Shown here in pieces: positions 1 to 64,000 of a stretch of DNA of 64,000 nucleotides. The DNA is taken from positions 372,698 through 436,697 of the forward strand of contig NZ_JAEAMR010000007.1 in the NCBI RefSeq assembly GCF_015999245.1, given 5' to 3'. The stretch is from Streptomyces sp. AV19. GTDB lineage: Bacteria > Actinomycetota > Actinomycetes > Streptomycetales > Streptomycetaceae. A program made the position numbers and the translations under genes. Positions within the stretch are counted from its first letter, which is position 1; each line of letters begins with the position of its first letter. The notes beneath the pieces are model-generated. The model worked only from the letters and a program-made list of their open reading frames with translations, was not told the DNA's origin and did no database searches.

Positions 1-1
1 C

Positions 2-730
2 GACGGCCGCCGCATCACCGTACGCCGGCTCCTCCAGCACACCAGCGGACTGCCCGACTACAGCAAAGGCGATCTCCAGCCCCGGTACTACGACCCCCGC
101 GACCTCCTCGGCATCGCTCTCCAGCACAAGGCCGAGTTCGCCCCCGGGACGAAATGGGCGTACAGCAACACGAACTACGTGCTGGCCGGCCTGATCGTCC
201 AGAAGGTCACCGGTCACGCCCTCGGCGCGGAGTTGGACCGGCGCATCATCCAACGCATCGGCCTGCGCCACACCTACTTCCCCGCCCCCGGCGACAAGAC
301 GATCCGGGAACCCCATCCCAAGGGCTACTACCGGGATTCGGCAGGCGCGCCCATGGCCGACGCCACGGAATGGGACCCCTCCTGGGCCTGGGCGGCAGGC
401 CAGATGATCTCCACCAACTCCGACCTCAACCGGTTCTTCACGGCACTCCTGGCGGGCCGCCTCCTGCCGCCTGCCCAGCTCGCCCAGATGCGCACCACCG
501 TCCCCGCCGAGGCCTTCGGCCCCGGCGTCCGCTATGGACTGGGGCTCATCAGCAGGCCGCTGTCGTGCGGCGGTGTCCACTGGGGCCACGGCGGCAGCAT
601 GACGGGCTACGAAACCCGGGGCGGAGCCACCGACGACGGCCGCGCCGCCAACGTCGCGGTGACCATGCAGCCGAGCCGGACAACCAAGAAGCGTGTCGAC
701 GAAGTCGTGGACACGGCCCTGTGCCGCTGA
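2..730 (+). CDS. Serine hydrolase, beta-lactamase/DD-peptidase family (5' truncated by window edge)
   Basis: The frame is open from base 2 to a TGA at 728-730, giving about 242 C-terminal residues. It carries the signature of class C beta-lactamase-like and DD-carboxypeptidase-like serine hydrolases: an LLQHTSGLPDY segment, a YSN motif (the Tyr-x-Asn catalytic element) followed by YVLAGLIV, and an HGGS motif near the C-terminus corresponding to KTG/HxG. The SxxK nucleophile motif, a signal peptide and the start codon must lie upstream of the window. Family members are usually 350-450 residues and exported, acting on peptidoglycan, D-amino-acid peptides or esters. The substrate cannot be told from this part. 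The next gene downstream is the oppositely oriented tRNA-Pro. Confidence 0.88.
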   Translation, partial: DGRRITVRRLLQHTSGLPDYSKGDLQPRYYDPRDLLGIALQHKAEFAPGTKWAYSNTNYVLAGLIVQKVTGHALGAELDRRIIQRIGLRHTYFPAPGDKTIREPHPKGYYRDSAGAPMADATEWDPSWAWAAGQMISTNSDLNRFFTALLAGRLLPPAQLAQMRTTVPAEAFGPGVRYGLGLISRPLSCGGVHWGHGGSMTGYETRGGATDDGRAANVAVTMQPSRTTKKRVDEVVDTALCR

Positions 731-862
731 ACCATGCTTGCGATGTGTCCCACGTCACCGGTGCGCGTGCCCGATGACCTTCTGCGTGCACGCACAGCGG
801 CGCCCCTGAGAGCCGGATCTTGAGGTCCGCTCTCGGGCGACTCCCAAAACGGGGCACATAGC

Positions 863-904
863 AGATCGGGCCCGGTACTGATCTCTCAGTACCGGGCCCG
901 ATCT
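863..904. terminator. Perfect 19-bp hairpin between the hydrolase and tRNA-Pro
   Basis: Bases 863-881 and 886-904 are perfect inverted repeats around a TCTC loop. The hairpin lies between the convergent serine hydrolase gene and tRNA-Pro, so it can stop transcription from both sides. There is no long U tract, as is usual in streptomycetes. Confidence 0.8.
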
Positions 905-916
905 GGTGTTTCTCTG

Positions 917-990
917 TCGGGGTGGCGGGATTTGAACCCACGACCTCTTCGTCCCGAACGAAGCGCGCTGCCAAGCTGCGCTACACCCCG
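917..990 (-). tRNA. tRNA-Pro (anticodon CGG)
   Basis: Read on the minus strand, the 7-bp acceptor stem CGGGGTG/CACCCCG closes a full cloverleaf. The D arm is GCGC...GCGC. The anticodon loop TTCGGGA carries CGG with G37, typical of proline tRNAs. The T arm has GTGGG-TTCAAAT-CCCGC. A discriminator A is at 917 and no CCA is encoded. It decodes CCG, a very common proline codon in this GC-rich genome. Confidence 0.95.
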
Positions 991-1036
991 ATGCACTCCG
1001 AGTCCCCGCTTTCGAGGGTCCCCGGCGCAACGAGCT

Positions 1037-1798
1037 CTACTTTAGCGGACCGGAGCCCGTAGGTGAAATCCGATTCCGGGGGCCGGGCAGGTGGGGGCGT
1101 ACCCGGTCGGCGAGGGTGAGCGCGAGGGCCAGGCCGTAGAAGGCCAGGCCGAAGACGACCGCGTTGCCGGCGATGCCCGCGTAGCCGTGGAGGTCGACGT
1201 CCAGGAAGGGGTACGGGTAGCGGCCCTCGGTGCCGGGGTCGAGGAGGGCGCCGCGGATCAGGGCGAAGGGGAGGTAGAGGAGGGGAAAGACCAGCCACTG
1301 CCAGGCGTGGCGCAGGAGGAAGCCGCCGGGCACGGTGAGCACGAGCCAGTCGAAGGCGGCCGCGAGCGGGGTCGCGGTGTGCAGGAGCTGGTTGGCGATC
1401 GACTCCAGGGGCGTGCGCTCGCTGGTCATGGAGAAGCCGCTGGAGTCGTTCGACAGCACGAAGTGAAAGACGAGACCCGTGATGGAGATGTAGAGCAGCG
1501 CCGCGCCCGTGATCCGGGGGGAGAGGGCGGGGCGTCCGGTCCAGGCGCGGTGGGCGGCCCAGGCGAAGGAGACCGCCACCAGGATGTTGGACTGGATCGT
1601 GAAGTAGCTGAAGAGCCGGCCCAGGTCGTCGGAGTCGATCGTGTCCAGGACGATGCCGGTGAGCGCGGCCAGGGCCACGAGTGCGCGGAAGGCCGCCGCG
1701 AAGGGGCGGCGGCCGCTCGGGACGACGGCGGACGCGGGAACGCCCGCCGCGCTCGCCGCGCCGGGCCGGGTGGTGGTGGAGGGGGTCGGGTCGATCAT
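1037..1798 (-). CDS. Pr6Pr family membrane protein
   Basis: A 253-residue integral membrane protein with about six hydrophobic segments. An early segment around residues 38-55 is followed by FSYFTIQSNILV, which is characteristic of the Pr6Pr / FAR-17a-AIG1-like family. Further conserved-looking parts are HFVLSNDSSG, TPLAAAFDWLV and YPYPFLDVDLHGY. Family members are annotated only as membrane proteins and no reaction is established for the bacterial ones. The N-terminal 35 residues are Pro/Ala-rich and cytoplasmic. The gene is on the same strand as the metallophosphoesterase, starting 54 bp after that gene's stop, so the two may be co-transcribed. Confidence 0.85.
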   Translation of the reverse strand: MIDPTPSTTTRPGAASAAGVPASAVVPSGRRPFAAAFRALVALAALTGIVLDTIDSDDLGRLFSYFTIQSNILVAVSFAWAAHRAWTGRPALSPRITGAALLYISITGLVFHFVLSNDSSGFSMTSERTPLESIANQLLHTATPLAAAFDWLVLTVPGGFLLRHAWQWLVFPLLYLPFALIRGALLDPGTEGRYPYPFLDVDLHGYAGIAGNAVVFGLAFYGLALALTLADRVRPHLPGPRNRISPTGSGPLK

Positions 1799-1852
1799 CC
1801 CTCCACCGTACGGGTGGGCCCGGGAAAGCTTCCCCGGCCCGGTTTCTCCGGC

Positions 1853-2779
1853 TCAGTCGCGCGGGACGAGGGTGAGGAGCGTGGCCTCGGGAGGGCAGGC
1901 GAAGCGGACGGGGGTGTAGCGGTTGGTGCCGCAGCCCGCGGAGACGTGCAGGTACGAGCGGTGGCCGCCGGCGCGGTGGGTGGACAGGCCCTTGACCCGG
2001 CCGGTGTCGATGTCGCAGTTGGTGACCAGTGCCCCGTAGAAGGGGATGCAGAGCTGGCCGCCGTGGGTGTGGCCGGCGAGGATCAGCGGGTAGCGGTCGG
2101 CCGTGAAGGCGTCGAGGACCCGCAGGTAGGGGGCGTGGACGACGGCCATCGAGAAGTCCGCGTCGGCGACCGGGCCGCCGGCGACCTCCGCGTACCGGTC
2201 CCGCTTGATGTGCGGGTCGTCCAGGCCGGTGAGCGCGATCTCCCGGCCGTCGATCTTCAGCCGGCCCCGGGTGTTGGTGAGGTCGACCCAGCCCGCCTCG
2301 TCGAAGCCGTCGCGCAGCTCCTCCCACGGGTTGTGGATCGCGCCGACGACGGGGGTGTTGCCGTTGAGGCCGTGCCGGCCGGTGGCCTTCTCGAGCAGGT
2401 AGCGGGCGGGGTTGCGCAGCTTGGGCCCGTAGTAGTCGTTCGAGCCGAAGACGTACGCGCCGGGGAAGCGCATCAGCGGGCCGAGCGCGTCGAGCGTCTC
2501 GGGGACGCCCTCCGGGTCGGAGAGGTTGTCGCCGGTGTTGATCACGAAGTCGGGGCGCAGCCCGGCGAGGGACTGCAGCCAGCGCTGCTTCTTGCGCTGT
2601 CCGCTCACCATGTGGATGTCGGAGACCTGCAGGACCCGCAGGGGCCGCATGCCGGGCGGCAGGACGGGCACGGTGACCCGGCGGAGCCGGAAGGAGCGGA
2701 CCTCGAAGCCGGCGGCGTAGGCGAGGCCCGCCGCGCCGGCCGCTGTGATTCCCAGGGGTACTGCGTATCGCGCGCGCAT
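1853..2779 (-). CDS. Metallophosphoesterase, membrane-anchored YkuE-like
   Basis: A 308-residue calcineurin-like phosphoesterase. The metal-binding motifs appear in order: SDIH (about residue 53), GDN (83), GSND in place of the usual GNHD (110), a His in VVHAPY (216) and GHTHGGQ (237-243). One hydrophobic N-terminal segment (residues 8-25) should tether it to the membrane. This layout matches YkuE-type phosphoesterases, which act on lipid or nucleotide phosphoesters; the substrate here is unknown. It is divergent from yqeY, with about 118 bp between start codons. The GNHD-to-GSND change is also common in actinobacterial relatives and need not mean loss of activity. Confidence 0.9.
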   Translation of the reverse strand: MRARYAVPLGITAAGAAGLAYAAGFEVRSFRLRRVTVPVLPPGMRPLRVLQVSDIHMVSGQRKKQRWLQSLAGLRPDFVINTGDNLSDPEGVPETLDALGPLMRFPGAYVFGSNDYYGPKLRNPARYLLEKATGRHGLNGNTPVVGAIHNPWEELRDGFDEAGWVDLTNTRGRLKIDGREIALTGLDDPHIKRDRYAEVAGGPVADADFSMAVVHAPYLRVLDAFTADRYPLILAGHTHGGQLCIPFYGALVTNCDIDTGRVKGLSTHRAGGHRSYLHVSAGCGTNRYTPVRFACPPEATLLTLVPRD

Positions 2780-2897
2780 ACGGCCATGGTCGCAGACCGG
2801 GCGGGCGCGGTCGCCATGGGACCGGCGGGGGACGGGAGTTGTGGGGGCCGGTGGTTAATGAGCGGCACGGTCGCGGGCGGGATGCGAAGATTGCGCC

Positions 2898-3359
2898 ATG
2901 ACCACGCTCAAGGCAAAGCTCCACGACGACCTCACCGCCGCCATCAAGGCGCGCGACGAGCTGCGCTCCGCCACCCTGCGTCTGACCCTCTCCGCGATCG
3001 GTTACGAGGAGACGGCCGGCAAGACGGCCCGGGAGCTCTCCGACGACGAGGTGCTCAAGGTGATCACCCGCGAGGTGAAGAAGCGCCGCGAGGCCGCCGA
3101 CGCGTTCGAGAAGGGCGGCCGGGCCGACTCGGCCGAGCGCGAGCGCGCGGAGGGCGAGGTGCTCGCCGCGTACCTGCCGGCCCAGCTGTCGGACGAGGAG
3201 CTGACCGCGCTCGTCGCGGAGGCCGTGGCCGAGGCGAAGGCGGGCGGTGCCGAGGGGCCGAAGGCGATGGGCGCCGTCATGAAGATCGTCAAGCCGAAGG
3301 TGGGGAACCGGGCCGAGGGCGGCCGGGTGTCCGCCGAGGTCAAGCGCCAGCTGGCGTAG
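2898..3359 (+). CDS. GatB/YqeY domain-containing protein
   Basis: A 153-residue YqeY-family protein: short, highly charged and alpha-helical, with the family ending in a helical tail (KAMGAVMKIVKPKV...GRVSAEVKRQL). The fold equals the C-terminal tRNA-contacting domain of GatB amidotransferase, but stand-alone YqeY proteins have no proven reaction. The start ATG has no Shine-Dalgarno; a GAAGAT hexamer ends 6 nt upstream, which fits leaderless transcription. A 21-bp hairpin follows the stop. Confidence 0.9.
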   Translation: MTTLKAKLHDDLTAAIKARDELRSATLRLTLSAIGYEETAGKTARELSDDEVLKVITREVKKRREAADAFEKGGRADSAERERAEGEVLAAYLPAQLSDEELTALVAEAVAEAKAGGAEGPKAMGAVMKIVKPKVGNRAEGGRVSAEVKRQLA

Positions 3360-3386
3360 CCGTACATGTAGCCGTACGTACGGCGG

Positions 3387-3432
3387 AAGGGGCCCGTCCG
3401 GACCGCGAGCACGCGGTCCGGACGGGCCCCTT
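3387..3432. terminator. Bidirectional terminator hairpin between yqeY and the PBP gene
   Basis: Bases 3387-3407 and 3412-3432 form a perfect 21-bp stem with an AGCA loop. It lies between two convergent genes, 27 bp after the yqeY stop and directly at the PBP stop. Confidence 0.88.
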
Positions 3433-3433
3433 C

Positions 3434-5599
3434 TCAGTGGGCGCGGCCGGGCTTGCCGGGCTTGTTGCCCTGGCGGCCGCCGCCCTTCTTGTTCTTCCCG
3501 TCCTTCTTGTTCTTGTCCTTGTCCTTGTCGGAGCCGCCGGTGTCGATGCCCGGGACGGTGTCGAAGGCCGGCGCGGTCCGGCCCTCCAGGGCGCCGCTCA
3601 TGGCGTCGCGCCAGATCGGCCCGGGGGTGTCACCGCCGTAGACCTGGCCGTGGTAGACACCGCCGATGGTGATGTCCTCCATGCTCACCTCGTCGCCCGC
3701 GCCGCCGACCCACACGGCACCCGCCATGTTCGGGGTGTAGCCGACGAACCAGGCGGCCTTGCGGCCGTCGGTCGTACCGGTCTTGCCGGCGCTGTCGCGC
3801 CCGCCGAGGCCGGCCTCCTTGCCGGTGCCGTCCTCGACCACGCCCTTGAGCAGGGTGTTGATGGTCTCGGCCGTCCCCTCGGACATGGCCCGCGAGCACG
3901 TGGCCTTCGGGACGTTCAGCGGCTTGCCGTTGGGGCCCTGGGCCGAGGTGATGAGGACGGGGGAGCAGTACGTGCCCTTGTTGGCGAAGGCGGCGTAGGC
4001 GGCGGCCATGCTCAGCGGGGACATGCCCCCGGCGCCACCGATGGCCATGGACGGCACCTGCTCCATCGTGGCTCCGCTGGCCGGCTTGAGGCCGAGCTTG
4101 TCCGCCATCTTCACGGCCGGGCAGATGCCGATGTCCTCGAGGAGCTGGATGTAGTAGGTGTTGACCGACTTCGCGGTCGCCTCGGCCATGCCGTACGGGC
4201 CGACCTCGCTCCGGTTCTCGTTGCTGACCGGGCTCCCGTCGGTCTTCCACGTGCCCTTGCAGGTCGCGATCTCGGACGGGTACGGCATGCTGTACGGCGA
4301 CGAGTACGTCTGGTTCGCCGACTTGCCCTCCTCCAGCGCCGCCGCCGCGATGATCGGCTTGAACGTGGAGCCGGGCTGGAAGCCGTACGTCGAGCCGCCC
4401 ATGGCGTGGTCGGCCGACAGGTTGATCTGCGTCTGGTCCTTGCCGAAGCCGTAGGGCTTCGACTGCCCCATGCCCAGCACCTTGCCCGTCCCCGGCTCGA
4501 CGATGGAGATCGCCGTGGCCACCGGGTCGCTCTGGTAGACGTGGTCGGTGATCGACTTCTGGACGGACTTCTGCGTCTGCGGGTCGAGGGTCGTACGGAT
4601 CGTCATGCCGCCCTCGTTCCACCGCTTGGCGCGGGCCTCCTTCGTCTTGCCGAAGGCGGGGTCCTGGAGGAAGACCTGGCGGACGTAGTCGCAGAAGAAC
4701 CCGGCGCCGTTGACGGCGGTGATGCAGCCGCTCTTCGGGCGGCTGACCTTCAGCTTGATCGGCTTCGCCTTCTCGGCCGCGGCCTGGGCCGGGGTGATGT
4801 TCTTCAGGTCGACCATGCGCTGGAGGACCATGTTGCGCCGCTGGGCGGCCGCCTTCGGCGCGTTGACAGGGTCGAAGCGGCTGGGCGACTGGACGATGCC
4901 GGCCAGCAGGGCCGACTCGCCGAGCGTGAGGTCCTTGGCGCGCTTGCTGAAGTAGCGCTGGGCGGCGGCCTCGACGCCGTACGCCTGCTGCCCGAAGAAG
5001 GTGATGTTCAGGTAGTTGGCGAGGATGCGCTGCTTGCCCAGCTCCTTCTCCACCTGGATGGCGTACTTCAGCTCCTTGACCTTGCGGCCGACGGTCTGCT
5101 GCGTGGCGACGGCGACCTTGTCCGGGTCGTCGCCGGCCTCTTCGACGAAGACGTTCTTGACGTACTGCTGGGTGAGGGTCGAGGCGCCCTCGGAGACCCC
5201 GCCGTTCTGGGCGTTGCGGTTGAGGGCGCGGAGCACGCCCTTGAGGTCGACCGCGCCGTGCTCGTAGAAGCGGGCGTCCTCGATGGCGACGATCGCCTTC
5301 TGCATCCAGGGGGAGATCTGCCCGAGCGGTACGACCGTGCGGTCGCGCGAGTAGACCTTGGCTATCTCGCCGCCCTCGGAGTCGAGGATGACGGTCCGCT
5401 GGCTCAGCGGCGGTGTCCTGAGGTTCGCGGGGAGCTCGTCAAAACCTTCCACCGTTCCCTTGGCGGCCAGTCCGAAAGCGCCGACGCCCGGTAGGGCCAG
5501 GCCCGCCAGAACGACTCCGGAGAGGACGCTGACGCCGAGGAACTTGGCGGCCTGTCGGCCCCCTGAAGAGGACCCCCCGCCCGAGCGCTTCATAGCCAT
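3434..5599 (-). CDS. Class A penicillin-binding protein (GT51 glycosyltransferase + transpeptidase)
   Basis: A 721-residue bifunctional peptidoglycan synthase. It has a cytoplasmic Ser/Gly-rich tail, one membrane anchor (about 18-45) and then the GT51 domain with EDARFYEHG, GASTLTQQYVKN and RKVKELKYAIQVEKE. The penicillin-binding domain carries the SxxK motif STFK (near residue 413), the SxN motif SVN (near 478) and KTGT (near 606). The C-terminal ~40 residues are Lys/Gly/Asp-rich and probably disordered. It polymerises lipid II and cross-links peptides outside the membrane. It is divergent from wblA across about 385 bp, the same neighbour pair I recall from S. coelicolor. The ATG at 5599 is followed two codons later by another ATG, so the exact start is slightly uncertain. 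Confidence 0.95.
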   Translation of the reverse strand: MAMKRSGGGSSSGGRQAAKFLGVSVLSGVVLAGLALPGVGAFGLAAKGTVEGFDELPANLRTPPLSQRTVILDSEGGEIAKVYSRDRTVVPLGQISPWMQKAIVAIEDARFYEHGAVDLKGVLRALNRNAQNGGVSEGASTLTQQYVKNVFVEEAGDDPDKVAVATQQTVGRKVKELKYAIQVEKELGKQRILANYLNITFFGQQAYGVEAAAQRYFSKRAKDLTLGESALLAGIVQSPSRFDPVNAPKAAAQRRNMVLQRMVDLKNITPAQAAAEKAKPIKLKVSRPKSGCITAVNGAGFFCDYVRQVFLQDPAFGKTKEARAKRWNEGGMTIRTTLDPQTQKSVQKSITDHVYQSDPVATAISIVEPGTGKVLGMGQSKPYGFGKDQTQINLSADHAMGGSTYGFQPGSTFKPIIAAAALEEGKSANQTYSSPYSMPYPSEIATCKGTWKTDGSPVSNENRSEVGPYGMAEATAKSVNTYYIQLLEDIGICPAVKMADKLGLKPASGATMEQVPSMAIGGAGGMSPLSMAAAYAAFANKGTYCSPVLITSAQGPNGKPLNVPKATCSRAMSEGTAETINTLLKGVVEDGTGKEAGLGGRDSAGKTGTTDGRKAAWFVGYTPNMAGAVWVGGAGDEVSMEDITIGGVYHGQVYGGDTPGPIWRDAMSGALEGRTAPAFDTVPGIDTGGSDKDKDKNKKDGKNKKGGGRQGNKPGKPGRAH

Positions 5600-5984
5600 G
5601 GGGGAAAGCCTACGTTCTCATTCGGCGGACAGACGCCCGTGTGTTCGCCTACGCTGTTTTACGCCAGTCACTGCGGTCTCCTTCAGCAACACCCCTGCCC
5701 TCACTCCTGTAGGTGATGAGGTGTGTCCGTATTGCCGCCTGTGTCACTGGCTGCCCTGTGCGGGATGGGTCAACTGCCCATATCCGTACGGAAAAGTCGC
5801 TGATGTCGCCAGCTCACTCCGTTGGGTGATCTGCCGCGTACGCATAGTCCCTTCGGGCTATCCAAGATTGGGCCCGAAGGGGGTGTTGCCCCCTGTCCTG
5901 CTTCCGTAACGTCCTCAACTGGCAACGGTGAATATGCCGCTGCCGCCGTGGGGGAGCCTCGATTCGGGAGAGGACGGCGCCAGC
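5600..5984. promoter_or_regulatory. Long divergent regulatory region between the PBP gene and wblA
   Basis: This 385-bp stretch holds no convincing gene. It separates two divergent starts and is moderately AT-rich for this genome. A hairpin at 5849-5881 (10-bp stem CCCTTCGGGC, 13-nt loop) lies about 100 nt upstream of the wblA start and would be in its mRNA leader. I cannot place the promoters with confidence. Confidence 0.6.
5849..5881 (+). promoter_or_regulatory. Hairpin in the wblA leader
   Basis: Bases 5849-5858 and 5872-5881 form a perfect 10-bp stem with a 13-nt loop. It lies 103 nt before the wblA ATG, in what is probably the transcribed leader. A short C-rich stretch follows. It could be an attenuator, an mRNA-stability element or a protein site; nothing in the sequence decides. 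Confidence 0.5.
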
Positions 5985-6320
5985 ATGAGCTGGGTAACCG
6001 ACTGGAGTGCGCAGGCCGCCTGCCGCACGACCGATCCGGACGAACTGTTCGTTCAGGGCGCAGCACAGAACCGGGCCAAAGCGGTCTGCACCGGATGCCC
6101 GGTCCGCACCGAGTGCCTGGCCGACGCGTTGGACAACCGCGTCGAGTTCGGCGTCTGGGGCGGGATGACGGAGCGCGAGCGGCGTGCGCTGCTGCGGCGC
6201 CGGCCGACGGTGACGTCGTGGCGCCGCCTGCTGGAGACGGCCCGCACGGAGTACGAGCGCGGCGCCGGCCTCCTGCCGCTGGGCGACGAGGAATACGACG
6301 CGTACGCCGCGGCGGGCTAG
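5985..6320 (+). CDS. wblA: WhiB-family regulator WblA
   Basis: A 111-residue iron-sulfur transcription factor. Four cysteines (13, 35, 38, 44) form the CxnCx2Cx5C cluster that binds [4Fe-4S]. They are followed by the GVWGG turn and a basic helix (ERERRALLRRR) for DNA contact. The MSWVTDWSAQ start and the sequence match my memory of streptomycete WblA, a pleiotropic regulator that represses antibiotic genes and is needed for normal sporulation. A longer reading from 5928 exists, but AGGA at 5971-5974 and the family N-terminus favour 5985. Neighbours (PBP upstream, ArsA-like ATPases downstream and convergent) also match the known wblA locus. Confidence 0.95.
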   Translation: MSWVTDWSAQAACRTTDPDELFVQGAAQNRAKAVCTGCPVRTECLADALDNRVEFGVWGGMTERERRALLRRRPTVTSWRRLLETARTEYERGAGLLPLGDEEYDAYAAAG

Positions 6321-7792
6321 CCCTCGGAGCCCCGCGCGGGGGCACCCTCTCCGGCGCCGTCCACCGGGACGGCCGGGCCCGCCGTGGCCTGCGCCGGCAG
6401 GGAAGCCGGACCGCCGCGGTCCGTTCGGCCGGCGAGCCGTTCGCCGATGGTCCGCAGCCCCGCCAGGTCGTGCACGTCACCGGGGAGTGCCGCCACCTCG
6501 GCCACCGGTACGTCCGGGTGCAGGGCGGTGAAGCGGTCGCGCGTGCGTCGCTCGCGCGTCAGCACCCGCATGCGTTCCGCGTGCAGGCGCAGGAGCCCCG
6601 CGGCCAGCCGCTCGGTGGACGCCGCCCCGGTGGATGCCGCGGAGTCCGCGGGCACCGTGGGCACTCCGGGTGACACGGGCCGGGGGAAGCCGCTCTCGGG
6701 AGAGGATGTGTCGAGGGGAGTGGCGGTGCCAGGGTCATCAGCGGTACGTGTCCCAGCTTGCCCGCTGCCACGATCCACAATGCCGGGGCCGTCAAGATTT
6801 TCTGGGTAATCCGCGGCGCCGTCCGCCGGTCGGTCCGTCGCCCCGGGTGCTTCCTCCGTCAGTGCCTCGGCCGCCGCCAGCGCGCGCTCCGCGGAGAGCC
6901 GCGCGGCCCCGCTGCCGTGCACCCGGTTGAGCACCAGCCCGGCCAGCGGCATCCGCTCCTCCGCCAGTCGCTGGACGAAGTAGGCGGCCTCGCGCAGCGC
7001 GTCCCGCTCGGGCGCGGCGACCACCAGGAAGGCCGTTCCGGGAGCCTGGAGCAGGCGGTAGGTGGCATCGGCCCGGGTACGGAACCCGCCGAACATCGTG
7101 TCCATCGCGGCCACGAAGGTCTGTACGTCACGCAGCAGTTGGGCGCCCATCAGTTTGTTGAGGGGGCCGCTCATCACCGACATGCCGACGCCCAGGAACT
7201 TCATCCCGGCCCGGCCGCCGATCTTCGCCGGGGCCATCAGCACCTTGATGAGCCTGCCGTCCAGGAACGAGCCAAGCCGGCCCGGCGCGTCCAGGAAGTC
7301 CAGCGCCGAACGGCTCGGCGGGGTGTCGACGACGATCAGGTCCCACTCGTCGCGGGAGCGCAGCTGGCCCAGCTTCTCCATGGCCATGTACTCCTGCGTG
7401 CCCGCGAAGCCGGCCGACAGGGACTGGTAGAAGGGGTTCTCCAGGATCGCCCGGGCGCGGTCGCGGTCCGCGTGCGCCTCGACGATCTCGTCGAAGGTCC
7501 GCTTCATGTCCAGCATCATGGCGTGGAGTTCGCCGCCCGCCGAGGCGTCGACGCCGGGAACGCGGCGCGGCACGTTGTCCAGTTCGTCGATCCCCATCGA
7601 CTGCGCGAGCCGCCGCGCCGGGTCGATGGTCAGCACCACGGCCTTGCGGCCGCGCTCCGCCGCCCGCAGGCCGAGCGCGGCCGCGGTCGTCGTCTTGCCG
7701 ACCCCGCCGGAGCCGCAGCACACCACGATCCGGGTGCGGCGGTCGTCCAGAATGGCGTCGACGTCGAGAGCGGACGTCCTGTCCAGGCTCAC
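6317..7792 (-). CDS. ArsA-like ion-transport ATPase, second of pair (long)
   Basis: A 491-residue SIMIBI-class P-loop ATPase. The Walker A motif GSGGVGKTTT lies near residues 25-34, a TIDPARRLAQSMG switch segment near 55, and DTPPSRSALDFLD (Walker B region) near 160. Residues about 320-400 are a low-complexity Pro/Ser/Thr-rich insert, and the remainder is a helical C-terminus. Such ATPases were named anion transporters after ArsA, but actinobacterial pairs are of unproven function; chaperone-like or Get3-like roles are possible. The start is a GTG at 7792 that overlaps the stop of the upstream gene (GTGA), so the two are translationally coupled. Its 3' end overlaps the convergent wblA by 4 bp. 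Confidence 0.9.
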   Translation of the reverse strand: MSLDRTSALDVDAILDDRRTRIVVCCGSGGVGKTTTAAALGLRAAERGRKAVVLTIDPARRLAQSMGIDELDNVPRRVPGVDASAGGELHAMMLDMKRTFDEIVEAHADRDRARAILENPFYQSLSAGFAGTQEYMAMEKLGQLRSRDEWDLIVVDTPPSRSALDFLDAPGRLGSFLDGRLIKVLMAPAKIGGRAGMKFLGVGMSVMSGPLNKLMGAQLLRDVQTFVAAMDTMFGGFRTRADATYRLLQAPGTAFLVVAAPERDALREAAYFVQRLAEERMPLAGLVLNRVHGSGAARLSAERALAAAEALTEEAPGATDRPADGAADYPENLDGPGIVDRGSGQAGTRTADDPGTATPLDTSSPESGFPRPVSPGVPTVPADSAASTGAASTERLAAGLLRLHAERMRVLTRERRTRDRFTALHPDVPVAEVAALPGDVHDLAGLRTIGERLAGRTDRGGPASLPAQATAGPAVPVDGAGEGAPARGSEG

Positions 7793-8802
7793 CGGGCCCC
7801 CTCGCTCGTGCCGGTCACGATCTCCCGCGTGCGCAGCGCGCGGGCCATGCGGTAGAGGCCGGCCAGGTCGACGCCGTCGCCGAGCAGCTCCAACTCGCAG
7901 GCGGGCAGGCCCAGATCCTCGATCCTGGCCCGGCTGCCGCGTTCGAGCGCGAGCCGCGCGGTGTGCTCGCGGGCCTCGTCCAGCAGCGGGGCGACCAGAG
8001 CCCCGGCCGCGTCCGCCCGATCCTCCCCGCCGGAGGAGGTCCGGGCGAGGGCGTGGGCGAGGGCCTCGGCCACGGCCGCGCGCCGGCCGTTCGCCGCCTC
8101 CTCCACGGCCGCCCCGTCCAGCACCTCGGGCCGCACCATGTTGACGACGACGCTGCCGACCGGCAGGCCGGCGGCGCGCAGCTCGGCTATGCCGTCCACC
8201 GTCTCCTGGACCGGCATCTCCTCCAGCAGGGTCACCAAGTGCACCGCGGTCCCGGGGGATTTGATGACGCGCATCACCGCCTGCGCCTGGTTGTGGATCG
8301 GCCCGATCCGGGCCAGCCCGGCGACCTCGTCGTTGACGTTGAGGAAGCGCGTGACGCGGCCGGTCGGCGGTGCGTCCATGACGACGTAGTCGTAGGCGAA
8401 GCGGCCCGTGCGGTCCTTCCTGCGCACCGCCTCGCAGGCCTTGCCCGTCAGCAGCACGTCCCGCAGGCCGGGGGCGATGGTCGTCGCGAAGTCGATCGCC
8501 CCCAGCTTTCTCAGGGCCCGTCCCGCGCTGCCGAGTTTGTAGAACATCTGGAGGTAGTCCAGCAGCGCCCGTTCGGGGTCGATGGCCAGCGCGTACACCT
8601 CGCCGCCGCCGGGGGCGACCGCGATCTTCCGCTCCTCGTAGGGCAGCGCCTCGGTCTCGAAGAGCTGCGCGATGCCCTGCCGGCCCTCCACCTCGACCAG
8701 CAGCGCCCGTTTGCCCCCGGCCGCGAGGGCGAGTGCGAGAGCAGCGGCGACGGTGGTCTTGCCGGTACCGCCCTTGCCGCTGACGACATGGAGCCTGCTC
8801 AT
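7789..8802 (-). CDS. ArsA-like ion-transport ATPase, first of pair
   Basis: A 337-residue paralogue of the next gene. It has the deviant Walker A GKGGTGKTTVAAALA at residues 9-23, EVEGRQGIAQLFE as the switch I region and VMDAPPTGRVTRFLN as the Walker B/switch II region. The protein is cytosolic, with no membrane segment. It is the first gene of a two-gene operon with a 4-bp GTGA overlap. Two-gene arrangements suggest the products work as a heterodimer, as the two halves of ArsA do; that is inference. The start ATG lies 70 bp from the divergent DUF4177 start. Confidence 0.9.
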   Translation of the reverse strand: MSRLHVVSGKGGTGKTTVAAALALALAAGGKRALLVEVEGRQGIAQLFETEALPYEERKIAVAPGGGEVYALAIDPERALLDYLQMFYKLGSAGRALRKLGAIDFATTIAPGLRDVLLTGKACEAVRRKDRTGRFAYDYVVMDAPPTGRVTRFLNVNDEVAGLARIGPIHNQAQAVMRVIKSPGTAVHLVTLLEEMPVQETVDGIAELRAAGLPVGSVVVNMVRPEVLDGAAVEEAANGRRAAVAEALAHALARTSSGGEDRADAAGALVAPLLDEAREHTARLALERGSRARIEDLGLPACELELLGDGVDLAGLYRMARALRTREIVTGTSEGAR

Positions 8803-8843
8803 GGGCGGAGCCTAACCAAGCGCCGTGCGGACCGCGCATGGGG

Positions 8844-8866
8844 CTGTCGGTGTGAGGCATTACAGT
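8844..8866 (+). promoter_or_regulatory. Promoter of the DUF4177/RidA pair, DNA-damage-like motif
   Basis: CTGTCGGTGT (8844-8853), a 7-nt spacer and TACAGT (8861-8866) lie 6 nt before the ATG at 8873. The decamer matches TTGTCRGTGG at 8 of 10 positions. The -10-to-start distance implies a leaderless transcript. Confidence 0.6.
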
Positions 8867-8872
8867 CGGGCC

Positions 8873-9028
8873 ATGACCAAGTGGGAATACGCAACCGTGC
8901 CGCTGCTGGTGCACGCGACCAAGCAGATTCTGGACACCTGGGGCGAGGACGGCTGGGAGCTCGTCCAGGTCGTCCCGGGGCCCAACCCGGAGCAGCTGGT
9001 GGCCTACCTGAAGCGGGCCAAGCAGTGA
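8873..9028 (+). CDS. Small DUF4177 domain protein
   Basis: A 51-residue protein with the DUF4177 pattern: KWEYATVPLL at the start and GWELVQVVPGPN in the middle, forming a small beta-alpha-beta unit. Its function is not known. The ATG at 8873 follows TACAGT by 6 nt and has no Shine-Dalgarno, so the message is probably leaderless. The stop overlaps the next start (GTGA), coupling it to the RidA-like gene, which suggests that the two act together. Confidence 0.85.
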   Translation: MTKWEYATVPLLVHATKQILDTWGEDGWELVQVVPGPNPEQLVAYLKRAKQ

Positions 9029-9489
9029 GCGCCGTCGAGAGCAGGCTGGCCGAGCTCGGGCTGACGGTGCCGGACGTCGTGCCGCCGCTGGCCGCGTACC
9101 AGCCGGCCGTGCGGACCGGCGCGTACGTGTACACCGCCGGTCAGCTGCCCATGGTCAAGGGTTCGATCCCGGTGACCGGCAAGGTCGGCGCGGAGGTCAG
9201 CCCGGAGCAGGCCAAGGAGCTGGCGGGCGTGTGCGCGCTCAACGCCCTGGCCGCCGTGAAGTCCGTCGTCGGCGATCTCGACAAGATCGTCCGCGTGGTG
9301 AAGGTCGTCGGCTTCGTGGCCTCCGCCCCCGACTTCACCGGTCAGCCCGCCGTGCTCAACGGGGCCAGCGAGCTGCTGGGCGAGGTCCTGGGCGAGAAGG
9401 GCGTGCACGCCCGTTCCGCCGTCGGCGTCGCGGTGCTGCCGCTGGACGCGCCGGTCGAGGTCGAGATCCAGGTCGAGGTCGCCGGCTGA
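9025..9489 (+). CDS. RidA family protein (enamine/imine deaminase-like)
   Basis: A 154-residue YjgF/YER057c/UK114-family protein, starting at GTG 9025 inside the stop of the DUF4177 gene. YVYTAGQLPM, NALAAVKSVVGDLDKIVRVVKVVGF and an RSAVGVAVLPLDAPVEVE stretch with the conserved Arg of the substrate pocket are visible. Classical RidA hydrolyses reactive 2-aminoacrylate-type intermediates and forms homotrimers. This protein belongs to the longer YjgF-like subgroup, so the exact substrate is uncertain. Confidence 0.88.
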   Translation: MSAVESRLAELGLTVPDVVPPLAAYQPAVRTGAYVYTAGQLPMVKGSIPVTGKVGAEVSPEQAKELAGVCALNALAAVKSVVGDLDKIVRVVKVVGFVASAPDFTGQPAVLNGASELLGEVLGEKGVHARSAVGVAVLPLDAPVEVEIQVEVAG

Positions 9490-9587
9490 CGGGTCTTTCC
9501 GGCCACCGGCGGCCCCTTCCGGTGCTTCCGGTGCTTTCGGCGCGGGACCCCCTCGATCATCCGCCCGCGAGCGCATAGCATCCGGCC

Positions 9588-10496
9588 ATGGTGACGACCG
9601 ACGGTCAGTGGTACCCACCGGAATGGCCCGACCGGATCAGGCGCCTCGCGCGGGGCGAGCTCGCTCCCGTGACGCCGCGCCGCGCCGCGACGGTCCTGCT
9701 GCTGCGGGACGGCGAGGACGGCGGGGTCGCCGTCCACATGCTGCGCAGACGCGCCTCCATGGCCTTCGCCGGAGGCGCGTTCGCGTACCCGGGCGGCTCC
9801 GTGGACCCGCGCGACGAACGCGACGTGCCCTGGGCCGGGCCCTCGCCCGAGGAGTGGGCCGGGCGCCTCGGCGTCGAGCCCGCGGTGGCCCAGGCCATCG
9901 TCTGCGCGACGGTCCGCGAGACCTTCGAGGAGGCGGGCGTGCTGCTCGCCGGCCCGGCCCCGGGCACGGTCGTGGCCGACACCACCGGTCCGGGCTGGGA
10001 GGCCGACCGGGCCGCGCTCGTCAGCCACGAGCTGTCGTTCGGCGACTTCCTGGAGCGGCGCGGGCTGCTGCTCCGCAGCGATCTGCTGGGCGCCTGGGCG
10101 CGCTGGATCACCCCCGAGTTCGAGACGCGCCGCTACGACACCTGGTTCTTCGTCGCGGCGTTGCCCGAGGGGCAGCGCACCTGCGACGACTCCACCGAGG
10201 CGGACCTGGCGGTGTGGACCGCCCCCGCCGAGGCGGCCGCCGGCTACGACCGGGGCGAGCTGCTGATGATGCCGCCGACCATCGCGACGCTCCGCTCGCT
10301 CCTGCCGTTCGGGAAAGTGGCCGATGTGCTGGCCGCGGCGGGTGAGCAGGATCTCACCCCGGTGCTGGCGCGCGTGGAGCTCGCCGGGGAAGAGATCGTG
10401 CTGAGCTGGCCCGGGCACGAGGAGTTCACCAAGAATCTCCCCTTCCGCCTGCCGGGCCCGCCGCACATTCCAGCGACTCCGGGAGCCGATGCATGA
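9588..10496 (+). CDS. NUDIX hydrolase (split Nudix box)
   Basis: A 302-residue NUDIX-fold protein. The glycine part GGAFAYPGGSVDPRDE (about residues 60-75) is separated by about 28 residues from ATVRETFEEAGVLL, which carries the REx2EExG metal-binding core, so the box has a long insertion as in NUDT19/RP2p-type enzymes. Those hydrolyse CoA or acyl-CoA pyrophosphate bonds, and that is a reasonable guess here. A TAGCAT hexamer ends 6 nt before the ATG, indicating a leaderless start. The stop overlaps the next gene's ATG, so it is co-translated with the metallo-beta-lactamase-fold hydrolase. Confidence 0.88.
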   Translation: MVTTDGQWYPPEWPDRIRRLARGELAPVTPRRAATVLLLRDGEDGGVAVHMLRRRASMAFAGGAFAYPGGSVDPRDERDVPWAGPSPEEWAGRLGVEPAVAQAIVCATVRETFEEAGVLLAGPAPGTVVADTTGPGWEADRAALVSHELSFGDFLERRGLLLRSDLLGAWARWITPEFETRRYDTWFFVAALPEGQRTCDDSTEADLAVWTAPAEAAAGYDRGELLMMPPTIATLRSLLPFGKVADVLAAAGEQDLTPVLARVELAGEEIVLSWPGHEEFTKNLPFRLPGPPHIPATPGADA

Positions 10497-11335
10497 CGAA
10501 CCCAGCCGAAGCCGCCGACCTGCCGGGCCGGCCGCGCGCGGCCGTTCCGGGCGGGCCCGCCACCGAGCGCGCGACCTGCGTCCTCGCCCCCAACCCGTCC
10601 GCGATGACCCTCGACGGCACCAACACCTGGCTGCTGTCCGAGCCGGGCTCCGACCTCGCCGTCGTCGTCGACCCGGGGCCGCTGGACGAGGGGCACCTGC
10701 GGGCGGTCGTCGCCGCGGCGGAGGCGGCGGGCAAGCGGATCGCCCTCGCCCTGCTCACCCACGGCCACCACGACCACGCCGACGGCGCGGTACGGCTGTC
10801 CGGGCTCACGGGCGCCCCGGTGCGGGCCGTGGACCCGGCGCTGCGGGCCGGTGGCGGCGGGGGGCTGGCCGCGGGCGACGTGATCACTACCGGCGGTCTG
10901 GATCTGCGGGTGGTCCCCACCCCCGGCCACACCGCGGACTCGGTCTCCTTCCACCTCCCGGCGGACCGCGCGCTCCTCACCGGCGACACCGTCCTCGGCC
11001 GCGGCACGACCGTCGTCGCCCATCCCGACGGCCGCCTCGGCGACTACCTCGACTCGCTGCGCCGGCTGCGGACGCTCACCGTCGACGAGGACGTCCGGAC
11101 GATCCTGCCCGCGCACGGCCCCGTCCTGGACGACGCCAAGGGCGTCCTGGAGTACTACCTCGCCCACCGCGCCAAACGCCTCGCCCAGGTGGAGACGGCC
11201 GTCGAGGCGGGCCACCGGAGCCCCCAGGATGTCGTCGCCCACGTCTACGCGGACGTGGACCGCGCGGTCTGGCCGGCGGCGGAGCTGTCGGTGCGGGCGC
11301 AGCTGGACTACCTGGGGGAGCACGGGCTCATCTGA
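10493..11335 (+). CDS. MBL-fold metallo-hydrolase (LACTB2-like)
   Basis: A 280-residue metallo-beta-lactamase-fold enzyme. The zinc motif THGHHDHADG (about 86-95), the later TPGHTADS His and GDTVLG Asp, and a final HGP are all present. The C-terminal ~80 residues form the small helical domain (LAHRAKRLAQVE...VYADVD...VRAQLDYLGEHGLI) seen in LACTB2-type hydrolases. Those include endoribonucleases and thioesterases; the substrate here is unknown. The ATG overlaps the NUDIX stop and also has GGGAG 7 nt upstream. A terminator-like hairpin follows at 11460. Confidence 0.9.
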   Translation: MTNPAEAADLPGRPRAAVPGGPATERATCVLAPNPSAMTLDGTNTWLLSEPGSDLAVVVDPGPLDEGHLRAVVAAAEAAGKRIALALLTHGHHDHADGAVRLSGLTGAPVRAVDPALRAGGGGGLAAGDVITTGGLDLRVVPTPGHTADSVSFHLPADRALLTGDTVLGRGTTVVAHPDGRLGDYLDSLRRLRTLTVDEDVRTILPAHGPVLDDAKGVLEYYLAHRAKRLAQVETAVEAGHRSPQDVVAHVYADVDRAVWPAAELSVRAQLDYLGEHGLI

Positions 11336-11459
11336 CGGCAGCTTCCCGGATGGCAGCAGCTTCCCGGACTGTCCGGCGGGACTCTGTCAGGTCGGGCGCC
11401 CGACGCCTCGTCAACCTCGGTGCGGACCACGCTCTTTCGGGTCCGCCGAGGACGTGCGA

Positions 11460-11488
11460 GAGCCCCGCTCCGGAAGGAAGCGGGGCTC
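11460..11488. terminator. Hairpin between the MBL hydrolase and crp (convergent)
   Basis: Bases 11460-11469 and 11479-11488 are inverted repeats (GAGCCCCGCT) around a 9-nt loop. It lies 18 bp past the crp stop and can end transcription from both directions. Confidence 0.75.
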
Positions 11489-11506
11489 CGTCGCGTGCGG
11501 TGCGCG

Positions 11507-12181
11507 TCAGCGGGAGCGCTTCGCCAGGCGCTCGACGTCCAGCAGGATCACGGCGCGCGCCTCCAGGCGCAGCCAGCCGCGGCCGGCGAAGTCCGCGAGG
11601 GCCTTGTTGACCGTCTCGCGGGACGCGCCGACGAGCTGGGCGAGCTCTTCCTGGGTGAGGTCGTGCACCACGTGGATGCCCTCCTCGGACTGCACGCCGA
11701 AGCGGCGCGACAGGTCCAGCAGGGCCTTGGCGACGCGGCCGGGGACGTCCGAGAAGACGAGGTCCGACATGGAGTCGTTGGTGCGGCGCAGGCGGCGGGC
11801 GACGGCGCGCAGCAGGGCCGTGGCCACCTCCGGGCGGGCGTTGAGCCACGGCTGGAGGTCGCCGTGGCCGAGGCCGAGGAGCTTGACCTCGGTCAGCGCG
11901 GTGGCGGTGGCGGTGCGCGGTCCGGGGTCGAAGAGGGACAGCTCGCCGATGAGCTCGCCGGGGCCCAGGACGGCCAGCATGTTCTCGCGGCCGTCGGGGG
12001 AGGTGCGGTGGAGCTTCACCTTCCCCTCGGTCACCACGTAGAGGCGGTCGCCCGGGTCGCCTTCGTGGAACAGGGCGTCGCCCCTCGCGAGAGTGACCTC
12101 GCCCATGGAGGCGCGCAGCTCAGCGGCCTGCTCGTCATCGAGCGCCGCGAAGAGCGGGGCGCGCCGCAGAACGTCGTCCAC
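11507..12181 (-). CDS. crp: Crp-family cyclic-nucleotide-responsive regulator
   Basis: A 224-residue Crp/Fnr protein. The cyclic-nucleotide-binding beta-roll (residues ~10-115) includes LGPGELIGELSLFDPGPRTATATA, the phosphate-binding cassette with its Glu and Arg. A dimerisation helix follows, then a winged helix whose recognition helix lies in LVGASRETVNKALADF. It matches my memory of Streptomyces Crp, needed for germination, development and antibiotic production. The GTG at 12181 is chosen over the upstream ATG at 12202 because AAGGAG lies 7 nt before it and the family length is 224. A Crp-like palindrome lies about 63 bp upstream, suggesting autoregulation. Confidence 0.95.
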   Translation of the reverse strand: MDDVLRRAPLFAALDDEQAAELRASMGEVTLARGDALFHEGDPGDRLYVVTEGKVKLHRTSPDGRENMLAVLGPGELIGELSLFDPGPRTATATALTEVKLLGLGHGDLQPWLNARPEVATALLRAVARRLRRTNDSMSDLVFSDVPGRVAKALLDLSRRFGVQSEEGIHVVHDLTQEELAQLVGASRETVNKALADFAGRGWLRLEARAVILLDVERLAKRSR

Positions 12182-12243
12182 GAGTTCTCTCCTTGTCGAC
12201 ATGCACAGAGGACCGTGGTCCCCATGATGCCCGTCGGTAAAAC

Positions 12244-12259
12244 TGTGTGATCAAACACA
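12244..12259. promoter_or_regulatory. Candidate Crp-binding site upstream of crp
   Basis: TGTGT-N6-ACACA is a palindrome with the half-site and spacing of Crp-family operators (also readable as GTG-N8-CAC). It sits between the divergent crp and nth genes, 63 bp from the crp start and about 100 bp from nth. Confidence 0.6.
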
Positions 12260-12333
12260 AGTGTGGCGCATCGTCGGCGGAAGCCCTACGGCAGGGGTCC
12301 GATTGGGCTGTGCTTTTCCCGCGGCCGGGGCGG

Positions 12334-12356
12334 ATGTCACTGCTGGGCTTTAGTCT
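12334..12356 (+). promoter_or_regulatory. nth promoter, weak DNA-damage-like motif
   Basis: ATGTCACTGC (12334-12343), a 7-nt spacer and TAGTCT (12351-12356) lie 6 nt before the GTG start. The decamer matches TTGTCRGTGG at 7 of 10 positions, and the -10 distance fits a leaderless transcript. Confidence 0.5.
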
Positions 12357-12362
12357 GGCCGG

Positions 12363-13364
12363 GTGTCCAATACGCCGGTGAGAGCACAGGGCAAGGGGGC
12401 CGGGAGGGTGACCTCGACCCGTGATTCCGCTGTGGGCGAACGCCCCGCCGCGAAATCGCCAAAAGACGCAAAAGAGGCAAAATCGCCGACCCGTCGGGCG
12501 GCGGGTCCGACGGCGGAGAAGAAGCCGGCCGTGAAGTCGCCGAAGCCGTCGAAGCCGCCGAAGTCCTCGGCATCCTCGAAGCAGGCGAAGCCGTCGAAGC
12601 CGGAGTCGCGGACCGCGCTCGTCCGGCGGGCCCGCCGGATCAACCGCGAGCTCGCGGAGGTGTACCCGTACGCCCACCCGGAGCTGGACTTCGAGGATCC
12701 CTTCCAACTCCTCGTCGCGACGGTCCTCTCCGCCCAGACCACCGACCTGCGGGTCAACCAGACGACCCCGGCCCTCTTCGCCGCCTACCCGACGCCGGAG
12801 GACATGGCGGCCGCCGACCCCGAGGCGCTGGAGCAGCTGATCCGGCCCACGGGCTTCTTCCGGGCCAAGGCCAAGTCGCTGATGGGCCTGTCCGCCGCGC
12901 TGCGGGACCGCTTCGACGGCGAGGTGCCCGGCCGGCTGGAGGACCTCGTCTCGCTCCCCGGCGTCGGCCGCAAGACGGCCAACGTGGTGCTGGGCAACGC
13001 CTTCGGGGTCCCGGGCATAACCGTCGACACGCACTTCCAGCGCCTCGTCCGCCGCTGGAAGTGGACCGCCGAGACGGACCCGGAGAAGATCGAGGCCGAG
13101 GTCTGCTCGCTCTTCCCGAAGAGCGACTGGACGATGCTCTCGCACCGCGTCATCTTCCACGGCCGCCGCATCTGCCACTCCCGCAAGCCCGCCTGCGGCG
13201 CCTGCCCGATCGCCCCGCTGTGCCCGTCGTACGGCGAGGGCGAGACGGACCCGGAGAAGGCGAAGAAGCTGCTCAAGTACGAGAAGGGCGGCATGCCGGG
13301 CCAGCGGCTGAAGCCGCCGCCGGACTTCCCGGGCCCGCCCGCGCCCCCGCTGGGCGCCGGGTGA
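12363..13364 (+). CDS. nth: Endonuclease III with Lys/Pro-rich N-terminal extension
   Basis: A 333-residue base-excision repair glycosylase/AP lyase. The HhH motif [13 protein letters not shown] carries the catalytic Lys (near 204), and the essential Asp is in VDTHFQR (near 221). A [4Fe-4S] cluster motif C-x6-C-x2-C-x5-C follows in [17 protein letters not shown]. It removes oxidised pyrimidines from DNA. The first ~85 residues are a Lys/Ser/Pro-rich, repetitive, probably disordered tail absent from E. coli Nth (211 aa). The C-terminus is Pro-rich. GTG at 12363 follows TAGTCT by 6 nt and lacks a Shine-Dalgarno, so translation is probably leaderless. Confidence 0.95.
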
Positions 13365-13413
13365 CCGGACCGGTGCGCGGGAGCGCCGCGCGGCCGACGG
13401 GCACGGACCAGGC

Positions 13414-14157
13414 ATGACCGGGACAGACGGCACGACCGGGACAGACGGGGACATGGGGAAGCGCATGAGGAGCACGTACGGCCGGGACAGCCGGGAGATC
13501 ACCGTCACCGCCGAGGGGCTGCCCGCCTGGCTGGAGCCGGTCGCGCGGGCCCTGCGGGACGTCGAGCCCCAGCAGTTGAGCCGCTACCTGCCCCCGGAGA
13601 CGGGCGGGCGGCGCTCGGCCGTCCTGGTGCTCTTCGGTGAGGGCCCGCAGGGCCCGGAGCTGCTGCTTCTGGAGCGTGCCGGCACGCTGCGCTCGCACGC
13701 GGGGCAGTCCTCCTTCCCCGGCGGCGCCCTCGACCCGGAGGACGGCGACCCCGCCGACGGCGGCCTCGTCCGCGCCGCGCTGCGCGAGGCCGAGGAGGAG
13801 ACGGGGCTCGACCCGTCCGGCGTCCAGGTCTTCGGCGTGCTGCCGGATCTGTACATCCCGGTCAGCGGGTTCGTCGTGACCCCCGTGCTCGGCTGGTGGC
13901 GCGAGCCCAGCCCGGTCGGTCCGGCCGACCCCGCCGAGACGGCCCGGGTCTTCACCGTCCCGGTCGCCGAGCTCACCGACCCGGCGAAGCGCGCGACCGC
14001 CGTCCACCCGAGCGGTCACCGGGGTCCGGTGTTCCACATGGACGAGGCGCTGGTCTGGGGGTTCACGGCGGGGGTGATCGACCGCATCCTGCACTACGCG
14101 GGCTGGGAGCGGCCCTGGGACGCCGCCCGGGAGGTGCCGCTCGACTGGAGCTCCTGA
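13414..14157 (+). CDS. CoA pyrophosphatase-type NUDIX hydrolase
   Basis: A 247-residue NUDIX protein with the CoA-specific motif LLLERAGTLRSHAGQSSFPGG ahead of the Nudix box (GGALDPEDG...REAEEETGL). These enzymes split CoA or acyl-CoA into 3',5'-ADP and phosphopantetheine products. The box carries a short insertion (GDPADGG). The start may be ATG 13414 or the internal ATGs at 13453/13465, because the first 13 codons are a Thr/Gly/Asp repeat without family conservation. It is followed after 79 bp by the MarP-like protease on the same strand. Confidence 0.88.
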   Translation: MTGTDGTTGTDGDMGKRMRSTYGRDSREITVTAEGLPAWLEPVARALRDVEPQQLSRYLPPETGGRRSAVLVLFGEGPQGPELLLLERAGTLRSHAGQSSFPGGALDPEDGDPADGGLVRAALREAEEETGLDPSGVQVFGVLPDLYIPVSGFVVTPVLGWWREPSPVGPADPAETARVFTVPVAELTDPAKRATAVHPSGHRGPVFHMDEALVWGFTAGVIDRILHYAGWERPWDAAREVPLDWSS

Positions 14158-14236
14158 CCGCCGCCCAGGCCCCGCAGACCCGCCGCCGCAGACCCGCCGC
14201 CGTCCCGCCGACAACCGCAATGCGAGGCACCCTTCG

Positions 14237-15436
14237 GTGAACGTACTGGACATCGTGCTGCTGCTGGCCGCCGCCTGGTTCGCGGTCATCGGCTTCCGCC
14301 AGGGGTTCGTGGTCGGCGTGCTCTCGGTGGTCGGATTCCTCGGCGGCGGCCTGGCCGCCCTCTACGTGCTGCCGGTGATCTGGGACAGCGCTGCCGGCGA
14401 CCGGTCGCCGGGCACCCTGGCCGCCGTGGCGGCCGTCGTCATCGTCATTGTCTGCGCCTCCGTCGGCCAGGCCGCGACCACGCACCTGGGCAACCGGCTG
14501 CGCCGCCACATCACCTGGTCGCCGGCCCGCGCGCTGGATGCGACGGGCGGGGCGCTGGTGAACGTCGTCGCCATGCTGCTCGTCGCCTGGCTGATCGGCT
14601 CCGCCCTCGCCGGGACCTCACTGCCGACGCTCGGCAAGCAGGTGCGCGGCTCCAAGGTGCTGCTCGGCGTCGCCCGGGTCGTGCCCGGGGAGGCCAACAC
14701 CTGGTTCGCCGACTTCAGCACGGCCCTCGCCCAGAACGGCTTCCCCCAGGTCTTCGCCCCCTTCTCGGCCGAGACCATCACCTCGGTGCCGCCGCCCGAC
14801 CCGGCGCTGTCGGGCAGCGCCGTCGCCGCCGAGGCACAGCGCAGCATCGTCAAGGTGGTCGGCAACGCACCCGGCTGCGGCAAGGTGCTGGAGGGCAGCG
14901 GATTCGTCTTCGCGCCGCGCCGCGTGATGACCAACGCCCATGTGGTGGGCGGAGTGACCGAGCCGACGGTGCAGGTCGGGGGCAGGGGCCGGCTGCTGGA
15001 CGCCAGGGTCGTGCTCTACGACTGGAAGCGGGACATCGCCGTCCTGAGCGTTCCCGCGCTGGACGCGCCCGCCCTGCGCTTCGCCGCGGTGGACGCCGAG
15101 AGCGGCCGGAGCGCCATCGTCGCGGGCTTCCCGGAGAACGGCGCGTACGACGTGCGGTCCGCCCGGGTCCGCAGCCGCGTCGACGCCAACGGTCCGGACA
15201 TCTACCACCGCGGTTATGTGCGCCGCGACGTGTACTCCCTGTACGCGACCGTGCGGCAGGGCAACTCGGGCGGCCCGCTGCTGACCCCCGACGGGCGGGT
15301 GTACGGCGTCGTCTTCGCCAAGTCGCTCGACGACGCGGACACGGGCTACGCCCTCACGGCGGACGAGGTGCACGAGGACGTCGTGGCGGGCCGTACGGCC
15401 GCGGCACCGGTCGAGACGCAGGGGTGCGCGCTCTGA
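14237..15436 (+). CDS. MarP-like membrane-anchored serine protease
   Basis: A 399-residue protein. A four-helix CvpA-like membrane domain occupies residues ~1-115, and a trypsin/chymotrypsin-fold periplasmic protease lies at ~185-390. The catalytic triad is visible: His in MTNAHVVGG (near 234), Asp in KRDIAVLSV (near 266) and Ser in GNSGGPLL (near 343). Two Cys flank the fold. This is the architecture of mycobacterial MarP, needed for acid and oxidative stress tolerance. The start is GTG at 14237. It lies in the same orientation behind nth and the NUDIX gene and may be co-transcribed with them. Confidence 0.92.
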   Translation: MNVLDIVLLLAAAWFAVIGFRQGFVVGVLSVVGFLGGGLAALYVLPVIWDSAAGDRSPGTLAAVAAVVIVIVCASVGQAATTHLGNRLRRHITWSPARALDATGGALVNVVAMLLVAWLIGSALAGTSLPTLGKQVRGSKVLLGVARVVPGEANTWFADFSTALAQNGFPQVFAPFSAETITSVPPPDPALSGSAVAAEAQRSIVKVVGNAPGCGKVLEGSGFVFAPRRVMTNAHVVGGVTEPTVQVGGRGRLLDARVVLYDWKRDIAVLSVPALDAPALRFAAVDAESGRSAIVAGFPENGAYDVRSARVRSRVDANGPDIYHRGYVRRDVYSLYATVRQGNSGGPLLTPDGRVYGVVFAKSLDDADTGYALTADEVHEDVVAGRTAAAPVETQGCAL

Positions 15437-15476
15437 GGCGGTGCGGTGACGTACGAGGAGAGGCCGGCCGGCTGCC

Positions 15477-15695
15477 TCAGCGGCTGCGGGGATGGCGCAG
15501 CCGCGCCGAGACCCAGCGCGCGCGGCGCCGGATGATGCGCGGGATGCCGATCCTGAGGTCGGTGCCGTCCCCCGGTGGGAGGGTGTCGTGGCGCCCCTCC
15601 GCCCGCTCGGGCACCTCGGTGGTCACAGTCAGCGCGGCGTCGTCGTCGGCGCCGCGCTGCTGAGTCAGGTCGCGATGGTCGTGCGTCCAGCCCAT
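15477..15695 (-). CDS. Small basic protein of unknown function
   Basis: A 72-residue reading frame with strongly G/C-biased third codon positions, unlike the overlapping frames. The N-terminal half is acidic and polar (MGWTHDHRDLTQQ...DDDAALTVTTEVPERAE). The C-terminal half is Arg-rich (RIIRRRARWVSARLRHPRSR). I recognise no family. It may be cytoplasmic and nucleic-acid binding by charge, but that is only inference. It stands alone between the convergent protease gene and the alpha/beta hydrolase gene. Confidence 0.7.
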   Translation of the reverse strand: MGWTHDHRDLTQQRGADDDAALTVTTEVPERAEGRHDTLPPGDGTDLRIGIPRIIRRRARWVSARLRHPRSR

Positions 15696-15820
15696 ACCCC
15701 GGTCTGTGCCCGGGGCGGAAGGTCGGTAATCGCCCCGGGGCCCGGCAATTGGCCTATGCACGGGGCAATTGGTCGCTTGTCGTTCACGCGTTCGAGTTCG
15801 ACCGGGGGAGCCCCGGACGC

Positions 15821-16819
15821 CTACCGGTCCGGCTCCGGGTCCCTCAGCCAGCCGATCAGCTCCGTCGAGAAGGCCAGCGGGTCCTCCTCGTGCGGGAAGT
15901 GCCCCAGCCCGTCGAAGAGCCGCCACCGGTACGGCGCCTCCACGTACTCGCCGGACCCGGCGGCGCTGCGCGTGCGCATCACCGGATCGAGCGATCCGTG
16001 GACGTGGAGCGTGGGCACGCGCACGGGCCGCTTCATGCGCCGGTTGAACTGGATGCCGTCCGGCCGTGCCATCGACCGCACCATCCACCGGTACGGCTCG
16101 ATGGAGCAGTGCGCCGTCGACGGGATCGTCATCGCGCGCCGGTAGACCGCCACCGCCTCGTCGTCCGGCAGCCGGGGGCCCGACCAGTCGCGCATCAGCC
16201 GCCCCACCAGTGCCGCGTCGTCCGCGATCAGCCTGCGCTCCGGCAGCCACGGCCGCTGGAAGCCCCAGACCGCGGAGCCCGCGGCCGTCTGCTGCGGGTC
16301 GGTGAGCATGGCCGAGCGCCACCGGCGCGGGTGCGGCATCGAGGACACCGCCAGCCGGCGCACCAGCTTGGGCCGCATCACCGCCGCGGTCCAGGCCAGG
16401 TAACCGCCGAGGGCGTGCCCGACCAGCGCCGCGTCCGGCTCGCCCAGCGAGCGGATCACCCCGGTGATGTCCAGGGCCAGGTTCGCGGGGTCGTAGCCCC
16501 GGGGCGTGCGGTCGCTGCCGCCCACTCCGCGCAGGTCCATCGCGACGGCCCGGAAACCCGCCTCCGCCAGGGCCGGCATCTGGTGCCGCCACGCCCACCA
16601 GAACTGCGGGAAGCCGTGCAGCAGCAGCACCAGCGGCCCCTCGCCCATCTCGGCGATGTGGAACCGCGCCCCGTTCGCCGCGACGTCCCGGTGCGTCCAG
16701 GGCCCGTCGGGGCGTACGACCTCCGTGGACGAGCCGGTGACGACTGCCGGAACGGCGGGTTCCGGCGCCCGGTCGGGGCCGGGGGACGCGGGCGCTGCGG
16801 AGGCTTCGGGCACCGTCAT
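15821..16819 (-). CDS. Alpha/beta hydrolase with Ala at the nucleophile position
   Basis: A 332-residue alpha/beta-hydrolase resembling epoxide hydrolases. It has LLHGFPQFWWAWRHQ with the HG oxyanion region, DLRGVGGSDRTPRGYD, a nucleophile elbow and a later HGSLDPV Asp and GLGHFPHEE His. The elbow reads VGHALGG, so the Asp or Ser nucleophile is replaced by Ala (GCC codon, near residue 135). That would abolish the normal covalent mechanism, pointing to a non-enzymatic or altered role. A Pro/Ala-rich stretch occupies the first 35 residues. The ATG overlaps the stop of the holin-like gene (ATGA), so the two are coupled. Confidence 0.88.
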   Translation of the reverse strand: MTVPEASAAPASPGPDRAPEPAVPAVVTGSSTEVVRPDGPWTHRDVAANGARFHIAEMGEGPLVLLLHGFPQFWWAWRHQMPALAEAGFRAVAMDLRGVGGSDRTPRGYDPANLALDITGVIRSLGEPDAALVGHALGGYLAWTAAVMRPKLVRRLAVSSMPHPRRWRSAMLTDPQQTAAGSAVWGFQRPWLPERRLIADDAALVGRLMRDWSGPRLPDDEAVAVYRRAMTIPSTAHCSIEPYRWMVRSMARPDGIQFNRRMKRPVRVPTLHVHGSLDPVMRTRSAAGSGEYVEAPYRWRLFDGLGHFPHEEDPLAFSTELIGWLRDPEPDR

Positions 16820-17274
16820 ACGGACGAGCGTGTCACAGATGCGCCCGTCTGGCTCGCGTCCTTCAGAGGACGGGGGTGAGGCTTGACCGTGCCCAGCACG
16901 GCCGCCGTCTCCTTGGCCGAGGCCAGGGACTTCTCCGGCTTGCTGATCTTCTTGAACTTCCGTACGGCCAGCAGTCCCAGGAGCGCCGCCAGCACCAGGA
17001 AGGCGCCGCCCGTGATCAGGAACGACCAGGCGAGTCCCAGGCCCAGGTTGTGGATCCCGTACGCCGCCGCGAAGCTGAGCACCGGCAGCGAGAAGAGGGC
17101 CAGGACGCCCGCCGCGGCGATCGCGCCGCCGCCGATACCCAGCCGCTTGGCGTCCTCGCGCAGCTCGGCCTTGGCCAGTGCGATCTCGTCGTGCACCAGC
17201 GCGGACAGCTCCGTGGTGGCCGTGGCCACCAGCTGGCCGAGGCTGCGGTCGGCACCGTCGTCGGCTGCGCTCAT
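16816..17274 (-). CDS. Phage holin-like membrane protein (DUF1469 type)
   Basis: A 152-residue protein of the Actinobacterial holin-X/DUF1469 family. A soluble amphipathic N-terminal helix (LGQLVATATTELSALVHDEIALAKAELREDAKR) is followed by two membrane segments and a Lys-rich tail. Despite the name, family members are usually host membrane proteins and no lysis role is implied. ATG 17274 has GGGAG 6 nt upstream and is preferred to the upstream ATG at 17331. It is translationally coupled to the following alpha/beta hydrolase and lies about 110 bp downstream of nhaA on the same strand. Confidence 0.85.
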   Translation of the reverse strand: MSAADDGADRSLGQLVATATTELSALVHDEIALAKAELREDAKRLGIGGGAIAAAGVLALFSLPVLSFAAAYGIHNLGLGLAWSFLITGGAFLVLAALLGLLAVRKFKKISKPEKSLASAKETAAVLGTVKPHPRPLKDASQTGASVTRSSV

Positions 17275-17383
17275 CGCTGCTCCCTCATCGTCGTCGCTCC
17301 CGTCGTCTGCGGGTCTTCTGCGGTCTCCCACGGGTCTGCCATGAGTGTTCCGCCCGTCTTCAGCGGATGTGAAGACACTCAGA

Positions 17384-18781
17384 TCATGCCGGACCAGCGT
17401 CGCCGGCGGTGCGCCCGGAGGCGACTTCCGCCCGGCGGCGGTGCTCGGCGGCCTTCGCCTCGAGGATCGCGGCCATGCGCAGGTGGTACTGGGGGTTGTC
17501 CTGCTCGTAGATGTCGGGGATGCCGTCGAGGTCCTCGTCCCGCTCCTCGTCGGCGCAGAGCTTCTTGTACTTGTTGTCGCGCAGCTTGAGCAGGATGCTC
17601 GCGATGACGGCGGCGATCAGCGAACCGACCAGGACCGCTGCCTTGACCTCGCTCGTCAGGAGGGAGTCGCCGTCGAAGGCCAGCTCGCCGATGAGCAGCG
17701 AGACGGTGAAGCCGATGCCGGCCAGCGACGCCACCGCGAGCACGTCCGGCCACTTGAGGTCGGGGTTGAGCTCGGCACGGGTGAACCGGGCGGCCAGCCA
17801 GGTGCCGCCGAAGACGCCGATCGCCTTGCCGACGATCAGACCGAGGACGACGCCGAGCGTCTCCGGCCTGCGGAAGACGTCCGAGAGCGCGCCGCCGGAA
17901 ATCGCCACGCCGGCGGAGAAGAGCGCGAACATCGGCACGGCCAGGCCGGCCGAGAGCGGGCGCACCAGGTGCTCGATGTGCTCGCCGGGCGAGTGCGCCT
18001 CGCCGTCGTGACGGTGGCAGCGCAGCATCAGGCCCATGGCGACGCCGGCGATGGTGGCGTGGACGCCGCTGTTGTACATCAGCGCCCAGTTGACGACGGC
18101 CAGCGGGACGTAGACGTACCAGCCCCGGACGCCCTTGCGCAGCAGCAGCCAGAAGACGAACAGACCTACGACGGCGAAGCCCAGGGCGGCGAAGTTCAGC
18201 TTCGAGGTGAAGAAGATCGCGATGATGAGGATCGCGAAGAGGTCGTCGACGACGGCCAGTGTCAGCAGGAACGCCCGCAGCGCCGAGGGCAGCGCCGTGC
18301 CGATGACCGCGAGCACGGCGAGGGCGAAGGCGATGTCGGTGGCGGTCGGGACGGCCCAGCCCTTCAGGGAGCCGCCGCCGGTGGTGGCCACGGTGGCGTA
18401 GACGAGGGCGGGTGCGGCCATGCCGCAGAGGGCGGCGACCACGGGGAGGATGGCGGCCTTGGGGTTGCGCAGCTCGCCGGCGACCAGTTCTCGTTTGAGC
18501 TCGATACCGGCGACGAAGAAGAAGACCGCCAGCAGTCCGTCGGCGGCCCAGTGCTGGACGGAGAGGTTCAGCCCGAGCGAGCCGGGGCCCAGGTGGAAGT
18601 CGCGTATGGACTCGTAGCTGTCCTTGATCGGGGTGTTCGCCCAGATCAACGCGGCGACGGCCGCGACCAGCAGCAGGACCCCGCCGACGGTCTCGGTGCG
18701 CAGCGCGTCCGCGAGGAAGTTCCGCTCGGGCAGCGGCAGCCGGCCGAGGAAGACGGAACGGTTGTTCTTGGGCGCGGCCAC
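17384..18781 (-). CDS. nhaA: Na+/H+ antiporter NhaA
   Basis: A 465-residue inner-membrane antiporter with about 11-12 membrane segments. GIELKRELVAGELRNP and TDIAFALAVLAV are NhaA hallmarks, the latter in the region of the paired ion-binding aspartates. It exchanges Na+ for H+ for pH and sodium homeostasis. The C-terminal ~60 residues are an acidic then basic cytoplasmic tail (DEERDEDLDGIPDIYEQDNP) longer than in E. coli NhaA (388 aa). The GTG at 18781 is preferred over 18814 because AGGAGG lies 8 nt upstream. An AT-rich stretch at 18870-18905 probably carries its promoter. Confidence 0.93.
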   Translation of the reverse strand: MAAPKNNRSVFLGRLPLPERNFLADALRTETVGGVLLLVAAVAALIWANTPIKDSYESIRDFHLGPGSLGLNLSVQHWAADGLLAVFFFVAGIELKRELVAGELRNPKAAILPVVAALCGMAAPALVYATVATTGGGSLKGWAVPTATDIAFALAVLAVIGTALPSALRAFLLTLAVVDDLFAILIIAIFFTSKLNFAALGFAVVGLFVFWLLLRKGVRGWYVYVPLAVVNWALMYNSGVHATIAGVAMGLMLRCHRHDGEAHSPGEHIEHLVRPLSAGLAVPMFALFSAGVAISGGALSDVFRRPETLGVVLGLIVGKAIGVFGGTWLAARFTRAELNPDLKWPDVLAVASLAGIGFTVSLLIGELAFDGDSLLTSEVKAAVLVGSLIAAVIASILLKLRDNKYKKLCADEERDEDLDGIPDIYEQDNPQYHLRMAAILEAKAAEHRRRAEVASGRTAGDAGPA

Positions 18782-18878
18782 GGTGAGGACCTCCTGGGGT
18801 CGATCGACGGACACACGTGGGGTGCACGTGTGCTGAGTGCCGACCAGACTTCCCGGCGCGCCTGTGATTCTTGTCGAG

Positions 18879-18886
18879 ATTTATAC
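18879..18886 (-). promoter_or_regulatory. Probable nhaA -10 region
   Basis: On the minus strand GTATAAAT lies in an unusually AT-rich patch (18870-18905) about 100 nt before the nhaA start. It looks like a -10 element with a leader of roughly 90 nt. No clear -35 is seen. Confidence 0.4.
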
Positions 18887-18908
18887 GCTTTGCATATGTA
18901 CTTTAGCG

Positions 18909-18958
18909 CGAACGAGTGGAGGGCGCCCGGTCGGAGCCGGGCGCCCTCCACTCGTTCG
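18909..18958. terminator. Perfect 22-bp hairpin after the acs remnant
   Basis: Bases 18909-18930 and 18937-18958 form a perfect 22-bp stem with a TCGGAG loop. It starts 10 bp after the remnant acs stop, so it is probably the original acs terminator, preserved although the gene was deleted. Confidence 0.88.
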
Positions 18959-18968
18959 GGTCGTGGGA

Positions 18969-19179
18969 TCAGTCCTCGGCGGGGGTTGCCGGGAGTTTGG
19001 TCTGGATGAGGTCCATGACCGAGGAGTCGGTCAGGGTGGTCACGTCGCCGAGCGTGCGGTGCTCGGCGACGTCGCGCAGCAGTCGGCGCATGATCTTGCC
19101 GGAGCGGCTCGGCCAGGGCGGCAGGCGGTGCGAACCGGCGCTCCTCCTTCAAGAGGTTGGCCAGGCTTTCGTTGCTCAC
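18969..19179 (-). pseudogene. acsA: Collapsed acetyl-CoA synthetase gene (internal deletion)
   Basis: Only the two ends of an acs gene remain. From GTG 19179, preceded by GGGAG, it reads SNESLANLLKEERRFAPPA, the N-terminus I know from streptomycete acetyl-CoA synthetase. After about 23 codons the sequence jumps into a different frame reading RSGKIMRRLLRDVAEHR and then LGDVTTLTDSSVMDL, ending LPATPAED with the TGA at 18969-18971. That is the normal C-terminus, including the acetylatable Lys of the RSGK motif. Acs is about 650 residues, so roughly 1.75 kb is missing. The two parts are out of frame (211 bp total). Start signal and terminator are intact, so this is a recent internal deletion. Confidence 0.88.
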
Positions 19180-19301
19180 GACATCTCCCTTTTCCAGGGG
19201 GCCCGTTGTGTCCCGGGCATAGCTCACCAGGTGGGGGCGGACCCTGACAAGGGGTGACGGAGGAATGCTGGTTTAGACCTGTGGGGAGCGGTCGGCCGAG
19301 G

Positions 19302-21554
19302 TCAGACGGCATCGAGCACCCCCGGCCGTACGGCGGTGAAGGTGCGCGACCGCTGGTCCAGCACGTAGGCCTGGGCCTCGGCCACGTGGAAGTACATGCC
19401 CTGGAGGTGGAGCGTCCCCTCCGCGACACGCCGGGCCACGCAGGAGTGCGCCATCAGGTGGTCGAGCTGCTGCATCACGTTGACCAGAGCGAGCCGTTCG
19501 GCGTCGTCCGCCACGGGCCGCTCGGCAAGGGCCACTTCGCCGCGCCCCAGCCGGCCGATCCGCTGCATGCGGGCCAGGCTCGGCCGGCCGTGCCGCAGCC
19601 AGCGGGCGAGCGGGGTCTGCGGAACGGCGTCGGCGGTCGGCACGGCGGTGTCGAGCAGCGCCTGCATCGCCCCGCACCCCGAGTGCCCGCAGACGGTGAT
19701 GCTGGAGACCTTGAGCACCTCCACGGCGTACTCCACGGCGGCGGCGACGGAGTCGCACACGGCGTCGTTGCCTGGCGGCGGCATCAGATTGCCGACGTTG
19801 CGCACCGTGAACAGGTCGCCCGGGCCGCTGGACGTGATCATGCTGGTCACCAGCCGGGAGTCGGCGCAGGTCAGGAAGAGCTGGCTGGGGCGCTGCCCCT
19901 CCCGGGCCAGCCGTGCCAGCTCCTCGCGGACGAGGGGCGCCGTGTCGCGCTGGAACGCGCTCACCCCGCCGATCAGTTGACGGCCGCCGGGGAGGCCACC
20001 CGCCGAGGCCGGAGGGCGGACGCAGTGGTGGTTGCGCCAGGGGGTCCACGGCCGGCAGGCGTGCCCGTCGGACGGCTCGGCGACGTGCTGCCCCGACCGC
20101 TCGCTCACCGTGACCCAACCCCCGTGCGCACGCTGGTCGTTCGACCAGGTGTACAGGGCGTCGTAGGCGGCGTGGTCCATGAAGGACCCGCCCAGCTCCA
20201 CCACCGCACCCGCACCGCGCGGGACGCGGGAGAGGGAGCGGCGCAGCCTGGGCACCGCGAGGAACGTCAACTGGCCGTGAACCGCCACCCGGTGGTGACC
20301 CTCCCGGGTCGCCGAGACGGTGATCCGGGTGCGCCCCAGCCGGCGCAAGGAGAGAAGGGCGGCGACGACGATGCCGGTCGCGGTACCCGGGAGGACGCCG
20401 AACAGCGCGACCGCGCCGAGCGTGGAGAGATGGACGGGCAGCTCGCGGCGCTCCCGCAGCCGGTCGAGGTTCCGGAAGCCGGTCATCCGGACGCCGGCCG
20501 CGAGGATCAGCGCGGCGAGGGCGGCGACGGGGACCAGCTTCAGCGCCGGGGCGCACAATGCCGCGCACGGCAGCACCCACATCCCGTACAGGATCACGGA
20601 CTTGCGGCTCGGAGCCACCGCTCCGGCAGCTCCGGAAGCCGTCGCCCCGGTGACTGCCAGCCCTCCCAGCAGCCCGGACACGACGGTGGCGGCTCCCTGT
20701 CCGGTCAGCTCGCGGTCCGGATCCCCGGCACGGTGGCCGTCCGCCGGTGACGTCAGGGTTTCCATGCCCGCCACCAGGGTCATGGTCAGCACCGCGGCGC
20801 AGACCGCGAGGGTCTGGCCGGCGGGAAGGGCCGGCAGGGGCGCCACATTCCAGTCGGGCAACGGGATTCGGGGGAGACCCGAACCCGCGCTCACCGCGGT
20901 GGCGAGCGCCACGGCCGCGAGCGGGGCGGGCACGACGCGGGCCGCACGCCCCGCCCTGCCGGACAGCCTCGGCCACACGGCCAGCACGGCGAGGACGCAC
21001 CCGCCGGCCAGGAGCGCCGGGACGCTCGGGTGGGTCAACTCCGGGGGAAACGCCCATGGATCACCCGCCGGGGCGCCGTTGGGCCCGCCGCCCAGTACGA
21101 CCCGGAGCTGGCCCAGCGCGATGGTCGCCCCGATGCCGGCCAGCGCGCCGCGCGCGACGACCGGACCGGCGGCCGGCATCACCCGGGCCACCCGGGCGGC
21201 TCCCAGGGCGACTTGCGCCAGCCCGGCCAGCACGGTGATCGCGCAGGTGGCCCGCCAGCCGAAGCGGTGCACCAGCTCGGCCGTCACCGCCGCGAGGGCG
21301 ACGGCCGCCCCGCCGGCCCGCAGGCGCGTCCGGCCCAGGCCGCCCGCGACCAGGCCGCCGGCCGCCGCCGCGACCAGCCCGGCCCGCGGGGGCGCGCCGG
21401 CGGCGAGCGCGACGCCGAGGGACAGCGGGACCGCGGTCAGCGCCAGGCCGACGGAGGCGGCCAAGTCCCGCCGTGCCGTGTGGCGGTGCGGATGGTCCGG
21501 CGGGTCGGGCGTGCTGCGGTCGGTCGACGGCGGGTGGGTCGGGTGAGCGTGCAT
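19302..21554 (-). CDS. SulP anion transporter fused to STAS and beta-carbonic anhydrase
   Basis: A 750-residue fusion. The SulP transporter domain with many hydrophobic segments spans ~25-400, and an STAS-like region is at ~416-485. A beta-carbonic anhydrase domain occupies ~526-750, with zinc ligands in CADSR (near 560) and HSGCG (near 621). Such fusions are thought to move bicarbonate and interconvert it with CO2 at the membrane. The first ~30 residues are His/Pro-rich. ATG 21554 is chosen over an upstream ATG because the preceding codons are low-complexity; the start is not certain. It lies immediately upstream of the acs remnant on the same strand and is divergent from a lipoprotein gene across an AT-rich region. 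Confidence 0.92.
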   Translation of the reverse strand: MHAHPTHPPSTDRSTPDPPDHPHRHTARRDLAASVGLALTAVPLSLGVALAAGAPPRAGLVAAAAGGLVAGGLGRTRLRAGGAAVALAAVTAELVHRFGWRATCAITVLAGLAQVALGAARVARVMPAAGPVVARGALAGIGATIALGQLRVVLGGGPNGAPAGDPWAFPPELTHPSVPALLAGGCVLAVLAVWPRLSGRAGRAARVVPAPLAAVALATAVSAGSGLPRIPLPDWNVAPLPALPAGQTLAVCAAVLTMTLVAGMETLTSPADGHRAGDPDRELTGQGAATVVSGLLGGLAVTGATASGAAGAVAPSRKSVILYGMWVLPCAALCAPALKLVPVAALAALILAAGVRMTGFRNLDRLRERRELPVHLSTLGAVALFGVLPGTATGIVVAALLSLRRLGRTRITVSATREGHHRVAVHGQLTFLAVPRLRRSLSRVPRGAGAVVELGGSFMDHAAYDALYTWSNDQRAHGGWVTVSERSGQHVAEPSDGHACRPWTPWRNHHCVRPPASAGGLPGGRQLIGGVSAFQRDTAPLVREELARLAREGQRPSQLFLTCADSRLVTSMITSSGPGDLFTVRNVGNLMPPPGNDAVCDSVAAAVEYAVEVLKVSSITVCGHSGCGAMQALLDTAVPTADAVPQTPLARWLRHGRPSLARMQRIGRLGRGEVALAERPVADDAERLALVNVMQQLDHLMAHSCVARRVAEGTLHLQGMYFHVAEAQAYVLDQRSRTFTAVRPGVLDAV

Positions 21555-21882
21555 GGTCGGTCCCGTCTGCGTCGGGCGGCGGCCGGGGCCAGGGGCGCGG
21601 CCGGGGTCACGGCGGGCAGCGGCTGGAGAGCGGTGCTGCGCGGCGGGGCTGCGGCGAGATATCAACTCTCGGTAAACGAATCGTAATGGAGAGTAAAGGT
21701 CCGGCGGAAGGGGCTGATTCTCATCAACCCGGAGCTTCCTCCTATGGAGTGAATATTCATTTTTTTCGGCTTGTCATACTTATCTTTTCTTTTGACCGTG
21801 CGACGTTGGCGGGGATGACGGCGGATCAGGGCGGCGAGTCCCCCGCCGGACCGGCTGAGCAGGTCGAAGGGTGAGATGCCTG
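21555..21882. promoter_or_regulatory. AT-rich divergent region between the SulP-CA and deacetylase lipoprotein genes
   Basis: No gene is supported here. Bases 21655-21800 are strikingly AT-rich for this genome, with a T-run (21760-21766) and TATCTTTTC-like stretches, and should contain promoters for both divergent genes. I cannot assign exact -35 and -10 boxes. Confidence 0.55.
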
Positions 21883-23289
21883 ATGGCGGCTGCATGGAGA
21901 CACACACTGGCCGGCCTCGCCGCGCTGGCACTGGCGGCCGGAGCCGCGGGCTGCGCGGGGGACGACGGCCCGGACGCTCCGGGGCCGCAGGCGGCCGCCG
22001 GTCCGAAGTCCGTGGAACGGCCGGTACGCCTGCTCGGTGACGGTTCCACCGCCGACACCGGCCCCCAGCCGCGGCAGCCCAAGCCGCGGCGGATGGCACC
22101 CGGTGAGAAGCCGCCGCAGTTCGTGGTGTTCTCCTGGGACGGCGCTGGCGAGGACAGCCAGCGGCTGTTCTCCCGCTTCCGCAAGGTCGGCAGGAAGTAC
22201 CACGCGACGATGACGTACTTCCTCAGCGGCGTCTACATGCTCCCCGAGGAGAAGCGCACCCTCTACGATCCGCCCCAACACGCCTCCGGGGCATCGGACA
22301 TCGGCTTCAACGACGTCCGCGGCGTGCGGGACACCGTGGAGCAGCTGCGCGGCGCCTGGCTGGACGGCAGTGAGATCGGCACCCACTTCAACGGGCACTT
22401 CTGCGGCGCGGACCGGGGAGTGGGCACCTGGACGCCGAGGGAGTGGGCGAGCGAGATCCGGCAGGCCAAGTGGCTGGTGCGCAACTGGAAGACCAATACA
22501 GGGCTCAAGGAGGAGCCGCCCCTGCCCTTCGACTACGGCAAGGAACTGGTCGGCGGCCGCGCCCCCTGCCTGGAGGGCCAGCACAACCTCGTCCGGGCGG
22601 CCAAGAAGCTGGGGTTCCGCTACGACGCCAGCTCGGCGGGCGGCCGGCAGGTCTGGCCGTCGAAGACCGGCGGACTGTGGGACTTCCCGCTCCAGGACGT
22701 GCCCGTCCCCGGCCGGGGCTTCGAAACCCTGTCGATGGACTACAACTTCCTTGCCAACCAGTCGGGTACGACCAAGGGCGACCCTTCGCGGCGTGCCGCG
22801 TGGGGACGGCAGATGCGTGACGGGCTGCTGGCCGGCTTCGGGCGGGCCTACCACGGCAACCGGGCCCCGCTGTTCGTCGGCGACCACTTCGAGTCGTGGA
22901 ACGGCGGCATCTACATGCGGGCCGTGGAGAGCGTGATCGCCCGGGTCTGCACCAAGGAGGGCGTGCGCTGCGTCTCCTTCAAACAGCTCGCCGACTGGCT
23001 GGACGCGCAGGACCCCGACGCGCTCGCGCGGCTGCGCCGGCTGGAGGTCGGCGAGGCGCCGAGGCGCGGCTGGGCCCATCTCGCCGACACCCCGCTCTCC
23101 GCGCCGCACGTGCCCACGCCGCACGCGCCCTCCTGGCACGCCCCGTCGTCGCAGGAGCCCTCGACGAACGAACCGGACGGCGGCTCCGGCCGGTACGACG
23201 AGGATGACGACGACGAGGACGACGACAAGTCGTCGCGGAGGAAGCCCGTGCGGATCAGGCCCGTACTGGTCAGACCGGCTGCGGGGTAG
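21883..23289 (+). CDS. Secreted polysaccharide-deacetylase-like lipoprotein
   Basis: A 468-residue exported protein. The signal peptide has a lipobox ending AAGC (Cys24). The mature domain begins FVVFSWDGAGED, the first Asp motif of the NodB/polysaccharide deacetylase fold, and continues with EIGTHFNGHFCG, whose His-x3-His pattern resembles the metal motif, and FVGDHFESWNGG. This suggests de-N-acetylation of a cell-wall or secreted glycan, though the motifs are divergent. The C-terminus is His/Pro-rich, then a run of Asp/Glu and a basic end. GGTGA 8 nt upstream favours ATG 21883 over GTG 21871. Its last 20 bp overlap the convergent ATPase gene. Confidence 0.82.
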   Translation: MAAAWRHTLAGLAALALAAGAAGCAGDDGPDAPGPQAAAGPKSVERPVRLLGDGSTADTGPQPRQPKPRRMAPGEKPPQFVVFSWDGAGEDSQRLFSRFRKVGRKYHATMTYFLSGVYMLPEEKRTLYDPPQHASGASDIGFNDVRGVRDTVEQLRGAWLDGSEIGTHFNGHFCGADRGVGTWTPREWASEIRQAKWLVRNWKTNTGLKEEPPLPFDYGKELVGGRAPCLEGQHNLVRAAKKLGFRYDASSAGGRQVWPSKTGGLWDFPLQDVPVPGRGFETLSMDYNFLANQSGTTKGDPSRRAAWGRQMRDGLLAGFGRAYHGNRAPLFVGDHFESWNGGIYMRAVESVIARVCTKEGVRCVSFKQLADWLDAQDPDALARLRRLEVGEAPRRGWAHLADTPLSAPHVPTPHAPSWHAPSSQEPSTNEPDGGSGRYDEDDDDEDDDKSSRRKPVRIRPVLVRPAAG

Positions 23290-24262
23290 CCGGCAGCGGC
23301 TCGCCCAGCACGAAGGCGGGGTCGACCTGGGCCGCCAGGTCGGCGCCCGTCTTCGCGTTGCCCCAACTCTCCGCGTTCTTCAGGTGGAAGTGCACCATCT
23401 GGCGCGTGTAGCGGTGCCGGTCACGGGCCTCGTGGGACGCGTCGGCGGCCGCGCGGAGGGTGTTCAGCGCCTCGCGGTTGGCGCCTTCGAGCAGGTCGAA
23501 GAGGGGCGGCCGGCCCTTCTCCATGGCCCGCACCCAGTCGGAGTGGCCGAAGCAGGTGAGCAGGTCGTCGCCGACCTCGTCCCGCAGGAAGTCCAGGTCG
23601 TCCTGGCCCTGCACCTTGTTCCCGACGACCTTCAGGCGGACGCCGAAGTCCCGGGCGTAGTCCTTGTACTGGCGGTAGACGGACACGCCCTTGCGGGTCG
23701 GTTCGGCCACGAGGAACATCATGTCGAAGCGCGTGAACATCCCCGACGCGAAGGAGTCGCTGCCGGCCGTCATGTCGACGACCACGTACTCGCCCGGTCC
23801 GTCGACGAGGTGGTTGAGGCACAGCTCCACCGCGCCCACCTTGGAGTGGTAGCACGCCACGCCGAGGTCCGACTCGGTGAACGGGCCGGTGGCCATGAGC
23901 TGTACGGACGCCCCGTCGTCGAGGGGGACGGTCCGCGCGCAGGCGTCGTAGACCGGGTTGTCCTCGACGACGCGCAGCAGCCGGGATCCCCTGCCGGGCG
24001 GGGTCGTCTTGATCATCGTCTCGGCCGAGAGGATGCGGGGGTTCGAGCCGCGGAGGTAGTCCTTGATGAGCGGGAGGTGCGCACCCATCGCGGGCAGGGC
24101 GGCCGCCTCGGCCTCGTCCAGCCCGAGCGCCGCACCCAGGTGCTGGTTGATGTCGGCGTCCACGGCGACGACCGGGACGCGGCGGGCGGCGAGGTGGCGG
24201 ATGAAAAGCGAGGACAGCGTGGTCTTCCCGCTGCCGCCCTTCCCTACGAAAGCGATCTTCAT
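23270..24262 (-). CDS. P-loop ATPase of the CooC/MinD type
   Basis: A 330-residue SIMIBI ATPase. The deviant Walker A motif GKGGSGKTT lies at residues 7-15, DADINQHLG is the switch I region, and VVVDMTAGSDSFASG is Walker B/switch II. It resembles CooC-type nickel-insertion and MinD/ParA ATPases, but no CO dehydrogenase or partition partner lies nearby, so its client is unknown. The protein is soluble. The start may be ATG 24262 or GTG 24268. It is divergent from the Fic-like gene with about 100 bp between starts, and its 3' end overlaps the convergent lipoprotein gene by 20 bp. Confidence 0.85.
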   Translation of the reverse strand: MKIAFVGKGGSGKTTLSSLFIRHLAARRVPVVAVDADINQHLGAALGLDEAEAAALPAMGAHLPLIKDYLRGSNPRILSAETMIKTTPPGRGSRLLRVVEDNPVYDACARTVPLDDGASVQLMATGPFTESDLGVACYHSKVGAVELCLNHLVDGPGEYVVVDMTAGSDSFASGMFTRFDMMFLVAEPTRKGVSVYRQYKDYARDFGVRLKVVGNKVQGQDDLDFLRDEVGDDLLTCFGHSDWVRAMEKGRPPLFDLLEGANREALNTLRAAADASHEARDRHRYTRQMVHFHLKNAESWGNAKTGADLAAQVDPAFVLGEPLPATPQPV

Positions 24263-24363
24263 GTTCACCAAGGGTAGGTGCGGGGGTGCAGCAAGTGAGG
24301 TCCGTGAGTGAAGAAGACCACTCCTTCGAGGGGTGTGAGCGGGAAATGCGTAGTGTCTTACCC

Positions 24364-25185
24364 ATGAGTACGACTGCCGATCCCCTGGCTGCTCTGGGCT
24401 CGCTCCCGGGTGTCGCCGATTCCGTGGACTCCGTACGCAGGGCGGTGGACCGGGTGTACGGCCACCGGGTGATGCGCCGCCGCAGCAACGAAGTGACGTC
24501 CGAGGCGGCCCTGCGCGGTGCGCGGGGGTCGGCCGCGCTCTCCGGGGCCGACTGGGCTCTTGAAGAGGTGCGCCGGCGTTCCGACTTCGGCGGCGAGGGC
24601 GAACCCCGCACCGTGGGCGCCGCGTTGCGACTGACCGCCGAGGCGGGCCAGCTGTTGAGCGTGTGGCGGCAGTCGCCGACGCGCGTGCTGGCACGGCTGC
24701 ACCTGGTGGCCGCGGGGAAGGCCCAGCCGGACGACGCGGTGGGGCGGCCCCGGTTGCGCGGCGAGGCCGTGGACGAACCGCTGATCGGGCTGCCGTTGCC
24801 CGACGCGGACGAGATGGCGGGGCGATTGGAGGGGCTGGCGCAGCTGCTGATCGCGGGCAGTGAGGCCCCCGCGCCGGTGACGGCGGCCGTGGTGCACGGG
24901 GAACTGCTGGCCCTGCGTCCGTTCGGCTCCTGCAACGGGCTGGTGGCCCGGGCGGCCGAGCGGATCGTGCTGGTCGGCAGTGGTCTCGACCCCAAGTCGA
25001 TCTGCCCCGCGGAGGTGGGGCACGCGGAGCTCGGGCGGGACGCCTACGTGGCCGCGCTCGAGGCATACGTCTCCGGTACGCCTGAGGGGGTGGCGGCCTG
25101 GATCGCGCACTGCGCCCGCGCCGCCGAGCTGGGGGCCCGCGAGTCCACGGCGGTCTGTGAGGCCCTGCAGCGGGGCGCGGCCTGA
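24364..25185 (+). CDS. Degenerate Fic-like protein
   Basis: A 273-residue mostly helical protein. Around residues 182-195 it reads LRPFGSCNGLVARAAER, which lines up with the Fic core HPFxxGNGRxxR, but the catalytic His is Arg and the second Arg region is altered. Fic enzymes AMPylate proteins using that His, so this one should be inactive or doing something else. Streptomycete homologues are sometimes labelled oxidoreductase, with no evidence I can see. TAGTGT ends 7 nt before the ATG and no Shine-Dalgarno is present, so it is probably leaderless. A hairpin follows the stop. Confidence 0.75.
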   Translation: MSTTADPLAALGSLPGVADSVDSVRRAVDRVYGHRVMRRRSNEVTSEAALRGARGSAALSGADWALEEVRRRSDFGGEGEPRTVGAALRLTAEAGQLLSVWRQSPTRVLARLHLVAAGKAQPDDAVGRPRLRGEAVDEPLIGLPLPDADEMAGRLEGLAQLLIAGSEAPAPVTAAVVHGELLALRPFGSCNGLVARAAERIVLVGSGLDPKSICPAEVGHAELGRDAYVAALEAYVSGTPEGVAAWIAHCARAAELGARESTAVCEALQRGAA

Positions 25186-25190
25186 CGTCG

Positions 25191-25210
25191 CCCCACCCTC
25201 GCGGGTGGGG
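25191..25210 (+). terminator. Hairpin after the Fic-like gene
   Basis: CCCCACCC (25191-25198) and GGGTGGGG (25203-25210) form an 8-bp G/C stem with a TCGC loop, 5 bp past the stop. Confidence 0.7.
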
Positions 25211-25562
25211 TCCGTGCGTCAACAGTGCTGTGTGTGCGCAGAGTTGCGGCGGTACCGGTCCTGCTCCGGCACCGCCGCTGGCACGTTCGCCGGGTTACCA
25301 GTGCGTGCACGAAAGATGTCCATCAGGCGGGGGAACTTTGCCTCACCTGGTGCGACTGGCCCGTAATCGACGGGTCGGCGTCGCGTGGGTGCCCGGCATT
25401 CGTGCTCGGTCCGTGGGGCCGTTGTGCGGAGAGGGCTTCCTCCCGGATGTCCCTGGTCTCGCGGGCCGTTGACTCCTTTCTACTCCCCTCTCCGGGTAAG
25501 CGGAAGGCCGAGTCGCACTTCTTTACTTTTGGCTTCAAAAACGGGCAATCAGGAACGGGCGA
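25211..25562. other. Convergent intergenic stretch without a supported gene
   Basis: About 350 bp between the 3' ends of the Fic-like and HAD genes. No frame shows sustained third-position G/C bias. Small inverted repeats occur near 25245-25275, and the last 80 bp are relatively AT-rich. I see no RNA gene. Confidence 0.5.
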
Positions 25563-26399
25563 TCAGGATGACCGGCGGGGAGAGCGACGGCGGGCCGCCA
25601 GCCAGAACAACCCCACGGCCGCGACGGCCGCCCCGACAGCGGCCGCGGTCAGCAGCGCCGGCCGGGAGGGCATCGGCAGTGCCGCCACCCGCTGTTTGAG
25701 CCGCACCGGGCGGCTGAAGGTGAGGACCGGCCAGTCGCGGGCGGCCGCTTCGCGGCGCAGTGCCCGGTCGGGGTTGACCGCGTGCGGGTGGCCGACGGAT
25801 TCGAGCATCGGGAGGTCCGTGGCCGAGTCGCTGTAGGCGTAGCAGCCGGACAGGTCGTAGCCCTCGGAGGCGGCGAGCTCGCGGACGGCCTCGGCCTTGG
25901 TGGGCCCGTACGCGTAGTACTCCACCTCGCCCGTGAAGACGCCGTCCTCGACGACCATGCGCGTCGCCACGACGCGGTCGGCTCCCAGGAGCCGGCCGAT
26001 CGGCTCGACGACCTCCGCGCCGGAGGTGCTGACGATGACGACGTCGCGGCCGGCGGCGTGGTGCTCCTCGATCAGTGAGGCGGCCTCGTCGTAGATGATC
26101 GGGTCGATGAGTTCGTGGAGGGTCTCCGCGACGATCTCCCGGACCTGGTGCACGTTCCAGCCGCGGCAGAGGTCGGAGAGGTACTTCCGCATCCGCTCCA
26201 TCTGCTCGTGGTCCGCGCCGCCGAGCAGGAAGACGAACTGCGTGTAGGCGGTGCGCAGGGCGGCGCGCCGGTTGATCAAACCGCCTTGGTAGAAGGACTT
26301 GCCGAAGGTGAGCGTGCTCGACTTCGCAATGACCGTCTTGTCCAGATCAAAGAACGCGGCTGTTCGGCGTGAGGAGTGGTTTTCCACGCCGCCGAGCAT
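25563..26399 (-). CDS. HAD-IB family phosphatase with C-terminal membrane segment
   Basis: A 278-residue HAD-superfamily hydrolase of the SerB-like IB class. Motif I is FFDLDKTV (residues 16-23), motif II is VIVSTSG, and the motif III/IV region is YSDSATDLPML. The last ~35 residues contain a membrane helix (LLTAAAVGAAVAAVGLFWLAA) and an Arg/Ser tail, so it is probably anchored with the active domain in the cytoplasm. The substrate is unknown; phosphoserine-type or lipid-phosphate substrates are typical. In S. coelicolor the gene next to ssd has been called morphological-differentiation-associated, as I recall. GGAGG 8 nt upstream supports ATG 26399. Confidence 0.9.
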   Translation of the reverse strand: MLGGVENHSSRRTAAFFDLDKTVIAKSSTLTFGKSFYQGGLINRRAALRTAYTQFVFLLGGADHEQMERMRKYLSDLCRGWNVHQVREIVAETLHELIDPIIYDEAASLIEEHHAAGRDVVIVSTSGAEVVEPIGRLLGADRVVATRMVVEDGVFTGEVEYYAYGPTKAEAVRELAASEGYDLSGCYAYSDSATDLPMLESVGHPHAVNPDRALRREAAARDWPVLTFSRPVRLKQRVAALPMPSRPALLTAAAVGAAVAAVGLFWLAARRRSPRRSS

Positions 26400-26535
26400 A
26401 GGGGCCCTCCATTCGGCGTAAGCTGAGGCGTGTGGGTTTGCCTGAGAAGGCTCTCGGGTACACCATGGAAGTCACGGATCGTTCGCGACCGTGTCTAACC
26501 CGGTCCGACTCCTCCCCCCCCGAGTCGGCCGTGGG

Positions 26536-26570
26536 GACGACCCCCGCTCTCCCCCCCGGCGGGGGTCGTC
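26536..26570 (+). terminator. Strong hairpin upstream of ssd (attenuator or sRNA terminator)
   Basis: Bases 26536-26547 and 26559-26570 form a perfect 12-bp stem GACGACCCCCGC around an 11-nt C-rich loop. No gene ends just before it on either strand, so it may end a short upstream transcript. Confidence 0.6.
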
Positions 26571-26734
26571 GCATGTCCGGATGTGTTTTGAGCATCCTCT
26601 CGGGCCTCCTTCGGCCGTCGGGCGCCTCGTGCGGCGCCGCTGCTCCCCCCTTCATACACGTAACTGTGCGTAATCGCCGCACTGCTCTGCGGAAGTCACC
26701 GGTATAGGTGAGCGGGATATTCACAACCGTTGAG

Positions 26735-26743
26735 TTGTCCACA
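26735..26743 (+). promoter_or_regulatory. DnaA box upstream of ssd
   Basis: TTGTCCACA is an exact match to the streptomycete DnaA-box consensus. A weaker partner (AGATCCACA) begins at 26755. Both lie about 100-125 bp upstream of the ssd start. Confidence 0.5.
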
Positions 26744-26861
26744 GTTTTTCACCAAGATCCACACGATTTCCCGGTCCGCTGCACGGTGATTCCCCACGAG
26801 TTCCGCGATGTCCGCGGAGGCGAGAGCGCGCCGTGTGGCGCGCAGGAGAGGGGGAGGGGCC

Positions 26862-27968
26862 GTGACCGGACCCGTCACAGCAGAGAGGAAGGCCGCCGCC
26901 GGGGCGAGGCAGGGCGGACCGTTGATCATCACCGAGGACGAGGCCGTGCTCGACGACCTGCTGCGGCTGTGCGCGGCGGCCGGAGCGCTGCCCGAGGTGG
27001 CCCAGGGGGCGGCCGTCCGGGCCGAGCAGTGGTCCGGGGCCCCGCTGGTCCTGGTGGGCGACGACTGCGCCGACCGCCTGCCCGGCGCCCCGCACCGCGA
27101 GGGGGTGGTGCTCGTCGGCCGGGATCCCGACGACCCCGGTGTCTGGCGGCGCGCCTTCCGCGTCGGTGCCCGCAGCGTGGCGGTGCTGCCCGACGGCGAG
27201 GGCTGGCTGGTCGACCGGATCGCCGACTCGGTGGAGGGGACGGAGGGGCCCGCCCTCACCGTGGGCGTGACCGGCGGGCGGGGCGGTGCCGGAGCCAGCA
27301 CCTTGGCCTGCGCCCTCGCGGTGGGGGCGGCCCGGGCCGGGCGGCGCACGATGCTGATCGACGCCGACCCGCTGGGCGGCGGGCTCGACGTCCTGCTCGG
27401 AGCCGAGCGGGTCGAGGGGCTGCGGTGGCCCGCGTTCGCCGGCTCCCGGGGGCGGGTTGCCTGCCGTGCGCTGGAGGAGGCGCTGCCCGAACCGCACTCC
27501 CTGCGTCTGCTGAGCTGGGACCGCGGTGATCGCGCGGCGGTTCCTCCCGAGGCCGTGCGCGCGGTGCTGGCCGCCGCCCGTCGGAGGGGCGGGGTGGTGG
27601 TCGTCGATCTGCCGCGCGCTGCCGACGACGCGGCCGCCGAGGTGCTCGGGCAGTTGGATCTGGGCCTGCTGGTGGTGCCCTCCGAGCTGAGGGCCGTCGC
27701 CGCCGCGCACCAAGTCGCCCGGTCCGTCGGCATGATGATGGGCGACCTGCGGATGGTGGTCCGCGGGCCGTGCGCGCCCGGGCTCGACGGCGAGGAGATC
27801 GCCCGTCTCCTCTCCCTGCCCCTCGCCGGGGAGGTGCCGGAGGATGCCGGCCTGCCACAGGCGCTGGCCGCGGGCCGGCCACCGGGCGCGGACCGGGGCC
27901 CGTTGACCGCCTTCTGCGCAGAGTTCTGGGCCCGGGTGCTGCCCGACGGCGAGGGCGTGGCGGCATGA
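26862..27968 (+). CDS. ssd: Septum-site-determining/CpaE-like ATPase
   Basis: A 368-residue MinD/CpaE-related protein at the head of the tad operon. Residues ~15-115 look like an atypical receiver-like domain (LIITEDEAVLDDLLRLC). The ATPase domain starts at VTGGRGGAGAST (near 134), a deviant Walker A in which the usual signature Lys is Arg. TMLIDADPLGGGLDVLLG and VVVVDLPRAADD follow as switch and Walker B regions. CpaE/TadZ proteins place the pilus machine at a cell pole, and the mycobacterial relative Ssd affects septation. GTG 26862 with GGGGAGGGG just upstream is preferred to the longer ATG reading at 26808. The stop overlaps the tadA ATG. Confidence 0.88.
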   Translation: MTGPVTAERKAAAGARQGGPLIITEDEAVLDDLLRLCAAAGALPEVAQGAAVRAEQWSGAPLVLVGDDCADRLPGAPHREGVVLVGRDPDDPGVWRRAFRVGARSVAVLPDGEGWLVDRIADSVEGTEGPALTVGVTGGRGGAGASTLACALAVGAARAGRRTMLIDADPLGGGLDVLLGAERVEGLRWPAFAGSRGRVACRALEEALPEPHSLRLLSWDRGDRAAVPPEAVRAVLAAARRRGGVVVVDLPRAADDAAAEVLGQLDLGLLVVPSELRAVAAAHQVARSVGMMMGDLRMVVRGPCAPGLDGEEIARLLSLPLAGEVPEDAGLPQALAAGRPPGADRGPLTAFCAEFWARVLPDGEGVAA

Positions 27969-29122
27969 GCACCGCGCTGCTGGACGCCGTGCGCCTGCGG
28001 CTGGCGCGGACGGGTGCGGAGCCGACACCCGCCCGGGTCGCCGAGGCCCTGCGGCAGGAGGGAAGGCTCCTCGGCGACGCGGAGGTGCTGGGCATCGTCT
28101 CCCGGCTGCGCTCCGAACTGGTCGGCAGCGGCCCGTTGGAGCCGCTGCTGGCCGAACCGGAGGTCACCGACGTCCTCGTCACCGCGCCCGACCAGGTGTG
28201 GGTGGACCGTGGAGCGGGCCTCGAGCGCGCGGACGTGTCCTTCCCCGACGCCGCGGCGGTGCGCCGGCTCGCCCAGCGGCTCGCCGCGATCGCCGGCCGC
28301 CGCCTGGACGACGCCCGCCCCTGGGTGGACGCGCGCCTTCCCGACGGCACCCGGCTCCACGCCGTACTGCCGCCGGTGGCCGTCGGATCGGCCTGCCTCT
28401 CGCTGCGTGTGGTGCGGCCGAGGGCCTTCACCCTGGACGAACTGGCGGCGGCGGGAACGGTGCCGCCCGGCGGGCAGGGGCTGCTCCGCTCCGTGCTGGA
28501 CGCCCGGCTCTCGTTCGTGATCAGTGGTGGGACCGGTTCGGGGAAGACCACCCTTCTGTCGAGCCTGCTGGGCCTGGTCGCTCACGACGAACGGATCGTC
28601 CTCGCCGAGGACTCGGCCGAACTGCGCCCGGACCACCCGCACGTGGTGCGGCTGGAGACCCGTCCCGCGAACCAGGAGGGTACCGGTTTGGTCACCCTGC
28701 GGGACTTGGTCCGCCAGGCCCTGCGGATGCGCCCGGACCGGCTGGTGGTCGGGGAGGTGCGCGGGCCTGAAGTGACCGATCTCCTGGCCGCGTTGAACAC
28801 GGGGCACGAGGGTGGTTGCGGCACCGTGCACGCCAACGCCGCGGCCGACGTCCCGGCCCGGCTGGAGGCCCTCGGCTCCACGGCGGGGCTCGACCGGGCC
28901 GCGCTGCACAGCCAGTTGGCGGCGGCCCTGTCGGTGGTCATCCATCTCGTGCGCGATCGTGGTGGCCGTCGGCGCGTCGCCGAAGTGCACGTGCTGGACC
29001 GGGACCGTGCCGGGTTCGTGACCACCGTGCCGGCCGCCGTCCGGGGCCCGGAGGGCTTCGAACGGGCATCCGGCTGGGACCGGCTCGCGGCGCTGTGTGC
29101 GCGGGGCGGGGGTGCGACATGA
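27965..29122 (+). CDS. tadA: TadA/CpaF pilus assembly ATPase
   Basis: A 385-residue secretion ATPase of the VirB11/CpaF class. An N-terminal helical domain (1-70) is followed by the N-terminal ATPase subdomain. Walker A is [14 protein letters not shown] (near 182-195), the Asp box is [22 protein letters not shown], and Walker B is [14 protein letters not shown], with the His box [13 protein letters not shown]. It should be a cytosolic hexamer powering assembly of a Flp-type pilus. The ATG overlaps the ssd stop, and its own stop overlaps the tadB start, showing tight coupling in an operon now cut by a mobile element downstream. Confidence 0.93.
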
Positions 29123-30009
29123 CCGTTCCGATGGCGGTGCCGCAGACGCTGCTGGCCGCGACCGCGCTGCTCGGGGTCGCGGCCGCCACCCGGCCGTCGG
29201 TGCGGCGGGGGCGGGAACTGCGCCGGGCAAGAGCGCTGTTCGCGGACGGGAGCGCGACCGGCGTCCGTTTCCCGCTCCTTCCGGCACGGCTCCGGGAGGC
29301 CGCCGGGCGGCTGCTCGTCGCGGCGCGGGGCCGGCGTGAGCTCTGGTGCCTTCCGGCCGGGTGTGCCGTCTGTCTGCTGGGCGGGTCGTTCCTGCCCCTG
29401 CTGATGGCGGGGGCGGCCGTTCCGCTGATGAGGCGCTGGCTGGCCGCCCGCCTGCGACGGCGTGAGCGCGAACGGCGCGAGGACGCCGTGATCGAGCTGT
29501 GTGGTGCCGTCGCGGGTGACCTGCGGGCGGGCCGACAGCCCGGCGAGGCGCTGGTGGCGGCGCCGGGCGACGCCCTGGGGGCGTCGTGGCCCGCCGTCAC
29601 GGCGGCCGCGCGGTTCGGCGGCGACGTGCCGGCGGCGCTGCGGGAGGCCGGCCTGCAGCCCGGGGCCGAGGGGCTGACCGGCGTGGCCGCCTGCTGGCAG
29701 GTCGCCGTCGACGGCGGGGCGGGCCTGGCCGCCGGGCTCGAACGGGTGGGGGCCGCGCTCGCCGCCGAGCGGGATCAACGTGAGGATCTGCATGCTCAGT
29801 TGGCGGGCACGCGGTCGACCGCCGTGATGCTCGCCCTGCTCCCGGTCCTCGCTCTCCTGATGGGCAGCGCAATGGGCGCCGATCCACTGCGCGTGCTGTT
29901 CCACACCCCGGCGGGCCTCGGCTGCCTCGCCCTGGGCGGGCTCCTCGAATACGCGGGGCTGCTCTGGACGCGGCGCATCGTGTGCGCGGCCGGCGGGAGG
30001 GAGGAGTGA
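29119..30009 (+). CDS. TadB-like type II/IV secretion membrane platform protein
   Basis: A 296-residue member of the GspF/TadB family. Membrane segments lie near residues 5-25, 70-105 and at the C-terminus (250-285). The cytoplasmic part carries [14 protein letters not shown] and [27 protein letters not shown], the F-domain repeat pattern. It forms the inner-membrane platform with TadC that the TadA ATPase drives. Start and stop overlap the neighbouring genes by 4 bp (ATGA) and 1 bp (TGATG), so it is translated as part of the operon. Confidence 0.88.
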
Positions 30010-30806
30010 TGGACGGGCGGTACGTGGGCGGCCCGGAAATGGCTGTCGTGCTGGCTGTTGTCGCCTCCTGCGCGGTGGCCGCCCTGCGGGGCGCCCGCAG
30101 GACGAGGGCGGTGCGGCGCAGGGCCGCGAGGCTGTGGGGCGGTGGCCCGCCGTCCGGCGCGTCGGCCCGGATGTGCGCTCGTACGGCGGGACTCGCCGCG
30201 GCCCGTGAAGGACTGCCCGCCGCTGCGGCGGCCGTCCTCGGAATCGTCCTGGTCGGCGGTCCCGTGGGCTGGGCCGTGGGGGCTCTCGCCGCTTCGGGGG
30301 TGTGGTGGTGGAGACGTCGGGCGGGGCGTGCGGCGGCCGGGGAGCCGGAGGTTCCTGCCGAGGAGGTGGCGCGCCAACTGCCGCTGGCGGCCGATCTGAT
30401 GGCCGCCTGCCTGGCGGCGGGGGCCGGGCCCCGGGAAGCGGCCGAAGCGGTCGGCGGTTCGCTCGGCGGTCCCGTCGGCGACCGGCTGGCCAGGGCGGCT
30501 GCCGAGGTGCGGCTCGGCGCGGAGCCGGCCGTTGCCTGGGAGCGACTGGCCGCGCTCCCGGGGGCCCGAGGGCTGGCGCTGTGCCTGGAGAGGGCCCAGG
30601 CGACGGGGGTGCCCGCCGTGGATCCCATGGCGCGGCTCGCCGTCACGCTGCGCGCCGTGCAGAGCCGGTCGGCCGGCATACGGGCCCGCCGCGCGGGCGT
30701 CGTGGCCACGGCCCCGCTGGGGTTGTGCTTCCTGCCCGCATTCCTGGCCGTCGGGGTCGTACCGATGGTGATCGGCCTGGCGAGCGGACTGCTGCGGGTC
30801 CCGTAG
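30009..30806 (+). CDS. TadC-like type II/IV secretion membrane platform protein
   Basis: A 265-residue GspF/TadC-family protein with membrane segments near residues 10-28, 65-105 and 225-260. The F-domain is marked by [25 protein letters not shown] and [39 protein letters not shown]. It pairs with TadB in the pilus platform. The start shares one base with the tadB stop (TGATG). The pilin-like DUF4244 gene follows after 26 bp and is disrupted by the integrated element. Confidence 0.88.
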
Positions 30807-30832
30807 CGGAACAGCCGTGCCGGAGGCGGGAC

Positions 30833-31042
30833 ATGAGGACGCTGCTCGGGCAACCGGTGCCCGGGCGCGAGGAGATGAGGAGAGAAGTGATGGTCATGCA
30901 GTGGTGGACGAGGGCCAAGTGCCGTGCGGTGCAAGCCGGGGAGGCCGGAATGTCGACGGCCGAGTACGCGGTGGGGATCGCGGCCGCCTGCGCGCTGGCG
31001 GCGGTGCTCTACAAGGTCGAATCTGTCAAGGAGAGACAGTAA
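30833..31042 (+). pseudogene. Flp-pilin-like DUF4244 gene, 5' part, truncated by the element
   Basis: GGAGG 6 nt before ATG 30833 sets the start. The product reads MRTLLGQPVPGREE..., then AGEAG/MSTAEYAVG, a Gly followed by four residues, Glu and Tyr. That is the prepilin-peptidase motif of Flp pilins. A single hydrophobic helix (AVGIAAACALAAVLYK) follows. At 31016-31017 the host sequence ends and eight element-derived codons (VESVKERQ) lead to a TAA, giving 69 residues. The missing end is at 37503-37574. The normal protein would continue VTSGAVSAAL...LHAAF. A truncated 30-residue mature pilin could still be made, but its function is doubtful. Confidence 0.85.
31002..31031 (+). other. attL of the serine-integrase element
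   Basis: Host arm ...gctctacaag joins the element arm cgaatctgtc... at the dinucleotide GT (31016-31017). It was inferred by matching the broken pilin gene across the element. The same GT occurs at 37503-37504. Joining the outer arms gives ctctacaag-GT-ggtcacgag, an attB with partial dyad symmetry (gctc/gagc). Confidence 0.75.
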
Positions 31043-31288
31043 GAAGCCCCGCCCGCATGCCACGGGGGCAGCACACGAGCGGGGCCATTCTCCCTCACCG
31101 CCGAAGCGGCACCCCAGCGAAGGGGCGGACCGGGGCGAGAGCCTGAACGCGTCCGCTCAGTCTGGGCACGTCTGCCCACGCTCAAGGCTTGTCCGGTCGG
31201 GGGAACCGTCCGTACGCAGCGCCGGGGATCACCACTTCGCCCAACCCTGCGTCCGGGGCCTTACGGCGGGGGCAGAGCCCCGCTCGTC
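31043..31288. other. Left end of the element, non-coding
   Basis: About 245 bp between attL and the first small gene hold no supported frame. Inverted repeats GCCCCGC (31036-31042) and GCGGGGC (31069-31075) could terminate leftward transcription of the element before it enters the host operon. Confidence 0.5.
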
Positions 31289-31522
31289 TCAGTGCTGCCG
31301 CTGCTCCGCGCAGAAACTGCACGGGAACGGGCATGGCGGGTGATCAGCCCCGCGAGGGATGTAGACGACGCCAGAGCGAACGTTCAGCGCCCCGCCGTAC
31401 TGGGTCCACCAGCCCTCGGGAGAGTCCGCGTACGGGCCGTCAGGGTCGTCTATGAGGCTCACCAGCTCGGGGGCCGGTAACGAGCCGCACGTGCGCCTGT
31501 GGAGCCTCGCCGGGGCGCTCAT
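31289..31522 (-). CDS. Small element protein, unknown (77 aa)
   Basis: A 77-residue protein starting MSAPARLHRRTCGSLPAPELVSLIDD and ending PPCPFPCSFCAEQRQH, with a Cys cluster (CPFPCSFC) that could bind zinc or iron. GWWTQYGGALNVRSGVVYIPRG suggests a small beta-rich core. I recognise no family. The ATG overlaps the stop of the preceding gene (ATGA), so it is the last of three coupled genes. It is a candidate for a small regulatory or directionality factor, but no motif supports that. Confidence 0.65.
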   Translation of the reverse strand: MSAPARLHRRTCGSLPAPELVSLIDDPDGPYADSPEGWWTQYGGALNVRSGVVYIPRGADHPPCPFPCSFCAEQRQH

Positions 31523-31794
31523 CGGCCCGCCCGTTCCTGTCTGGCGAGACGGCCCGCCAGGACGGCACCCGGGGGCGTGCCCACGATGATCGCGTGCCCG
31601 AACGTCTGCCAGAAGTGAAGGTGTCCGGTGTCGCGAGTGTGGTTGAACGTCCACGCCTCGGCTTCCGCCTGGCTGTCCTTGACGATGAAGCGTTCGCCGC
31701 ATCCCTCTTCGGTGCAGAACACGGCGAACTCAGCGGCCGTGGCCGGGTCCTGGATCGTCGTCCAGTCATCGAACCAGTGACGGCTACGGCTCAC
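31519..31794 (-). CDS. Small element protein, DUF7848-like (91 aa)
   Basis: A 91-residue protein, GTG start at 31794 inside the previous stop. It has FAVFCTEEGCGERFIVKDSQAEAEAWTFNHTRDTGHLHFWQTFGHAI: a Cys pair followed by a His-rich helical part, a pattern I associate with small proteins of Streptomyces integrative elements (DUF7848 type). The Cys/His layout suggests one zinc site. Function unknown. It is the middle gene of an overlapping three-gene set. Confidence 0.7.
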   Translation of the reverse strand: MSRSRHWFDDWTTIQDPATAAEFAVFCTEEGCGERFIVKDSQAEAEAWTFNHTRDTGHLHFWQTFGHAIIVGTPPGAVLAGRLARQERAGR

Positions 31795-31985
31795 TTGGCA
31801 GCACCACCCGTGGCGCACTCCGTGTGCCAGTAGACGACCACCGAGGACGCGGACGACCGCTCGTTGTCCACTCGCCGACAGGCGGTGTCAGTAGGGATGG
31901 GTTTCCGGCACTTCCCGCACGTCTGCCCCGCCGGGGCGTAGGTCACGTACTCGTACGGGTGCCCGGTCTCGCGCGTTCTCGCCAT
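31791..31985 (-). CDS. Small zinc-ribbon-like element protein (64 aa)
   Basis: A 64-residue protein. CGKCRKPI and a later WHTEC give a CxxC...HxxxC arrangement typical of single zinc knuckles. It is the first gene of the three-gene overlapping set (GTGA then ATGA overlaps) and has a G-rich ribosome-binding site upstream. It may bind DNA or a protein partner; no family is recognised. Confidence 0.68.
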   Translation of the reverse strand: MARTRETGHPYEYVTYAPAGQTCGKCRKPIPTDTACRRVDNERSSASSVVVYWHTECATGGAAK

Positions 31986-32061
31986 CGTCGCTGTCCCCTC
32001 GCGTAGGTCGCGGAGGACGGTAAGCGGAACGGGGACTCACGAGGGACCCAAACTGTCCCCC

Positions 32062-33285
32062 TCAGCTCGCTAGTACCTGTACCTCCTCGGCAAGTGCCAT
32101 CGCATCCGACTTCAGCGGCCCACGGGCTTCCTTCGCCAGGTCGTAGACCAGCCCCCGGGCAACCGGCGTGAACCGCACCGTCTCCGGCGACGCCTCCACA
32201 GCTCGCCTCATCCAGTGCAGCGCCCCGGCATGGTCCTTCCGCTGCTTCTGCGCGCGCCCAAGCTCGATCAGCACCCGCGAACGGCGCTCGACGCTCGGGA
32301 CCGTTTCCAGGTCCACCGTTTCGGCTCGGCTCATCGCTGTCCCGGGCGTCCGGAGGTCCGTGGCGACGCTGACGGCGTGGATGTCCGCGTTACCCCTGCC
32401 GAACACCGTCCATGAATGCGCGTAGCCAGAGGGCAGCCGGTTCGCGGTACGGTCGGCCTCATCCCAGTGCCGCCACGCGTTGCCCTCAGCGCCCTCACGA
32501 GCGTGCGTAATGGCCGCATGGAGGTGAAGGGCCCCATAGACGCCCCGGAGGTCGTCAGGGCCCGTTTCAAGGTGCGGTTTGATGGCCTCGGCGGCCTCAG
32601 TGACGACGCGGATCGCCTCTTCGGCATAGCCGGACTCGCGGAGCCCGTTCGCCCACGTCCAGGACGCCCCAGCGAGGCACAGCGGGCTGTCGGCTTCTTG
32701 CGCGGCGTTCCTGCCCCGGTCAGCGATCAACCAGTACAGCTCTGGCTCAACAGCGAATGCGGCGGCCTGCTGCGCCAGGTGGTAGACGTCGGCCAGGACG
32801 GCGTACGCCGTCCGACGCTCCGGCCCGTCGAGACGGCGTGGCAGCGCGGAGGCATCCCGGATGAGGCCGGGGAGGAGGCTGGAGACCTCCGACCGCTGGA
32901 AGCGGGACGAGTGCCACAGCCGCCATGCCTCAGCCACACGCCCTCGGAGCACGTCCACGCTCGGCGGCTCATCCGGGACGGCGAACAGCGGGCCCCGCAA
33001 GGCGTCACGGAGGTCAGCGACACCGGGCAGCACAAGCCGCGCGGACGGGTTGACCGGGGAGGGCACGGGATCACCCGTCAAGACGGTCAGGTCGTTGATC
33101 TTCAGCGCGGTTGCGAGCCTGACAAGGAGGGTGTGGTCACGTAGCTGTCGCTCGCCGGACTCGACCTTCTTCAACCAGTCGGGGCCACGGCCAACTAGTC
33201 CAGCAAGCACAGGCCGCGTCATCCCGCGCCGTTCTCGGTAGAACCGGACACGCTCCCCGGTCGTCATCCCGGCCAGGTCTGTCAT
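32062..33285 (-). CDS. XRE-family regulator with TPR-like C-terminus
   Basis: A 407-residue protein. An N-terminal helix-turn-helix (GERVRFYRERRGMTRPVLAGLVGRGPDWLKKVESGERQLRDHTLLVRLATAL, about 10-60) is joined to a long helical region with repeated tetratricopeptide-like units (residues ~140-400). This is the common actinomycete layout of peptide- or signal-responsive regulators and of element repressors. In this element it is the only obvious DNA-binding regulator, so control of integrase and cargo genes is a fair inference. An inverted repeat lies about 75-100 bp upstream. Confidence 0.88.
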   Translation of the reverse strand: MTDLAGMTTGERVRFYRERRGMTRPVLAGLVGRGPDWLKKVESGERQLRDHTLLVRLATALKINDLTVLTGDPVPSPVNPSARLVLPGVADLRDALRGPLFAVPDEPPSVDVLRGRVAEAWRLWHSSRFQRSEVSSLLPGLIRDASALPRRLDGPERRTAYAVLADVYHLAQQAAAFAVEPELYWLIADRGRNAAQEADSPLCLAGASWTWANGLRESGYAEEAIRVVTEAAEAIKPHLETGPDDLRGVYGALHLHAAITHAREGAEGNAWRHWDEADRTANRLPSGYAHSWTVFGRGNADIHAVSVATDLRTPGTAMSRAETVDLETVPSVERRSRVLIELGRAQKQRKDHAGALHWMRRAVEASPETVRFTPVARGLVYDLAKEARGPLKSDAMALAEEVQVLAS

Positions 33286-33358
33286 AGCCGCTCCTTGTAC
33301 GAAGTCAAGCCCTTCTGGCCAGCGTACGCCGTGTGGTCAGCGCGAACGAGTCGTGTTC

Positions 33359-33383
33359 GGTGGTTAGTTGACGCCCAACCACC
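33359..33383. promoter_or_regulatory. Inverted repeat upstream of the XRE regulator
   Basis: GGTGGTT (33359-33365) and AACCACC (33377-33383) form a dyad with an 11-nt spacer, 74-98 bp upstream of the regulator start. It could be its operator. The surrounding 33384-33699 holds no supported gene. Confidence 0.45.
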
Positions 33384-33699
33384 CGCGCGCGGAGTTCTTC
33401 TCTCACTCAAAACCCGGAGACCCGTACATGGGCGATGCTGCTATCCCCAGCCGGTAAGGGGGAAGTCGCTCAGGGGGCACTCCCCACCCCTTAACCCGCC
33501 GTTCCGACCCGCTACCAAGGCGTTCACAGGGCTTATCTCAGGCGCAGCGAGACACGTTGCAGCAGGTCAAGGCGTGTTTCGGGTCGAAAAAACGGCGTCA
33601 CACTCAGCGCGCGTACGTGCAGCTTGAGCCGGGATCGCCAGACGGGCTCAGGACTGAACTTTGGCAACGCCCCGCCCTTCCCCGTGCCGACACGGCGAA

Positions 33700-33728
33700 A
33701 GACCGCCTGTCGGGCGGACAGACGGTCT
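33700..33728 (-). terminator. Terminator of the small recombinase gene
   Basis: AGACCG-C-CTGTC and GACAG-A-CGGTCT pair into an 11-bp stem with one mismatch and a 5-nt loop, 24 bp past the recombinase stop. Confidence 0.65.
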
Positions 33729-33751
33729 CTCAGGTCTTAGGCGCAGCAGGG

Positions 33752-34330
33752 CTACGACGCTTCGCCCAACGCCCGGTACAGCGTCGCACGGGACACCTCA
33801 AGAGCCTTGGCTATCGCCGTGACGCTCTCACCCTTCGCACGGCGCGCCTTGGCGGCAGCGAGCTTGTCAGCGTCCATCACTGTCGGCCGTCCGCCCGTGC
33901 GCCCCTGCGCCCTGGCAGCGTCCAGCCCCGCCCGGGTCCGGTCCTTGATCAGGGCCCGCTCAAACTCCGCCATCGCGCCCACCACCTGAAGCATCAACCG
34001 CCCGTCCGCTGTGTTCGGGTCGATACTCGCCAGCGCCCCCGTGAGCACCTTGAACCCCACCCCCCTTTCGGCAAGAGCGTCCACCATCGTCACAAGGTCA
34101 ATCAGCGACCGGGCGAACCGGTCCAGCTTCCAGACGCAGAGCGTGTCACCGGGGCGTAGGTAGTCCAGCGCGGCAGTCAGTTCCGGGCGGTCCGTGTTCT
34201 TCCCGCTCGCCTTGTCCGTGAAGATCCGGGCGCAGCCAACTTCCGACAGGGCGTCAAGCTGCAACTGGGCTTCCTGGTCGTCGGTGGAGACTCGGGCGTA
34301 ACCGATGAGGTGTCCGGTGTTCGTGGTCAT
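33752..34330 (-). CDS. Small serine recombinase (resolvase/invertase type)
   Basis: A 192-residue protein of the Tn3/gamma-delta resolvase class. YARVSTDDQ holds the catalytic Ser (near 14). TDKASGKNTDRPEL, DTLCVWKLDRFARS and a C-terminal helix-turn-helix (GESVTAIAKALEVSRATLYRAL) complete the family layout, and the length is normal. It should act on res- or inversion-type sites rather than att sites. GTCTCA inverted repeats lie just upstream. Within the element it is a second recombinase besides the integrase, so it may resolve dimers, control the element or be left from a transposon. Confidence 0.93.
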   Translation of the reverse strand: MTTNTGHLIGYARVSTDDQEAQLQLDALSEVGCARIFTDKASGKNTDRPELTAALDYLRPGDTLCVWKLDRFARSLIDLVTMVDALAERGVGFKVLTGALASIDPNTADGRLMLQVVGAMAEFERALIKDRTRAGLDAARAQGRTGGRPTVMDADKLAAAKARRAKGESVTAIAKALEVSRATLYRALGEAS

Positions 34331-34339
34331 GACGAGACT

Positions 34340-34460
34340 GTCTCACAACTCATCTCAGAACATCAAGGGTTTTTGGCAGGTTGTGAGACGGGTTTTGAAC
34401 GCGAATCCGGCACCTTGCGGGGCATGGTGACGGTGTCTCACATACCTTGGTTTCTGAGAC
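34340..34460. repeat. GTCTCA inverted repeats, res-like site
   Basis: GTCTCACAAC (34340-34349) and GTTGTGAGAC (34380-34389) are a perfect 10-bp dyad. GTCTCA (34435-34440) and TGAGAC (34455-34460) form a second dyad. A further TCTCA lies at 34353-34357. They sit within 130 bp of the recombinase start, where resolvase sites normally occur. The rest of 34461-34662 shows nothing. Confidence 0.65.
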
Positions 34461-34662
34461 GCCCGTCGGTGATCACTCACAGCGACAGGCGCCCTCCGAA
34501 ACGGTCCGATGAGCCACGCGAAAGATTCCGCTCACTGCCGATCAGCGCAGCGAGGGGAAGGGGGCACCCGCCTGCCCCTGACTGACGCAACAACCCGTAC
34601 AGGTAGCGAGGTGCTATACGGCTCCGGTCTTGGCGTCAGGGTCAGCGGGTCACCCCCCAGGG

Positions 34663-35415
34663 TCAGCGCGCCACCAAATGCGGCGGAGACCACTCGTCCA
34701 GCAACTGATCCTTCTTCGACGAATTGCAGACCACGCACACCACGCGCATGTTGGCAGGCGTCGAGAGGCCGCCCCGCGATATGGGGCGCAGGTGATCAAT
34801 CACGCCCCCTTCGGGTAGCGGAGCGGAGCAGTGGAAGCACCCTGCATCCCCGTGTGCCTCACGTATCCGGCGCTGAAGCGTCACCCGGCGCGCCACCGTG
34901 CGCTGCACCGCCTGACACGAACTGCACACGCCATCACGGAACTTGAGCACCACGGGGGTACCGCAGCGCCGACACGGCACCGGCTCAGGCTTGGTCCGGG
35001 CACGCTTACGGATGTACTCAGCGGCGCGACTGCATTCCTCCGAGCAGTACAAGCGACTTCGGTTCCTTGAAAGTCCAACAGGGTTGAAGCACTTCGGACC
35101 CTGGCAAGGTTTCTGGGCTGCCTCTTCACGCTCCCGCTGCAACTGCTTGCGGCGCTCCTCCTTGCGCGACTCCTCCACCTCTTCGGCGCAGCGCACGCAG
35201 TACACCGCCCACGCAGCACGGCCATGCGGCTCATCGCAGCGATGGCAGCGGGGAGCAGGAGCGGCAGCACGCACCGCCTCACGCGCCCGCTTGGCGGCAA
35301 TCTGCAACCGGGCTGACTCCACACACAGCTGCGCCCCGCATGTCCTGCGATTGGGACGCTGGTGCGGGGCACCACACTCCGAACAGGTGACGCGCGACTC
35401 TTCAAGGGCCGTCAA
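34663..35415 (-). CDS. HNH endonuclease with multiple zinc fingers
   Basis: A 250-residue protein. Four Cys-pair modules (CSECGAPHQ, CHRCDEP..CVRC, CQGPKCFNPVG..YCSEEC, CRRCGTP..CSSC) precede an HNH nuclease domain: CFHC, VIDHLRPISRGGLSTPANMRVVC, then CVVCNSSKKDQ. The DH pair and downstream Asn/His-type ligands fit a metal-dependent DNA nuclease. It is rich in basic coiled helices between the fingers. The start is uncertain: TTG 35415 with a GAGAGGTG stretch upstream is the best candidate, since upstream codons look non-coding. Possible roles are element spread, packaging-like cleavage or defence; nothing decides. Confidence 0.82.
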   Translation of the reverse strand: MTALEESRVTCSECGAPHQRPNRRTCGAQLCVESARLQIAAKRAREAVRAAAPAPRCHRCDEPHGRAAWAVYCVRCAEEVEESRKEERRKQLQREREEAAQKPCQGPKCFNPVGLSRNRSRLYCSEECSRAAEYIRKRARTKPEPVPCRRCGTPVVLKFRDGVCSSCQAVQRTVARRVTLQRRIREAHGDAGCFHCSAPLPEGGVIDHLRPISRGGLSTPANMRVVCVVCNSSKKDQLLDEWSPPHLVAR

Positions 35416-35727
35416 GCGAGACCCCCACCTCTCTTTTTGTTGATCTTGAAACGCTGCGGCAAGGGCACCACAGGCCAGTAACCGCAAGGGGAAGGGCTGG
35501 TCTCCGGACGGGGCGCAAAGAAGCAAAGCAGGCGCATACAGACCCACCCCCCTCAACGTCGATTCGCCACCTCCCCGACAAAACCTCAACCGAAGTTCGA
35601 CACCCCCCGACCCTAGGCGCAGCCACTGACAGTGCACCCAGAAGTCGCAGAAGCACCCTAGAACGCACGAACGGCCCGCTACCAGGGAATTCCCCAGCAA
35701 CGGGCCGTGACGGACACTCAGGCGTGT
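35416..35727. other. Gap between the HNH and integrase genes
   Basis: About 310 bp without a supported gene. It contains the integrase terminator (35671-35708) and, presumably, the HNH gene's promoter in 35420-35640. Confidence 0.5.
35671..35708 (-). terminator. Terminator of the integrase gene
   Basis: ACGGCCCG (35671-35678) and CGGGCCGT (35701-35708) pair across a 22-nt loop that contains an inner GGAATTCC palindrome, 20 bp past the integrase stop. Confidence 0.6.
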
Positions 35728-37479
35728 CTACGCTGACTCTTGTGCGTCTTCCTGCTTGGCGGGCTGCGCCCACGTGATGGATACGCGCTTTTCCGTGTCA
35801 GACGCGCGCCCGTGGGCGGTTGCCTTCCCCAGCTCTACGCGATCGATGAACAGGGCCAGGAACTCACGACGCCGCGCCAAATCCCATGCAGTCCACGGCG
35901 AACCCTCCCCAATCGGGTCGCCGTCGTTATCGCCGCACCATTGCCCGATAGGCAGTACGACCGTGGACGTGGCGCGCTCCGCCAACAGCGTCAATGCTCC
36001 CTCTAGCCTCTCCTCCTCCTTGGCCAATCGCTCCTCCGACTCCATGAACATCCGCCTACCGGTCGTCGTGCGGTACGCGCCCTCTGCGCGGTCCTTGTAG
36101 AGCGTGGCCAGCGACTCCCGGGTGTACTCAAGCGCTGCTGTCAGCTCTGCGCGCTCAGCTTCCACGCCGCTCGTGTCCTGCTGATGCGCAAACCGGCGGG
36201 AAGCCTCAACTATCAGCTCTTGATCCTCCGCGCTCTGCGCCTCAAAGTCATCCGTCATGACTGACAGTCGCGCGAACACTCGCCCTGCAACCACGTTGTC
36301 TACGGTCTGCATGTTCACCGACAGACTCTTGTGACCGTCGATAGTTCCGGCCGGGCGCTTACAGCGGTAATAGCGAATGCCCTTGGTTTCCGAGTGCTGC
36401 ATGGTCGAACCGCACACGGCACAGAACAGAACACCCCAGCCAGTAAGAAGACTTGGACGCTTCGTTTGCTTCACTTCCGGTCGCTTCCTGTTCACGACTT
36501 CCTGTAGCTGGAACCACTCACCCGGCGGGATGATCCCCTCATGAGATCGAACGATCTCCCCCGATGCGTCGCGTTGCGGCTCCCGCTTGCCGCCACCCCC
36601 AACAACCTTGGAGGCAAAACCCGCTAGGCGGGGATCACGCAGCACACGCAGCACCGATCCCGAATGCCACTGCGCCCGTTCATCCTCAAGCGGCGCAGAC
36701 ACGATGTCAGCGCGCTTGCGGCGCCCTTTCAAGCGGTTCCGTCCGGTCTCCCCCATGCTCTCAAGCGAGGTAGGCACCTTCTCTTCGTTGAGCCGCTTGG
36801 CTATCGCTACCGCACTCTTCCCTGCCATGGCGTCGGCCACCATGCCGCGCACGTGCTGCGCCTGTATCAGGTCGGGTACAAGGCGAGTGATTGTCAGCGT
36901 GCCGTCTCCATCCTGCACGGGCACAGTGGTGCGCTCCGACTTGAAGCCGTACGGGGCACTGCCCGTCACGTGCCCGCCCACCAGCCGGACGGCAGCCTGT
37001 GCCCTGAGTATGTGCTGACGCTTGCTCTCGCTCTCCTGCTGCGCGAGACCAGCAATCAGAGCGAAGATTGCCACACCGACCGGCGTAGACGTGTCCAAGA
37101 ACGGCTCATCGACGCTCACCAGTGAAACGCCGTGCCGCTGAAGCTCATCGTTGATCTTCATTGCCTCATAGGCTCCCTGCCGTGTGAGGCGAGACAGGGC
37201 AGGGATTATGACCACGTCGCACTCTTCGCGGCGGACGGCTGCCATAAGGGCTTCAAAGCCGGGGCGGACGATTTTTGGGTCGAAGCCTGAACGGCCGACA
37301 TCTTCGAAGTGCTCAACGAACGTCCAGCCTCGCGAGTCAACCAGGGCGCGCGTCGCCTGACGCTGCCCTTCGGGGGAAGTGCGCGACTCATCTTCACGGG
37401 CTTTGGACTGTCGGCCGTAGGTGAAAGCTCTCACCAGGTCCAGATTACGGATGCTCTTTCCGAGCAGAGGCGGTGTCAT
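35728..37479 (-). CDS. int: Large serine integrase
   Basis: A 583-residue large serine recombinase. The catalytic domain has AFTYGRQSK with the active Ser (near 25), followed by EDVGRSGFDP and the ALSRLTRQG region. The recombinase domain (~190-310) and zinc-ribbon domain (LFCAVCGSTMQHSETKGIRYYRCKR) follow, then a coiled coil (~450-500) and a basic C-terminus. Enzymes of this class recombine attP with attB without host factors and need a directionality factor for excision. The start lies 24 bp from the attR crossover, so attR/attP overlaps its promoter. The target here is the DUF4244 pilin gene. Confidence 0.96.
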   Translation of the reverse strand: MTPPLLGKSIRNLDLVRAFTYGRQSKAREDESRTSPEGQRQATRALVDSRGWTFVEHFEDVGRSGFDPKIVRPGFEALMAAVRREECDVVIIPALSRLTRQGAYEAMKINDELQRHGVSLVSVDEPFLDTSTPVGVAIFALIAGLAQQESESKRQHILRAQAAVRLVGGHVTGSAPYGFKSERTTVPVQDGDGTLTITRLVPDLIQAQHVRGMVADAMAGKSAVAIAKRLNEEKVPTSLESMGETGRNRLKGRRKRADIVSAPLEDERAQWHSGSVLRVLRDPRLAGFASKVVGGGGKREPQRDASGEIVRSHEGIIPPGEWFQLQEVVNRKRPEVKQTKRPSLLTGWGVLFCAVCGSTMQHSETKGIRYYRCKRPAGTIDGHKSLSVNMQTVDNVVAGRVFARLSVMTDDFEAQSAEDQELIVEASRRFAHQQDTSGVEAERAELTAALEYTRESLATLYKDRAEGAYRTTTGRRMFMESEERLAKEEERLEGALTLLAERATSTVVLPIGQWCGDNDGDPIGEGSPWTAWDLARRREFLALFIDRVELGKATAHGRASDTEKRVSITWAQPAKQEDAQESA

Positions 37480-37487
37480 ACCGCCCT

Positions 37488-37519
37488 ACTGAACTGTGCT
37501 CTGTGGTCACGAGCGGAGC
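37488..37519 (+). other. attR of the serine-integrase element
   Basis: Element arm ...gaactgtgctct meets host arm ggtcacgagcgg at GT (37503-37504). The host arm continues in the pilin reading frame to the TGA at 37572. Confidence 0.75.
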
Positions 37520-37574
37520 GGTGAGCGCCGCGCTGCAGGGGCTCATCGAGAAGGGCCTCCATGCGGCGTTCTGA
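37503..37574 (+). pseudogene. DUF4244 pilin gene, displaced 3' part
   Basis: From the GT at 37503 the frame reads V-V-T-S-G-A-V-S-A-A-L, then Q-G-L-I-E-K-G-L-H-A-A-F and TGA. This is the usual C-terminus of DUF4244 pilins. It has no start of its own and is cut off from its 5' part by 6.49 kb. Joined at the GT it is in frame with 30833-31015. Its last 14 bp overlap the TadE start, so in the uninterrupted state tadE would be translationally coupled to the pilin. Confidence 0.85.
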
Positions 37575-37980
37575 CGACGGCCGCCCCGGCAACGACCGTA
37601 CCAGTGAAGGCTGTTCCGGGAACAGCCGCTTCGGAGGTGGTCGTCGCGACCGCGGTCATGTGACCGCCGAGGCCGCCATGGCGCTGCCGACGCTGGTGCT
37701 GTTCGGCATGGCCCTCATCTGGGGGCTGATGGCCGCGTCCGCGCAGATCCAGTGCGTGGACGCGGCGCGGGCCGGGGCGCGGGCCGCGGCCCGTTCGGAC
37801 CCGGTGCCGGTGGCGGTGGAAGCGGCGAGGTCGGCGGCCCCCGCGGGGGCCCGCGTGGCGGTGACGAGGGAGGGAGATCTGGTGAGGGTGCGGGTCGAGG
37901 CACGGGCCGCGGGGCCCGGCCCGCTCGCGGTCCGGCTGAACGGAGAGGCGGTGGCCCTTGCGGAGGACACGGTGGGGTGA
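37561..37980 (+). CDS. TadE-family minor pilin
   Basis: A 139-residue protein. After a polar, Gly/Arg-rich start, GHVTAEAAMALPTLVLFGMALIWGLMAASAQIQCVDAARAGARAAAR shows the TadE pattern: a short prepilin-like segment with conserved Glu and a single membrane helix followed by a periplasmic domain. It is a pseudopilin of the Flp/Tad system. The ATG lies inside the broken pilin gene's end, and promoter access from ssd/tad is lost because of the element. Its expression now depends on transcription from the element end or a local promoter. Confidence 0.87.
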   Translation: MRRSDDGRPGNDRTSEGCSGNSRFGGGRRDRGHVTAEAAMALPTLVLFGMALIWGLMAASAQIQCVDAARAGARAAARSDPVPVAVEAARSAAPAGARVAVTREGDLVRVRVEARAAGPGPLAVRLNGEAVALAEDTVG

Positions 37981-38413
37981 CGGGGGAGGAGGCGACGACG
38001 GGGGCTTCGCCACCGTGTGGACGGCGATCGCCGTCATGGCCTTCTGCGCGGTCTTCGCACTGCTGCTGGCTATGGGCCAGGCGGTGCTCGCCCGGCACCG
38101 GGCGGGCGGCGCGGCCGACCTGGCGGTCCTGGCCGCCGCCGACCACGCCCTCCTCGGCGAGGAGACGGCCTGCGGCTTCGCCCGCCGGGTCGCCGGCGCC
38201 CAGCGGGCGCGGGTGGTGACCTGCGCGGTGCGGGGCGAGATCGCCGAGGTGGCGGCCGAGGCCCGGGCGGGGCCGTATGCCGTACGGGTCCGCTCCCGGG
38301 CGGGGCCGGCCACGGCGGATGTTCCGGCGGTCACGGCGGGTCCGGTGCCGGAGGGTTCCGTGCCGGACGGCGACGGAGCGTCGGGCGCGTCCGGCCCGGA
38401 GGGAGCAGGGTGA
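37958..38413 (+). CDS. Rv3654c-like TadE-type pseudopilin
   Basis: A 151-residue protein with a Gly/Asp-rich start, then GFATVWTAIAVMAFCAVFALLLAMGQAVLARHRAGGAADLAVLAAAD, the hallmark of the TadE-like proteins found next to the actinobacterial helicase locus (Rv3654c type). ETACGFARRVAG has the conserved Cys. The track of codon bias supports a TTG start at 37958, which overlaps the TadE gene by 23 bp, or a GTG at 38015. It is the last gene of the tad cluster and faces the convergent helicase gene. The C-terminus is a disordered Pro/Gly/Ser tail. Confidence 0.82.
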   Translation: MRRTRWGDGGGGDDGGFATVWTAIAVMAFCAVFALLLAMGQAVLARHRAGGAADLAVLAAADHALLGEETACGFARRVAGAQRARVVTCAVRGEIAEVAAEARAGPYAVRVRSRAGPATADVPAVTAGPVPEGSVPDGDGASGASGPEGAG

Positions 38414-38453
38414 CCAGGGCCTTCGCCCGCGTGGCCGTACAGGCCCGAGCGCC

Positions 38454-40847
38454 CTAATCCCCTGCTGGGCCCGTCTCCTCCGTCTCCTCCGGCGCGCCGG
38501 ACAGCAGCCGGCCGAGGAGGCGGACGGCCGCCCGCTTGTCGAGGGGCTCGTTCCCGTTGCCGCACTTGGGCGACTGGATGCACGAGGGACAGCCCGTCTC
38601 GCACTCGCAGGCGGCGATCGCCTCGCGGGTGGCCGTGAGCCAGCGGGCGGCCGTGCGGAAGGCCCGCTCGGCGAAGCCCGCGCCGCCGGGGTGACCGTCG
38701 TAGACGAAGACGGTGGGCAGCAGCGTGTCGGGGTGGAGGGGCACGGAGACGCCGCCGATGTCCCAGCGGTCGCAGCTGGCGAAGAGCGGCAGCATGCCGA
38801 TGGAGGCGTGCTCCGCGGCGTGCAGGGCCCCGCCGAGGGCCTCGGGGGCCACGTGGGCGTCGTCGAGCTGGTCGTCGGTGACCGTCCACCACACGGCCCG
38901 GGTGCGCAGCGTACGGGGCGGCAGGTCCAGTCTGGACTCGCCGAGGACCTCGCCGGTGATGATCCGGCGGCGGAGGAAGGAGACGACCTGGTTGGTGACC
39001 TCGACCGAGCCGAAGCACAGCCGGGCCTCGCCCCAGGGGACCTCCTCGACGGTCTCCAGGACGGAGATCGTCGTGGTGTCCCGGGCCGTCGTCGAGTAGG
39101 GCGGGTCGGCCTCCTCGACCAGGGCGACGCTGTCCTCCAGGTCGAGGCGGCGGACGAGGTAGCTGCGGCCCTGGTGGAGGTGGACGGCGCCCTGGTGGAC
39201 GGTGGTGTGGGCGGCGGACGCGTCCACGGTGCCCAGCAGCCGTCCGGTGCCTTCCTCGACCACCTGGACGGGCCGTCCGCCCTCGCCGCGGATGCCGGTG
39301 AGCTCGGCGGCGCGCTCGCGGCGCGTCCAGTGCCAGGAGGCGCCGCGGCGGCGCAGCAGTTTGCGCAGTTCGAGCTGGGAGAGCAGGCCCGGCGTCTCCG
39401 GTCCGAAGAGCGCCAGGTCGGCCTCGGTGAGCGGGAGCTCCTCGGCGGCGGCGCACAGGTGCGGGGCGAGGACGTAGGGATTGTCCGGGTCGAGGACGGT
39501 GGACTCGACGGGCTGCCGGAAGAGGGCTTCCGGGTGGTGGACGAGATAGGTGTCCAGCGGGTCGTCCCGGGCGACGAGGACGGCGAGCGCGCCGCGGCCG
39601 GTCCGGCCCGCCCGGCCGGCCTGCTGCCACAGGGAGGCCCGGGTGCCGGGATAGCCGGCGAGGAGGACGGCGTCGAGGCCGGCCACGTCGACGCCGAGTT
39701 CCAGGGCGGTGGTGGCCGAGAGGCCCAGCAGTTCGCCGGTGTGGAGCGCGCGCTCGATGGCTCGGCGCTCCTCGGGGAGGTAGCCGCCGCGGTAGGCGGC
39801 GATGCGGGAGGGGAGGGAGCGGTCGACCGCGGCCAGGCGCTCCTGGGCTATGAGCGCCACGAGCTCGGCGCCGCGCCGGGAGCGGACGAAGGCGACGGTG
39901 CGCACGCCCTGTACGGCGAGGTCGGTGAGCAGGCCGGCGGTCTCGGCGGTGGCGGTGCGGCGGACGGGCGCGCCGCGCTCGCCGTGGAGCTCGGTCAGCG
40001 GCGGCTCCCAGAGGGCGAAGACCGTCTCGCCGCGCGGGGAGCCGTCGTCGGTGATCTCCGCCACAGGGACCCCGGTGAGCCGGGACGCGGCGGTGGCGGG
40101 CTCGGACGCGGTGGCCGAGGCGAGCAGGAAGACGGGCTCGGAGCCGTAGCGGGCGCAGAGGCGGCGCAGCCGGCGCAGCACCTGCGCCACGTGGGAGCCG
40201 AAGACGCCGCGGTAGGTGTGGCATTCGTCGATGACGACGTAGCGCAGGGCGCGCAGGAAGGAGGCCCATCGCGGGTGCGAGGGCAGGACGGAGCGGTGCA
40301 GCATGTCCGGGTTGGTGAGCACGTAATTGGCGTACTGTCGCACCCATTCGCGTTCCTCGACGGGGGTGTCCCCGTCGTAGACCGCGGGCCGGACGGCCTT
40401 GCCGAGGGGCGCTGCCAGGGCGCGCACGGAGCGACGCTGGTCGGCGGCCAGGGCCTTCGTGGGGGCCAGGTAGAGGGCTGTCGTGCCGCGGCCGTTGGGG
40501 GCCTCGGAGCCGTCGAGCAGGGTGCTGAGGACGGGCGCGAGGTAGGCGAGGGACTTGCCGGAGGCGGTGCCGGTGGCCACGACCACCGATTCGCCCCGCA
40601 GCGCGTGCTCCGCCGTGAGCGCCTGATGCGTCCACGGCCGGGCGATGCCGGCGGCGCGGATGGCGGCGGTCACTTCCGGCCGGATCTTCTCGGGCCAGGG
40701 GGCATGACGTCCGGGGCGAGGGGGCAAGTGCTCCGTATGAGTGATGCGTGCAGCCCGGGCTGCCCCGGCGGCGAGTCCGTCGAGGACCGCCCGGGGAGCG
40801 GGATGTACGCCCGCCTCCGGCGGGAGTTGATCGTGGGCCATCGACAT
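38454..40847 (-). CDS. DEAD/DEAH-box helicase with DUF1998 (MrfA/YprA-like)
   Basis: A 797-residue superfamily 2 helicase. It has a Q-like motif RPWTHQALTAEHAL, Walker A ATGTASGKS, motif II DECH in YVVIDECHTYRG, LLASATASEP as motif III, and motif VI QQAGRAGRTGRG. The C-terminal DUF1998 region ends in a four-Cys cluster CECETGCPSC...KCG, a probable metal site. In B. subtilis the related MrfA repairs mitomycin damage. ATG 40847 is taken as the start, and ATG 40841 is equally possible. A TTGTC-N12-GACAC dyad lies just upstream. It is divergent from bldG. Confidence 0.92.
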   Translation of the reverse strand: MSMAHDQLPPEAGVHPAPRAVLDGLAAGAARAARITHTEHLPPRPGRHAPWPEKIRPEVTAAIRAAGIARPWTHQALTAEHALRGESVVVATGTASGKSLAYLAPVLSTLLDGSEAPNGRGTTALYLAPTKALAADQRRSVRALAAPLGKAVRPAVYDGDTPVEEREWVRQYANYVLTNPDMLHRSVLPSHPRWASFLRALRYVVIDECHTYRGVFGSHVAQVLRRLRRLCARYGSEPVFLLASATASEPATAASRLTGVPVAEITDDGSPRGETVFALWEPPLTELHGERGAPVRRTATAETAGLLTDLAVQGVRTVAFVRSRRGAELVALIAQERLAAVDRSLPSRIAAYRGGYLPEERRAIERALHTGELLGLSATTALELGVDVAGLDAVLLAGYPGTRASLWQQAGRAGRTGRGALAVLVARDDPLDTYLVHHPEALFRQPVESTVLDPDNPYVLAPHLCAAAEELPLTEADLALFGPETPGLLSQLELRKLLRRRGASWHWTRRERAAELTGIRGEGGRPVQVVEEGTGRLLGTVDASAAHTTVHQGAVHLHQGRSYLVRRLDLEDSVALVEEADPPYSTTARDTTTISVLETVEEVPWGEARLCFGSVEVTNQVVSFLRRRIITGEVLGESRLDLPPRTLRTRAVWWTVTDDQLDDAHVAPEALGGALHAAEHASIGMLPLFASCDRWDIGGVSVPLHPDTLLPTVFVYDGHPGGAGFAERAFRTAARWLTATREAIAACECETGCPSCIQSPKCGNGNEPLDKRAAVRLLGRLLSGAPEETEETGPAGD

Positions 40848-40852
40848 CGAGT

Positions 40853-40874
40853 GTGTCACTGGCGTGACGGACAA
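40853..40874 (-). promoter_or_regulatory. TTGTC-N12-GACAC dyad upstream of the helicase
   Basis: On the minus strand TTGTC (40874-40870) and GACAC (40857-40853) are separated by 12 nt, the same geometry as the motifs at 45394 and 53770. The start codon lies 5 nt further on. Confidence 0.45.
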
Positions 40875-40976
40875 TGGCGTCAAGGCGTCGTGCACGCCTG
40901 CTGGTAAGTGATTGAATGCCATCGCGGCTGCCGATCCATGGGGGGCGACCGCTCGATGCAAGGTGCTGGAGGATCC

Positions 40977-41318
40977 GTGGACCTGTCCCTGTCGACCCGG
41001 ACCGTTGGCGACCGTACGGTTGTCGAGGTGGGTGGCGAGATTGATGTGTACACCGCGCCCAAGCTGCGGGAGCAGCTGGTCGAGCTTGTCAACGACGGCA
41101 GTTATCACCTCGTCGTTGACATGGAGCGTGTCGACTTCCTGGACTCCACGGGGCTCGGCGTGCTGGTCGGCGGGCTCAAGCGAGTGCGGGCGCACGAGGG
41201 CTCGCTGCGCCTCGTCTGCAACCAGGAGCGCATTCTCAAGATTTTCCGTATCACCGGTCTGACCAAGGTGTTCCCGATCCACACCTCGGTCGACGACGCG
41301 GTGTCGGCGACCGACTGA
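40977..41318 (+). CDS. bldG: Anti-anti-sigma factor BldG
   Basis: A 113-residue STAS-domain protein identical in length to S. coelicolor BldG. The phosphorylatable Ser57 lies in [14 protein letters not shown], as in SpoIIAA. When unphosphorylated, BldG sequesters anti-sigma factors such as UshX and so frees sigma factors for aerial growth, stress response and antibiotic production. GTG 40977 with GGAGG 4 nt upstream is the start; longer upstream readings lack family sequence. The next gene encodes an RsbW-like kinase on the same strand, 112 bp downstream. Confidence 0.97.
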
Positions 41319-41430
41319 CGGTCGCCGGAGGTTATCGGCGCGCGGGTGCCGGGCCGTGGGCTCGGTCCCTGCGCGGGTTCGCTCCGTCCCCGTGACGGGG
41401 GAGGGGGCACGTACGACCGAGGGGGATGGG

Positions 41431-41877
41431 ATGGCCACCGTCGAACTGCTCTTCAGCGCCCTTCCCGAGCACGTCCGCACCGCACGCCTCGTGGCGGCCG
41501 CGGTGGCGCGCCGGGCGGGGGTCGACGAGGCCGTGCTCGACGAGGTGCGGCTCGCCGTGGGCGAGGCCTGCTCGCGGGCGGTCGGTCTGCACAGGAGCGG
41601 CGGCATCGCCACCCCCGTACGGGTCCGGCTGACGGAGGACGAGAAGAAGTTCTCCATCGAGGTGGGGGACGACGCGCCGCACACGGCCGTCGCCGAGGCC
41701 GTGGCGGGCTCCTCCGGCACGTCCGCCGCGGACCACGAGGAAGCCTCGGACAGTGAGGACGACATGGGTCTCGCCGTCATCAGCGGGCTGGTCGACGACG
41801 TCGAGGTGAGCGCCGACGAGAGCGGCGGCGTCATCCGGATGAGCTGGCCGACGATTCCGGCGCCCGTTCTGCCGTAG
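41431..41877 (+). CDS. RsbW-like anti-sigma factor paired with BldG
   Basis: A 148-residue GHKL-fold protein. VRLAVGEACSRAVGL corresponds to the N-box, but the Mg/ATP-coordinating Asn is Arg. The G1-box-like DDMGLAVISGLVDDVEV is present. An acidic loop (AADHEEASDSEDD) separates them. In S. coelicolor the same neighbour is co-transcribed with bldG and binds BldG, as I recall. Loss of the N-box Asn suggests weak or no kinase activity, so it may act by binding only. ATG 41431 follows a G-rich ribosome-binding site. A hairpin follows at 41901. Confidence 0.88.
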   Translation: MATVELLFSALPEHVRTARLVAAAVARRAGVDEAVLDEVRLAVGEACSRAVGLHRSGGIATPVRVRLTEDEKKFSIEVGDDAPHTAVAEAVAGSSGTSAADHEEASDSEDDMGLAVISGLVDDVEVSADESGGVIRMSWPTIPAPVLP

Positions 41878-42207
41878 TCGGCCCTGCGACCGCCGGTGGA
41901 GCGGGCCCTGCACGGCCCGCCGTAGTCGCGTGCGGTGCGGCGATCCGGCCGTCTGCCCGCCCCTGGGGCGCGGCGTCCGTAATTCCCCCGGCGCATTCCC
42001 CGATCTTCACCGGGCGGGGCATCCGCACTGCGGGTCATTCACGCGATCTCCATGCGCGCAGGCTCATTCCGGTTGCCGCGCTCTGTTTTAGATCACGTCA
42101 TGCTCCCTACAATCCGTCCATCTTGAGCTCAGGACGCCTGAGCGTGGCGGCTGCTCCGCGTTCGCGGGCCGGCCACGCGCCCATGTGCCAAACGTCAGGG
42201 AGGACGA
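41878..42207 (+). promoter_or_regulatory. hppA upstream region with terminator and promoter
   Basis: No gene in 330 bp. A terminator-like hairpin lies at 41901-41920. A TACAAT hexamer at 42108-42113, with a T-rich GTTTTA 17 nt before it, is a likely hppA promoter, giving a leader of about 85 nt that ends in GGGAGGA. Confidence 0.6.
41901..41920 (+). terminator. Hairpin after the anti-sigma gene
   Basis: GCGGGCC (41901-41907) and GGCCCGC (41914-41920) form a 7-bp stem with a 6-nt loop, 24 bp past the stop. Confidence 0.65.
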
Positions 42208-44601
42208 ATGGCGGGGCCCTTCACCCCTGAACAGGTGGACTTCACTCAGAATCTCGCGGTTGAACTCACGCAGGGCAACCGCGTCCTCGTGATCGTCATC
42301 GCGGCCGTGGCCCTCGCGGCCCTCGTGGTGGCCGTGGTGCTGGTGCGGCAGGTGCTCGCCGCCGGGGAAGGCACCGACGGCATGAAGAGAATCGCCGCCG
42401 CTGTACAGGAAGGCGCGAATGCCTACCTGGCACGGCAGTTGCGGACGCTCGGCGTATTCGCCGTGGCGGTGTTCTTCCTTCTCATGCTCCTTCCCGCCGA
42501 CAACTGGTCGCAAAGGCTGGGACGTTCGGCGTTCTTCCTCGTCGGCGCGCTCTTTTCCACCGCGACCGGTTATATCGGCATGTGGCTCGCGGTGCGCAGC
42601 AATGTGCGGGTGGCCGCGGCGGCGAGGGAGGCCACTTCGGCGGCGGGGGAGGCGGAAAAGGATCTGACCGCCGTTTCCCACCGCGCGATGAAAATCGCGT
42701 TCCGCACCGGGGGCGTCGTCGGGATGTTCACGGTCGGCCTCGGTCTGCTGGGCGCCTCCTGCGTGGTGCTCGTCTACGCGGCCGACGCGCCCAAGGTGCT
42801 GGAGGGCTTCGGCTTCGGTGCCGCGCTGCTGGCCATGTTCATGAGGGTCGGCGGCGGCATCTTCACCAAGGCCGCCGACGTCGGGGCCGATCTGGTCGGC
42901 AAGGTCGAGCAGGGCATCCCCGAGGACGATCCGCGCAACGCCGCCACCATCGCGGACAATGTGGGCGACAACGTCGGCGACTGCGCCGGCATGGCGGCCG
43001 ACCTCTTCGAGTCGTACGCCGTGACGCTGGTCGCCGCGCTGATCCTGGGCAAGGCCGCCTTCGGCGACTCGGGCCTGGCCTTCCCGCTGCTCGTCCCCGC
43101 GATCGGGGTGGTGACGGCGATGATCGGCATCTTCGCGGTGGCGCCGCGGCGCTCCGACCGCAGTGGGATGACCGCGATCAACCGGGGCTTCTTCGTCTCG
43201 GCCGTCATCTCGCTCGTGCTGGTGGCGGTCGCCGTCTTCGCCTACCTGCCGTCCAGCTACGCGGACTTGAAGGGCATCGGCGACGAGGCCATCCGCAACC
43301 ACGGCGGCGATCCGCGGGTGCTCGCGCTGGTGGCGGTCGCCATCGGCATCGTCCTGGCGGCGCTCATCCAGCAGCTCACGGGCTACTTCACGGAGACCGG
43401 CCGGCGGCCGGTGCGGGACATCGGCAAGTCCTCGCTGACCGGGCCCGCGACCGTCGTCCTCGCCGGCATCTCCATCGGGCTGGAGTCGGCGGTGTACTCG
43501 GCCGTGCTGATCGCGCTCGGCGTCTACGGGGCGTTCCTGCTGGGCGGTTCGTCCATCATGCTCGCGCTGTTCGCCGTCGCCCTGGCCGGGACCGGTCTGC
43601 TGACCACGGTCGGCGTCATCGTCGCGATGGACACCTTCGGTCCGGTCTCCGACAACGCGCAGGGCATCGCCGAGATGTCCGGCGACGTCGAGGGCGCGGG
43701 CGCCCGGGTGCTGACGGAGCTCGACGCGGTGGGCAACACCACCAAGGCGATCACCAAGGGCATCGCGATCGCGACGGCGGTGCTGGCGGCCTCGGCGCTC
43801 TTCGGCTCGTACCGCGACGCGATCGCCACGGCGGTCGCGGACGTGCACGCGAAGTCCTCGGAGACGAACCTGAGTCTGGACATCTCGCAGCCCAACAACC
43901 TGGTGGGGCTGATCCTCGGCGCGGCCGTCGTCTTCCTCTTCTCGGGCCTGGCGATCAACGCGGTGTCGCGGTCGGCGGGTTCGGTGGTCTACGAGGTGCG
44001 GCGGCAGTTCCGCGAGCACCCCGGGATCATGGATTACACCGAGAAGCCGGAGTACGGGCGCGTGGTGGACATCTGCACCAAGGACGCGCTGCGCGAGTTG
44101 GCCACGCCCGGGCTGCTCGCGGTCATGGCGCCCATCGCGGTCGGCTTCGCGCTGGGCGTCGGCGCGCTCGGCTCGTACCTGGCGGGCGCGATCGGCTCCG
44201 GCACGCTGATGGCGGTCTTCCTGGCCAATTCCGGCGGCGCCTGGGACAACGCCAAGAAGCTGGTCGAGGACGGCCATCACGGAGGCAAGGGCAGCGAGGC
44301 GCACGCGGCGACGGTCATCGGCGACACGGTCGGCGACCCCTTCAAGGACACGGCGGGACCGGCGATCAACCCGCTGCTGAAGGTGATGAACCTGGTCGCC
44401 CTGCTGATCGCCCCGGCGGTGGTGAAGTTCTCCTACGGGGCCGACGCCAGCAGGCCGTTGCGGATCGGCGTGGCGGTGCTGGCCGGGCTGGTCATCGTCG
44501 GCGCGGTGTACCTCTCCAAGCGGCGCGGGGTGGCCGTCGACGGCGAGGGCGGCAGCGCGGAGCGGTCCCCGGAGCCGGCGGATCCGGCGGTGGTGTCCTG
44601 A
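42208..44601 (+). CDS. hppA: Proton-translocating membrane pyrophosphatase (K+-independent type)
   Basis: A 797-residue membrane pyrophosphatase with about 16 membrane helices. The substrate-binding acidic motifs DVGADLVGKVEQGIPEDDPRN and DNVGDNVGDCAGMAADLFES are intact, as is the later DNAKKLVEDGHHGGKGSEAHAATVIGDTVGDPFKDT block. GNTTKAITKG carries Lys where K+-dependent forms have Ala, marking the K+-independent proton pump. It couples PPi hydrolysis to H+ export. GGGAGG lies just upstream of ATG 42208. The C-terminus ends in an acidic/Pro tail, and a long hairpin terminator follows. Confidence 0.97.
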   Translation: MAGPFTPEQVDFTQNLAVELTQGNRVLVIVIAAVALAALVVAVVLVRQVLAAGEGTDGMKRIAAAVQEGANAYLARQLRTLGVFAVAVFFLLMLLPADNWSQRLGRSAFFLVGALFSTATGYIGMWLAVRSNVRVAAAAREATSAAGEAEKDLTAVSHRAMKIAFRTGGVVGMFTVGLGLLGASCVVLVYAADAPKVLEGFGFGAALLAMFMRVGGGIFTKAADVGADLVGKVEQGIPEDDPRNAATIADNVGDNVGDCAGMAADLFESYAVTLVAALILGKAAFGDSGLAFPLLVPAIGVVTAMIGIFAVAPRRSDRSGMTAINRGFFVSAVISLVLVAVAVFAYLPSSYADLKGIGDEAIRNHGGDPRVLALVAVAIGIVLAALIQQLTGYFTETGRRPVRDIGKSSLTGPATVVLAGISIGLESAVYSAVLIALGVYGAFLLGGSSIMLALFAVALAGTGLLTTVGVIVAMDTFGPVSDNAQGIAEMSGDVEGAGARVLTELDAVGNTTKAITKGIAIATAVLAASALFGSYRDAIATAVADVHAKSSETNLSLDISQPNNLVGLILGAAVVFLFSGLAINAVSRSAGSVVYEVRRQFREHPGIMDYTEKPEYGRVVDICTKDALRELATPGLLAVMAPIAVGFALGVGALGSYLAGAIGSGTLMAVFLANSGGAWDNAKKLVEDGHHGGKGSEAHAATVIGDTVGDPFKDTAGPAINPLLKVMNLVALLIAPAVVKFSYGADASRPLRIGVAVLAGLVIVGAVYLSKRRGVAVDGEGGSAERSPEPADPAVVS

Positions 44602-44608
44602 CGGCCCG

Positions 44609-44661
44609 CGCCGGGAGCGGCCCGTGGCGTGCGGCCCGCGCGGTACGGGCCGCTCCCGGCG
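44609..44661 (+). terminator. hppA terminator
   Basis: Bases 44609-44625 and 44645-44661 are perfect 17-bp inverted repeats around a 19-nt loop, starting 8 bp after the hppA stop. Confidence 0.8.
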
Positions 44662-44788
44662 CGGCGAACACCACATCAGGATGGGGACACATAGCGACAT
44701 AAGGGGGCATATGGGATGCTCGGCTCGCGGGCCGTACCGGCGGGACGTGTAAGTTCCGGGGCCGAGAGCCATTGAAGGGACCGATCCG

Positions 44789-45349
44789 GTGAACAAGAAG
44801 CTTGTGGCCGCACTGTCCGGCGGTGCGGCGCTCGTCCTGGCCCTGTCGGGGTGCGGCGGCGACGGCGATGACAGTGGCAAGAAGCGCGACGCGTGGGCCA
44901 AACAGATCTGCGACCAGATGCAGCCGCCGGTCAAGAAGGCCAAGGACGCGTTCGCCAGCATCGTCTCGGTCCGGGGCGAGGAGGACTCCAAGAAGGTCCA
45001 GCAGACCGACTCGGCCGCCTTCCAGACCATCTCCGACGCGTACAAGTCGCTCGCGTCGACCGTGGACAACGCCGGGGTCCCGCCCGTCAAGGACGGCAAG
45101 GCGACCCAGGAGAACGCCGTCAAGGCGCTCAACGAGCTCTCCGGGGTCTTCGCCGGGCTGAAGAAGCAGGTGGACGGCCTGAACACGTCCGACAAGGCCA
45201 AGTTCTCCGACGGCCTGAGGGATTTGGCGAAGAAGCTCGACAGCCTCAAGGGGAAGGGCGACGACGCCATCAACAAGCTCCAGGCCGGTGAGCTCGGCCA
45301 GGCGATGATGAAACAGCCGAACTGCAAGAAGGTGGAGTCCCCCAAGTAG
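44789..45349 (+). CDS. Small secreted lipoprotein
   Basis: A 186-residue lipoprotein. The signal peptide MNKKLVAALSGGAALVLALSGC has the lipobox LSGC with Cys22. The mature part is helical and Lys/Asp-rich, with Cys in QICDQMQPPVKKAKDAFASI and near the C-terminus (QPNCKKV), which could form a disulfide. It resembles small actinomycete lipoproteins of unknown function. GTG 44789 lies 187 bp after hppA, and the spacing and terminator suggest its own promoter. Confidence 0.85.
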   Translation: MNKKLVAALSGGAALVLALSGCGGDGDDSGKKRDAWAKQICDQMQPPVKKAKDAFASIVSVRGEEDSKKVQQTDSAAFQTISDAYKSLASTVDNAGVPPVKDGKATQENAVKALNELSGVFAGLKKQVDGLNTSDKAKFSDGLRDLAKKLDSLKGKGDDAINKLQAGELGQAMMKQPNCKKVESPK

Positions 45350-45393
45350 CGGCCCGCCCGGCCGCCGCCCCTCGCCGGTGGCCACCGCGCCGA

Positions 45394-45416
45394 TTGTCAG
45401 TGGCGCACCCGACAAT
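45394..45416 (+). promoter_or_regulatory. Methyltransferase promoter with a full TTGTCRGTGG motif
   Basis: TTGTCAGTGG (45394-45403), a 7-nt spacer and GACAAT (45411-45416) lie 6 nt before GTG 45423. It also reads as the dyad TTGTC-N12-GACAA. The decamer is an exact match to the mycobacterial RecA-independent damage signature. Confidence 0.7.
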
Positions 45417-45422
45417 GGTCCC

Positions 45423-46949
45423 GTGAGTACGCTCCCTTCCGCCGCCGCCCCGTCGCGCACCGCCCGGTTGCGCGACGCCCTGCTCGCCGCCGACTTCACG
45501 GCCGACGGTCTGCTCGACCTGCTCGGTGCCCCCGCCTACGCCGCGCTCGCCCGCAGCGAGACGGTCCCGGCGCTGCGCGCCACCCGCGGGGACGGCCCGC
45601 TGGAGACGCTGGTCCGTCTCTTCCTGTTGCAGCGCCCCGTCGCCCGGGCGCGGGCGGCCGCCGCGCTGCCCCTCGACGACTGCCTCGCCGACGGCTGGCT
45701 GACCGCCGACGGCGACGAGGCGCGCGCGACGGTGGACGTGCGCCCCTACGGCGGTCCGGACGGGGAGGACTGGTGGATCGTCTCCGACCTCGGCTGCGCG
45801 GTCGGCGGGGCCGGCGGCATCGCCGGGGGCGGCGCGGGCCCGGCCGGGACGGACCGCTCCGAGCTCGTCCTCGGCGTCGGCGGCGCCTCCACGACCCTCG
45901 CCGGCATCACCGTCCGCACCCCCGTGGGCAGCGCCCTCGACCTCGGCACCGGCTCCGGCATCCAGGCGCTGCACGCCGCCCAGCACGCCGCCCGCGTCAC
46001 CGCGACCGATGTGAACCCGCGCGCCCTGCATATCGCCCGGCTCACGCTCGCACTCTCCGGCGCACCGGAGGCCGACCTGCGCCAGGGCTCGCTGTTCGAG
46101 CCGGTCGCCGACGAGAAGTTCGACCTGATCGTCTCGAATCCGCCGTTCGTCATCTCCCCGGGCGCCCGGCTCACCTACCGCGACGGCGGCATGGGCGGGG
46201 ACGACCTGTGCCGCACCCTGGTCGGCCGGGCGGCCGACCGGCTCAACGACGGCGGCCACTGCCAGCTGCTCGCCAACTGGCAGCACGTCGAGGGCGAGGA
46301 CTGGCGCGAGCGGCTGGCGTCCTGGGTGCCGGCCGGCTGCGACGCCTGGATCGTCCAGCGCGAGGTGCAGGACGTGGCGCAGTACGCCGAGCTGTGGCTG
46401 CGCGACGCGGGTGACCACCGCACGAGCCCCGAGGAGTACGCGGCGCGCTACGACGCCTGGCTGGACGAGTTCGAGTCCCGTCGGACCAAGGGCATCGGAT
46501 TTGGCTGGATCACGCTGTTCAAATCGGGCGCCGACCGTCCGTCGGTGATCGCCGAGGAGTGGCCGCACCCGGTGGAGCAGCCGCTCGGCGCCGGCGTCCG
46601 CGAGCACTTCGAGCGGCAGGAGTTCCTGCGGACGCACGACGACGCGGCGCTGCTCGGGGCCCGCTTCCGGCTTGCCCCGGAGGTCGTCCAGGAGCAGGTC
46701 GGGCTGCCCGGCGCGGAGGACCCGGAGCACGTGGTCCTGCGCCAGAACCGGGGCATGCGGCGGGCCACCAAGGTGGACACGGTGGGCGCAGGCTTCGCGG
46801 GAGTCTGTGACGGGACTCTCAGCGCCGGCCGCATCCTCGACGCCATCGCGCAGCTCATCGGGGAGGATCCGGTGCTGCTGCGCGACCGCACACCCGAATC
46901 GATCCGGCTCCTGGTCGAGCAGGGTTTCCTGATCCCGGAGGCCGGTTGA
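45423..46949 (+). CDS. Class I SAM-dependent methyltransferase (RlmG/HemK-like)
   Basis: A 508-residue protein. An N-terminal helical domain (1-165) precedes a Rossmann methyltransferase domain with motif I ALDLGTGSGIQAL, acidic motif II VTATDVNP and motif IV SNPPFV. NPPF/Y motifs mark enzymes methylating planar amino groups of nucleic acid bases or glutamine, such as 23S rRNA or release factors. The C-terminal ~160 residues form an extra domain. The target is unknown. GTG 45423 follows GACAAT by 6 nt without a Shine-Dalgarno, so it is probably leaderless. The promoter motif links it to DNA-damage genes. Confidence 0.88.
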   Translation: MSTLPSAAAPSRTARLRDALLAADFTADGLLDLLGAPAYAALARSETVPALRATRGDGPLETLVRLFLLQRPVARARAAAALPLDDCLADGWLTADGDEARATVDVRPYGGPDGEDWWIVSDLGCAVGGAGGIAGGGAGPAGTDRSELVLGVGGASTTLAGITVRTPVGSALDLGTGSGIQALHAAQHAARVTATDVNPRALHIARLTLALSGAPEADLRQGSLFEPVADEKFDLIVSNPPFVISPGARLTYRDGGMGGDDLCRTLVGRAADRLNDGGHCQLLANWQHVEGEDWRERLASWVPAGCDAWIVQREVQDVAQYAELWLRDAGDHRTSPEEYAARYDAWLDEFESRRTKGIGFGWITLFKSGADRPSVIAEEWPHPVEQPLGAGVREHFERQEFLRTHDDAALLGARFRLAPEVVQEQVGLPGAEDPEHVVLRQNRGMRRATKVDTVGAGFAGVCDGTLSAGRILDAIAQLIGEDPVLLRDRTPESIRLLVEQGFLIPEAG

Positions 46950-47279
46950 TCGCGGATCGGCCGAGCAGACCGATTGACCGGAACATGCGGGGTCGGGGCC
47001 GTCCCGACGGCCTCCGGCCGCTGTCCGAAACACGGGATGGTGATGTTGATCGCCTCGTGAGGCGTGTCCCGTATCGTCCGGATACCGTCGCCCCAGTGGG
47101 GTCGGCGGCGCGTTCCTCCCGGTGGTGTGACGGTCCGGGCGGCAGACAGGACGCTTGTCGGGTTACCGTTCGAGTGGCGTTGCGGGCTTTCCCCGTTTGA
47201 CACGGGGGCGGGATGTACCGTCACACTCCGCAGCGTCACCGCAACTCCCATGCCGATTGCGACCGGAAGAAGAGCGAAG
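46950..47279 (+). promoter_or_regulatory. topA upstream region
   Basis: About 330 bp without a supported gene. A TTGACA at 47197-47202 is a good -35 candidate, with TACCGT or CACACT further on as possible -10s at non-ideal spacings (13 or 19 nt). Small hairpins (GCCTCGTGAGGC near 47050) occur upstream. topA expression in streptomycetes responds to supercoiling, which may use this region. Confidence 0.5.
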
Positions 47280-50108
47280 TTGTCCCCGACCAGCGAGACC
47301 GCACAGGGCGGCCGCCGACTCGTCATCGTCGAGTCGCCTGCCAAGGCGAAGACGATCAAGGGCTACCTCGGCCCCGGATACGTCGTCGAGGCGAGCGTCG
47401 GGCACATCCGTGACCTGCCGAACGGGGCCGCAGAGGTCCCGGCGAAGTACAAGGGCGAGCCCTGGGCCCGCCTCGGTGTGAACGTGGACGCCGATTTCCA
47501 GCCCGTCTACGTCGTCAACGCCGACAAGAAGGAGCAGGTCAAGAAGCTCAAGGGACTGCTGGCCGAGTCCGACGAGCTCTTCCTGGCCACCGACGAGGAC
47601 CGCGAGGGCGAGGCCATCGCCTGGCACCTCCAGGAGGTCCTCAAGCCCAAGGTCCCGGTCCGCCGGATGGTCTTCCACGAGATCACCAAGGACGCGATCC
47701 AGGCCGCCGTCGCCAACCCGCGCGAGCTCAACAAGAAGCTGGTCGACGCCCAGGAGACCCGCCGCATCCTCGACCGCCTCTACGGCTACGAGGTCTCGCC
47801 GGTCCTGTGGAAGAAGGTCATGCCCCGGCTGTCCGCCGGACGGGTGCAGTCCGTGGCGACGCGGCTGGTCGTCGAGCGCGAGCGCGAGCGCATCGCGTTC
47901 AGCTCCGCCGAGTACTGGGACCTCACCGGCACCTTCGGCACCGGCCGCGGTGGCGACAAGTCCGACCCCGCGTCCTTCACCGCCCGCCTGACCTCGGTCG
48001 ACGGCCGGCGCGTGGCCCAGGGCCGCGACTTCGGGGCGAACGGCAGGCTCAAGGACGCCGCCCAGGTGCTGCACCTGGACGAGGCGAACGCCCGCGCCCT
48101 GGCCGCCGCCCTGGAGCAGTCCTCCTTCGCCGTCCGCTCGGTCGAGTCCAAGCCGTACCGCCGTTCCCCGTACGCCCCCTTCCGCACCACGACCCTCCAG
48201 CAGGAGGCGTCGCGGAAGCTCGGCTTCGGCGCGAAGGCGACCATGCAGGTGGCCCAGAAGCTGTACGAGAACGGCTTCATCACCTATATGCGTACGGACT
48301 CCACGACGCTCTCGGACACCGCGGTCGGCGCGGCCCGCGCGCAGGTCACCCAGCTCTACGGCGCGGACTACCTGCCGGAGAAGCCGCGCACCTACGCGGG
48401 CAAGGTCAAGAACGCCCAGGAGGCGCACGAGGCCATCCGTCCTTCGGGTGATCGTTTCCGCACGCCCGCGGAGACCGGGCTGACCGGCGACCAGTTCCGT
48501 CTCTACGAGCTGATCTGGAAGCGGACCGTCGCCTCCCAGATGAAGGACGCGGTCGGCAACTCGGTCACCGTCCGGATCGCGGGCAGAGCGAGCGACGGCC
48601 GTGCGGCCGAGTTCAGCGCGTCCGGCAAGACGATCACCTTCCACGGCTTCATGAAGGCCTACGTCGAGGGCGCCGACGACCCGAACGCCGAGCTCGACGA
48701 CCGCGAGCGCCGTCTGCCGCAGGTCACCGAGGGCGACGCGCTGACGGCCGAGGAGATCACCGCCGACGGTCACGCCACCAAGCCCCCGGCCCGCTACACC
48801 GAGGCGTCGCTGGTCAAGGAGCTGGAGGAGCGCGAGATCGGCCGTCCGTCGACCTACGCGTCGATCATCGGCACCATCCTCGACCGCGGCTACGTCTTCA
48901 AGAAGGGCACGGCGCTCGTCCCGTCGTTCCTGAGCTTCGCCGTGGTCAACCTGCTGGAGAAGCACTTCGGCCGGCTGGTCGACTACGACTTCACCGCCTC
49001 CATGGAGGAGGACCTCGACCGCATCGCCCGCGGCGAGGCCCAGGCCGTGCCGTGGCTGCGCCGCTTCTACTTCGGCGAGGGCCCGGAGGGCTCCGGCAAG
49101 GCGGCCGAGGCGGGCAACGGCGACGGCGACCACCTCGGCGGCCTCAAGGAACTGGTCACCGACCTCGGCGCGATCGACGCCCGGGAGATCTCCTCGTTCC
49201 CCGTCGGCGAGGGCATCGTGCTGCGCGTCGGCCGCTACGGCCCGTACGTCGAGCGCGGCGAGAAGGACACCGAGGGCCACCAGCGCGCGGACGTCCCCGA
49301 CGACCTGGCGCCGGACGAGCTCACCGTGGAGTACGCGGAGGAGCTCTTCGCCCGCCCGAGCGGCGAGTACGAGCTGGGCACCGACCCGCAGTCGGGCCAC
49401 GCGATCATCGCCAAGGACGGCCGCTACGGCCCGTACGTCACCGAGGTGCTCCCCGAGGGCACCCCGAAGACCGGCAAGAACGCGGTCAAGCCGCGGACGG
49501 CCTCGCTCTTCAAGTCCATGTCGCTCGACACGGTCACCCTCGACGACGCGCTGAAGCTGATGTCGCTGCCGCGCGTGGTCGGCACCGACCCCGAGGGCGT
49601 GGAGATCACCGCGCAGAACGGCCGCTACGGGCCGTACCTCAAGAAGGGCACCGACTCGCGCTCCCTGGAGACCGAGGACCAGATCTTCGGCATCACGCTG
49701 GACGAGGCCCTCGCGATCTACGCGCAGCCCAAGCAGCGCGGCCGGGCCGCGGCCAAGCCGCCGCTGAAGGAGCTGGGCACCGACCCGGTCAGCGAGCGCC
49801 CGGTCGTGGTCAAGGACGGCCGCTTCGGCCCGTACGTCACGGACGGCGAGACGAACGCGACGCTGCGCCGCGACGACGACGTGGAGACGATCACGCCGGA
49901 GCGCGGCTACGAGCTGCTGGCGGAGAAGCGCGCCAAGGGCCCGGCCAAGAAGACCGCGAAGAAGGCGGCGGCCAAGAAGGCCCCGGCGAAGAAGACCGCC
50001 GCGAAGAAGACGGCCGCCAAGAAGACCACGGCGGCCAAGACCACCACGAAGAAGGCGGCGGCCAAGAAGACGACCGCCAAGAAGGCCGCGGCCGCCAAGG
50101 CGGAGTGA
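47280..50108 (+). CDS. topA: DNA topoisomerase I
   Basis: A 942-residue type IA topoisomerase. The Toprim domain starts LVIVESPAKAKTIKGYLG and carries ATDEDREGEAIAWHL. The catalytic Tyr336 lies in FITYMRTDS. The C-terminal half holds repeated RYGPYV/RFGPYV domains typical of actinobacteria in place of zinc fingers. The last ~60 residues are repeats of Ala-Lys-Lys, needed in Streptomyces for high processivity. It relaxes negative supercoils. TTG 47280 with MSPTSET-type sequence and GGAAGAAGAG upstream is the family start; a longer ATG reading from 47064 is not supported. A hairpin terminator follows. Confidence 0.97.
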   Translation: MSPTSETAQGGRRLVIVESPAKAKTIKGYLGPGYVVEASVGHIRDLPNGAAEVPAKYKGEPWARLGVNVDADFQPVYVVNADKKEQVKKLKGLLAESDELFLATDEDREGEAIAWHLQEVLKPKVPVRRMVFHEITKDAIQAAVANPRELNKKLVDAQETRRILDRLYGYEVSPVLWKKVMPRLSAGRVQSVATRLVVERERERIAFSSAEYWDLTGTFGTGRGGDKSDPASFTARLTSVDGRRVAQGRDFGANGRLKDAAQVLHLDEANARALAAALEQSSFAVRSVESKPYRRSPYAPFRTTTLQQEASRKLGFGAKATMQVAQKLYENGFITYMRTDSTTLSDTAVGAARAQVTQLYGADYLPEKPRTYAGKVKNAQEAHEAIRPSGDRFRTPAETGLTGDQFRLYELIWKRTVASQMKDAVGNSVTVRIAGRASDGRAAEFSASGKTITFHGFMKAYVEGADDPNAELDDRERRLPQVTEGDALTAEEITADGHATKPPARYTEASLVKELEEREIGRPSTYASIIGTILDRGYVFKKGTALVPSFLSFAVVNLLEKHFGRLVDYDFTASMEEDLDRIARGEAQAVPWLRRFYFGEGPEGSGKAAEAGNGDGDHLGGLKELVTDLGAIDAREISSFPVGEGIVLRVGRYGPYVERGEKDTEGHQRADVPDDLAPDELTVEYAEELFARPSGEYELGTDPQSGHAIIAKDGRYGPYVTEVLPEGTPKTGKNAVKPRTASLFKSMSLDTVTLDDALKLMSLPRVVGTDPEGVEITAQNGRYGPYLKKGTDSRSLETEDQIFGITLDEALAIYAQPKQRGRAAAKPPLKELGTDPVSERPVVVKDGRFGPYVTDGETNATLRRDDDVETITPERGYELLAEKRAKGPAKKTAKKAAAKKAPAKKTAAKKTAAKKTTAAKTTTKKAAAKKTTAKKAAAAKAE

Positions 50109-50128
50109 CCTCACGGCAGGACAGGAAT

Positions 50129-50160
50129 GGGCGGCGGACCGGATTCCGGTTCCGCCGCCC
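50129..50160 (+). terminator. topA terminator
   Basis: GGGCGGCGGACCGG (50129-50142) pairs with CCGG-T-TCCGCCGCCC (50146-50160) with one bulged base and a 3-nt loop, 20 bp past the topA stop. Confidence 0.75.
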
Positions 50161-50246
50161 GTCCGTTTCCGGGCCGTTCCCCCTGCGCTTCGAGCGCCTG
50201 TTCGTCGTGGCGGTCCGTATTCAGACGCTCCGGATAGGCTGGCAGG

Positions 50247-53200
50247 ATGACGCGAGCCGAGCAGCCAACAGTGGTCACCTCCCCCTCAGGGGCACTGGCC
50301 GCGGACTCCCGTGAGCGCGCCGTCCGTGCCCTGCTCCGCATCCCGTCGCTGAGGCGCCTGTGGAGCGCCCAGGCCGCGGGAGGGGTCGGCGACGCCCTCG
50401 GCGTGCTGGTCCTGATGCTCCTGGCGCTCCAGTCGGCCGGAGCCGCGGGCTCCTTCGGCGGCGGCTACCGCGGTGCCGCCCTCGCCGTCGCCGCCGTCAT
50501 CGGCGCGCGGCTGCTCGCCACGGTGCTCCTCGGCGCGGCCCTGTTGGGCCCGCTCTCCTCGCTGCTCGCCCCCGCCGGCCCGCTGGACCGCCGCTGGACC
50601 ATGGTCGGCGCCGACGCCGTCCGCGCGGTCCTGCTTGCCGTCGCGCCGGTGTGGATCGACTTCACCGAGCACAAGTCACTGGCCGTACTGCTGGCCACCG
50701 CGTTCCTCCTCGGCGCCGCCGAGCGGGTGTGGACCGTGGCCAAGGACGGCGTCGCGCCCTCGCTGCTGCCCGGCGCGCCCCCCGAGGACGACCCGGTACG
50801 GCCCGGGCCCGACCACCGGGACGCGCTGCGCCGGCTCTCGCTGCGCACCTCCTTCGTCGCGCTGCCCGTGGCGGCGGCCGCCCTGGTCGCCATCACGCTG
50901 GTCAGCAATCTGTTCGGGTCCGGGATCGACTGGTTCCACCTGCACCAGGCGGCCCTCGGCTCGTACCTCGCGGCGGCGCTGTTCAACGCGTCCGGCGTGA
51001 TCGTCCACTTCCTGCCGCTCTTCGGCGCGCAGGCCCCCGCCCCGCGCTCCCCGCTGCAGGGACTGCGCCGGCCCAAGGGCGCCCAGGGGCCCGGCAAGGG
51101 CCGCACGGGCGGCATCCCGGTCTTCGTCCTGGCCTGTGCCGCGGTCGCCGGGGCCGTCGCCGCGGCGGTGGGCGTCGCGGTGCTCCAGGCGTACGACCTG
51201 GGCGGCGGCCCGGTGGCCTTCGGGCTGCTGGTCCTCGCGCTGACCGGCGGCCCCGTGGCCGGCATCCGCGCCGCGGGGCGGATCCTGCCCGGCTTCTCCC
51301 GCCGCCGGCTCCTCGCCCTGGCGCTCGGTGTCACCGGCCTGGCGCTGCTCGCGGCCGGGCTCGTGCCCGACCCGACGACCGTCCTGCTGCTCGTCCTGCT
51401 GGCGGGCTTCTGCGCGGGTGTCGTCGCCAACACCGGCCACACGCTCCTCGACCAGGAGACGGAGGACGCGGCGCGGGAGCGCACGACCGAGCACCTGCAC
51501 GCGGTCGTCCGCGTCACCGTGGCGCTGGGCGCGGTCGTCGCGCCCGTCCTGGCCGCGCTCATCGGCCCGCACCGGGCCGAGAGCGGCAGCTTCGTCTTCG
51601 CGCACGGCGGTGCGGCGTTCACGCTGATGCTCGTCGGCGCGCTGCTGCTGCCCGTGGGCGCGCTCGTCCTGGGCCGGACCGACGACCGGCACGGCGTGCC
51701 CTTCCACCGCGACCTGCTGGACGCCGTCCGCGACGGCGACCCCGCCCAGGCTCCGGCGCGCAGCGGCTTCTTCATCGCCTTCGAGGGCGGCGACGGCGCC
51801 GGCAAGTCCACTCAGGTGCAGGCCATCGCCGAGTGGATCCGCGCCAAGGGCCACGAGGTCGTCGTCACCCGCGAACCCGGCGCGACGCCGATCGGCAAGC
51901 GGCTGCGCGCGATCCTGCTGGACGTCGCGTCGGCCGGGCTGTCGGACCGGGCGGAGGCCCTGCTCTACGCGGCCGACCGCGCCGAGCACGTCAACGCCGT
52001 GGTGCGGCCGGCCCTGGAGCGCGGCGCCGTCGTCATCTCCGACCGCTACATCGACTCCTCCGTCGCCTACCAGGGCGCCGGCCGGGACCTGTCGCCGACC
52101 GAGATCGCCCGCATCAACCGGTGGGCGACCGAGGGCCTCGTTCCCCATCTGACGGTGCTGCTGGACGTCTCGCCGGAGACCGCGCGCGAGCGCTTCACCG
52201 AGGCGCCGGACCGGCTGGAGTCCGAGCCGGCCGAGTTTCACCAGCGCGTGCGCAGCGGCTTCCTGGCGCTGGCCGCCGCCGATCCGGCGCGCTACCTCGT
52301 CGTGGACGCCGGTCAGGAGCCGGACGAGGTCACCACCGTCGTCCGGCACCGGCTCGACCAGGACCTCCCGCTGTCCTCGGCCGAGGAGAAGGCCCTGGCG
52401 GAGGCCCGTCGGGCCGCCGAGGAGGAGGCCCGCCGCAAGGCCGAGGAAGAGGCGGCGCGCAAGGCGGAGGAGGAGCGGCTGGAGCGCGAGCGCCAGGAGC
52501 AGCTCGCCAAGCTGCGTGCCGAGGAGGAGGAGCGCAAGCGCCTCGAGGCCGAGGAGGAGGCGCGCCGGGAGACCGAGCGCCAGGCCGAGGAGGCCCGCAA
52601 GCGTGCGGAGGAGGCCCGTCGGCTCGCGGAGGAGGAGCGCAAGCGCCGCGAGGCGGAGGAGCGGGTCCGCGCCGAGGAGCAGGAGCGGCTGCGCAAGCAG
52701 GCCGCGGAGGAGGCGCGGCTGCGTGCCGAGGCCGAGGACCGGCGCCGCGAGAAGCAGCGCGCGGCGGAGGAGGCGCTGCTGCGCGCGGAGGCCGCGCGGG
52801 TGGCGGCCGAGGGCGCCGGGTCCTCGGAGGAGTCCGGGAAGTCTGGGAAGTCCGGGAAGCCGGAGGGCTTGAAGCTCTCCAAGGACTCCAAGGACGCCAA
52901 GAGCTCCAAGGATTCCGAGGCGGCGCCGGACGAGGTGCCCACGGTCGAGCAGGCGTCCGTGCGGGACGACGCCGAGCGGACCGAGCAGCTCCAGGTGCCG
53001 TCCGTGCACCGGCCCGACCCCCGCGAGACGATGCGGATGCGGGACGCGGACGAGACGCTGACCGTCGAGTCGCCGGTCGTGCACCGCGCCGATCCGCGCG
53101 AGGTGGACGCTCCGGACGGTTCAGGTGCTCCGGACGGTTCGGATGCTCCGGACGGTTCCGGTGACGAGACGGCGGTGCTGCCGCTGAGGTCCGCGTCCGA

Positions 53201-53720
53201 GGACGAGACGGCGGTGCTGCCCGCCACCGACGCGGCCGCCGGTGCCGCGCGGTCCGAGGACGAGACCGCTGTGCTGCCCCCGGTGCCGCCGGTGAGGCGC
53301 GCCGCGCCGTCCGCCGCGCCGGAGCAGCAGCGGGTCACCTGGGGCATGGGCCCCGCGGCGGATGGCGCGGGGGCGAAGCCGGCCCCGGCCCGCCGCGAGG
53401 ATCCGGTGGACCGGGTCCCGGACTGGCTCTTCCGGCCGGAGGAGCCGGCGGCCGAGGGAGGTTCGCCGTCCGCGCCGGAGCCCTCCGCGGACGAGGCGGA
53501 CAACGTGCGCACCCGCGAAATGCCGCGGCTCGACGACGGCGCTTCCGAAGGGAAGGCCGGGAAGGGCGCCCGCAAGCCGCGGCGCCGGCCCGAGTGGGCC
53601 GACGACGCGACGCTCGCCGACGAGCTCCTGGGCTCGCGCGACGACGACGGCGGTGACGCCGGTGGCAAGGACGGCAAGGACGGCAAGGGCGGCAACGGCC
53701 CGCGGCGGCGCGGCAAGTGA
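50247..53720 (+). CDS. tmk: MFS-like membrane domain fused to thymidylate kinase, with coiled-coil and disordered tail
   Basis: An 1157-residue fusion. Residues ~1-495 are a multi-helix MFS-like membrane domain. At ~510-705 is a complete thymidylate kinase: FEGGDGAGKST (P-loop), TREPG, SDRYIDSSVAYQG and a lid-like RLESEPAEFHQR. It phosphorylates dTMP to dTDP, here at the membrane. Residues ~710-860 are an uninterrupted Glu/Arg/Ala coiled coil. The rest is acidic and disordered, with three DETAVLP repeats and three PDGSxxA repeats. TAGGCT ends 6 nt before ATG 50247, implying a leaderless start. It lies between topA and holB, so this is a replication-linked cluster. Confidence 0.93.
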   Translation: MTRAEQPTVVTSPSGALAADSRERAVRALLRIPSLRRLWSAQAAGGVGDALGVLVLMLLALQSAGAAGSFGGGYRGAALAVAAVIGARLLATVLLGAALLGPLSSLLAPAGPLDRRWTMVGADAVRAVLLAVAPVWIDFTEHKSLAVLLATAFLLGAAERVWTVAKDGVAPSLLPGAPPEDDPVRPGPDHRDALRRLSLRTSFVALPVAAAALVAITLVSNLFGSGIDWFHLHQAALGSYLAAALFNASGVIVHFLPLFGAQAPAPRSPLQGLRRPKGAQGPGKGRTGGIPVFVLACAAVAGAVAAAVGVAVLQAYDLGGGPVAFGLLVLALTGGPVAGIRAAGRILPGFSRRRLLALALGVTGLALLAAGLVPDPTTVLLLVLLAGFCAGVVANTGHTLLDQETEDAARERTTEHLHAVVRVTVALGAVVAPVLAALIGPHRAESGSFVFAHGGAAFTLMLVGALLLPVGALVLGRTDDRHGVPFHRDLLDAVRDGDPAQAPARSGFFIAFEGGDGAGKSTQVQAIAEWIRAKGHEVVVTREPGATPIGKRLRAILLDVASAGLSDRAEALLYAADRAEHVNAVVRPALERGAVVISDRYIDSSVAYQGAGRDLSPTEIARINRWATEGLVPHLTVLLDVSPETARERFTEAPDRLESEPAEFHQRVRSGFLALAAADPARYLVVDAGQEPDEVTTVVRHRLDQDLPLSSAEEKALAEARRAAEEEARRKAEEEAARKAEEERLERERQEQLAKLRAEEEERKRLEAEEEARRETERQAEEARKRAEEARRLAEEERKRREAEERVRAEEQERLRKQAAEEARLRAEAEDRRREKQRAAEEALLRAEAARVAAEGAGSSEESGKSGKSGKPEGLKLSKDSKDAKSSKDSEAAPDEVPTVEQASVRDDAERTEQLQVPSVHRPDPRETMRMRDADETLTVESPVVHRADPREVDAPDGSGAPDGSDAPDGSGDETAVLPLRSASEDETAVLPATDAAAGAARSEDETAVLPPVPPVRRAAPSAAPEQQRVTWGMGPAADGAGAKPAPARREDPVDRVPDWLFRPEEPAAEGGSPSAPEPSADEADNVRTREMPRLDDGASEGKAGKGARKPRRRPEWADDATLADELLGSRDDDGGDAGGKDGKDGKGGNGPRRRGK
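53109..53162 (+). repeat. Three 18-bp tandem repeats in the tmk fusion
   Basis: Three units beginning GCTCCGGACGGTTC at 53109, 53127 and 53145 encode APDGSG, APDGSD and APDGSG. They lie just before three DETAVLP peptide repeats (from about 53163 to 53279). Copy number may vary between strains. Confidence 0.85.
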
Positions 53721-53725
53721 CAGAA

Positions 53726-53753
53726 CGGCGGGGCCTCGTACGGGGCCCCGCCG
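53726..53753 (+). terminator. Terminator after the tmk fusion
   Basis: CGGCGGGGCC (53726-53735) and GGCCCCGCCG (53744-53753) form a perfect 10-bp stem with an 8-nt loop, 6 bp past the stop. Confidence 0.8.
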
Positions 53754-53769
53754 CCGGTTCCGGGCCCCG

Positions 53770-53792
53770 TTGTCAGTGGGGTGCCTCACAAT
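53770..53792 (+). promoter_or_regulatory. holB promoter with a full TTGTCRGTGG motif
   Basis: TTGTCAGTGG (53770-53779), a 7-nt spacer and CACAAT (53787-53792) lie 45 nt upstream of the holB ATG. The dyad form is TTGTC-N12-CACAA. The decamer is identical to that of the methyltransferase promoter. Confidence 0.7.
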
Positions 53793-53837
53793 GGGTGACC
53801 GGGGCAGACCGCAGGACGATCGGCGCGGAGGGCAGTC

Positions 53838-55052
53838 ATGGCGGTGTGGGACGACCTGGTCGGGCAGGACCGGGTCACGGAGCAGCTCGGCGCTGCCGCC
53901 CGTGACGCGGACGCGCTGGTCACGGCGGCGGCGGGCGGCCTGGCGGAGGACCCGGCCGGCTCCCGGATGACGCACGCGTGGCTGTTCACCGGCCCGCCCG
54001 GCGCCGGTCGCGCCACGGCCGCGCGCGCCTTCGCCGCCGCGCTGCAGTGCGTCAGCCCTGACCGGGCGTACGGCGCGGGCCCCGGCTGCGGCTTCTGCGA
54101 CGGCTGCCACACGACCCTGATCGGGACGCACGCGGACGTCGAGATCGTCCGCACCGACCTGCTGTCCATCGGCGTCAAGGAGACCCGCGACCTCGTCCGC
54201 CGCGCCCAGCTGTCGCCCGCCGGCGGCCGCTGGCAGGTGATCGTCCTGGAGGACGCGGACCGCCTCACCGAGGGCGCGGGCAACGTGCTCCTCAAGGCCG
54301 TCGAGGAGCCCGCCCCGCGGACGGTCTGGCTGCTCTGCGCGCCGTCCATCGAGGACGTGCTGCCGACGATCCGCTCCCGCTGCCGGTCCCTCACCCTGAG
54401 CACGCCGTCCACCGCCGCGGTCGCCGACGTCCTCGTCCGCCGGGACGGCGTGGAGCCCGAGCTCGCCGCCCGGGTGGCGGGCGCCACTCAGGGCCACATA
54501 GGCCGGGCCCGCCGCCTCGCCACGGACGAGCGCGCCCGTGCCCGCCGCGCGGCCGTGCTCAAGCTGCCGCTGCGCGTCGACGACATGGGGGGCTGCCTCA
54601 AGGGCGCCCAGGAGCTGATCGACGCCGCGACGGAGGACGCCAAGCAGGTCGCCGAGGATGTCGACGCCAAGGAGACCGAGGAGCTGCGGGCCGCCCTCGG
54701 TGCGGCGGCCGGCACCGGCGGGCGGCTGCCGCGCGGCACGGCCGGCGCGATGAAGGAGCTGCAGGACAAGCAGAAGCGCCGTTCGACGCGCACCCAGCGC
54801 GACAGCCTGGACCTCGCCCTGACGGAGCTCACCGGCTTCTACCGTGACGTCCTCGCGATACAGCTCGGCTCCCGCGTCGAGCTCGCCAACGCGGACATGC
54901 GCGACGCCCTGGAGCGGATCGCCTCCGGCTCGCGTCCCGAGGCGACGCTGCGCCGGATCGAGGCGATCGGCGCGTGCCGCCGTGCGCTCGACCGGAACGT
55001 GGCGCCCCTGCTGGCGGTCGAGGCGATGACGGTGGCCCTGCGGGCGGGCTGA
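53838..55052 (+). CDS. holB: DNA polymerase III delta' subunit
   Basis: A 404-residue clamp-loader AAA+ protein. The Walker A position reads GPPGAGRATAARAF, with Arg replacing the catalytic Lys, as expected for the non-hydrolysing delta' subunit. A zinc module CGFCDGCHT follows, and then VIVLEDADRLTEGAGNVLLKAVEEP as Walker B/sensor region. The C-terminal collar domain is helical with a Lys/Arg-rich linker. It helps load the beta clamp during replication. GGAGGG 5 nt before ATG 53838 sets the start. The promoter resembles DNA-damage-inducible promoters. Confidence 0.95.
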   Translation: MAVWDDLVGQDRVTEQLGAAARDADALVTAAAGGLAEDPAGSRMTHAWLFTGPPGAGRATAARAFAAALQCVSPDRAYGAGPGCGFCDGCHTTLIGTHADVEIVRTDLLSIGVKETRDLVRRAQLSPAGGRWQVIVLEDADRLTEGAGNVLLKAVEEPAPRTVWLLCAPSIEDVLPTIRSRCRSLTLSTPSTAAVADVLVRRDGVEPELAARVAGATQGHIGRARRLATDERARARRAAVLKLPLRVDDMGGCLKGAQELIDAATEDAKQVAEDVDAKETEELRAALGAAAGTGGRLPRGTAGAMKELQDKQKRRSTRTQRDSLDLALTELTGFYRDVLAIQLGSRVELANADMRDALERIASGSRPEATLRRIEAIGACRRALDRNVAPLLAVEAMTVALRAG

Positions 55053-55313
55053 GGGAGCCCGCCGGGCGGGCGGGGGAGGCAGGCACAGGAGGGCGGGAAA
55101 CACCACAGCCCGGGTGAATCCTCACCCGTACGAGGCGACCTGTAGGCCCGCCCCGGGAAAATCGGGTGTGCGTACAGATACGCTCCGTACACACGAGTCC
55201 GATGCGCGGCCTTCCGCCGCGGGATTCCTTGCGTGGCCGCATCCGCCGCGCTCCCTCGTTTTCGCCGTCGCATGCCGCACGCCCACCTGTCTGCCACACA
55301 GAGGGACCAGCCG

Positions 55314-56897
55314 ATGGACACCAGTCGCCTGCTCCGCACCTCCGGCACCCTGGCCGCCACGGCGGCCCTGCTCCTCTCCGCGCTCACCGCCGGCAACGCC
55401 GCGCCGACCGCGTCCGCGGCGGCCAGACCGCACGGCGGGGACGAACCGGGCACCACCCTCGTCGCCGACCGCCCCGATCTCGCCGCCCCCCTTCGGCCGT
55501 ACTACGCGCAGAAGCTCAACTGGCGCTCCTGCGCCGGCAAGGGCGCGGGCTTCGAGTGCGCCTCGATGAAGGTCCCCCTCGACTACGCCGTCCCCCGCGG
55601 CGGGGACATCAGCCTCGCCGTCTCCCGCAAGCGGGCCACCGACCCCTCCGCGCGCCTCGGTTCGCTGCTGGTCAACCCGGGCGGCCCGGGCGGTTCGGCG
55701 ATCGACTACCTGCAGAGCCACGCGGCCACGAAGTATCCGGCCGAGGTCCGGGCCCGCTACGACCTGGTGGCGGTGGACCCGCGCGGCGTGGGCCGCAGCA
55801 CCCCGGTCAACTGCCTCTCCGACAGCGATATGGACCGCTACACCCAGGCGGATCCGAATCCGCAGACCGCCGCCGAGACGCGCGGCTACGTCGCGAATCT
55901 CAAGAAGTTCTCCCAGGGTTGCGCCACCCGCGCCGGCCGGGTCCTGCGGCACGTCTCGACCGCCGAGGCCGCCCGTGACATGGACGTCCTCCGCGGCCTC
56001 CTCGGCGACAGCAAGCTGCACTACGTCGGCGCCTCCTACGGCACGTTCCTCGGCGCCACCTACGCCGAGCTCTTCCCCTCCCGGGTGGGCCGGCTCGTCC
56101 TCGACGGCGCGCTCGATCCCTCGCTCAGCGCCGAGCGGGTCAACCGCGAGCAGGCGGCGGGCTTCCAGACCGCGTTCACCTCCTTCGCCCGCGACTGCGC
56201 CCGCCGCGTCGACTGCCCCCTGGGCACCTCGGGTCCCGACGACGCCGGGAAGCGACTGCGGGCCTTCCTCGCCGGTCTCGACCGCCATCCGCTCGCCACC
56301 GGTGAGTCCCGGCGCCTCACCGAGGGCCTGGCGACCACCGGGGTGATCGCCGCGATGTACGACGAGGGCGCCTGGCCGGCCCTCCGCAAGGCGCTGGCGG
56401 ACGCGGCCGGCGGCGACGGCAAGGTGCTGCTCGCGCTCTCCGACGCGTACTACGAGCGCGACGAGCGCGGCGCGTACTCCAACCTCATGGCCGCCAACTC
56501 CGCGGTGAACTGCCTCGACGCCCCCGCCGCCTTCCGCGGCCCCGACGGCGTCCGCCGGGCCCTGCCCGCCTTCCGCAAGGCGTCCCCGGTCCTGGGCGAG
56601 GCCCTCGCCTGGGCCTCCCTGGGCTGCGCCTACTGGCCCGTCCGTTCCACCGGGCACCCGCACCGCATCACGGCCCGCGGCGCCGCCCCGATCCTCGTCG
56701 TCGGCACCACCCGCGACCCCGCCACGCCCTACCCCTGGGCCCGCGCCCTCGCCTCCCAGCTCTCCTCCGGCCGCCTCCTGACCTACGACGGGGACGGCCA
56801 CACCGCCTACACCCGCGGCAGCGAGTGTGTGGACGAGGCGGTCGACTCCTACCTCCTCACCGGCACCCCGCCGCCCGCCACCCGCCGCTGCTCCTGA
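55314..56897 (+). CDS. Secreted tripeptidyl-aminopeptidase-like alpha/beta hydrolase
   Basis: A 527-residue exported protease of the Streptomyces SlpD/SlpE and tripeptidyl aminopeptidase family. The signal peptide covers ~1-38 (LAATAALLLSALTAGNAAPTASAAA). The oxyanion segment is NPGGPGGSA and the nucleophile elbow is GASYGTF. The Asp is in TTRDPATPYPWA and the His in DGDGHTAYTRGSECVD. It removes N-terminal peptides outside the cell. ATG 55314 with GAGGGA upstream is preferred to the longer reading at 55233. The upstream 260 bp (55053-55313) hold its promoter and no other gene I can support. Confidence 0.92.
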   Translation: MDTSRLLRTSGTLAATAALLLSALTAGNAAPTASAAARPHGGDEPGTTLVADRPDLAAPLRPYYAQKLNWRSCAGKGAGFECASMKVPLDYAVPRGGDISLAVSRKRATDPSARLGSLLVNPGGPGGSAIDYLQSHAATKYPAEVRARYDLVAVDPRGVGRSTPVNCLSDSDMDRYTQADPNPQTAAETRGYVANLKKFSQGCATRAGRVLRHVSTAEAARDMDVLRGLLGDSKLHYVGASYGTFLGATYAELFPSRVGRLVLDGALDPSLSAERVNREQAAGFQTAFTSFARDCARRVDCPLGTSGPDDAGKRLRAFLAGLDRHPLATGESRRLTEGLATTGVIAAMYDEGAWPALRKALADAAGGDGKVLLALSDAYYERDERGAYSNLMAANSAVNCLDAPAAFRGPDGVRRALPAFRKASPVLGEALAWASLGCAYWPVRSTGHPHRITARGAAPILVVGTTRDPATPYPWARALASQLSSGRLLTYDGDGHTAYTRGSECVDEAVDSYLLTGTPPPATRRCS

Positions 56898-57012
56898 CCT
56901 CGGCTCTTTCGCACGGGACTGTCGCACCCCCGTGCGACGCCGTGGTGCGGAGCACCCTCCGAAACTGTGTAGACTGGGCGCGCTGTCGATGACAACCTTG
57001 GCTCGGCAGCGC

Positions 57013-57086
57013 GCCACCTTAGCTCAGTTGGCCAGAGCAACGCACTCGTAATGCGTAGGTCGCGGGTTCGAATCCCGCAGGTGGCT
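57013..57086 (+). tRNA. tRNA-Thr (anticodon CGT)
   Basis: Acceptor GCCACCT/AGGTGGC closes a full cloverleaf. The D arm is AGCTCAGTTGGCCAGAGC. The anticodon loop CTCGTAA carries CGT. The T arm is CGCGGGTTCGAATCCCGC. The discriminator is T at 57086 and no CCA is encoded. It decodes ACG. Confidence 0.95.
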
Positions 57087-57093
57087 CCGGTGG

Positions 57094-57126
57094 GAGCCCA
57101 GGTCATGTAACCCGTGACCTAGGCTC
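57094..57126 (+). terminator. Rho-independent terminator of tRNA-Thr
   Basis: GAGCC-C-AGGTCA (57094-57105) and TGACCT-A-GGCTC (57115-57126) form an 11-bp stem with one mismatch, followed directly by a T-rich tract (TTTCTTTTTCT). Confidence 0.85.
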
Positions 57127-57474
57127 TTTCTTTTTCTCCGGATGCCTCTTGACTCTGGGCAAATCGGGAGCACACTGGCAAATACACCAGACAACCGGTG
57201 AGAGCCGCACCCCTCGGTGGAGACGTCCATCGATCCGAGTGACCCCCATCTCGGCAAACTGGCTAGGCCCCCGGAGGCACGTACCGGGAACGGAGCAGTC
57301 GGCGACGACCGAAGGCTTGCGGGACGGTACGGAGCGCCGGGGGCTGTCGTGCGTCCGGGGGAGGAGTGAGCCTGCGGGTGGCCTGATCGCTGCGGGCGTC
57401 GTTGTCGCGGGCGATCACGCTCGTGACGATCACCTCTCGTGTTGAGTCGATCGCACGGGGGAGTGGAGGGCGTA
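57127..57474. other. Stretch after tRNA-Thr without a supported gene
   Basis: About 345 bp with mixed codon bias in every frame. I see no CDS, repeat or att-like duplication of the tRNA 3' end. The last 40 bp hold a ribosome-binding site for the frameshifted gene that follows. Confidence 0.5.
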
Positions 57475-57748
57475 GTGACCTTCCGTACCGCACTCCGTGT
57501 CCTCGCCGCGGCCGTCGCGACCGCCGCGCCGGGCCTCGTCCTCGCGCAGGGGCGCAGGCCGCCGCCCGGAGCGGGCCGGAGCGTCCGTGGCGGACATGGC
57601 GCGGCGTGCCGTTGCGGACCCCCATCAAGTGCGCCTCTTCGACAGTCTCTTCATCGCGGAGTGCGGGCGTGTGGAGGTCCGTTACGGCGACCCCGAGCGG
57701 CCGGCGGACGCCGGGACCGTGGCCTCCGCTACCGCACCTTCACGGTGA
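57475..57748 (+). pseudogene. Frameshifted small secreted protein
   Basis: GGAGGG 4 nt before GTG 57475 starts a clear Sec signal peptide (TFRTALRVLAAAVATAAPGLVLA). After about 30-35 codons the third-position G/C bias leaves this frame and moves to the frame ending TGA 57746-57748, which reads ADMARRAVADPHQVRLFDSL then AECGRVEVRYGDPERPADAG. A single indel near 57560-57590 would join them into one ~90-residue exported protein of unknown family. The alternative is that the first frame is a real short secreted peptide. Its end overlaps the convergent inhibitor gene by 20 bp. Confidence 0.5.
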
Positions 57749-58133
57749 CCTGCCAGGGCACGACCACGTCGGAGCAGGTCTGAGCGGACTTGCGCGACAC
57801 GCAGCGCAGTTGGGAGTCGAGGGTGGTCGTCCCGGCGGAGTGGGCGTGGAAGACCGCTGTCGTTTCGCCGGTTGACGACGCGCCGATGGCGTCGCGGCGG
57901 AGGATGGCCGTGTTGGCGGCCGTGGGGGCTGTCCAGCCCCACGTCTCCTTCGCCGACTGATCGCCCGTGAGGCGGACGGTGATCTCGTCGCCCTTGTGGA
58001 CCGTGACCGACTGTTTGTTGTGCTTGTTCGAGAGGTTCCGCTGTTTCCCGGCGATCGCCGATGACGTCGTGGCCGTCGCGCTCAGGGTCAGGGCCACGGC
58101 CAGGGTCGCCACCAGCAAACGGGCAGTCTTCAT
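57729..58133 (-). CDS. Secreted chagasin-like (I42) peptidase inhibitor
   Basis: A 134-residue exported protein. The signal peptide is ~1-28 (LLVATLAVALTLSATATTSSAIA). The mature domain has HKGDEITVRLTGD, ETWGWTAP, GETTAVFHAHSAGTTTL and VPWQVTVKV, the order of segments in the chagasin/I42 beta-sandwich inhibitors of cysteine peptidases. Two Cys (LRCVSRKSAQTC) probably form a disulfide not typical of chagasin. GAGGTGA upstream of ATG 58133 supports the start. It lies beside another secreted inhibitor (I36) on the same strand. The family call is moderate, because the active-site loop motifs are only partly matched. Confidence 0.68.
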   Translation of the reverse strand: MKTARLLVATLAVALTLSATATTSSAIAGKQRNLSNKHNKQSVTVHKGDEITVRLTGDQSAKETWGWTAPTAANTAILRRDAIGASSTGETTAVFHAHSAGTTTLDSQLRCVSRKSAQTCSDVVVPWQVTVKVR

Positions 58134-58240
58134 CGCTTCACCTCGTGTCGCATCGGATGCCGCCGCCCCTCTCCCTGCCCTGCGGAGGGGGCGGCGATGC
58201 GAATGTCCCCGATACGGGTGATTTATCCCGGGAGGAGAGT

Positions 58241-58600
58241 TCAGCAGTGTCCGGCGTTGACTCCGTCGATTTTGCCGCCGAAGTCGCCCTTGTACTGGCG
58301 GCGCCAGTCGCCGTTGTGCACGGCGCGGGTTTCTTTCGGCTGCCAGTTGATGAAGCACGCGTCGGTGGCCGCGACGAAGGAGCCGACGCCGTCGTGGAGT
58401 TGGGCCGGCATGTCGTGGTAGCCGCTGTTGGCCGTCCACTCCCAGCTGGAGCCGTGGAAGTCCGTGCCGCTGTAGAAGCAGACGGAGCCGCCGGGGCACG
58501 CCGGCGGGTTGGCGGCCGGAGCGGCCGCCGCGTCTGCGGTCGGCATCAGGAGCGCCGTCAGGGACAGGGCCGCGGCGACGGACCAGGAACGCAATTTCAC
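58241..58600 (-). CDS. Secreted peptidase inhibitor, I36 (SMPI-like) family
   Basis: A 119-residue exported protein. The signal peptide covers 1-26. The mature part begins CPGGSVCFYSGTDFHGSSWEW, the crystallin-like fold of Streptomyces metalloproteinase inhibitor (I36), with Cys pairs (CPGGSVC, ACF...GHC) for disulfides. Family members inhibit secreted metallopeptidases such as thermolysin. GTG 58600 has GGAGG upstream. It is upstream of the chagasin-like gene in the same orientation with a 107-bp gap and may share its mRNA. Confidence 0.85.
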   Translation of the reverse strand: MKLRSWSVAAALSLTALLMPTADAAAAPAANPPACPGGSVCFYSGTDFHGSSWEWTANSGYHDMPAQLHDGVGSFVAATDACFINWQPKETRAVHNGDWRRQYKGDFGGKIDGVNAGHC

Positions 58601-58804
58601 GCGGATTCCTCCGTGTTGCTGGTGGCGTGGTGCTCACCAGGACCGTTCCCCCGCCCCGGCAGGCCCATGCGCCGAGAGTAAGTGACTGGTTGCGCAGCGT
58701 GCACGCGTGCGCCGTGGCCGGATCGCGTACTCCCGTTCGCGCCGAACCGGCAACTACCGTGGAACATCGCGCTCTTCCAGCCATCACCCCCACCCGGAGT
58801 CGCC

Positions 58805-59581
58805 GTGGTCCTCCCCTTCGTCCTGCCCCACGACCTGCACGGTGCGGGACCCCACAAGGTCATCGCGGTGCACGGGTGGTTCGCCGACCGCTCCGCCTAC
58901 GACGTCGTCGCGCCGGACATCGACCGGACCGCCTTCCAGTACGCCGTCGTCGACCTGCGCGGATACGGCGAAGCGCGGGGCGCCAAGGGGGAGTTCACGA
59001 CGTCCGAGGGCGCTGTGGACGTGCTGGCCCTGGCCGACAGGCTCGGCTGGGAGCGGTTCTCGCTCGTCGGCCACTCCATGGGCGGCAGCATCGTCCAGCG
59101 CGTCCTCGCCCTGGCGCCGCAGCGGGTGCGCCGGCTGGTCGGCGTCACGCCCGTGCCCGCCTCGGGGCTGCCGCTCCCGCCCGAACAGTGGGAGCTCTTC
59201 TCCACCTCCGCGCGCCTCCCCGTCAACCGGCGCGCCATCATCGACACCACCTCCGGCGGCCGCCGTCCGGACCGCTGGCTGGATCGCATGGTCCAGCGCT
59301 CGCTCGACCGCAGCGATCCCACCGCCTTCCGCGCCTGGCTCGACTCCTGGACCCGCGACGACTTCCACGCCGACATCGAGGGCTCCACGGTGCCCGCCCT
59401 CGCGGTCGTCGGGGCGCACGATCCCGCGCTGACGGCCGAGTTGATGCGGGCCACATGGCTCCGGTGGTTCCCGAACGGTCAGTGCCACGAGCTGGTTTCG
59501 GCCGGGCACTATCCGATGGATGAGACGCCGCTGGAGCTGATCCGGGTGGTGGAGGACTTCCTGCGCGCGGACGACGACTGA
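58805..59581 (+). CDS. Alpha/beta hydrolase
   Basis: A 258-residue single-domain alpha/beta hydrolase. AVHGWFADRSAYD is the oxyanion HG region, VGHSMGGSIVQR the nucleophile elbow with an intact Ser, VVGAHDPAL the Asp and SAGHYPMDE the His. The triad is complete, unlike the hydrolase at 15.8 kb. It probably acts on esters or lactones, substrate unknown. GTG 58805 with GGAG 5 nt upstream is taken as the start, because the 41 codons before it look non-coding. It is divergent from the inhibitor pair. Confidence 0.87.
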   Translation: MVLPFVLPHDLHGAGPHKVIAVHGWFADRSAYDVVAPDIDRTAFQYAVVDLRGYGEARGAKGEFTTSEGAVDVLALADRLGWERFSLVGHSMGGSIVQRVLALAPQRVRRLVGVTPVPASGLPLPPEQWELFSTSARLPVNRRAIIDTTSGGRRPDRWLDRMVQRSLDRSDPTAFRAWLDSWTRDDFHADIEGSTVPALAVVGAHDPALTAELMRATWLRWFPNGQCHELVSAGHYPMDETPLELIRVVEDFLRADDD

Positions 59582-59695
59582 GCGCGTACCGCGCACGCAG
59601 ACGCTCTCCGCGCTCCTGTGCGATTCCGTGCGCCGCCCGGGTCGGCGGTTACGGCGGGCGCTGCCTGTGCACAACCTGATCAGGGGGAGGTCTGC

Positions 59696-59911
59696 ATGGG
59701 ACTACTGAAGAAGATCGCCAATTCCTTGTTCGGCAAGAAGTCGCCGAAGGCCGGCAAGAGCGGTGGCGGGGGCGGCAGTTACATACCGGACGGGAACGGG
59801 GGTGGCGACGGGGGCAGTGACGGCGGTGGTCACGACGGCGGCGGAGGGCATGGTGGAGGCCATGACGGCGGTGGCGGTGGTGGCAGCGACGGCGGAGGCG
59901 GTGGCGGCTAG
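59696..59911 (+). CDS. Small Gly/His/Asp-rich protein
   Basis: A 71-residue protein with a strong ribosome-binding site (GGGGGAGG, 5 nt spacing). The first 22 residues are an amphipathic basic helix (MGLLKKIANSLFGKKSPKAG). The rest is almost only Gly, Asp, Ser and His (runs of GGGHDGGGG). The His/Asp content could bind metal ions, and the helix could bind membranes. I recognise no family and the low-complexity part may be simply a flexible tail. It lies alone between the hydrolase and the winged-helix gene. Confidence 0.65.
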   Translation: MGLLKKIANSLFGKKSPKAGKSGGGGGSYIPDGNGGGDGGSDGGGHDGGGGHGGGHDGGGGGGSDGGGGGG

Positions 59912-60006
59912 CCGCTCGGGGGCGGGACGCCGGCGCCCGCGCCCTCCGGTCGTGCGACGCGGCGGGCCGAGGGTGGCCCCGGTTCCGCACGAGGTGGGCG
60001 GTGTCG

Positions 60007-60858
60007 TCACCGGAAGGGCCGTTGCGTGCGGACTTCGCGGATCTCGGCCTTCAGGTTTTCGATGAAGTCCGTGTGTTCCACGGGGACTTCCGTCCGGTCC
60101 GGCTCCGGGGGTGTCGTCCGGCACGCCGGGCAGATGCCGCCGAGCAGGTCCTTCGGGAACTCCGGCTTTCCGCACGACGTGCACTCCAGGACGGCGATGG
60201 GGCGCGGGACGGTCCGCGTCCGCTGCACCCGCTCCGGCGGGAGCTTGTCCCGCAGCCGCCTGCGGGCCAGCGCGACCGGGCTGTGGACCGGCTCCGGCAG
60301 GCCCGTCGTCAACGCGCGGATGATGTCCCCGGCCGTCGCGCCGCGTGCCAGCCACTCGTCGGTGAGCGGTACCAGTTCCGCGCACTCGGCCGCCGAGAGC
60401 GTCATGCGGGGGTCCGCGCGGCCCACCGAGGCGAGTGCCTCGTAGGCGTTCCGCTCGGCAGGTGGCTGCTGTTCCTCGTCATGGTCGGGCGGGACGTCGC
60501 CGTTCAGGTACGTCGTCCACCACGCGTCGTCGCGTGCCGTTCGTGTGAAGTGGGTGCGGGTCACCCACCGGGTGCCGTCCCCGTCGGCCAGTTCGCGGTT
60601 GCGGCGCAGGTGGCCCGCCTCCGAGAGGCGCCTGAGTGCTGTGCCGACGGCCTGCTGGCCGTAGCCGGGGAGCTGCTTCGCGAGCGTCTTGACGTCCATC
60701 GCGGCGCCTTCGGGGAGGCGGTCGATGTACGTGGCGATCTCCGCCTCGCGGGGCGGGAGGTGCGTGAAGTCGGCGCGGGTACGGGGGGCTTGGTCGGGAG
60801 CCGAGCGCTTTCCGTAGCCTGCGGCGGCCATAGGGGGAGTAAGATTGGTTACAGCCAT
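60007..60858 (-). CDS. Winged-helix protein with C-terminal zinc ribbon
   Basis: A 283-residue protein. LPPREAEIATYIDRLPEGAAMDVKTLAKQLPGYGQQAVGTALRRLSEAGHLRR is a winged helix-turn-helix (MarR-like, residues ~33-90). The C-terminal part has CTSCGKPEFPKDLLGGICPAC, a CxxC-x15-CxxC zinc ribbon, and an acidic helical end. Similar proteins are widespread in streptomycetes as presumed regulators; targets are unknown. The start may be ATG 60858 or ATG 60831. A hairpin lies at 60888-60923 in the upstream region. Confidence 0.8.
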   Translation of the reverse strand: MAVTNLTPPMAAAGYGKRSAPDQAPRTRADFTHLPPREAEIATYIDRLPEGAAMDVKTLAKQLPGYGQQAVGTALRRLSEAGHLRRNRELADGDGTRWVTRTHFTRTARDDAWWTTYLNGDVPPDHDEEQQPPAERNAYEALASVGRADPRMTLSAAECAELVPLTDEWLARGATAGDIIRALTTGLPEPVHSPVALARRRLRDKLPPERVQRTRTVPRPIAVLECTSCGKPEFPKDLLGGICPACRTTPPEPDRTEVPVEHTDFIENLKAEIREVRTQRPFR

Positions 60859-60887
60859 GGGGATCGCGCTTTCGATCTCGGTGGTCA

Positions 60888-60923
60888 GACCCCCGTTCGG
60901 TGCTCGCTACACCGGCGGGGGTC
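60888..60923 (-). promoter_or_regulatory. Hairpin upstream of the winged-helix gene
   Basis: GACCCCCG (60888-60895) and CGGGGGTC (60916-60923) are inverted repeats around a 20-nt loop, 30 bp upstream of the start, so probably in the leader or an operator. Confidence 0.45.
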
Positions 60924-61085
60924 GTTTGTTGCTGCGCACGCTACACGGGGGCGGCGGGGCGCCGCGAGTCGATCAGAATCGGTCATCTGTGCGTGCTTGC
61001 AAGCGAGTTGGGTGGGAGGGTGGGTTGAGCCAACCACCCATTCCTTGGAAAGAGCGCTCGGGTCTCGATGACCGGATCCCGGGTC

Positions 61086-61268
61086 TCAAGCGTCGGGTAT
61101 GGACGATATGAACTCGTCCCAGGTCGATATGAGGAAGGTGAGTTGGGGGGACGGGCCGAGCTTCGAGTCCCGGACGTGGACGGTGCGCGGGAGCGGTCTC
61201 AGCTCAAGGCAGTTGTCGGCTTGTTCGGTGCTGTAACTGGACTTTCGCCAGGGCGGTTCGCCGTTCAT
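61086..61268 (-). CDS. DUF397 protein partnered with the XRE regulator
   Basis: A 60-residue DUF397 protein: WRKSSYSTEQADNCLEL, VHVRDSK and FLISTWDEFI are the family marks. In streptomycetes DUF397 proteins sit next to XRE/DUF5753 regulators and are thought to counter or modulate them (WhiJ/AbaA-type systems). The ATG overlaps the regulator's stop (ATGA), so the two are coupled. Confidence 0.9.
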   Translation of the reverse strand: MNGEPPWRKSSYSTEQADNCLELRPLPRTVHVRDSKLGPSPQLTFLISTWDEFISSIPDA

Positions 61269-62071
61269 AGCTCGTCTGCCACCTTTCTGATGAAACGCGC
61301 GGACTCCTCGGCGCTGAGTGCCTCCATGCGAAGATGCCCGAAGCGCTGTGCGAATGAACTGCTCAACTCCGCCTGGGAGTAAAGGGCGCGGGTCTTCTGG
61401 CCTTCCACGTAGCCATAGCGCTCGTGGTCGGCGGTTTCCAGCACGAGCAATGGTCCGGTGAGCGCGATGAGCGGAGCCTTGTCGATGGGGAGGACCTGGA
61501 TGGTGACGTTGCGCATCTCGCCCGCCTCCAGCAGGCGGTGGAGCTGTTCCTTCATGACTTCCGGACCGCCGACGCCGGTGCGCAACGCTGCTTCGTAGAT
61601 GACGTAGTTGAAGGTGGCGTAGGGCTTTCGGGTCAGCTTCTCCTGGCGCTTCAACCGGCCCGCCAGTCGTTCTTCGAGCGTCTCGTCGTCGACCGGCGGC
61701 CAGGTGCCTGTCATCAGCGCTCGGGCGTACGCCTCGGTCTGGAGCAGTCCTGGGATCAGCAACGACTCGTAGGAGCAGATCGAGATCGCCTCGATCTCGA
61801 CGTCGAGGAACTCGCGCATGTTCGGCGCGTATGGTTCCGGCTTGAGGTACGCGAGCGCGGCCAGGAGCATGCCTCCGGCGCCGCACAGGTCGTCCGCGAC
61901 CTGGAGCAGTCTGGGTGTGGGCCTGCGCCGGCCCTGCTCCATCGCCTTCACTGTCTCGACGGTGTAGTTCGCCCCCTGGGCGAGCTCCTCCCTGCTCACC
62001 CCCGCGCGGAAGCGCCAGAGCTTGACCTGATTTCCGCAGTACCGCCAGTTCGGTGGCAGCTGCTCGGCCAT
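61265..62071 (-). CDS. XRE-family regulator with DUF5753 sensor domain
   Basis: A 268-residue regulator. The helix-turn-helix (GNQVKLWRFRAGVSREELAQGANYTVETVKAMEQGRRRPTPRLLQVADDL) covers ~12-60. The remainder, with YESLLIPGLLQTEAYARALM and RVxL-type helices, is the DUF5753 domain. These WhiJ-like proteins control development or antibiotic genes together with DUF397 partners. ATG 62071 follows GGGAGGGG. It is divergent from two small Cys-containing genes, with about 104 bp between starts that should hold the operator. Confidence 0.92.
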   Translation of the reverse strand: MAEQLPPNWRYCGNQVKLWRFRAGVSREELAQGANYTVETVKAMEQGRRRPTPRLLQVADDLCGAGGMLLAALAYLKPEPYAPNMREFLDVEIEAISICSYESLLIPGLLQTEAYARALMTGTWPPVDDETLEERLAGRLKRQEKLTRKPYATFNYVIYEAALRTGVGGPEVMKEQLHRLLEAGEMRNVTIQVLPIDKAPLIALTGPLLVLETADHERYGYVEGQKTRALYSQAELSSSFAQRFGHLRMEALSAEESARFIRKVADEL

Positions 62072-62175
62072 GGGCCGCACCCCTCCCGATGGTCGGGCGG
62101 ACAGGGAGGACACCGGCACCCCCCGTCCCCAAATCGTGGCTCCCGAGGCTACGCGCCGCTGACCACGCTTGAACC

Positions 62176-62346
62176 GTGAGTAACGCAATCTCCCCGCGAC
62201 CGGGTGACCTTCCCTGCCTGCTGTGCGCGGCAATCCTCGTCGAGCGCGCGGCGGCCTGGCGGCTGCGCGACTTCCGTGCCACCCAGCGGGCGATCAACGC
62301 CCTCGCCGAGCACCGGCGCCGGGACCACCCGGAACCTGTCCGATGA
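62176..62346 (+). CDS. Small CxxC protein (56 aa)
   Basis: A 56-residue protein from GTG 62176: LPCLLCAAILVERAAAWRLRDFRATQRAINALAEHRRRDH. It has one CxxC and a basic helical body with a late His pair (EHRRRDH), together a possible single zinc finger. The stop overlaps the next start (ATGA). It is the first of a two-gene set divergent from the XRE/DUF397 pair and probably controlled by it. Confidence 0.65.
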   Translation: MSNAISPRPGDLPCLLCAAILVERAAAWRLRDFRATQRAINALAEHRRRDHPEPVR

Positions 62347-62522
62347 AGGACGACTGTCCGCATCCGGACGACGCCTGGACCGCGTCCAACGGCATTTCCA
62401 CCTGCGGTTGTTGTGGGCTGCGGCGCGTCGTCGACTACCGCGCCCTCGGGCAGGCGCTCGGGCCGCCGGACGGGCGCGCTCCCCGGCCCGTACGCCGTCC
62501 CCGCCGCCGCGACGAGCGGTAG
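62343..62522 (+). CDS. Small Cys-rich protein (59 aa)
   Basis: A 59-residue protein: MKDDCPHPDDAWTASNGISTCGCCGLRRVVDYRALG, with CxH and CGCC motifs suggesting one zinc site, and an Arg/Pro-rich tail. It is coupled to the preceding gene by ATGA. Function unknown. Confidence 0.65.
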   Translation: MKDDCPHPDDAWTASNGISTCGCCGLRRVVDYRALGQALGPPDGRAPRPVRRPRRRDER

Positions 62523-62591
62523 CGCGTGCACGGCCCGCGCGCCGGTGTGACCATGGAGAGTAAGTGGCCGGAGCAGGAGGAGGGCTCTCCG

Positions 62592-62864
62592 ATGACCTCC
62601 ATGAAGAGCTGGAACGTACAGATCAGCATCAAGGAGAACGCCGACACCGTCAGCGCGGAGGCACGGCTCAGTGGGGCCACCCCCGGCGCGATGGTCGGCG
62701 AGGGAATGGCGCGCCGCAACCCGGCGGACGAGAACGTCCCGGCGATCGGGGACGAGCTCGCCGCCGCGCGCGCCATGTCGTCGTTGACGAATCAGTTGTT
62801 GCACCAGGCGGCGACGGACATCGAGTCGCACACCCACAAGCCGGTGGAGCGGCTGGCCGCCTGA
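62592..62864 (+). CDS. DUF1876 domain protein
   Basis: A 90-residue protein. KSWNVQISIKENADTVSAEARL and NPADENVPAIGDELAAARAMSSL are the DUF1876 pattern, a small alpha-beta fold widespread in actinobacteria with no known role. ATG 62592, 7 nt after GGAGG-like sequence, is preferred to an earlier ATG at 62553. A terminator with a T-run follows. Confidence 0.85.
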   Translation: MTSMKSWNVQISIKENADTVSAEARLSGATPGAMVGEGMARRNPADENVPAIGDELAAARAMSSLTNQLLHQAATDIESHTHKPVERLAA

Positions 62865-62883
62865 GGGGCGACCGAGAGAGGAG

Positions 62884-62911
62884 GAGTCCCGGGCGTGCTC
62901 GTCCGGGACTC
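62884..62911 (+). terminator. Terminator after DUF1876
   Basis: GAGTCCCGG (62884-62892) and CCGGGACTC (62903-62911) pair across a 10-nt loop. A T-run (TTCTTTTTT) lies about 20 nt further on. It also faces the convergent KAS III-like gene. Confidence 0.75.
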
Positions 62912-62946
62912 TCTCGTGCCGGTTCTTTTTTCGGGGTCATTCGGGG

Positions 62947-63960
62947 TCAGAGGATCCGGATCACGGCGCAGGTGCACAGCCAGCCGAGTCCCATGCTGAG
63001 CAGGAGGACGTGCTGTCCCGGCCGGGTCGCCCCGGACCGGCGGAGGTGGTCCAGGCCGGCGAACTGATCGGCGGGGCCGAGGTGTCCGACGGTGCGGCCG
63101 AAGAGCCACAGGGAGCGGTCGAGCCCCCATTGCGGCGCGATGTCGCGCAGGAGAGTGCGCAGCCGGTCCTGGCAGGCATTGATGGTGATGACGCGGTCGA
63201 TGTCGTCGACGCCCAGTCCGGCGTCGGCGAGTACGGCGTGCACGGTCCGCGTGGTGCCCCGCGTGAAGCGCTCGAAGAGCCGCTCCCGGCCGAACTCCGC
63301 CATGAATTCGTGTGCCCGGCGGTCGAGATCGATCACGTCCCCGGGCGGCCCGGGGGGACGGATGGGCTCGTCGCCCCGGGACATGCCCTCCAGCTCGGGG
63401 TCGCTGGAGGTGGTCGTCGCCAGGACGCGGGCGAAGCCCTCCGCGCGGGAGAGCACCAGCGCGGCGGCGCCGTCGCCGAAGACGGCTGGGCGGTAGTTCC
63501 ACCGGTTGATCCGGGACGCGGGCCAGATGTCGCCGGCGGTCAGCAGCGCGAGGGGGCCCGGCGGGCGGACGGCCAGGTGGGCGGCGGCCAGTTCCAGGGA
63601 GGCCATGCCGCCGTCGGAGGCGGCGCGTACCTCGGAGGCGAAGGCATCGCCGGGGACGGCGAGCCGCCGCTGGAGGGCGTTGACCGGATTCCACATCTCA
63701 GGGAGGGCGGACAGGACCGAGGAGTGGAGCAGCAGGCCGACGTCGTCCGGACGGAGGCCGCTCCCGTCGAGAGCCCGGCGGGCGGCGACGAGGGCCAGGT
63801 CCAGCGGGGTCTGTCCGTCGTCGGCGGCGCAGACGGAGATCATGCCGCCCTGTTCCCACCACTCCCTCGGGTAACGGCCCTCGGCGACCGCCCGGGCGGC
63901 GGTGATCCGTCCGGGCAGGGCCGTGCCCGTTCCGGCGATGTACAGCTCGTCCCAGCGCAC
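62947..63960 (-). CDS. KAS III-like protein lacking the Cys-His-Asn triad
   Basis: A 337-residue thiolase-fold protein of the ketoacyl-ACP synthase III group: IAGTGTALPGRI at the start, FGDGAAALVLS in the middle and GxxGPAD near the end. Where FabH has its catalytic Cys (AAC), this reads VRAASDGG (Ser near 114). The His of VPHQAN is Asn in ITINACQDR, and the GNTS Asn region is GRTVGHLG. Such triad-altered KAS III homologues are acyltransferases or priming enzymes in natural-product pathways (DpsC type uses Ser), so a secondary-metabolite role is likely. GTG 63960 follows AGGAGG. Any cluster would continue beyond the window. Confidence 0.85.
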   Translation of the reverse strand: MRWDELYIAGTGTALPGRITAARAVAEGRYPREWWEQGGMISVCAADDGQTPLDLALVAARRALDGSGLRPDDVGLLLHSSVLSALPEMWNPVNALQRRLAVPGDAFASEVRAASDGGMASLELAAAHLAVRPPGPLALLTAGDIWPASRINRWNYRPAVFGDGAAALVLSRAEGFARVLATTTSSDPELEGMSRGDEPIRPPGPPGDVIDLDRRAHEFMAEFGRERLFERFTRGTTRTVHAVLADAGLGVDDIDRVITINACQDRLRTLLRDIAPQWGLDRSLWLFGRTVGHLGPADQFAGLDHLRRSGATRPGQHVLLLSMGLGWLCTCAVIRIL

Positions 63961-64000
63961 GGGTTCTCCTCCTCGATGGCTTCCTCCATCACCGTGCGCG

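Follow-up and report, generated by a model that had tools for sequence, protein, structure and literature searches.

A small integrative element encoding a large serine integrase splits a Flp-type pilin gene in Streptomyces sp. AV19

The 64,000-nucleotide stretch of Streptomyces sp. AV19 DNA analysed here (the window) carries, at positions 31018-37504, a 6,487-bp element that interrupts a DUF4244 (Flp-type) pilin gene. We consider it very probable (about 0.88) that this is a small integrative element whose own large serine integrase placed it at a GT core, within codon 62 of the pilin. The arrangement is most likely an ordinary serine-integrase insertion by a phage-derived mini-element, inactivating a pilin and reversible in principle. 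The split gene is the only DUF4244 pilin gene found in the host assembly: a search for this domain returned only two pieces, profile positions 3-35 and 32-53, both belonging to it. Besides the domain, the gene displays a GMSTAEY sequence and a position between tadC and tadE; G/xxxxEY is the processing motif of Flp/Tad pilins (PMC4322843, in excerpt). The G+C content is about 0.77 outside the element and 0.62-0.70 inside.

Table 1. Features of the interrupted tad locus and of the inserted element (window coordinates; + and -, strand).
Feature	Position	Strand	Basis
CpaE/Ssd-like ATPase, first gene of the tad locus considered	26808..27968	+	NCBIfam TIGR03815, E 5e-104
TadA-type secretion ATPase (listed ORF; the actual start is probably internal)	27770..29122	+	Pfam T2SSE, E 4.1e-67
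TadB-like protein (listed ORF; the actual start is probably internal)	28816..30009	+	Pfam T2SSF, E 3.4e-6
TadC-like protein	29982..30806	+	Pfam T2SSF, E 9.6e-13
Pilin 5' part including core	30833..31017	+	DUF4244 3-35, E 3.6e-13; intact gene of relatives runs on
attL core GT	31016..31017	+	Of two shared dinucleotides, the one giving the relatives' sequence
Third base of codon 62, seven foreign codons and stop on truncated pilin	31018..31042	+	
Integrated element, 6,487 bp, one GT copy counted	31018..37504	.	Absent from pilin in 29/29 relatives' loci examined
Small gene, like genes upstream of attP-int in phiC31-family phages	31289..31522	-	Phage similarity
Small DUF7848 ORF	31519..31818	-	Pfam PF25232, E 2.4e-8
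64-aa CxxC protein	31791..31985	-	55% identity over 43 aa to a stretch inside the phiBT1 gp25.2 region
Phage-type HTH/TPR regulator	32062..33285	-	phrog_5823 positions 5-403 of 404, E 1.2e-92
Small serine resolvase/invertase	33752..34330	-	Pfam Resolvase + HTH_7
Putative res site	34335..34462	.	GTGAGAC/GTCTCAC-type repeats upstream of resolvase
HNH endonuclease with several Cys pairs	34663..35409	-	Pfam HNH_5 + HNH
Large serine integrase, 583 aa	35728..37479	-	Resolvase, Recombinase and Zn-ribbon domains
attR core GT	37503..37504	+	Shared with attL at join
Pilin 3' part	37503..37574	+	DUF4244 32-53, alone below family cut-off; joined gene matches
tadE, start overlapping pilin stop by 14 bp	37561..37980	+	Pfam TadE, E 9.4e-7
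Rv3654c-family TadE-like protein	37958..38413	+	NCBIfam TIGR03816, E 1.1e-23

The DUF4244 match of the left pilin half ends at profile position 35 of 54, and its ORF (30833-31042) encodes 69 aa, of which the first 62 agree with the joined gene and the last seven are foreign. When the two flanks are joined at their common GT (31016-31017 and 37503-37504), the frame reads ...AAVLYKVVTSGAVSAALQGLIEKGLHAAF*, 84 aa, and matches DUF4244 over positions 3-53 with no net indel; the E value is 1.4e-21, compared with 3.6e-13 when only the left half is used. The sequence-only reading had proposed that a serine-integrase element splits a Flp-pilin-like gene whose missing C-terminus lies in frame at 37503-37574, and both proposals were borne out by this join and by the relatives' loci, in all 29 of which the gene is whole. 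At the offset preserving the relatives' gene length, CT and GT are the only dinucleotides common to both flanks near the junction. Joining at GT gives LYKVVTSG and joining at CT (31007-31008) gives LCSVVTSG; CT was discarded because it puts LCS, found in 0/29 relatives, in place of LYK. A 4-bp GGTC match common to the flanks was likewise ruled out on reading the sequences, being one codon short with respect to the 29 relatives. Several relatives carry GTC where the join of the window has GTG, so that the relatives alone cannot fix the core to the base; a shared dinucleotide is required, and the core is thus GT. The insertion therefore lies at a 2-bp core common to attL and attR, in codon 62 counted from 30833. 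As had been noted from the sequence, the integrase starts near this junction, its first base (37479) being 24 positions from the core with 23 bp between.

The partial dyad symmetry previously put forward for attB did not survive. In the reconstructed attB, 7/15 or 9/20 arm positions pair, a score equalled or exceeded at 16-17% of flanking host positions, and the arm pairing of the reconstructed attP is equalled or exceeded at 67-82% of element positions. Since the arms of the att sites are not above chance, we ruled out dyad symmetry as evidence for attB. The attP 25-mer had no match in IMG/VR.

A search of 61 genomes with the right flank yielded 30 loci, one of them the window itself, and none in 31 genomes. 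As predicted for related Streptomyces, each of the 29 relatives' loci examined has a continuous pilin gene that keeps the codon register, and the element is therefore not a maintained partner of that gene. The 14-bp overlap between pilin stop and tadE start is present in 26 of the 29 (8 bp in one; the script found no start in two). These observations bear on the reading in which the element is a developmentally timed, regulated switch that rebuilds the pilin by excising whenever pili are required, in the manner of the skin element or the comK prophage. The split is exact, both pilin halves fit the family without frameshift or stop, the flanking tad genes match their families in open frames, and comparable serine-recombinase elements exist, such as yin in yabG (PMC10747680, in excerpt). 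However, a recent insertion predicts undecayed halves equally well, no relative examined has the interruption, no excision factor was recognised in the element ORFs scanned and a general scan for promoters in the linear window gave no hit; we give a regulated switch very little probability. A promoter-like TTGACA-N17-TTCAGT pair does precede int only in the circular form, with 9/12 matches (reached by 1.5% of 2000 shuffles), but its second hexamer is poor and we do not rely on it. Of the earlier proposal of a precise, potentially reversible insertion, the precision stands, supported by the 29 intact loci and by a phiBT1-like gene order in the circle, and reversibility stands in principle only. 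The proposed switching of a host gene was not sustained, given the lack of a recognised excision factor in the ORFs scanned and the presence in the host of a second tad locus with a Flp-like pilin.

The gene content of the element points to a phage origin of its integration end. Its ORFs were scanned against Pfam (seven ORFs), PHROGs and NCBIfam. The integrase combines Resolvase, Recombinase and zinc-ribbon domains in one protein, as expected for a large serine integrase, matches phrog_95 (E 3.6e-82) and is 36% identical to the phiBT1 integrase. The leftmost small gene, for which the longest ORF is 31289-31702, shows phage similarity from near an internal ATG at 31522 (63% identity over 78 aa to Sebastisaurus, 59% over 66 aa to RemusLoopin), and the regulator is 38% identical to a phage Chymera protein. 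Relatives of the CxxC protein were found in six loci (five distinct) and in locus L143. The small genes at the left end match phage genes that adjoin attP-int in phiBT1 and related phages, where the matching stretches sit upstream of int with one or two small genes between, and the phiBT1 attP is annotated between these genes and int. Order and strand agree with the phages once the element is made circular, so the circle would read small genes-attP-int, as the phages do. Weak tblastx similarity (50% over 20 codons, as a linked segment) resumes at the annotated edge of the phiBT1 attP, which corresponds to window position 31043, 26 bp from the core. The central dinucleotide of phiBT1 is also GT (PMC3836970, in excerpt). 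The element thus resembles the phiBT1 integration module in its large serine integrase, its core, the similar small genes in the same order upstream of attP and int, and a protein-coding gene as target; it differs in being 6.5 kb long, without recognised virion genes, in using another attB and in carrying its own HNH and resolvase genes. We propose as its ancestor a small genes-attP-int cassette from a phage of the phiC31 family; genes for an HNH endonuclease and for a resolvase, the latter with a res-like site, may have been added to that cassette.

As in a phiC31-family prophage, the integration cassette is in phage order, but no virion or packaging gene was found among the ORFs scanned (Pfam and PHROGs), nor any capsid, terminase or replication family. 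This could point to an immobile relic, a phiC31-family prophage cut down to its integration end and fixed in place, in which phage-like integration-end genes and a phage-type regulator are all that is recognised. The integrase, resolvase, HNH and regulator frames are nonetheless all open. Moreover, the HNH and resolvase genes occur together in five other Streptomyces elements (75-80% identity for HNH, 65-89% for resolvase), three of which have very different integrases and different neighbouring host genes, a recurrence that a one-off relic would not explain. We regard such a relic as a doubtful but serious possibility. Upstream of the resolvase, res-like blocks such as CCCGTCTCAnAAC and GTTnTGAGAC align across six elements, and exact heptamer matches number seven in this element against one or two in the others; judging from these repeats, 34335-34462 may function as res. 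The HNH protein gave an AlphaFold model of too low quality for a fold search (mean pLDDT 61.7) and was the single, weak match in PADLOC.

The same repeats would suit a minimal phage satellite, mobilised by a helper phage and using resolvase and res to resolve packaged concatemers. We know of no helper phage for the element. PICMI satellites are packaged as concatemers (PMC10803314, in excerpt), and the present element resembles them in its size of about 6 kb (PICMI115, 6,110 bp), its integrase and its few genes; phage-like integration genes and a phage-type regulator were found, and no conjugation family among the ORFs scanned. In the same excerpt, however, PICMI115 of Vibrio has int, alpA and primase, and neither an alpA nor a primase counterpart was recognised in the pilin element; no primase, replication or packaging gene was identified and no PICMI gene was seen. 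The HNH protein matched 30 phage records, only partially (none with 80% cover), and nothing in an IMG/VR pattern scan. We therefore hold a satellite to be unlikely. Nor did the ORFs scanned (Pfam, PHROGs, NCBIfam) contain the transfer or relaxase gene looked for in an AICE or IME. At the DNA level, the element gave partial matches only, to 171 plasmid and 5 phage records, none covering 80%. Searched separately, the integrase reached at least 80% cover in one plasmid record (36% identity) and HNH matched no plasmid.

The expectation that the same integrase clade would occupy the same attB elsewhere was not borne out. Once four duplicates are removed, the closest integrase clade comprises at least 19 distinct loci; their common host flank is another one, the start (5' end) of a small VVKINVLTVPAEQ... 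gene, as read at one end of the elements only. The pilin was found at 0/141 related loci searched, a set that includes same-genome duplicates and many loci with only 1.5 kb of flank and excludes the element's own copies (L001, L137, L154). A single-protein scan of named genomes, which matches six exact peptides only, gave no relative, and the best match among 198 other same-genus genomes was 53%. Pilin specificity therefore rests on one insertion.

While the element is in place, the pilin is 22 C-terminal residues short and tadE has no overlapping gene upstream, which most likely prevents this tad system from making a normal pilus. Conceivably, the shortened pilin remains functional despite ending in seven foreign residues, and the insertion is nearly neutral, for the cleavage motif and the hydrophobic helix lie upstream of the break. 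We find this very unlikely, as every one of the 29 relatives examined has kept the part to which the lost C-terminal residues belong, and the overlap with tadE is disrupted. The host need not have lost all its pili, given its second tad locus. That locus also weighs, together with the single insertion at the pilin site, against the idea of selection for the insertion, whereby a block to the uptake of DNA, or to a phage that uses the pilus, would protect the element. We know of no report of transformation for this host; a ComEC-family match is present, although such matches are widespread (10/14 control genomes). By analogy, such selection has been proposed for prophages in comYC, a gene that they interrupt repeatedly (PMC4774983, in excerpt), and loss of Flp pili is accompanied by loss of transformation in another actinobacterium, Micrococcus luteus (PMC4322843, in excerpt); we judge it quite unlikely here.

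Our preferred reading remains an ordinary insertion by a phage-derived mini-element. Its integrase, with a putative directionality factor, would excise the element and rebuild the exact gene; at the sequence level the flanks do rejoin in register. No such factor was recognised by general family scans of the element ORFs (Pfam, PHROGs, NCBIfam), and the small ORFs without assignment are candidates. We expect excision to be rare and to serve the element more than the host. The skin and yin elements similarly interrupt a host gene and have a serine recombinase gene at one of their ends, but there excision and the circle have been demonstrated (PMC10747680, in excerpt), whereas the pilin element is known from sequence. 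In streptococci, the prophages in comYC also divide a pilus system's major pilin gene (PMC4774983, in excerpt); those are prophages in a competence pilin gene, whereas here a small element occupies a Tad/Flp-type pilin gene. Among the open-access literature matches listed, we found no report of a streptomycete tad pilin element or of an HNH-resolvase element family.

A broader reading, which we consider distinctly unlikely in its full form, would place the element in a family of small phage-derived streptomycete mini-elements with common HNH and resolvase/res modules and swapped integrases. Within it, exchange of large serine integrases would let the family colonise different host genes; the pilin member would shut the pilus off for its own benefit against DNA uptake or pilus-using phages, some members (L142 looks so) would repair the gene they enter, and rare excision would yield pilus-positive cells.

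The insertion extends the splitting of pilus genes by mobile elements, for which comYC is the documented case we found, to a Tad/Flp-type pilin, and gives a PCR-testable case of a streptomycete tad system possibly turned back on. It also points to a family of small phage-derived elements with interchangeable integrases, any of which could supply Streptomyces genetics with a new integrase and att site.

The pilin reading frame follows the DUF4244 profile over positions 3-35, beyond which seven unrelated codons lead to a stop, the remainder of the gene lying on the far side of the element. When both flanks were joined at their common GT, an 84-residue protein was obtained that matches positions 3-53 of the 54 in DUF4244 (E 1.4e-21) with no net indel. 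A DUF4244 profile search of the host assembly (7.5 Mb, 111 contigs) returned the two pilin fragments as its only matches, and no intact paralogue was therefore found there. By using the right flank as a query against 61 genomes, we recovered 30 loci, one of them that of the window, and 31 genomes returned none. The pilin gene was uninterrupted in all 29 other loci. The joined gene has the codon register of all of them (LYKVVT in the window, LY[KREQ][VI][VIL][TNS] in the set), matches its relatives at as many as 38 of the 42 bases that surround the join and overlaps the start of tadE by 14 bp, as do 26 of the 29 (one of the remaining three overlaps by 8 bp and in two the script found no start). 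The observation of a split pilin made in the sequence-only reading, including the exact rejoining at GT, the tadE overlap and the uninterrupted gene expected in related Streptomyces, is thus real and precise.

Coordinates of the element and of the split pilin gene
Feature	Window position	Strand	Remark
DUF4244 pilin, 5' part	from 30833
GT core, attL side	31016-31017
Integrated element	31018-37504		6,487 bp
Small gene, longest ORF	31289-31702	-	overlaps DUF7848 ORF (region 31289-31818)
Small serine resolvase	33752-34330	-
Repeats upstream of resolvase	34335-34462		putative res site
HNH protein	34663-35409	-
Large serine integrase	35728-37479	-	583 aa
HTH/TPR regulator		-	phage-type
Other small ORFs		-
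GT core, attR side	37503-37504
Pilin 3' end	37503-37574	+	remainder of split DUF4244 gene

At the length-keeping offset, the only other dinucleotide common to both flanks is CT (31007-31008). A join at CT would read LCSVVTSG, which is present in none of the 29 relatives, vs LYKVVTSG at GT. At the join, several relatives carry GTC in place of GTG, so that they fix the codon rather than every base, and the assignment of the GT core rests additionally on the requirement of a dinucleotide common to both flanks. The partial dyad symmetry previously ascribed to attB is there in a weak form: 9 of 20 arm positions pair, a value equalled or bettered at 16% of surrounding host positions. Symmetry in the reconstructed attP does not rise above background.

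The element has a G+C content of 0.62-0.70 against about 0.77 outside. Its regulator matches phrog_5823 along the full length; no virion, packaging, conjugation or replication families were identified in the seven ORFs of the element that were scanned. Among phage sequences, the integrase matched that of phiBT1 best (36% identity). Over 78 residues, the small gene at 31289-31522 shows 63% identity to phage Sebastisaurus, where the matching stretch is unannotated, and over 66 residues 59% to RemusLoopin; a 64-aa CxxC protein aligns with the phiBT1 gp25.2 region over 43 residues (55% identity). Since the phage similarity begins near an internal ATG at 31522, the small gene and the DUF7848 ORF probably abut, and the shorter start is the one to annotate. 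In the phages, the matching stretches are found upstream of int and on its strand, separated from it by one or two small genes, and in the phiBT1 annotation attP sits between the matching small-gene stretch and int; the circular element would have the same order of small genes, attP and int. A weak tblastx similarity to phiBT1 (50% over 20 codons, linked segment) resumes at the annotated attP edge. The corresponding window position, 31043, is 26 bp away from the core, and the element ends thereby gain some independent support. The central dinucleotide of phiBT1 is likewise given as GT (PMC3836970).

In the named genome collection, a single-protein scan with six exact peptides returned no relatives of the integrase; the alignment scan returned 56 loci, and IMG/VR gave 23 matches (best 48% identical). 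The nearest clade is mostly 45-50% identical (in broken copies, the best segment reaches 61%) and has one host flank in common, the 5' end of the gene for VVKINVLTVPAEQ..., in a cluster of 23 loci (19 distinct after removal of four duplicates, L107-L110). This gene may resemble those of antibiotic-biosynthesis monooxygenases. Within the L052-L069 group of Streptomyces loci, such integrases, about half identical and from at least 19 distinct loci, lie at the 5' edge of the small VVKINVLTVPAEQ gene; locus L055, outside the cluster, has the same flank, with what appears to be another insertion in its VVKINVLTVPAEQ gene. The expectation that this clade would occupy the same attB elsewhere was therefore not borne out: a pilin was found in none of the 141 related loci searched, the best match (E 0.03) being no pilin, and the pilin site is hence known from one insertion.

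Of the 392 same-genus genomes searched, 5 encode the HNH protein, that of the window among them, and it was found in one further named locus, L064; locus L065 holds a short piece of it only. HNH protein and resolvase occur together in five other elements (L142, L143, L144, L145, which equals L069, and L064), with 75-80% and 65-89% identity to those of the window, respectively, the L064 resolvase being cut by a contig end. The large integrases near the pair in L142, L143 and L144 are just 25-29% identical to that of the window, and the host genes nearby also vary, being a thioredoxin/NHL gene, an XPB-type helicase gene and DUF3817 genes. In L142 (6656-8467 and 13408-14139), the element interrupts the thioredoxin/NHL gene, of which two versions of the N-terminus flank it, one on each side; a new 5' end seems to come from the element, which would leave the gene readable. 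Directly upstream of the resolvase, all six elements carry GTGAGAC/GTCTCAC-type repeats, and blocks such as CCCGTCTCAnAAC and GTTnTGAGAC can be aligned among them, although there are 7 exact heptamer matches in the window against 1-2 in the others. These repeats, partly conserved among the six, possibly form a res site.

The insertion most likely arose by integrase-catalysed recombination between a circular element and attB in the pilin gene. As only 23 bp separate the core from the integrase start, the integrase promoter region must change on integration, being host DNA in the integrated state and the element's other end in the circle, so that expression would probably be tied to the circular state. 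The pilin loses 22 C-terminal residues and tadE its overlapping partner, and the split tad system is for these reasons probably off. Pili of another kind may persist, since the host has a second tad locus some 750 kb away (L181, G000:C79:1153001-1168000, and L182), where TadE matches and a T2SSE ATPase occur together with a Flp-like pilin that scores below the PF04964 cut-off; neighbouring genes appear to be CpaB- and CpaE-like. The insertion had also been read as a potentially reversible gene switch, in which excision would restore the pilin. Its precision is upheld by the exact join and the 29 uninterrupted relatives; the switch itself is unproved, and because the pilin is uninterrupted in every relative examined, it is less likely than a recent insertion serving the element. 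Excision would need a directionality factor, and none was recognised among the element ORFs scanned.

Skin and yin are described as gene-splitting serine-recombinase elements with proven excision (PMC10747680). Insertion of mobile elements into pilus genes is reported for the competence pilin gene comYC (PMC4774983), and Flp pili have been tied to transformation in Micrococcus luteus (PMC4322843); here, in contrast to comYC, the target is a streptomycete tad pilin. Within the literature searched, both this target and a mini-element combining a phage-like integration cassette with an HNH-resolvase module common to other elements are new.
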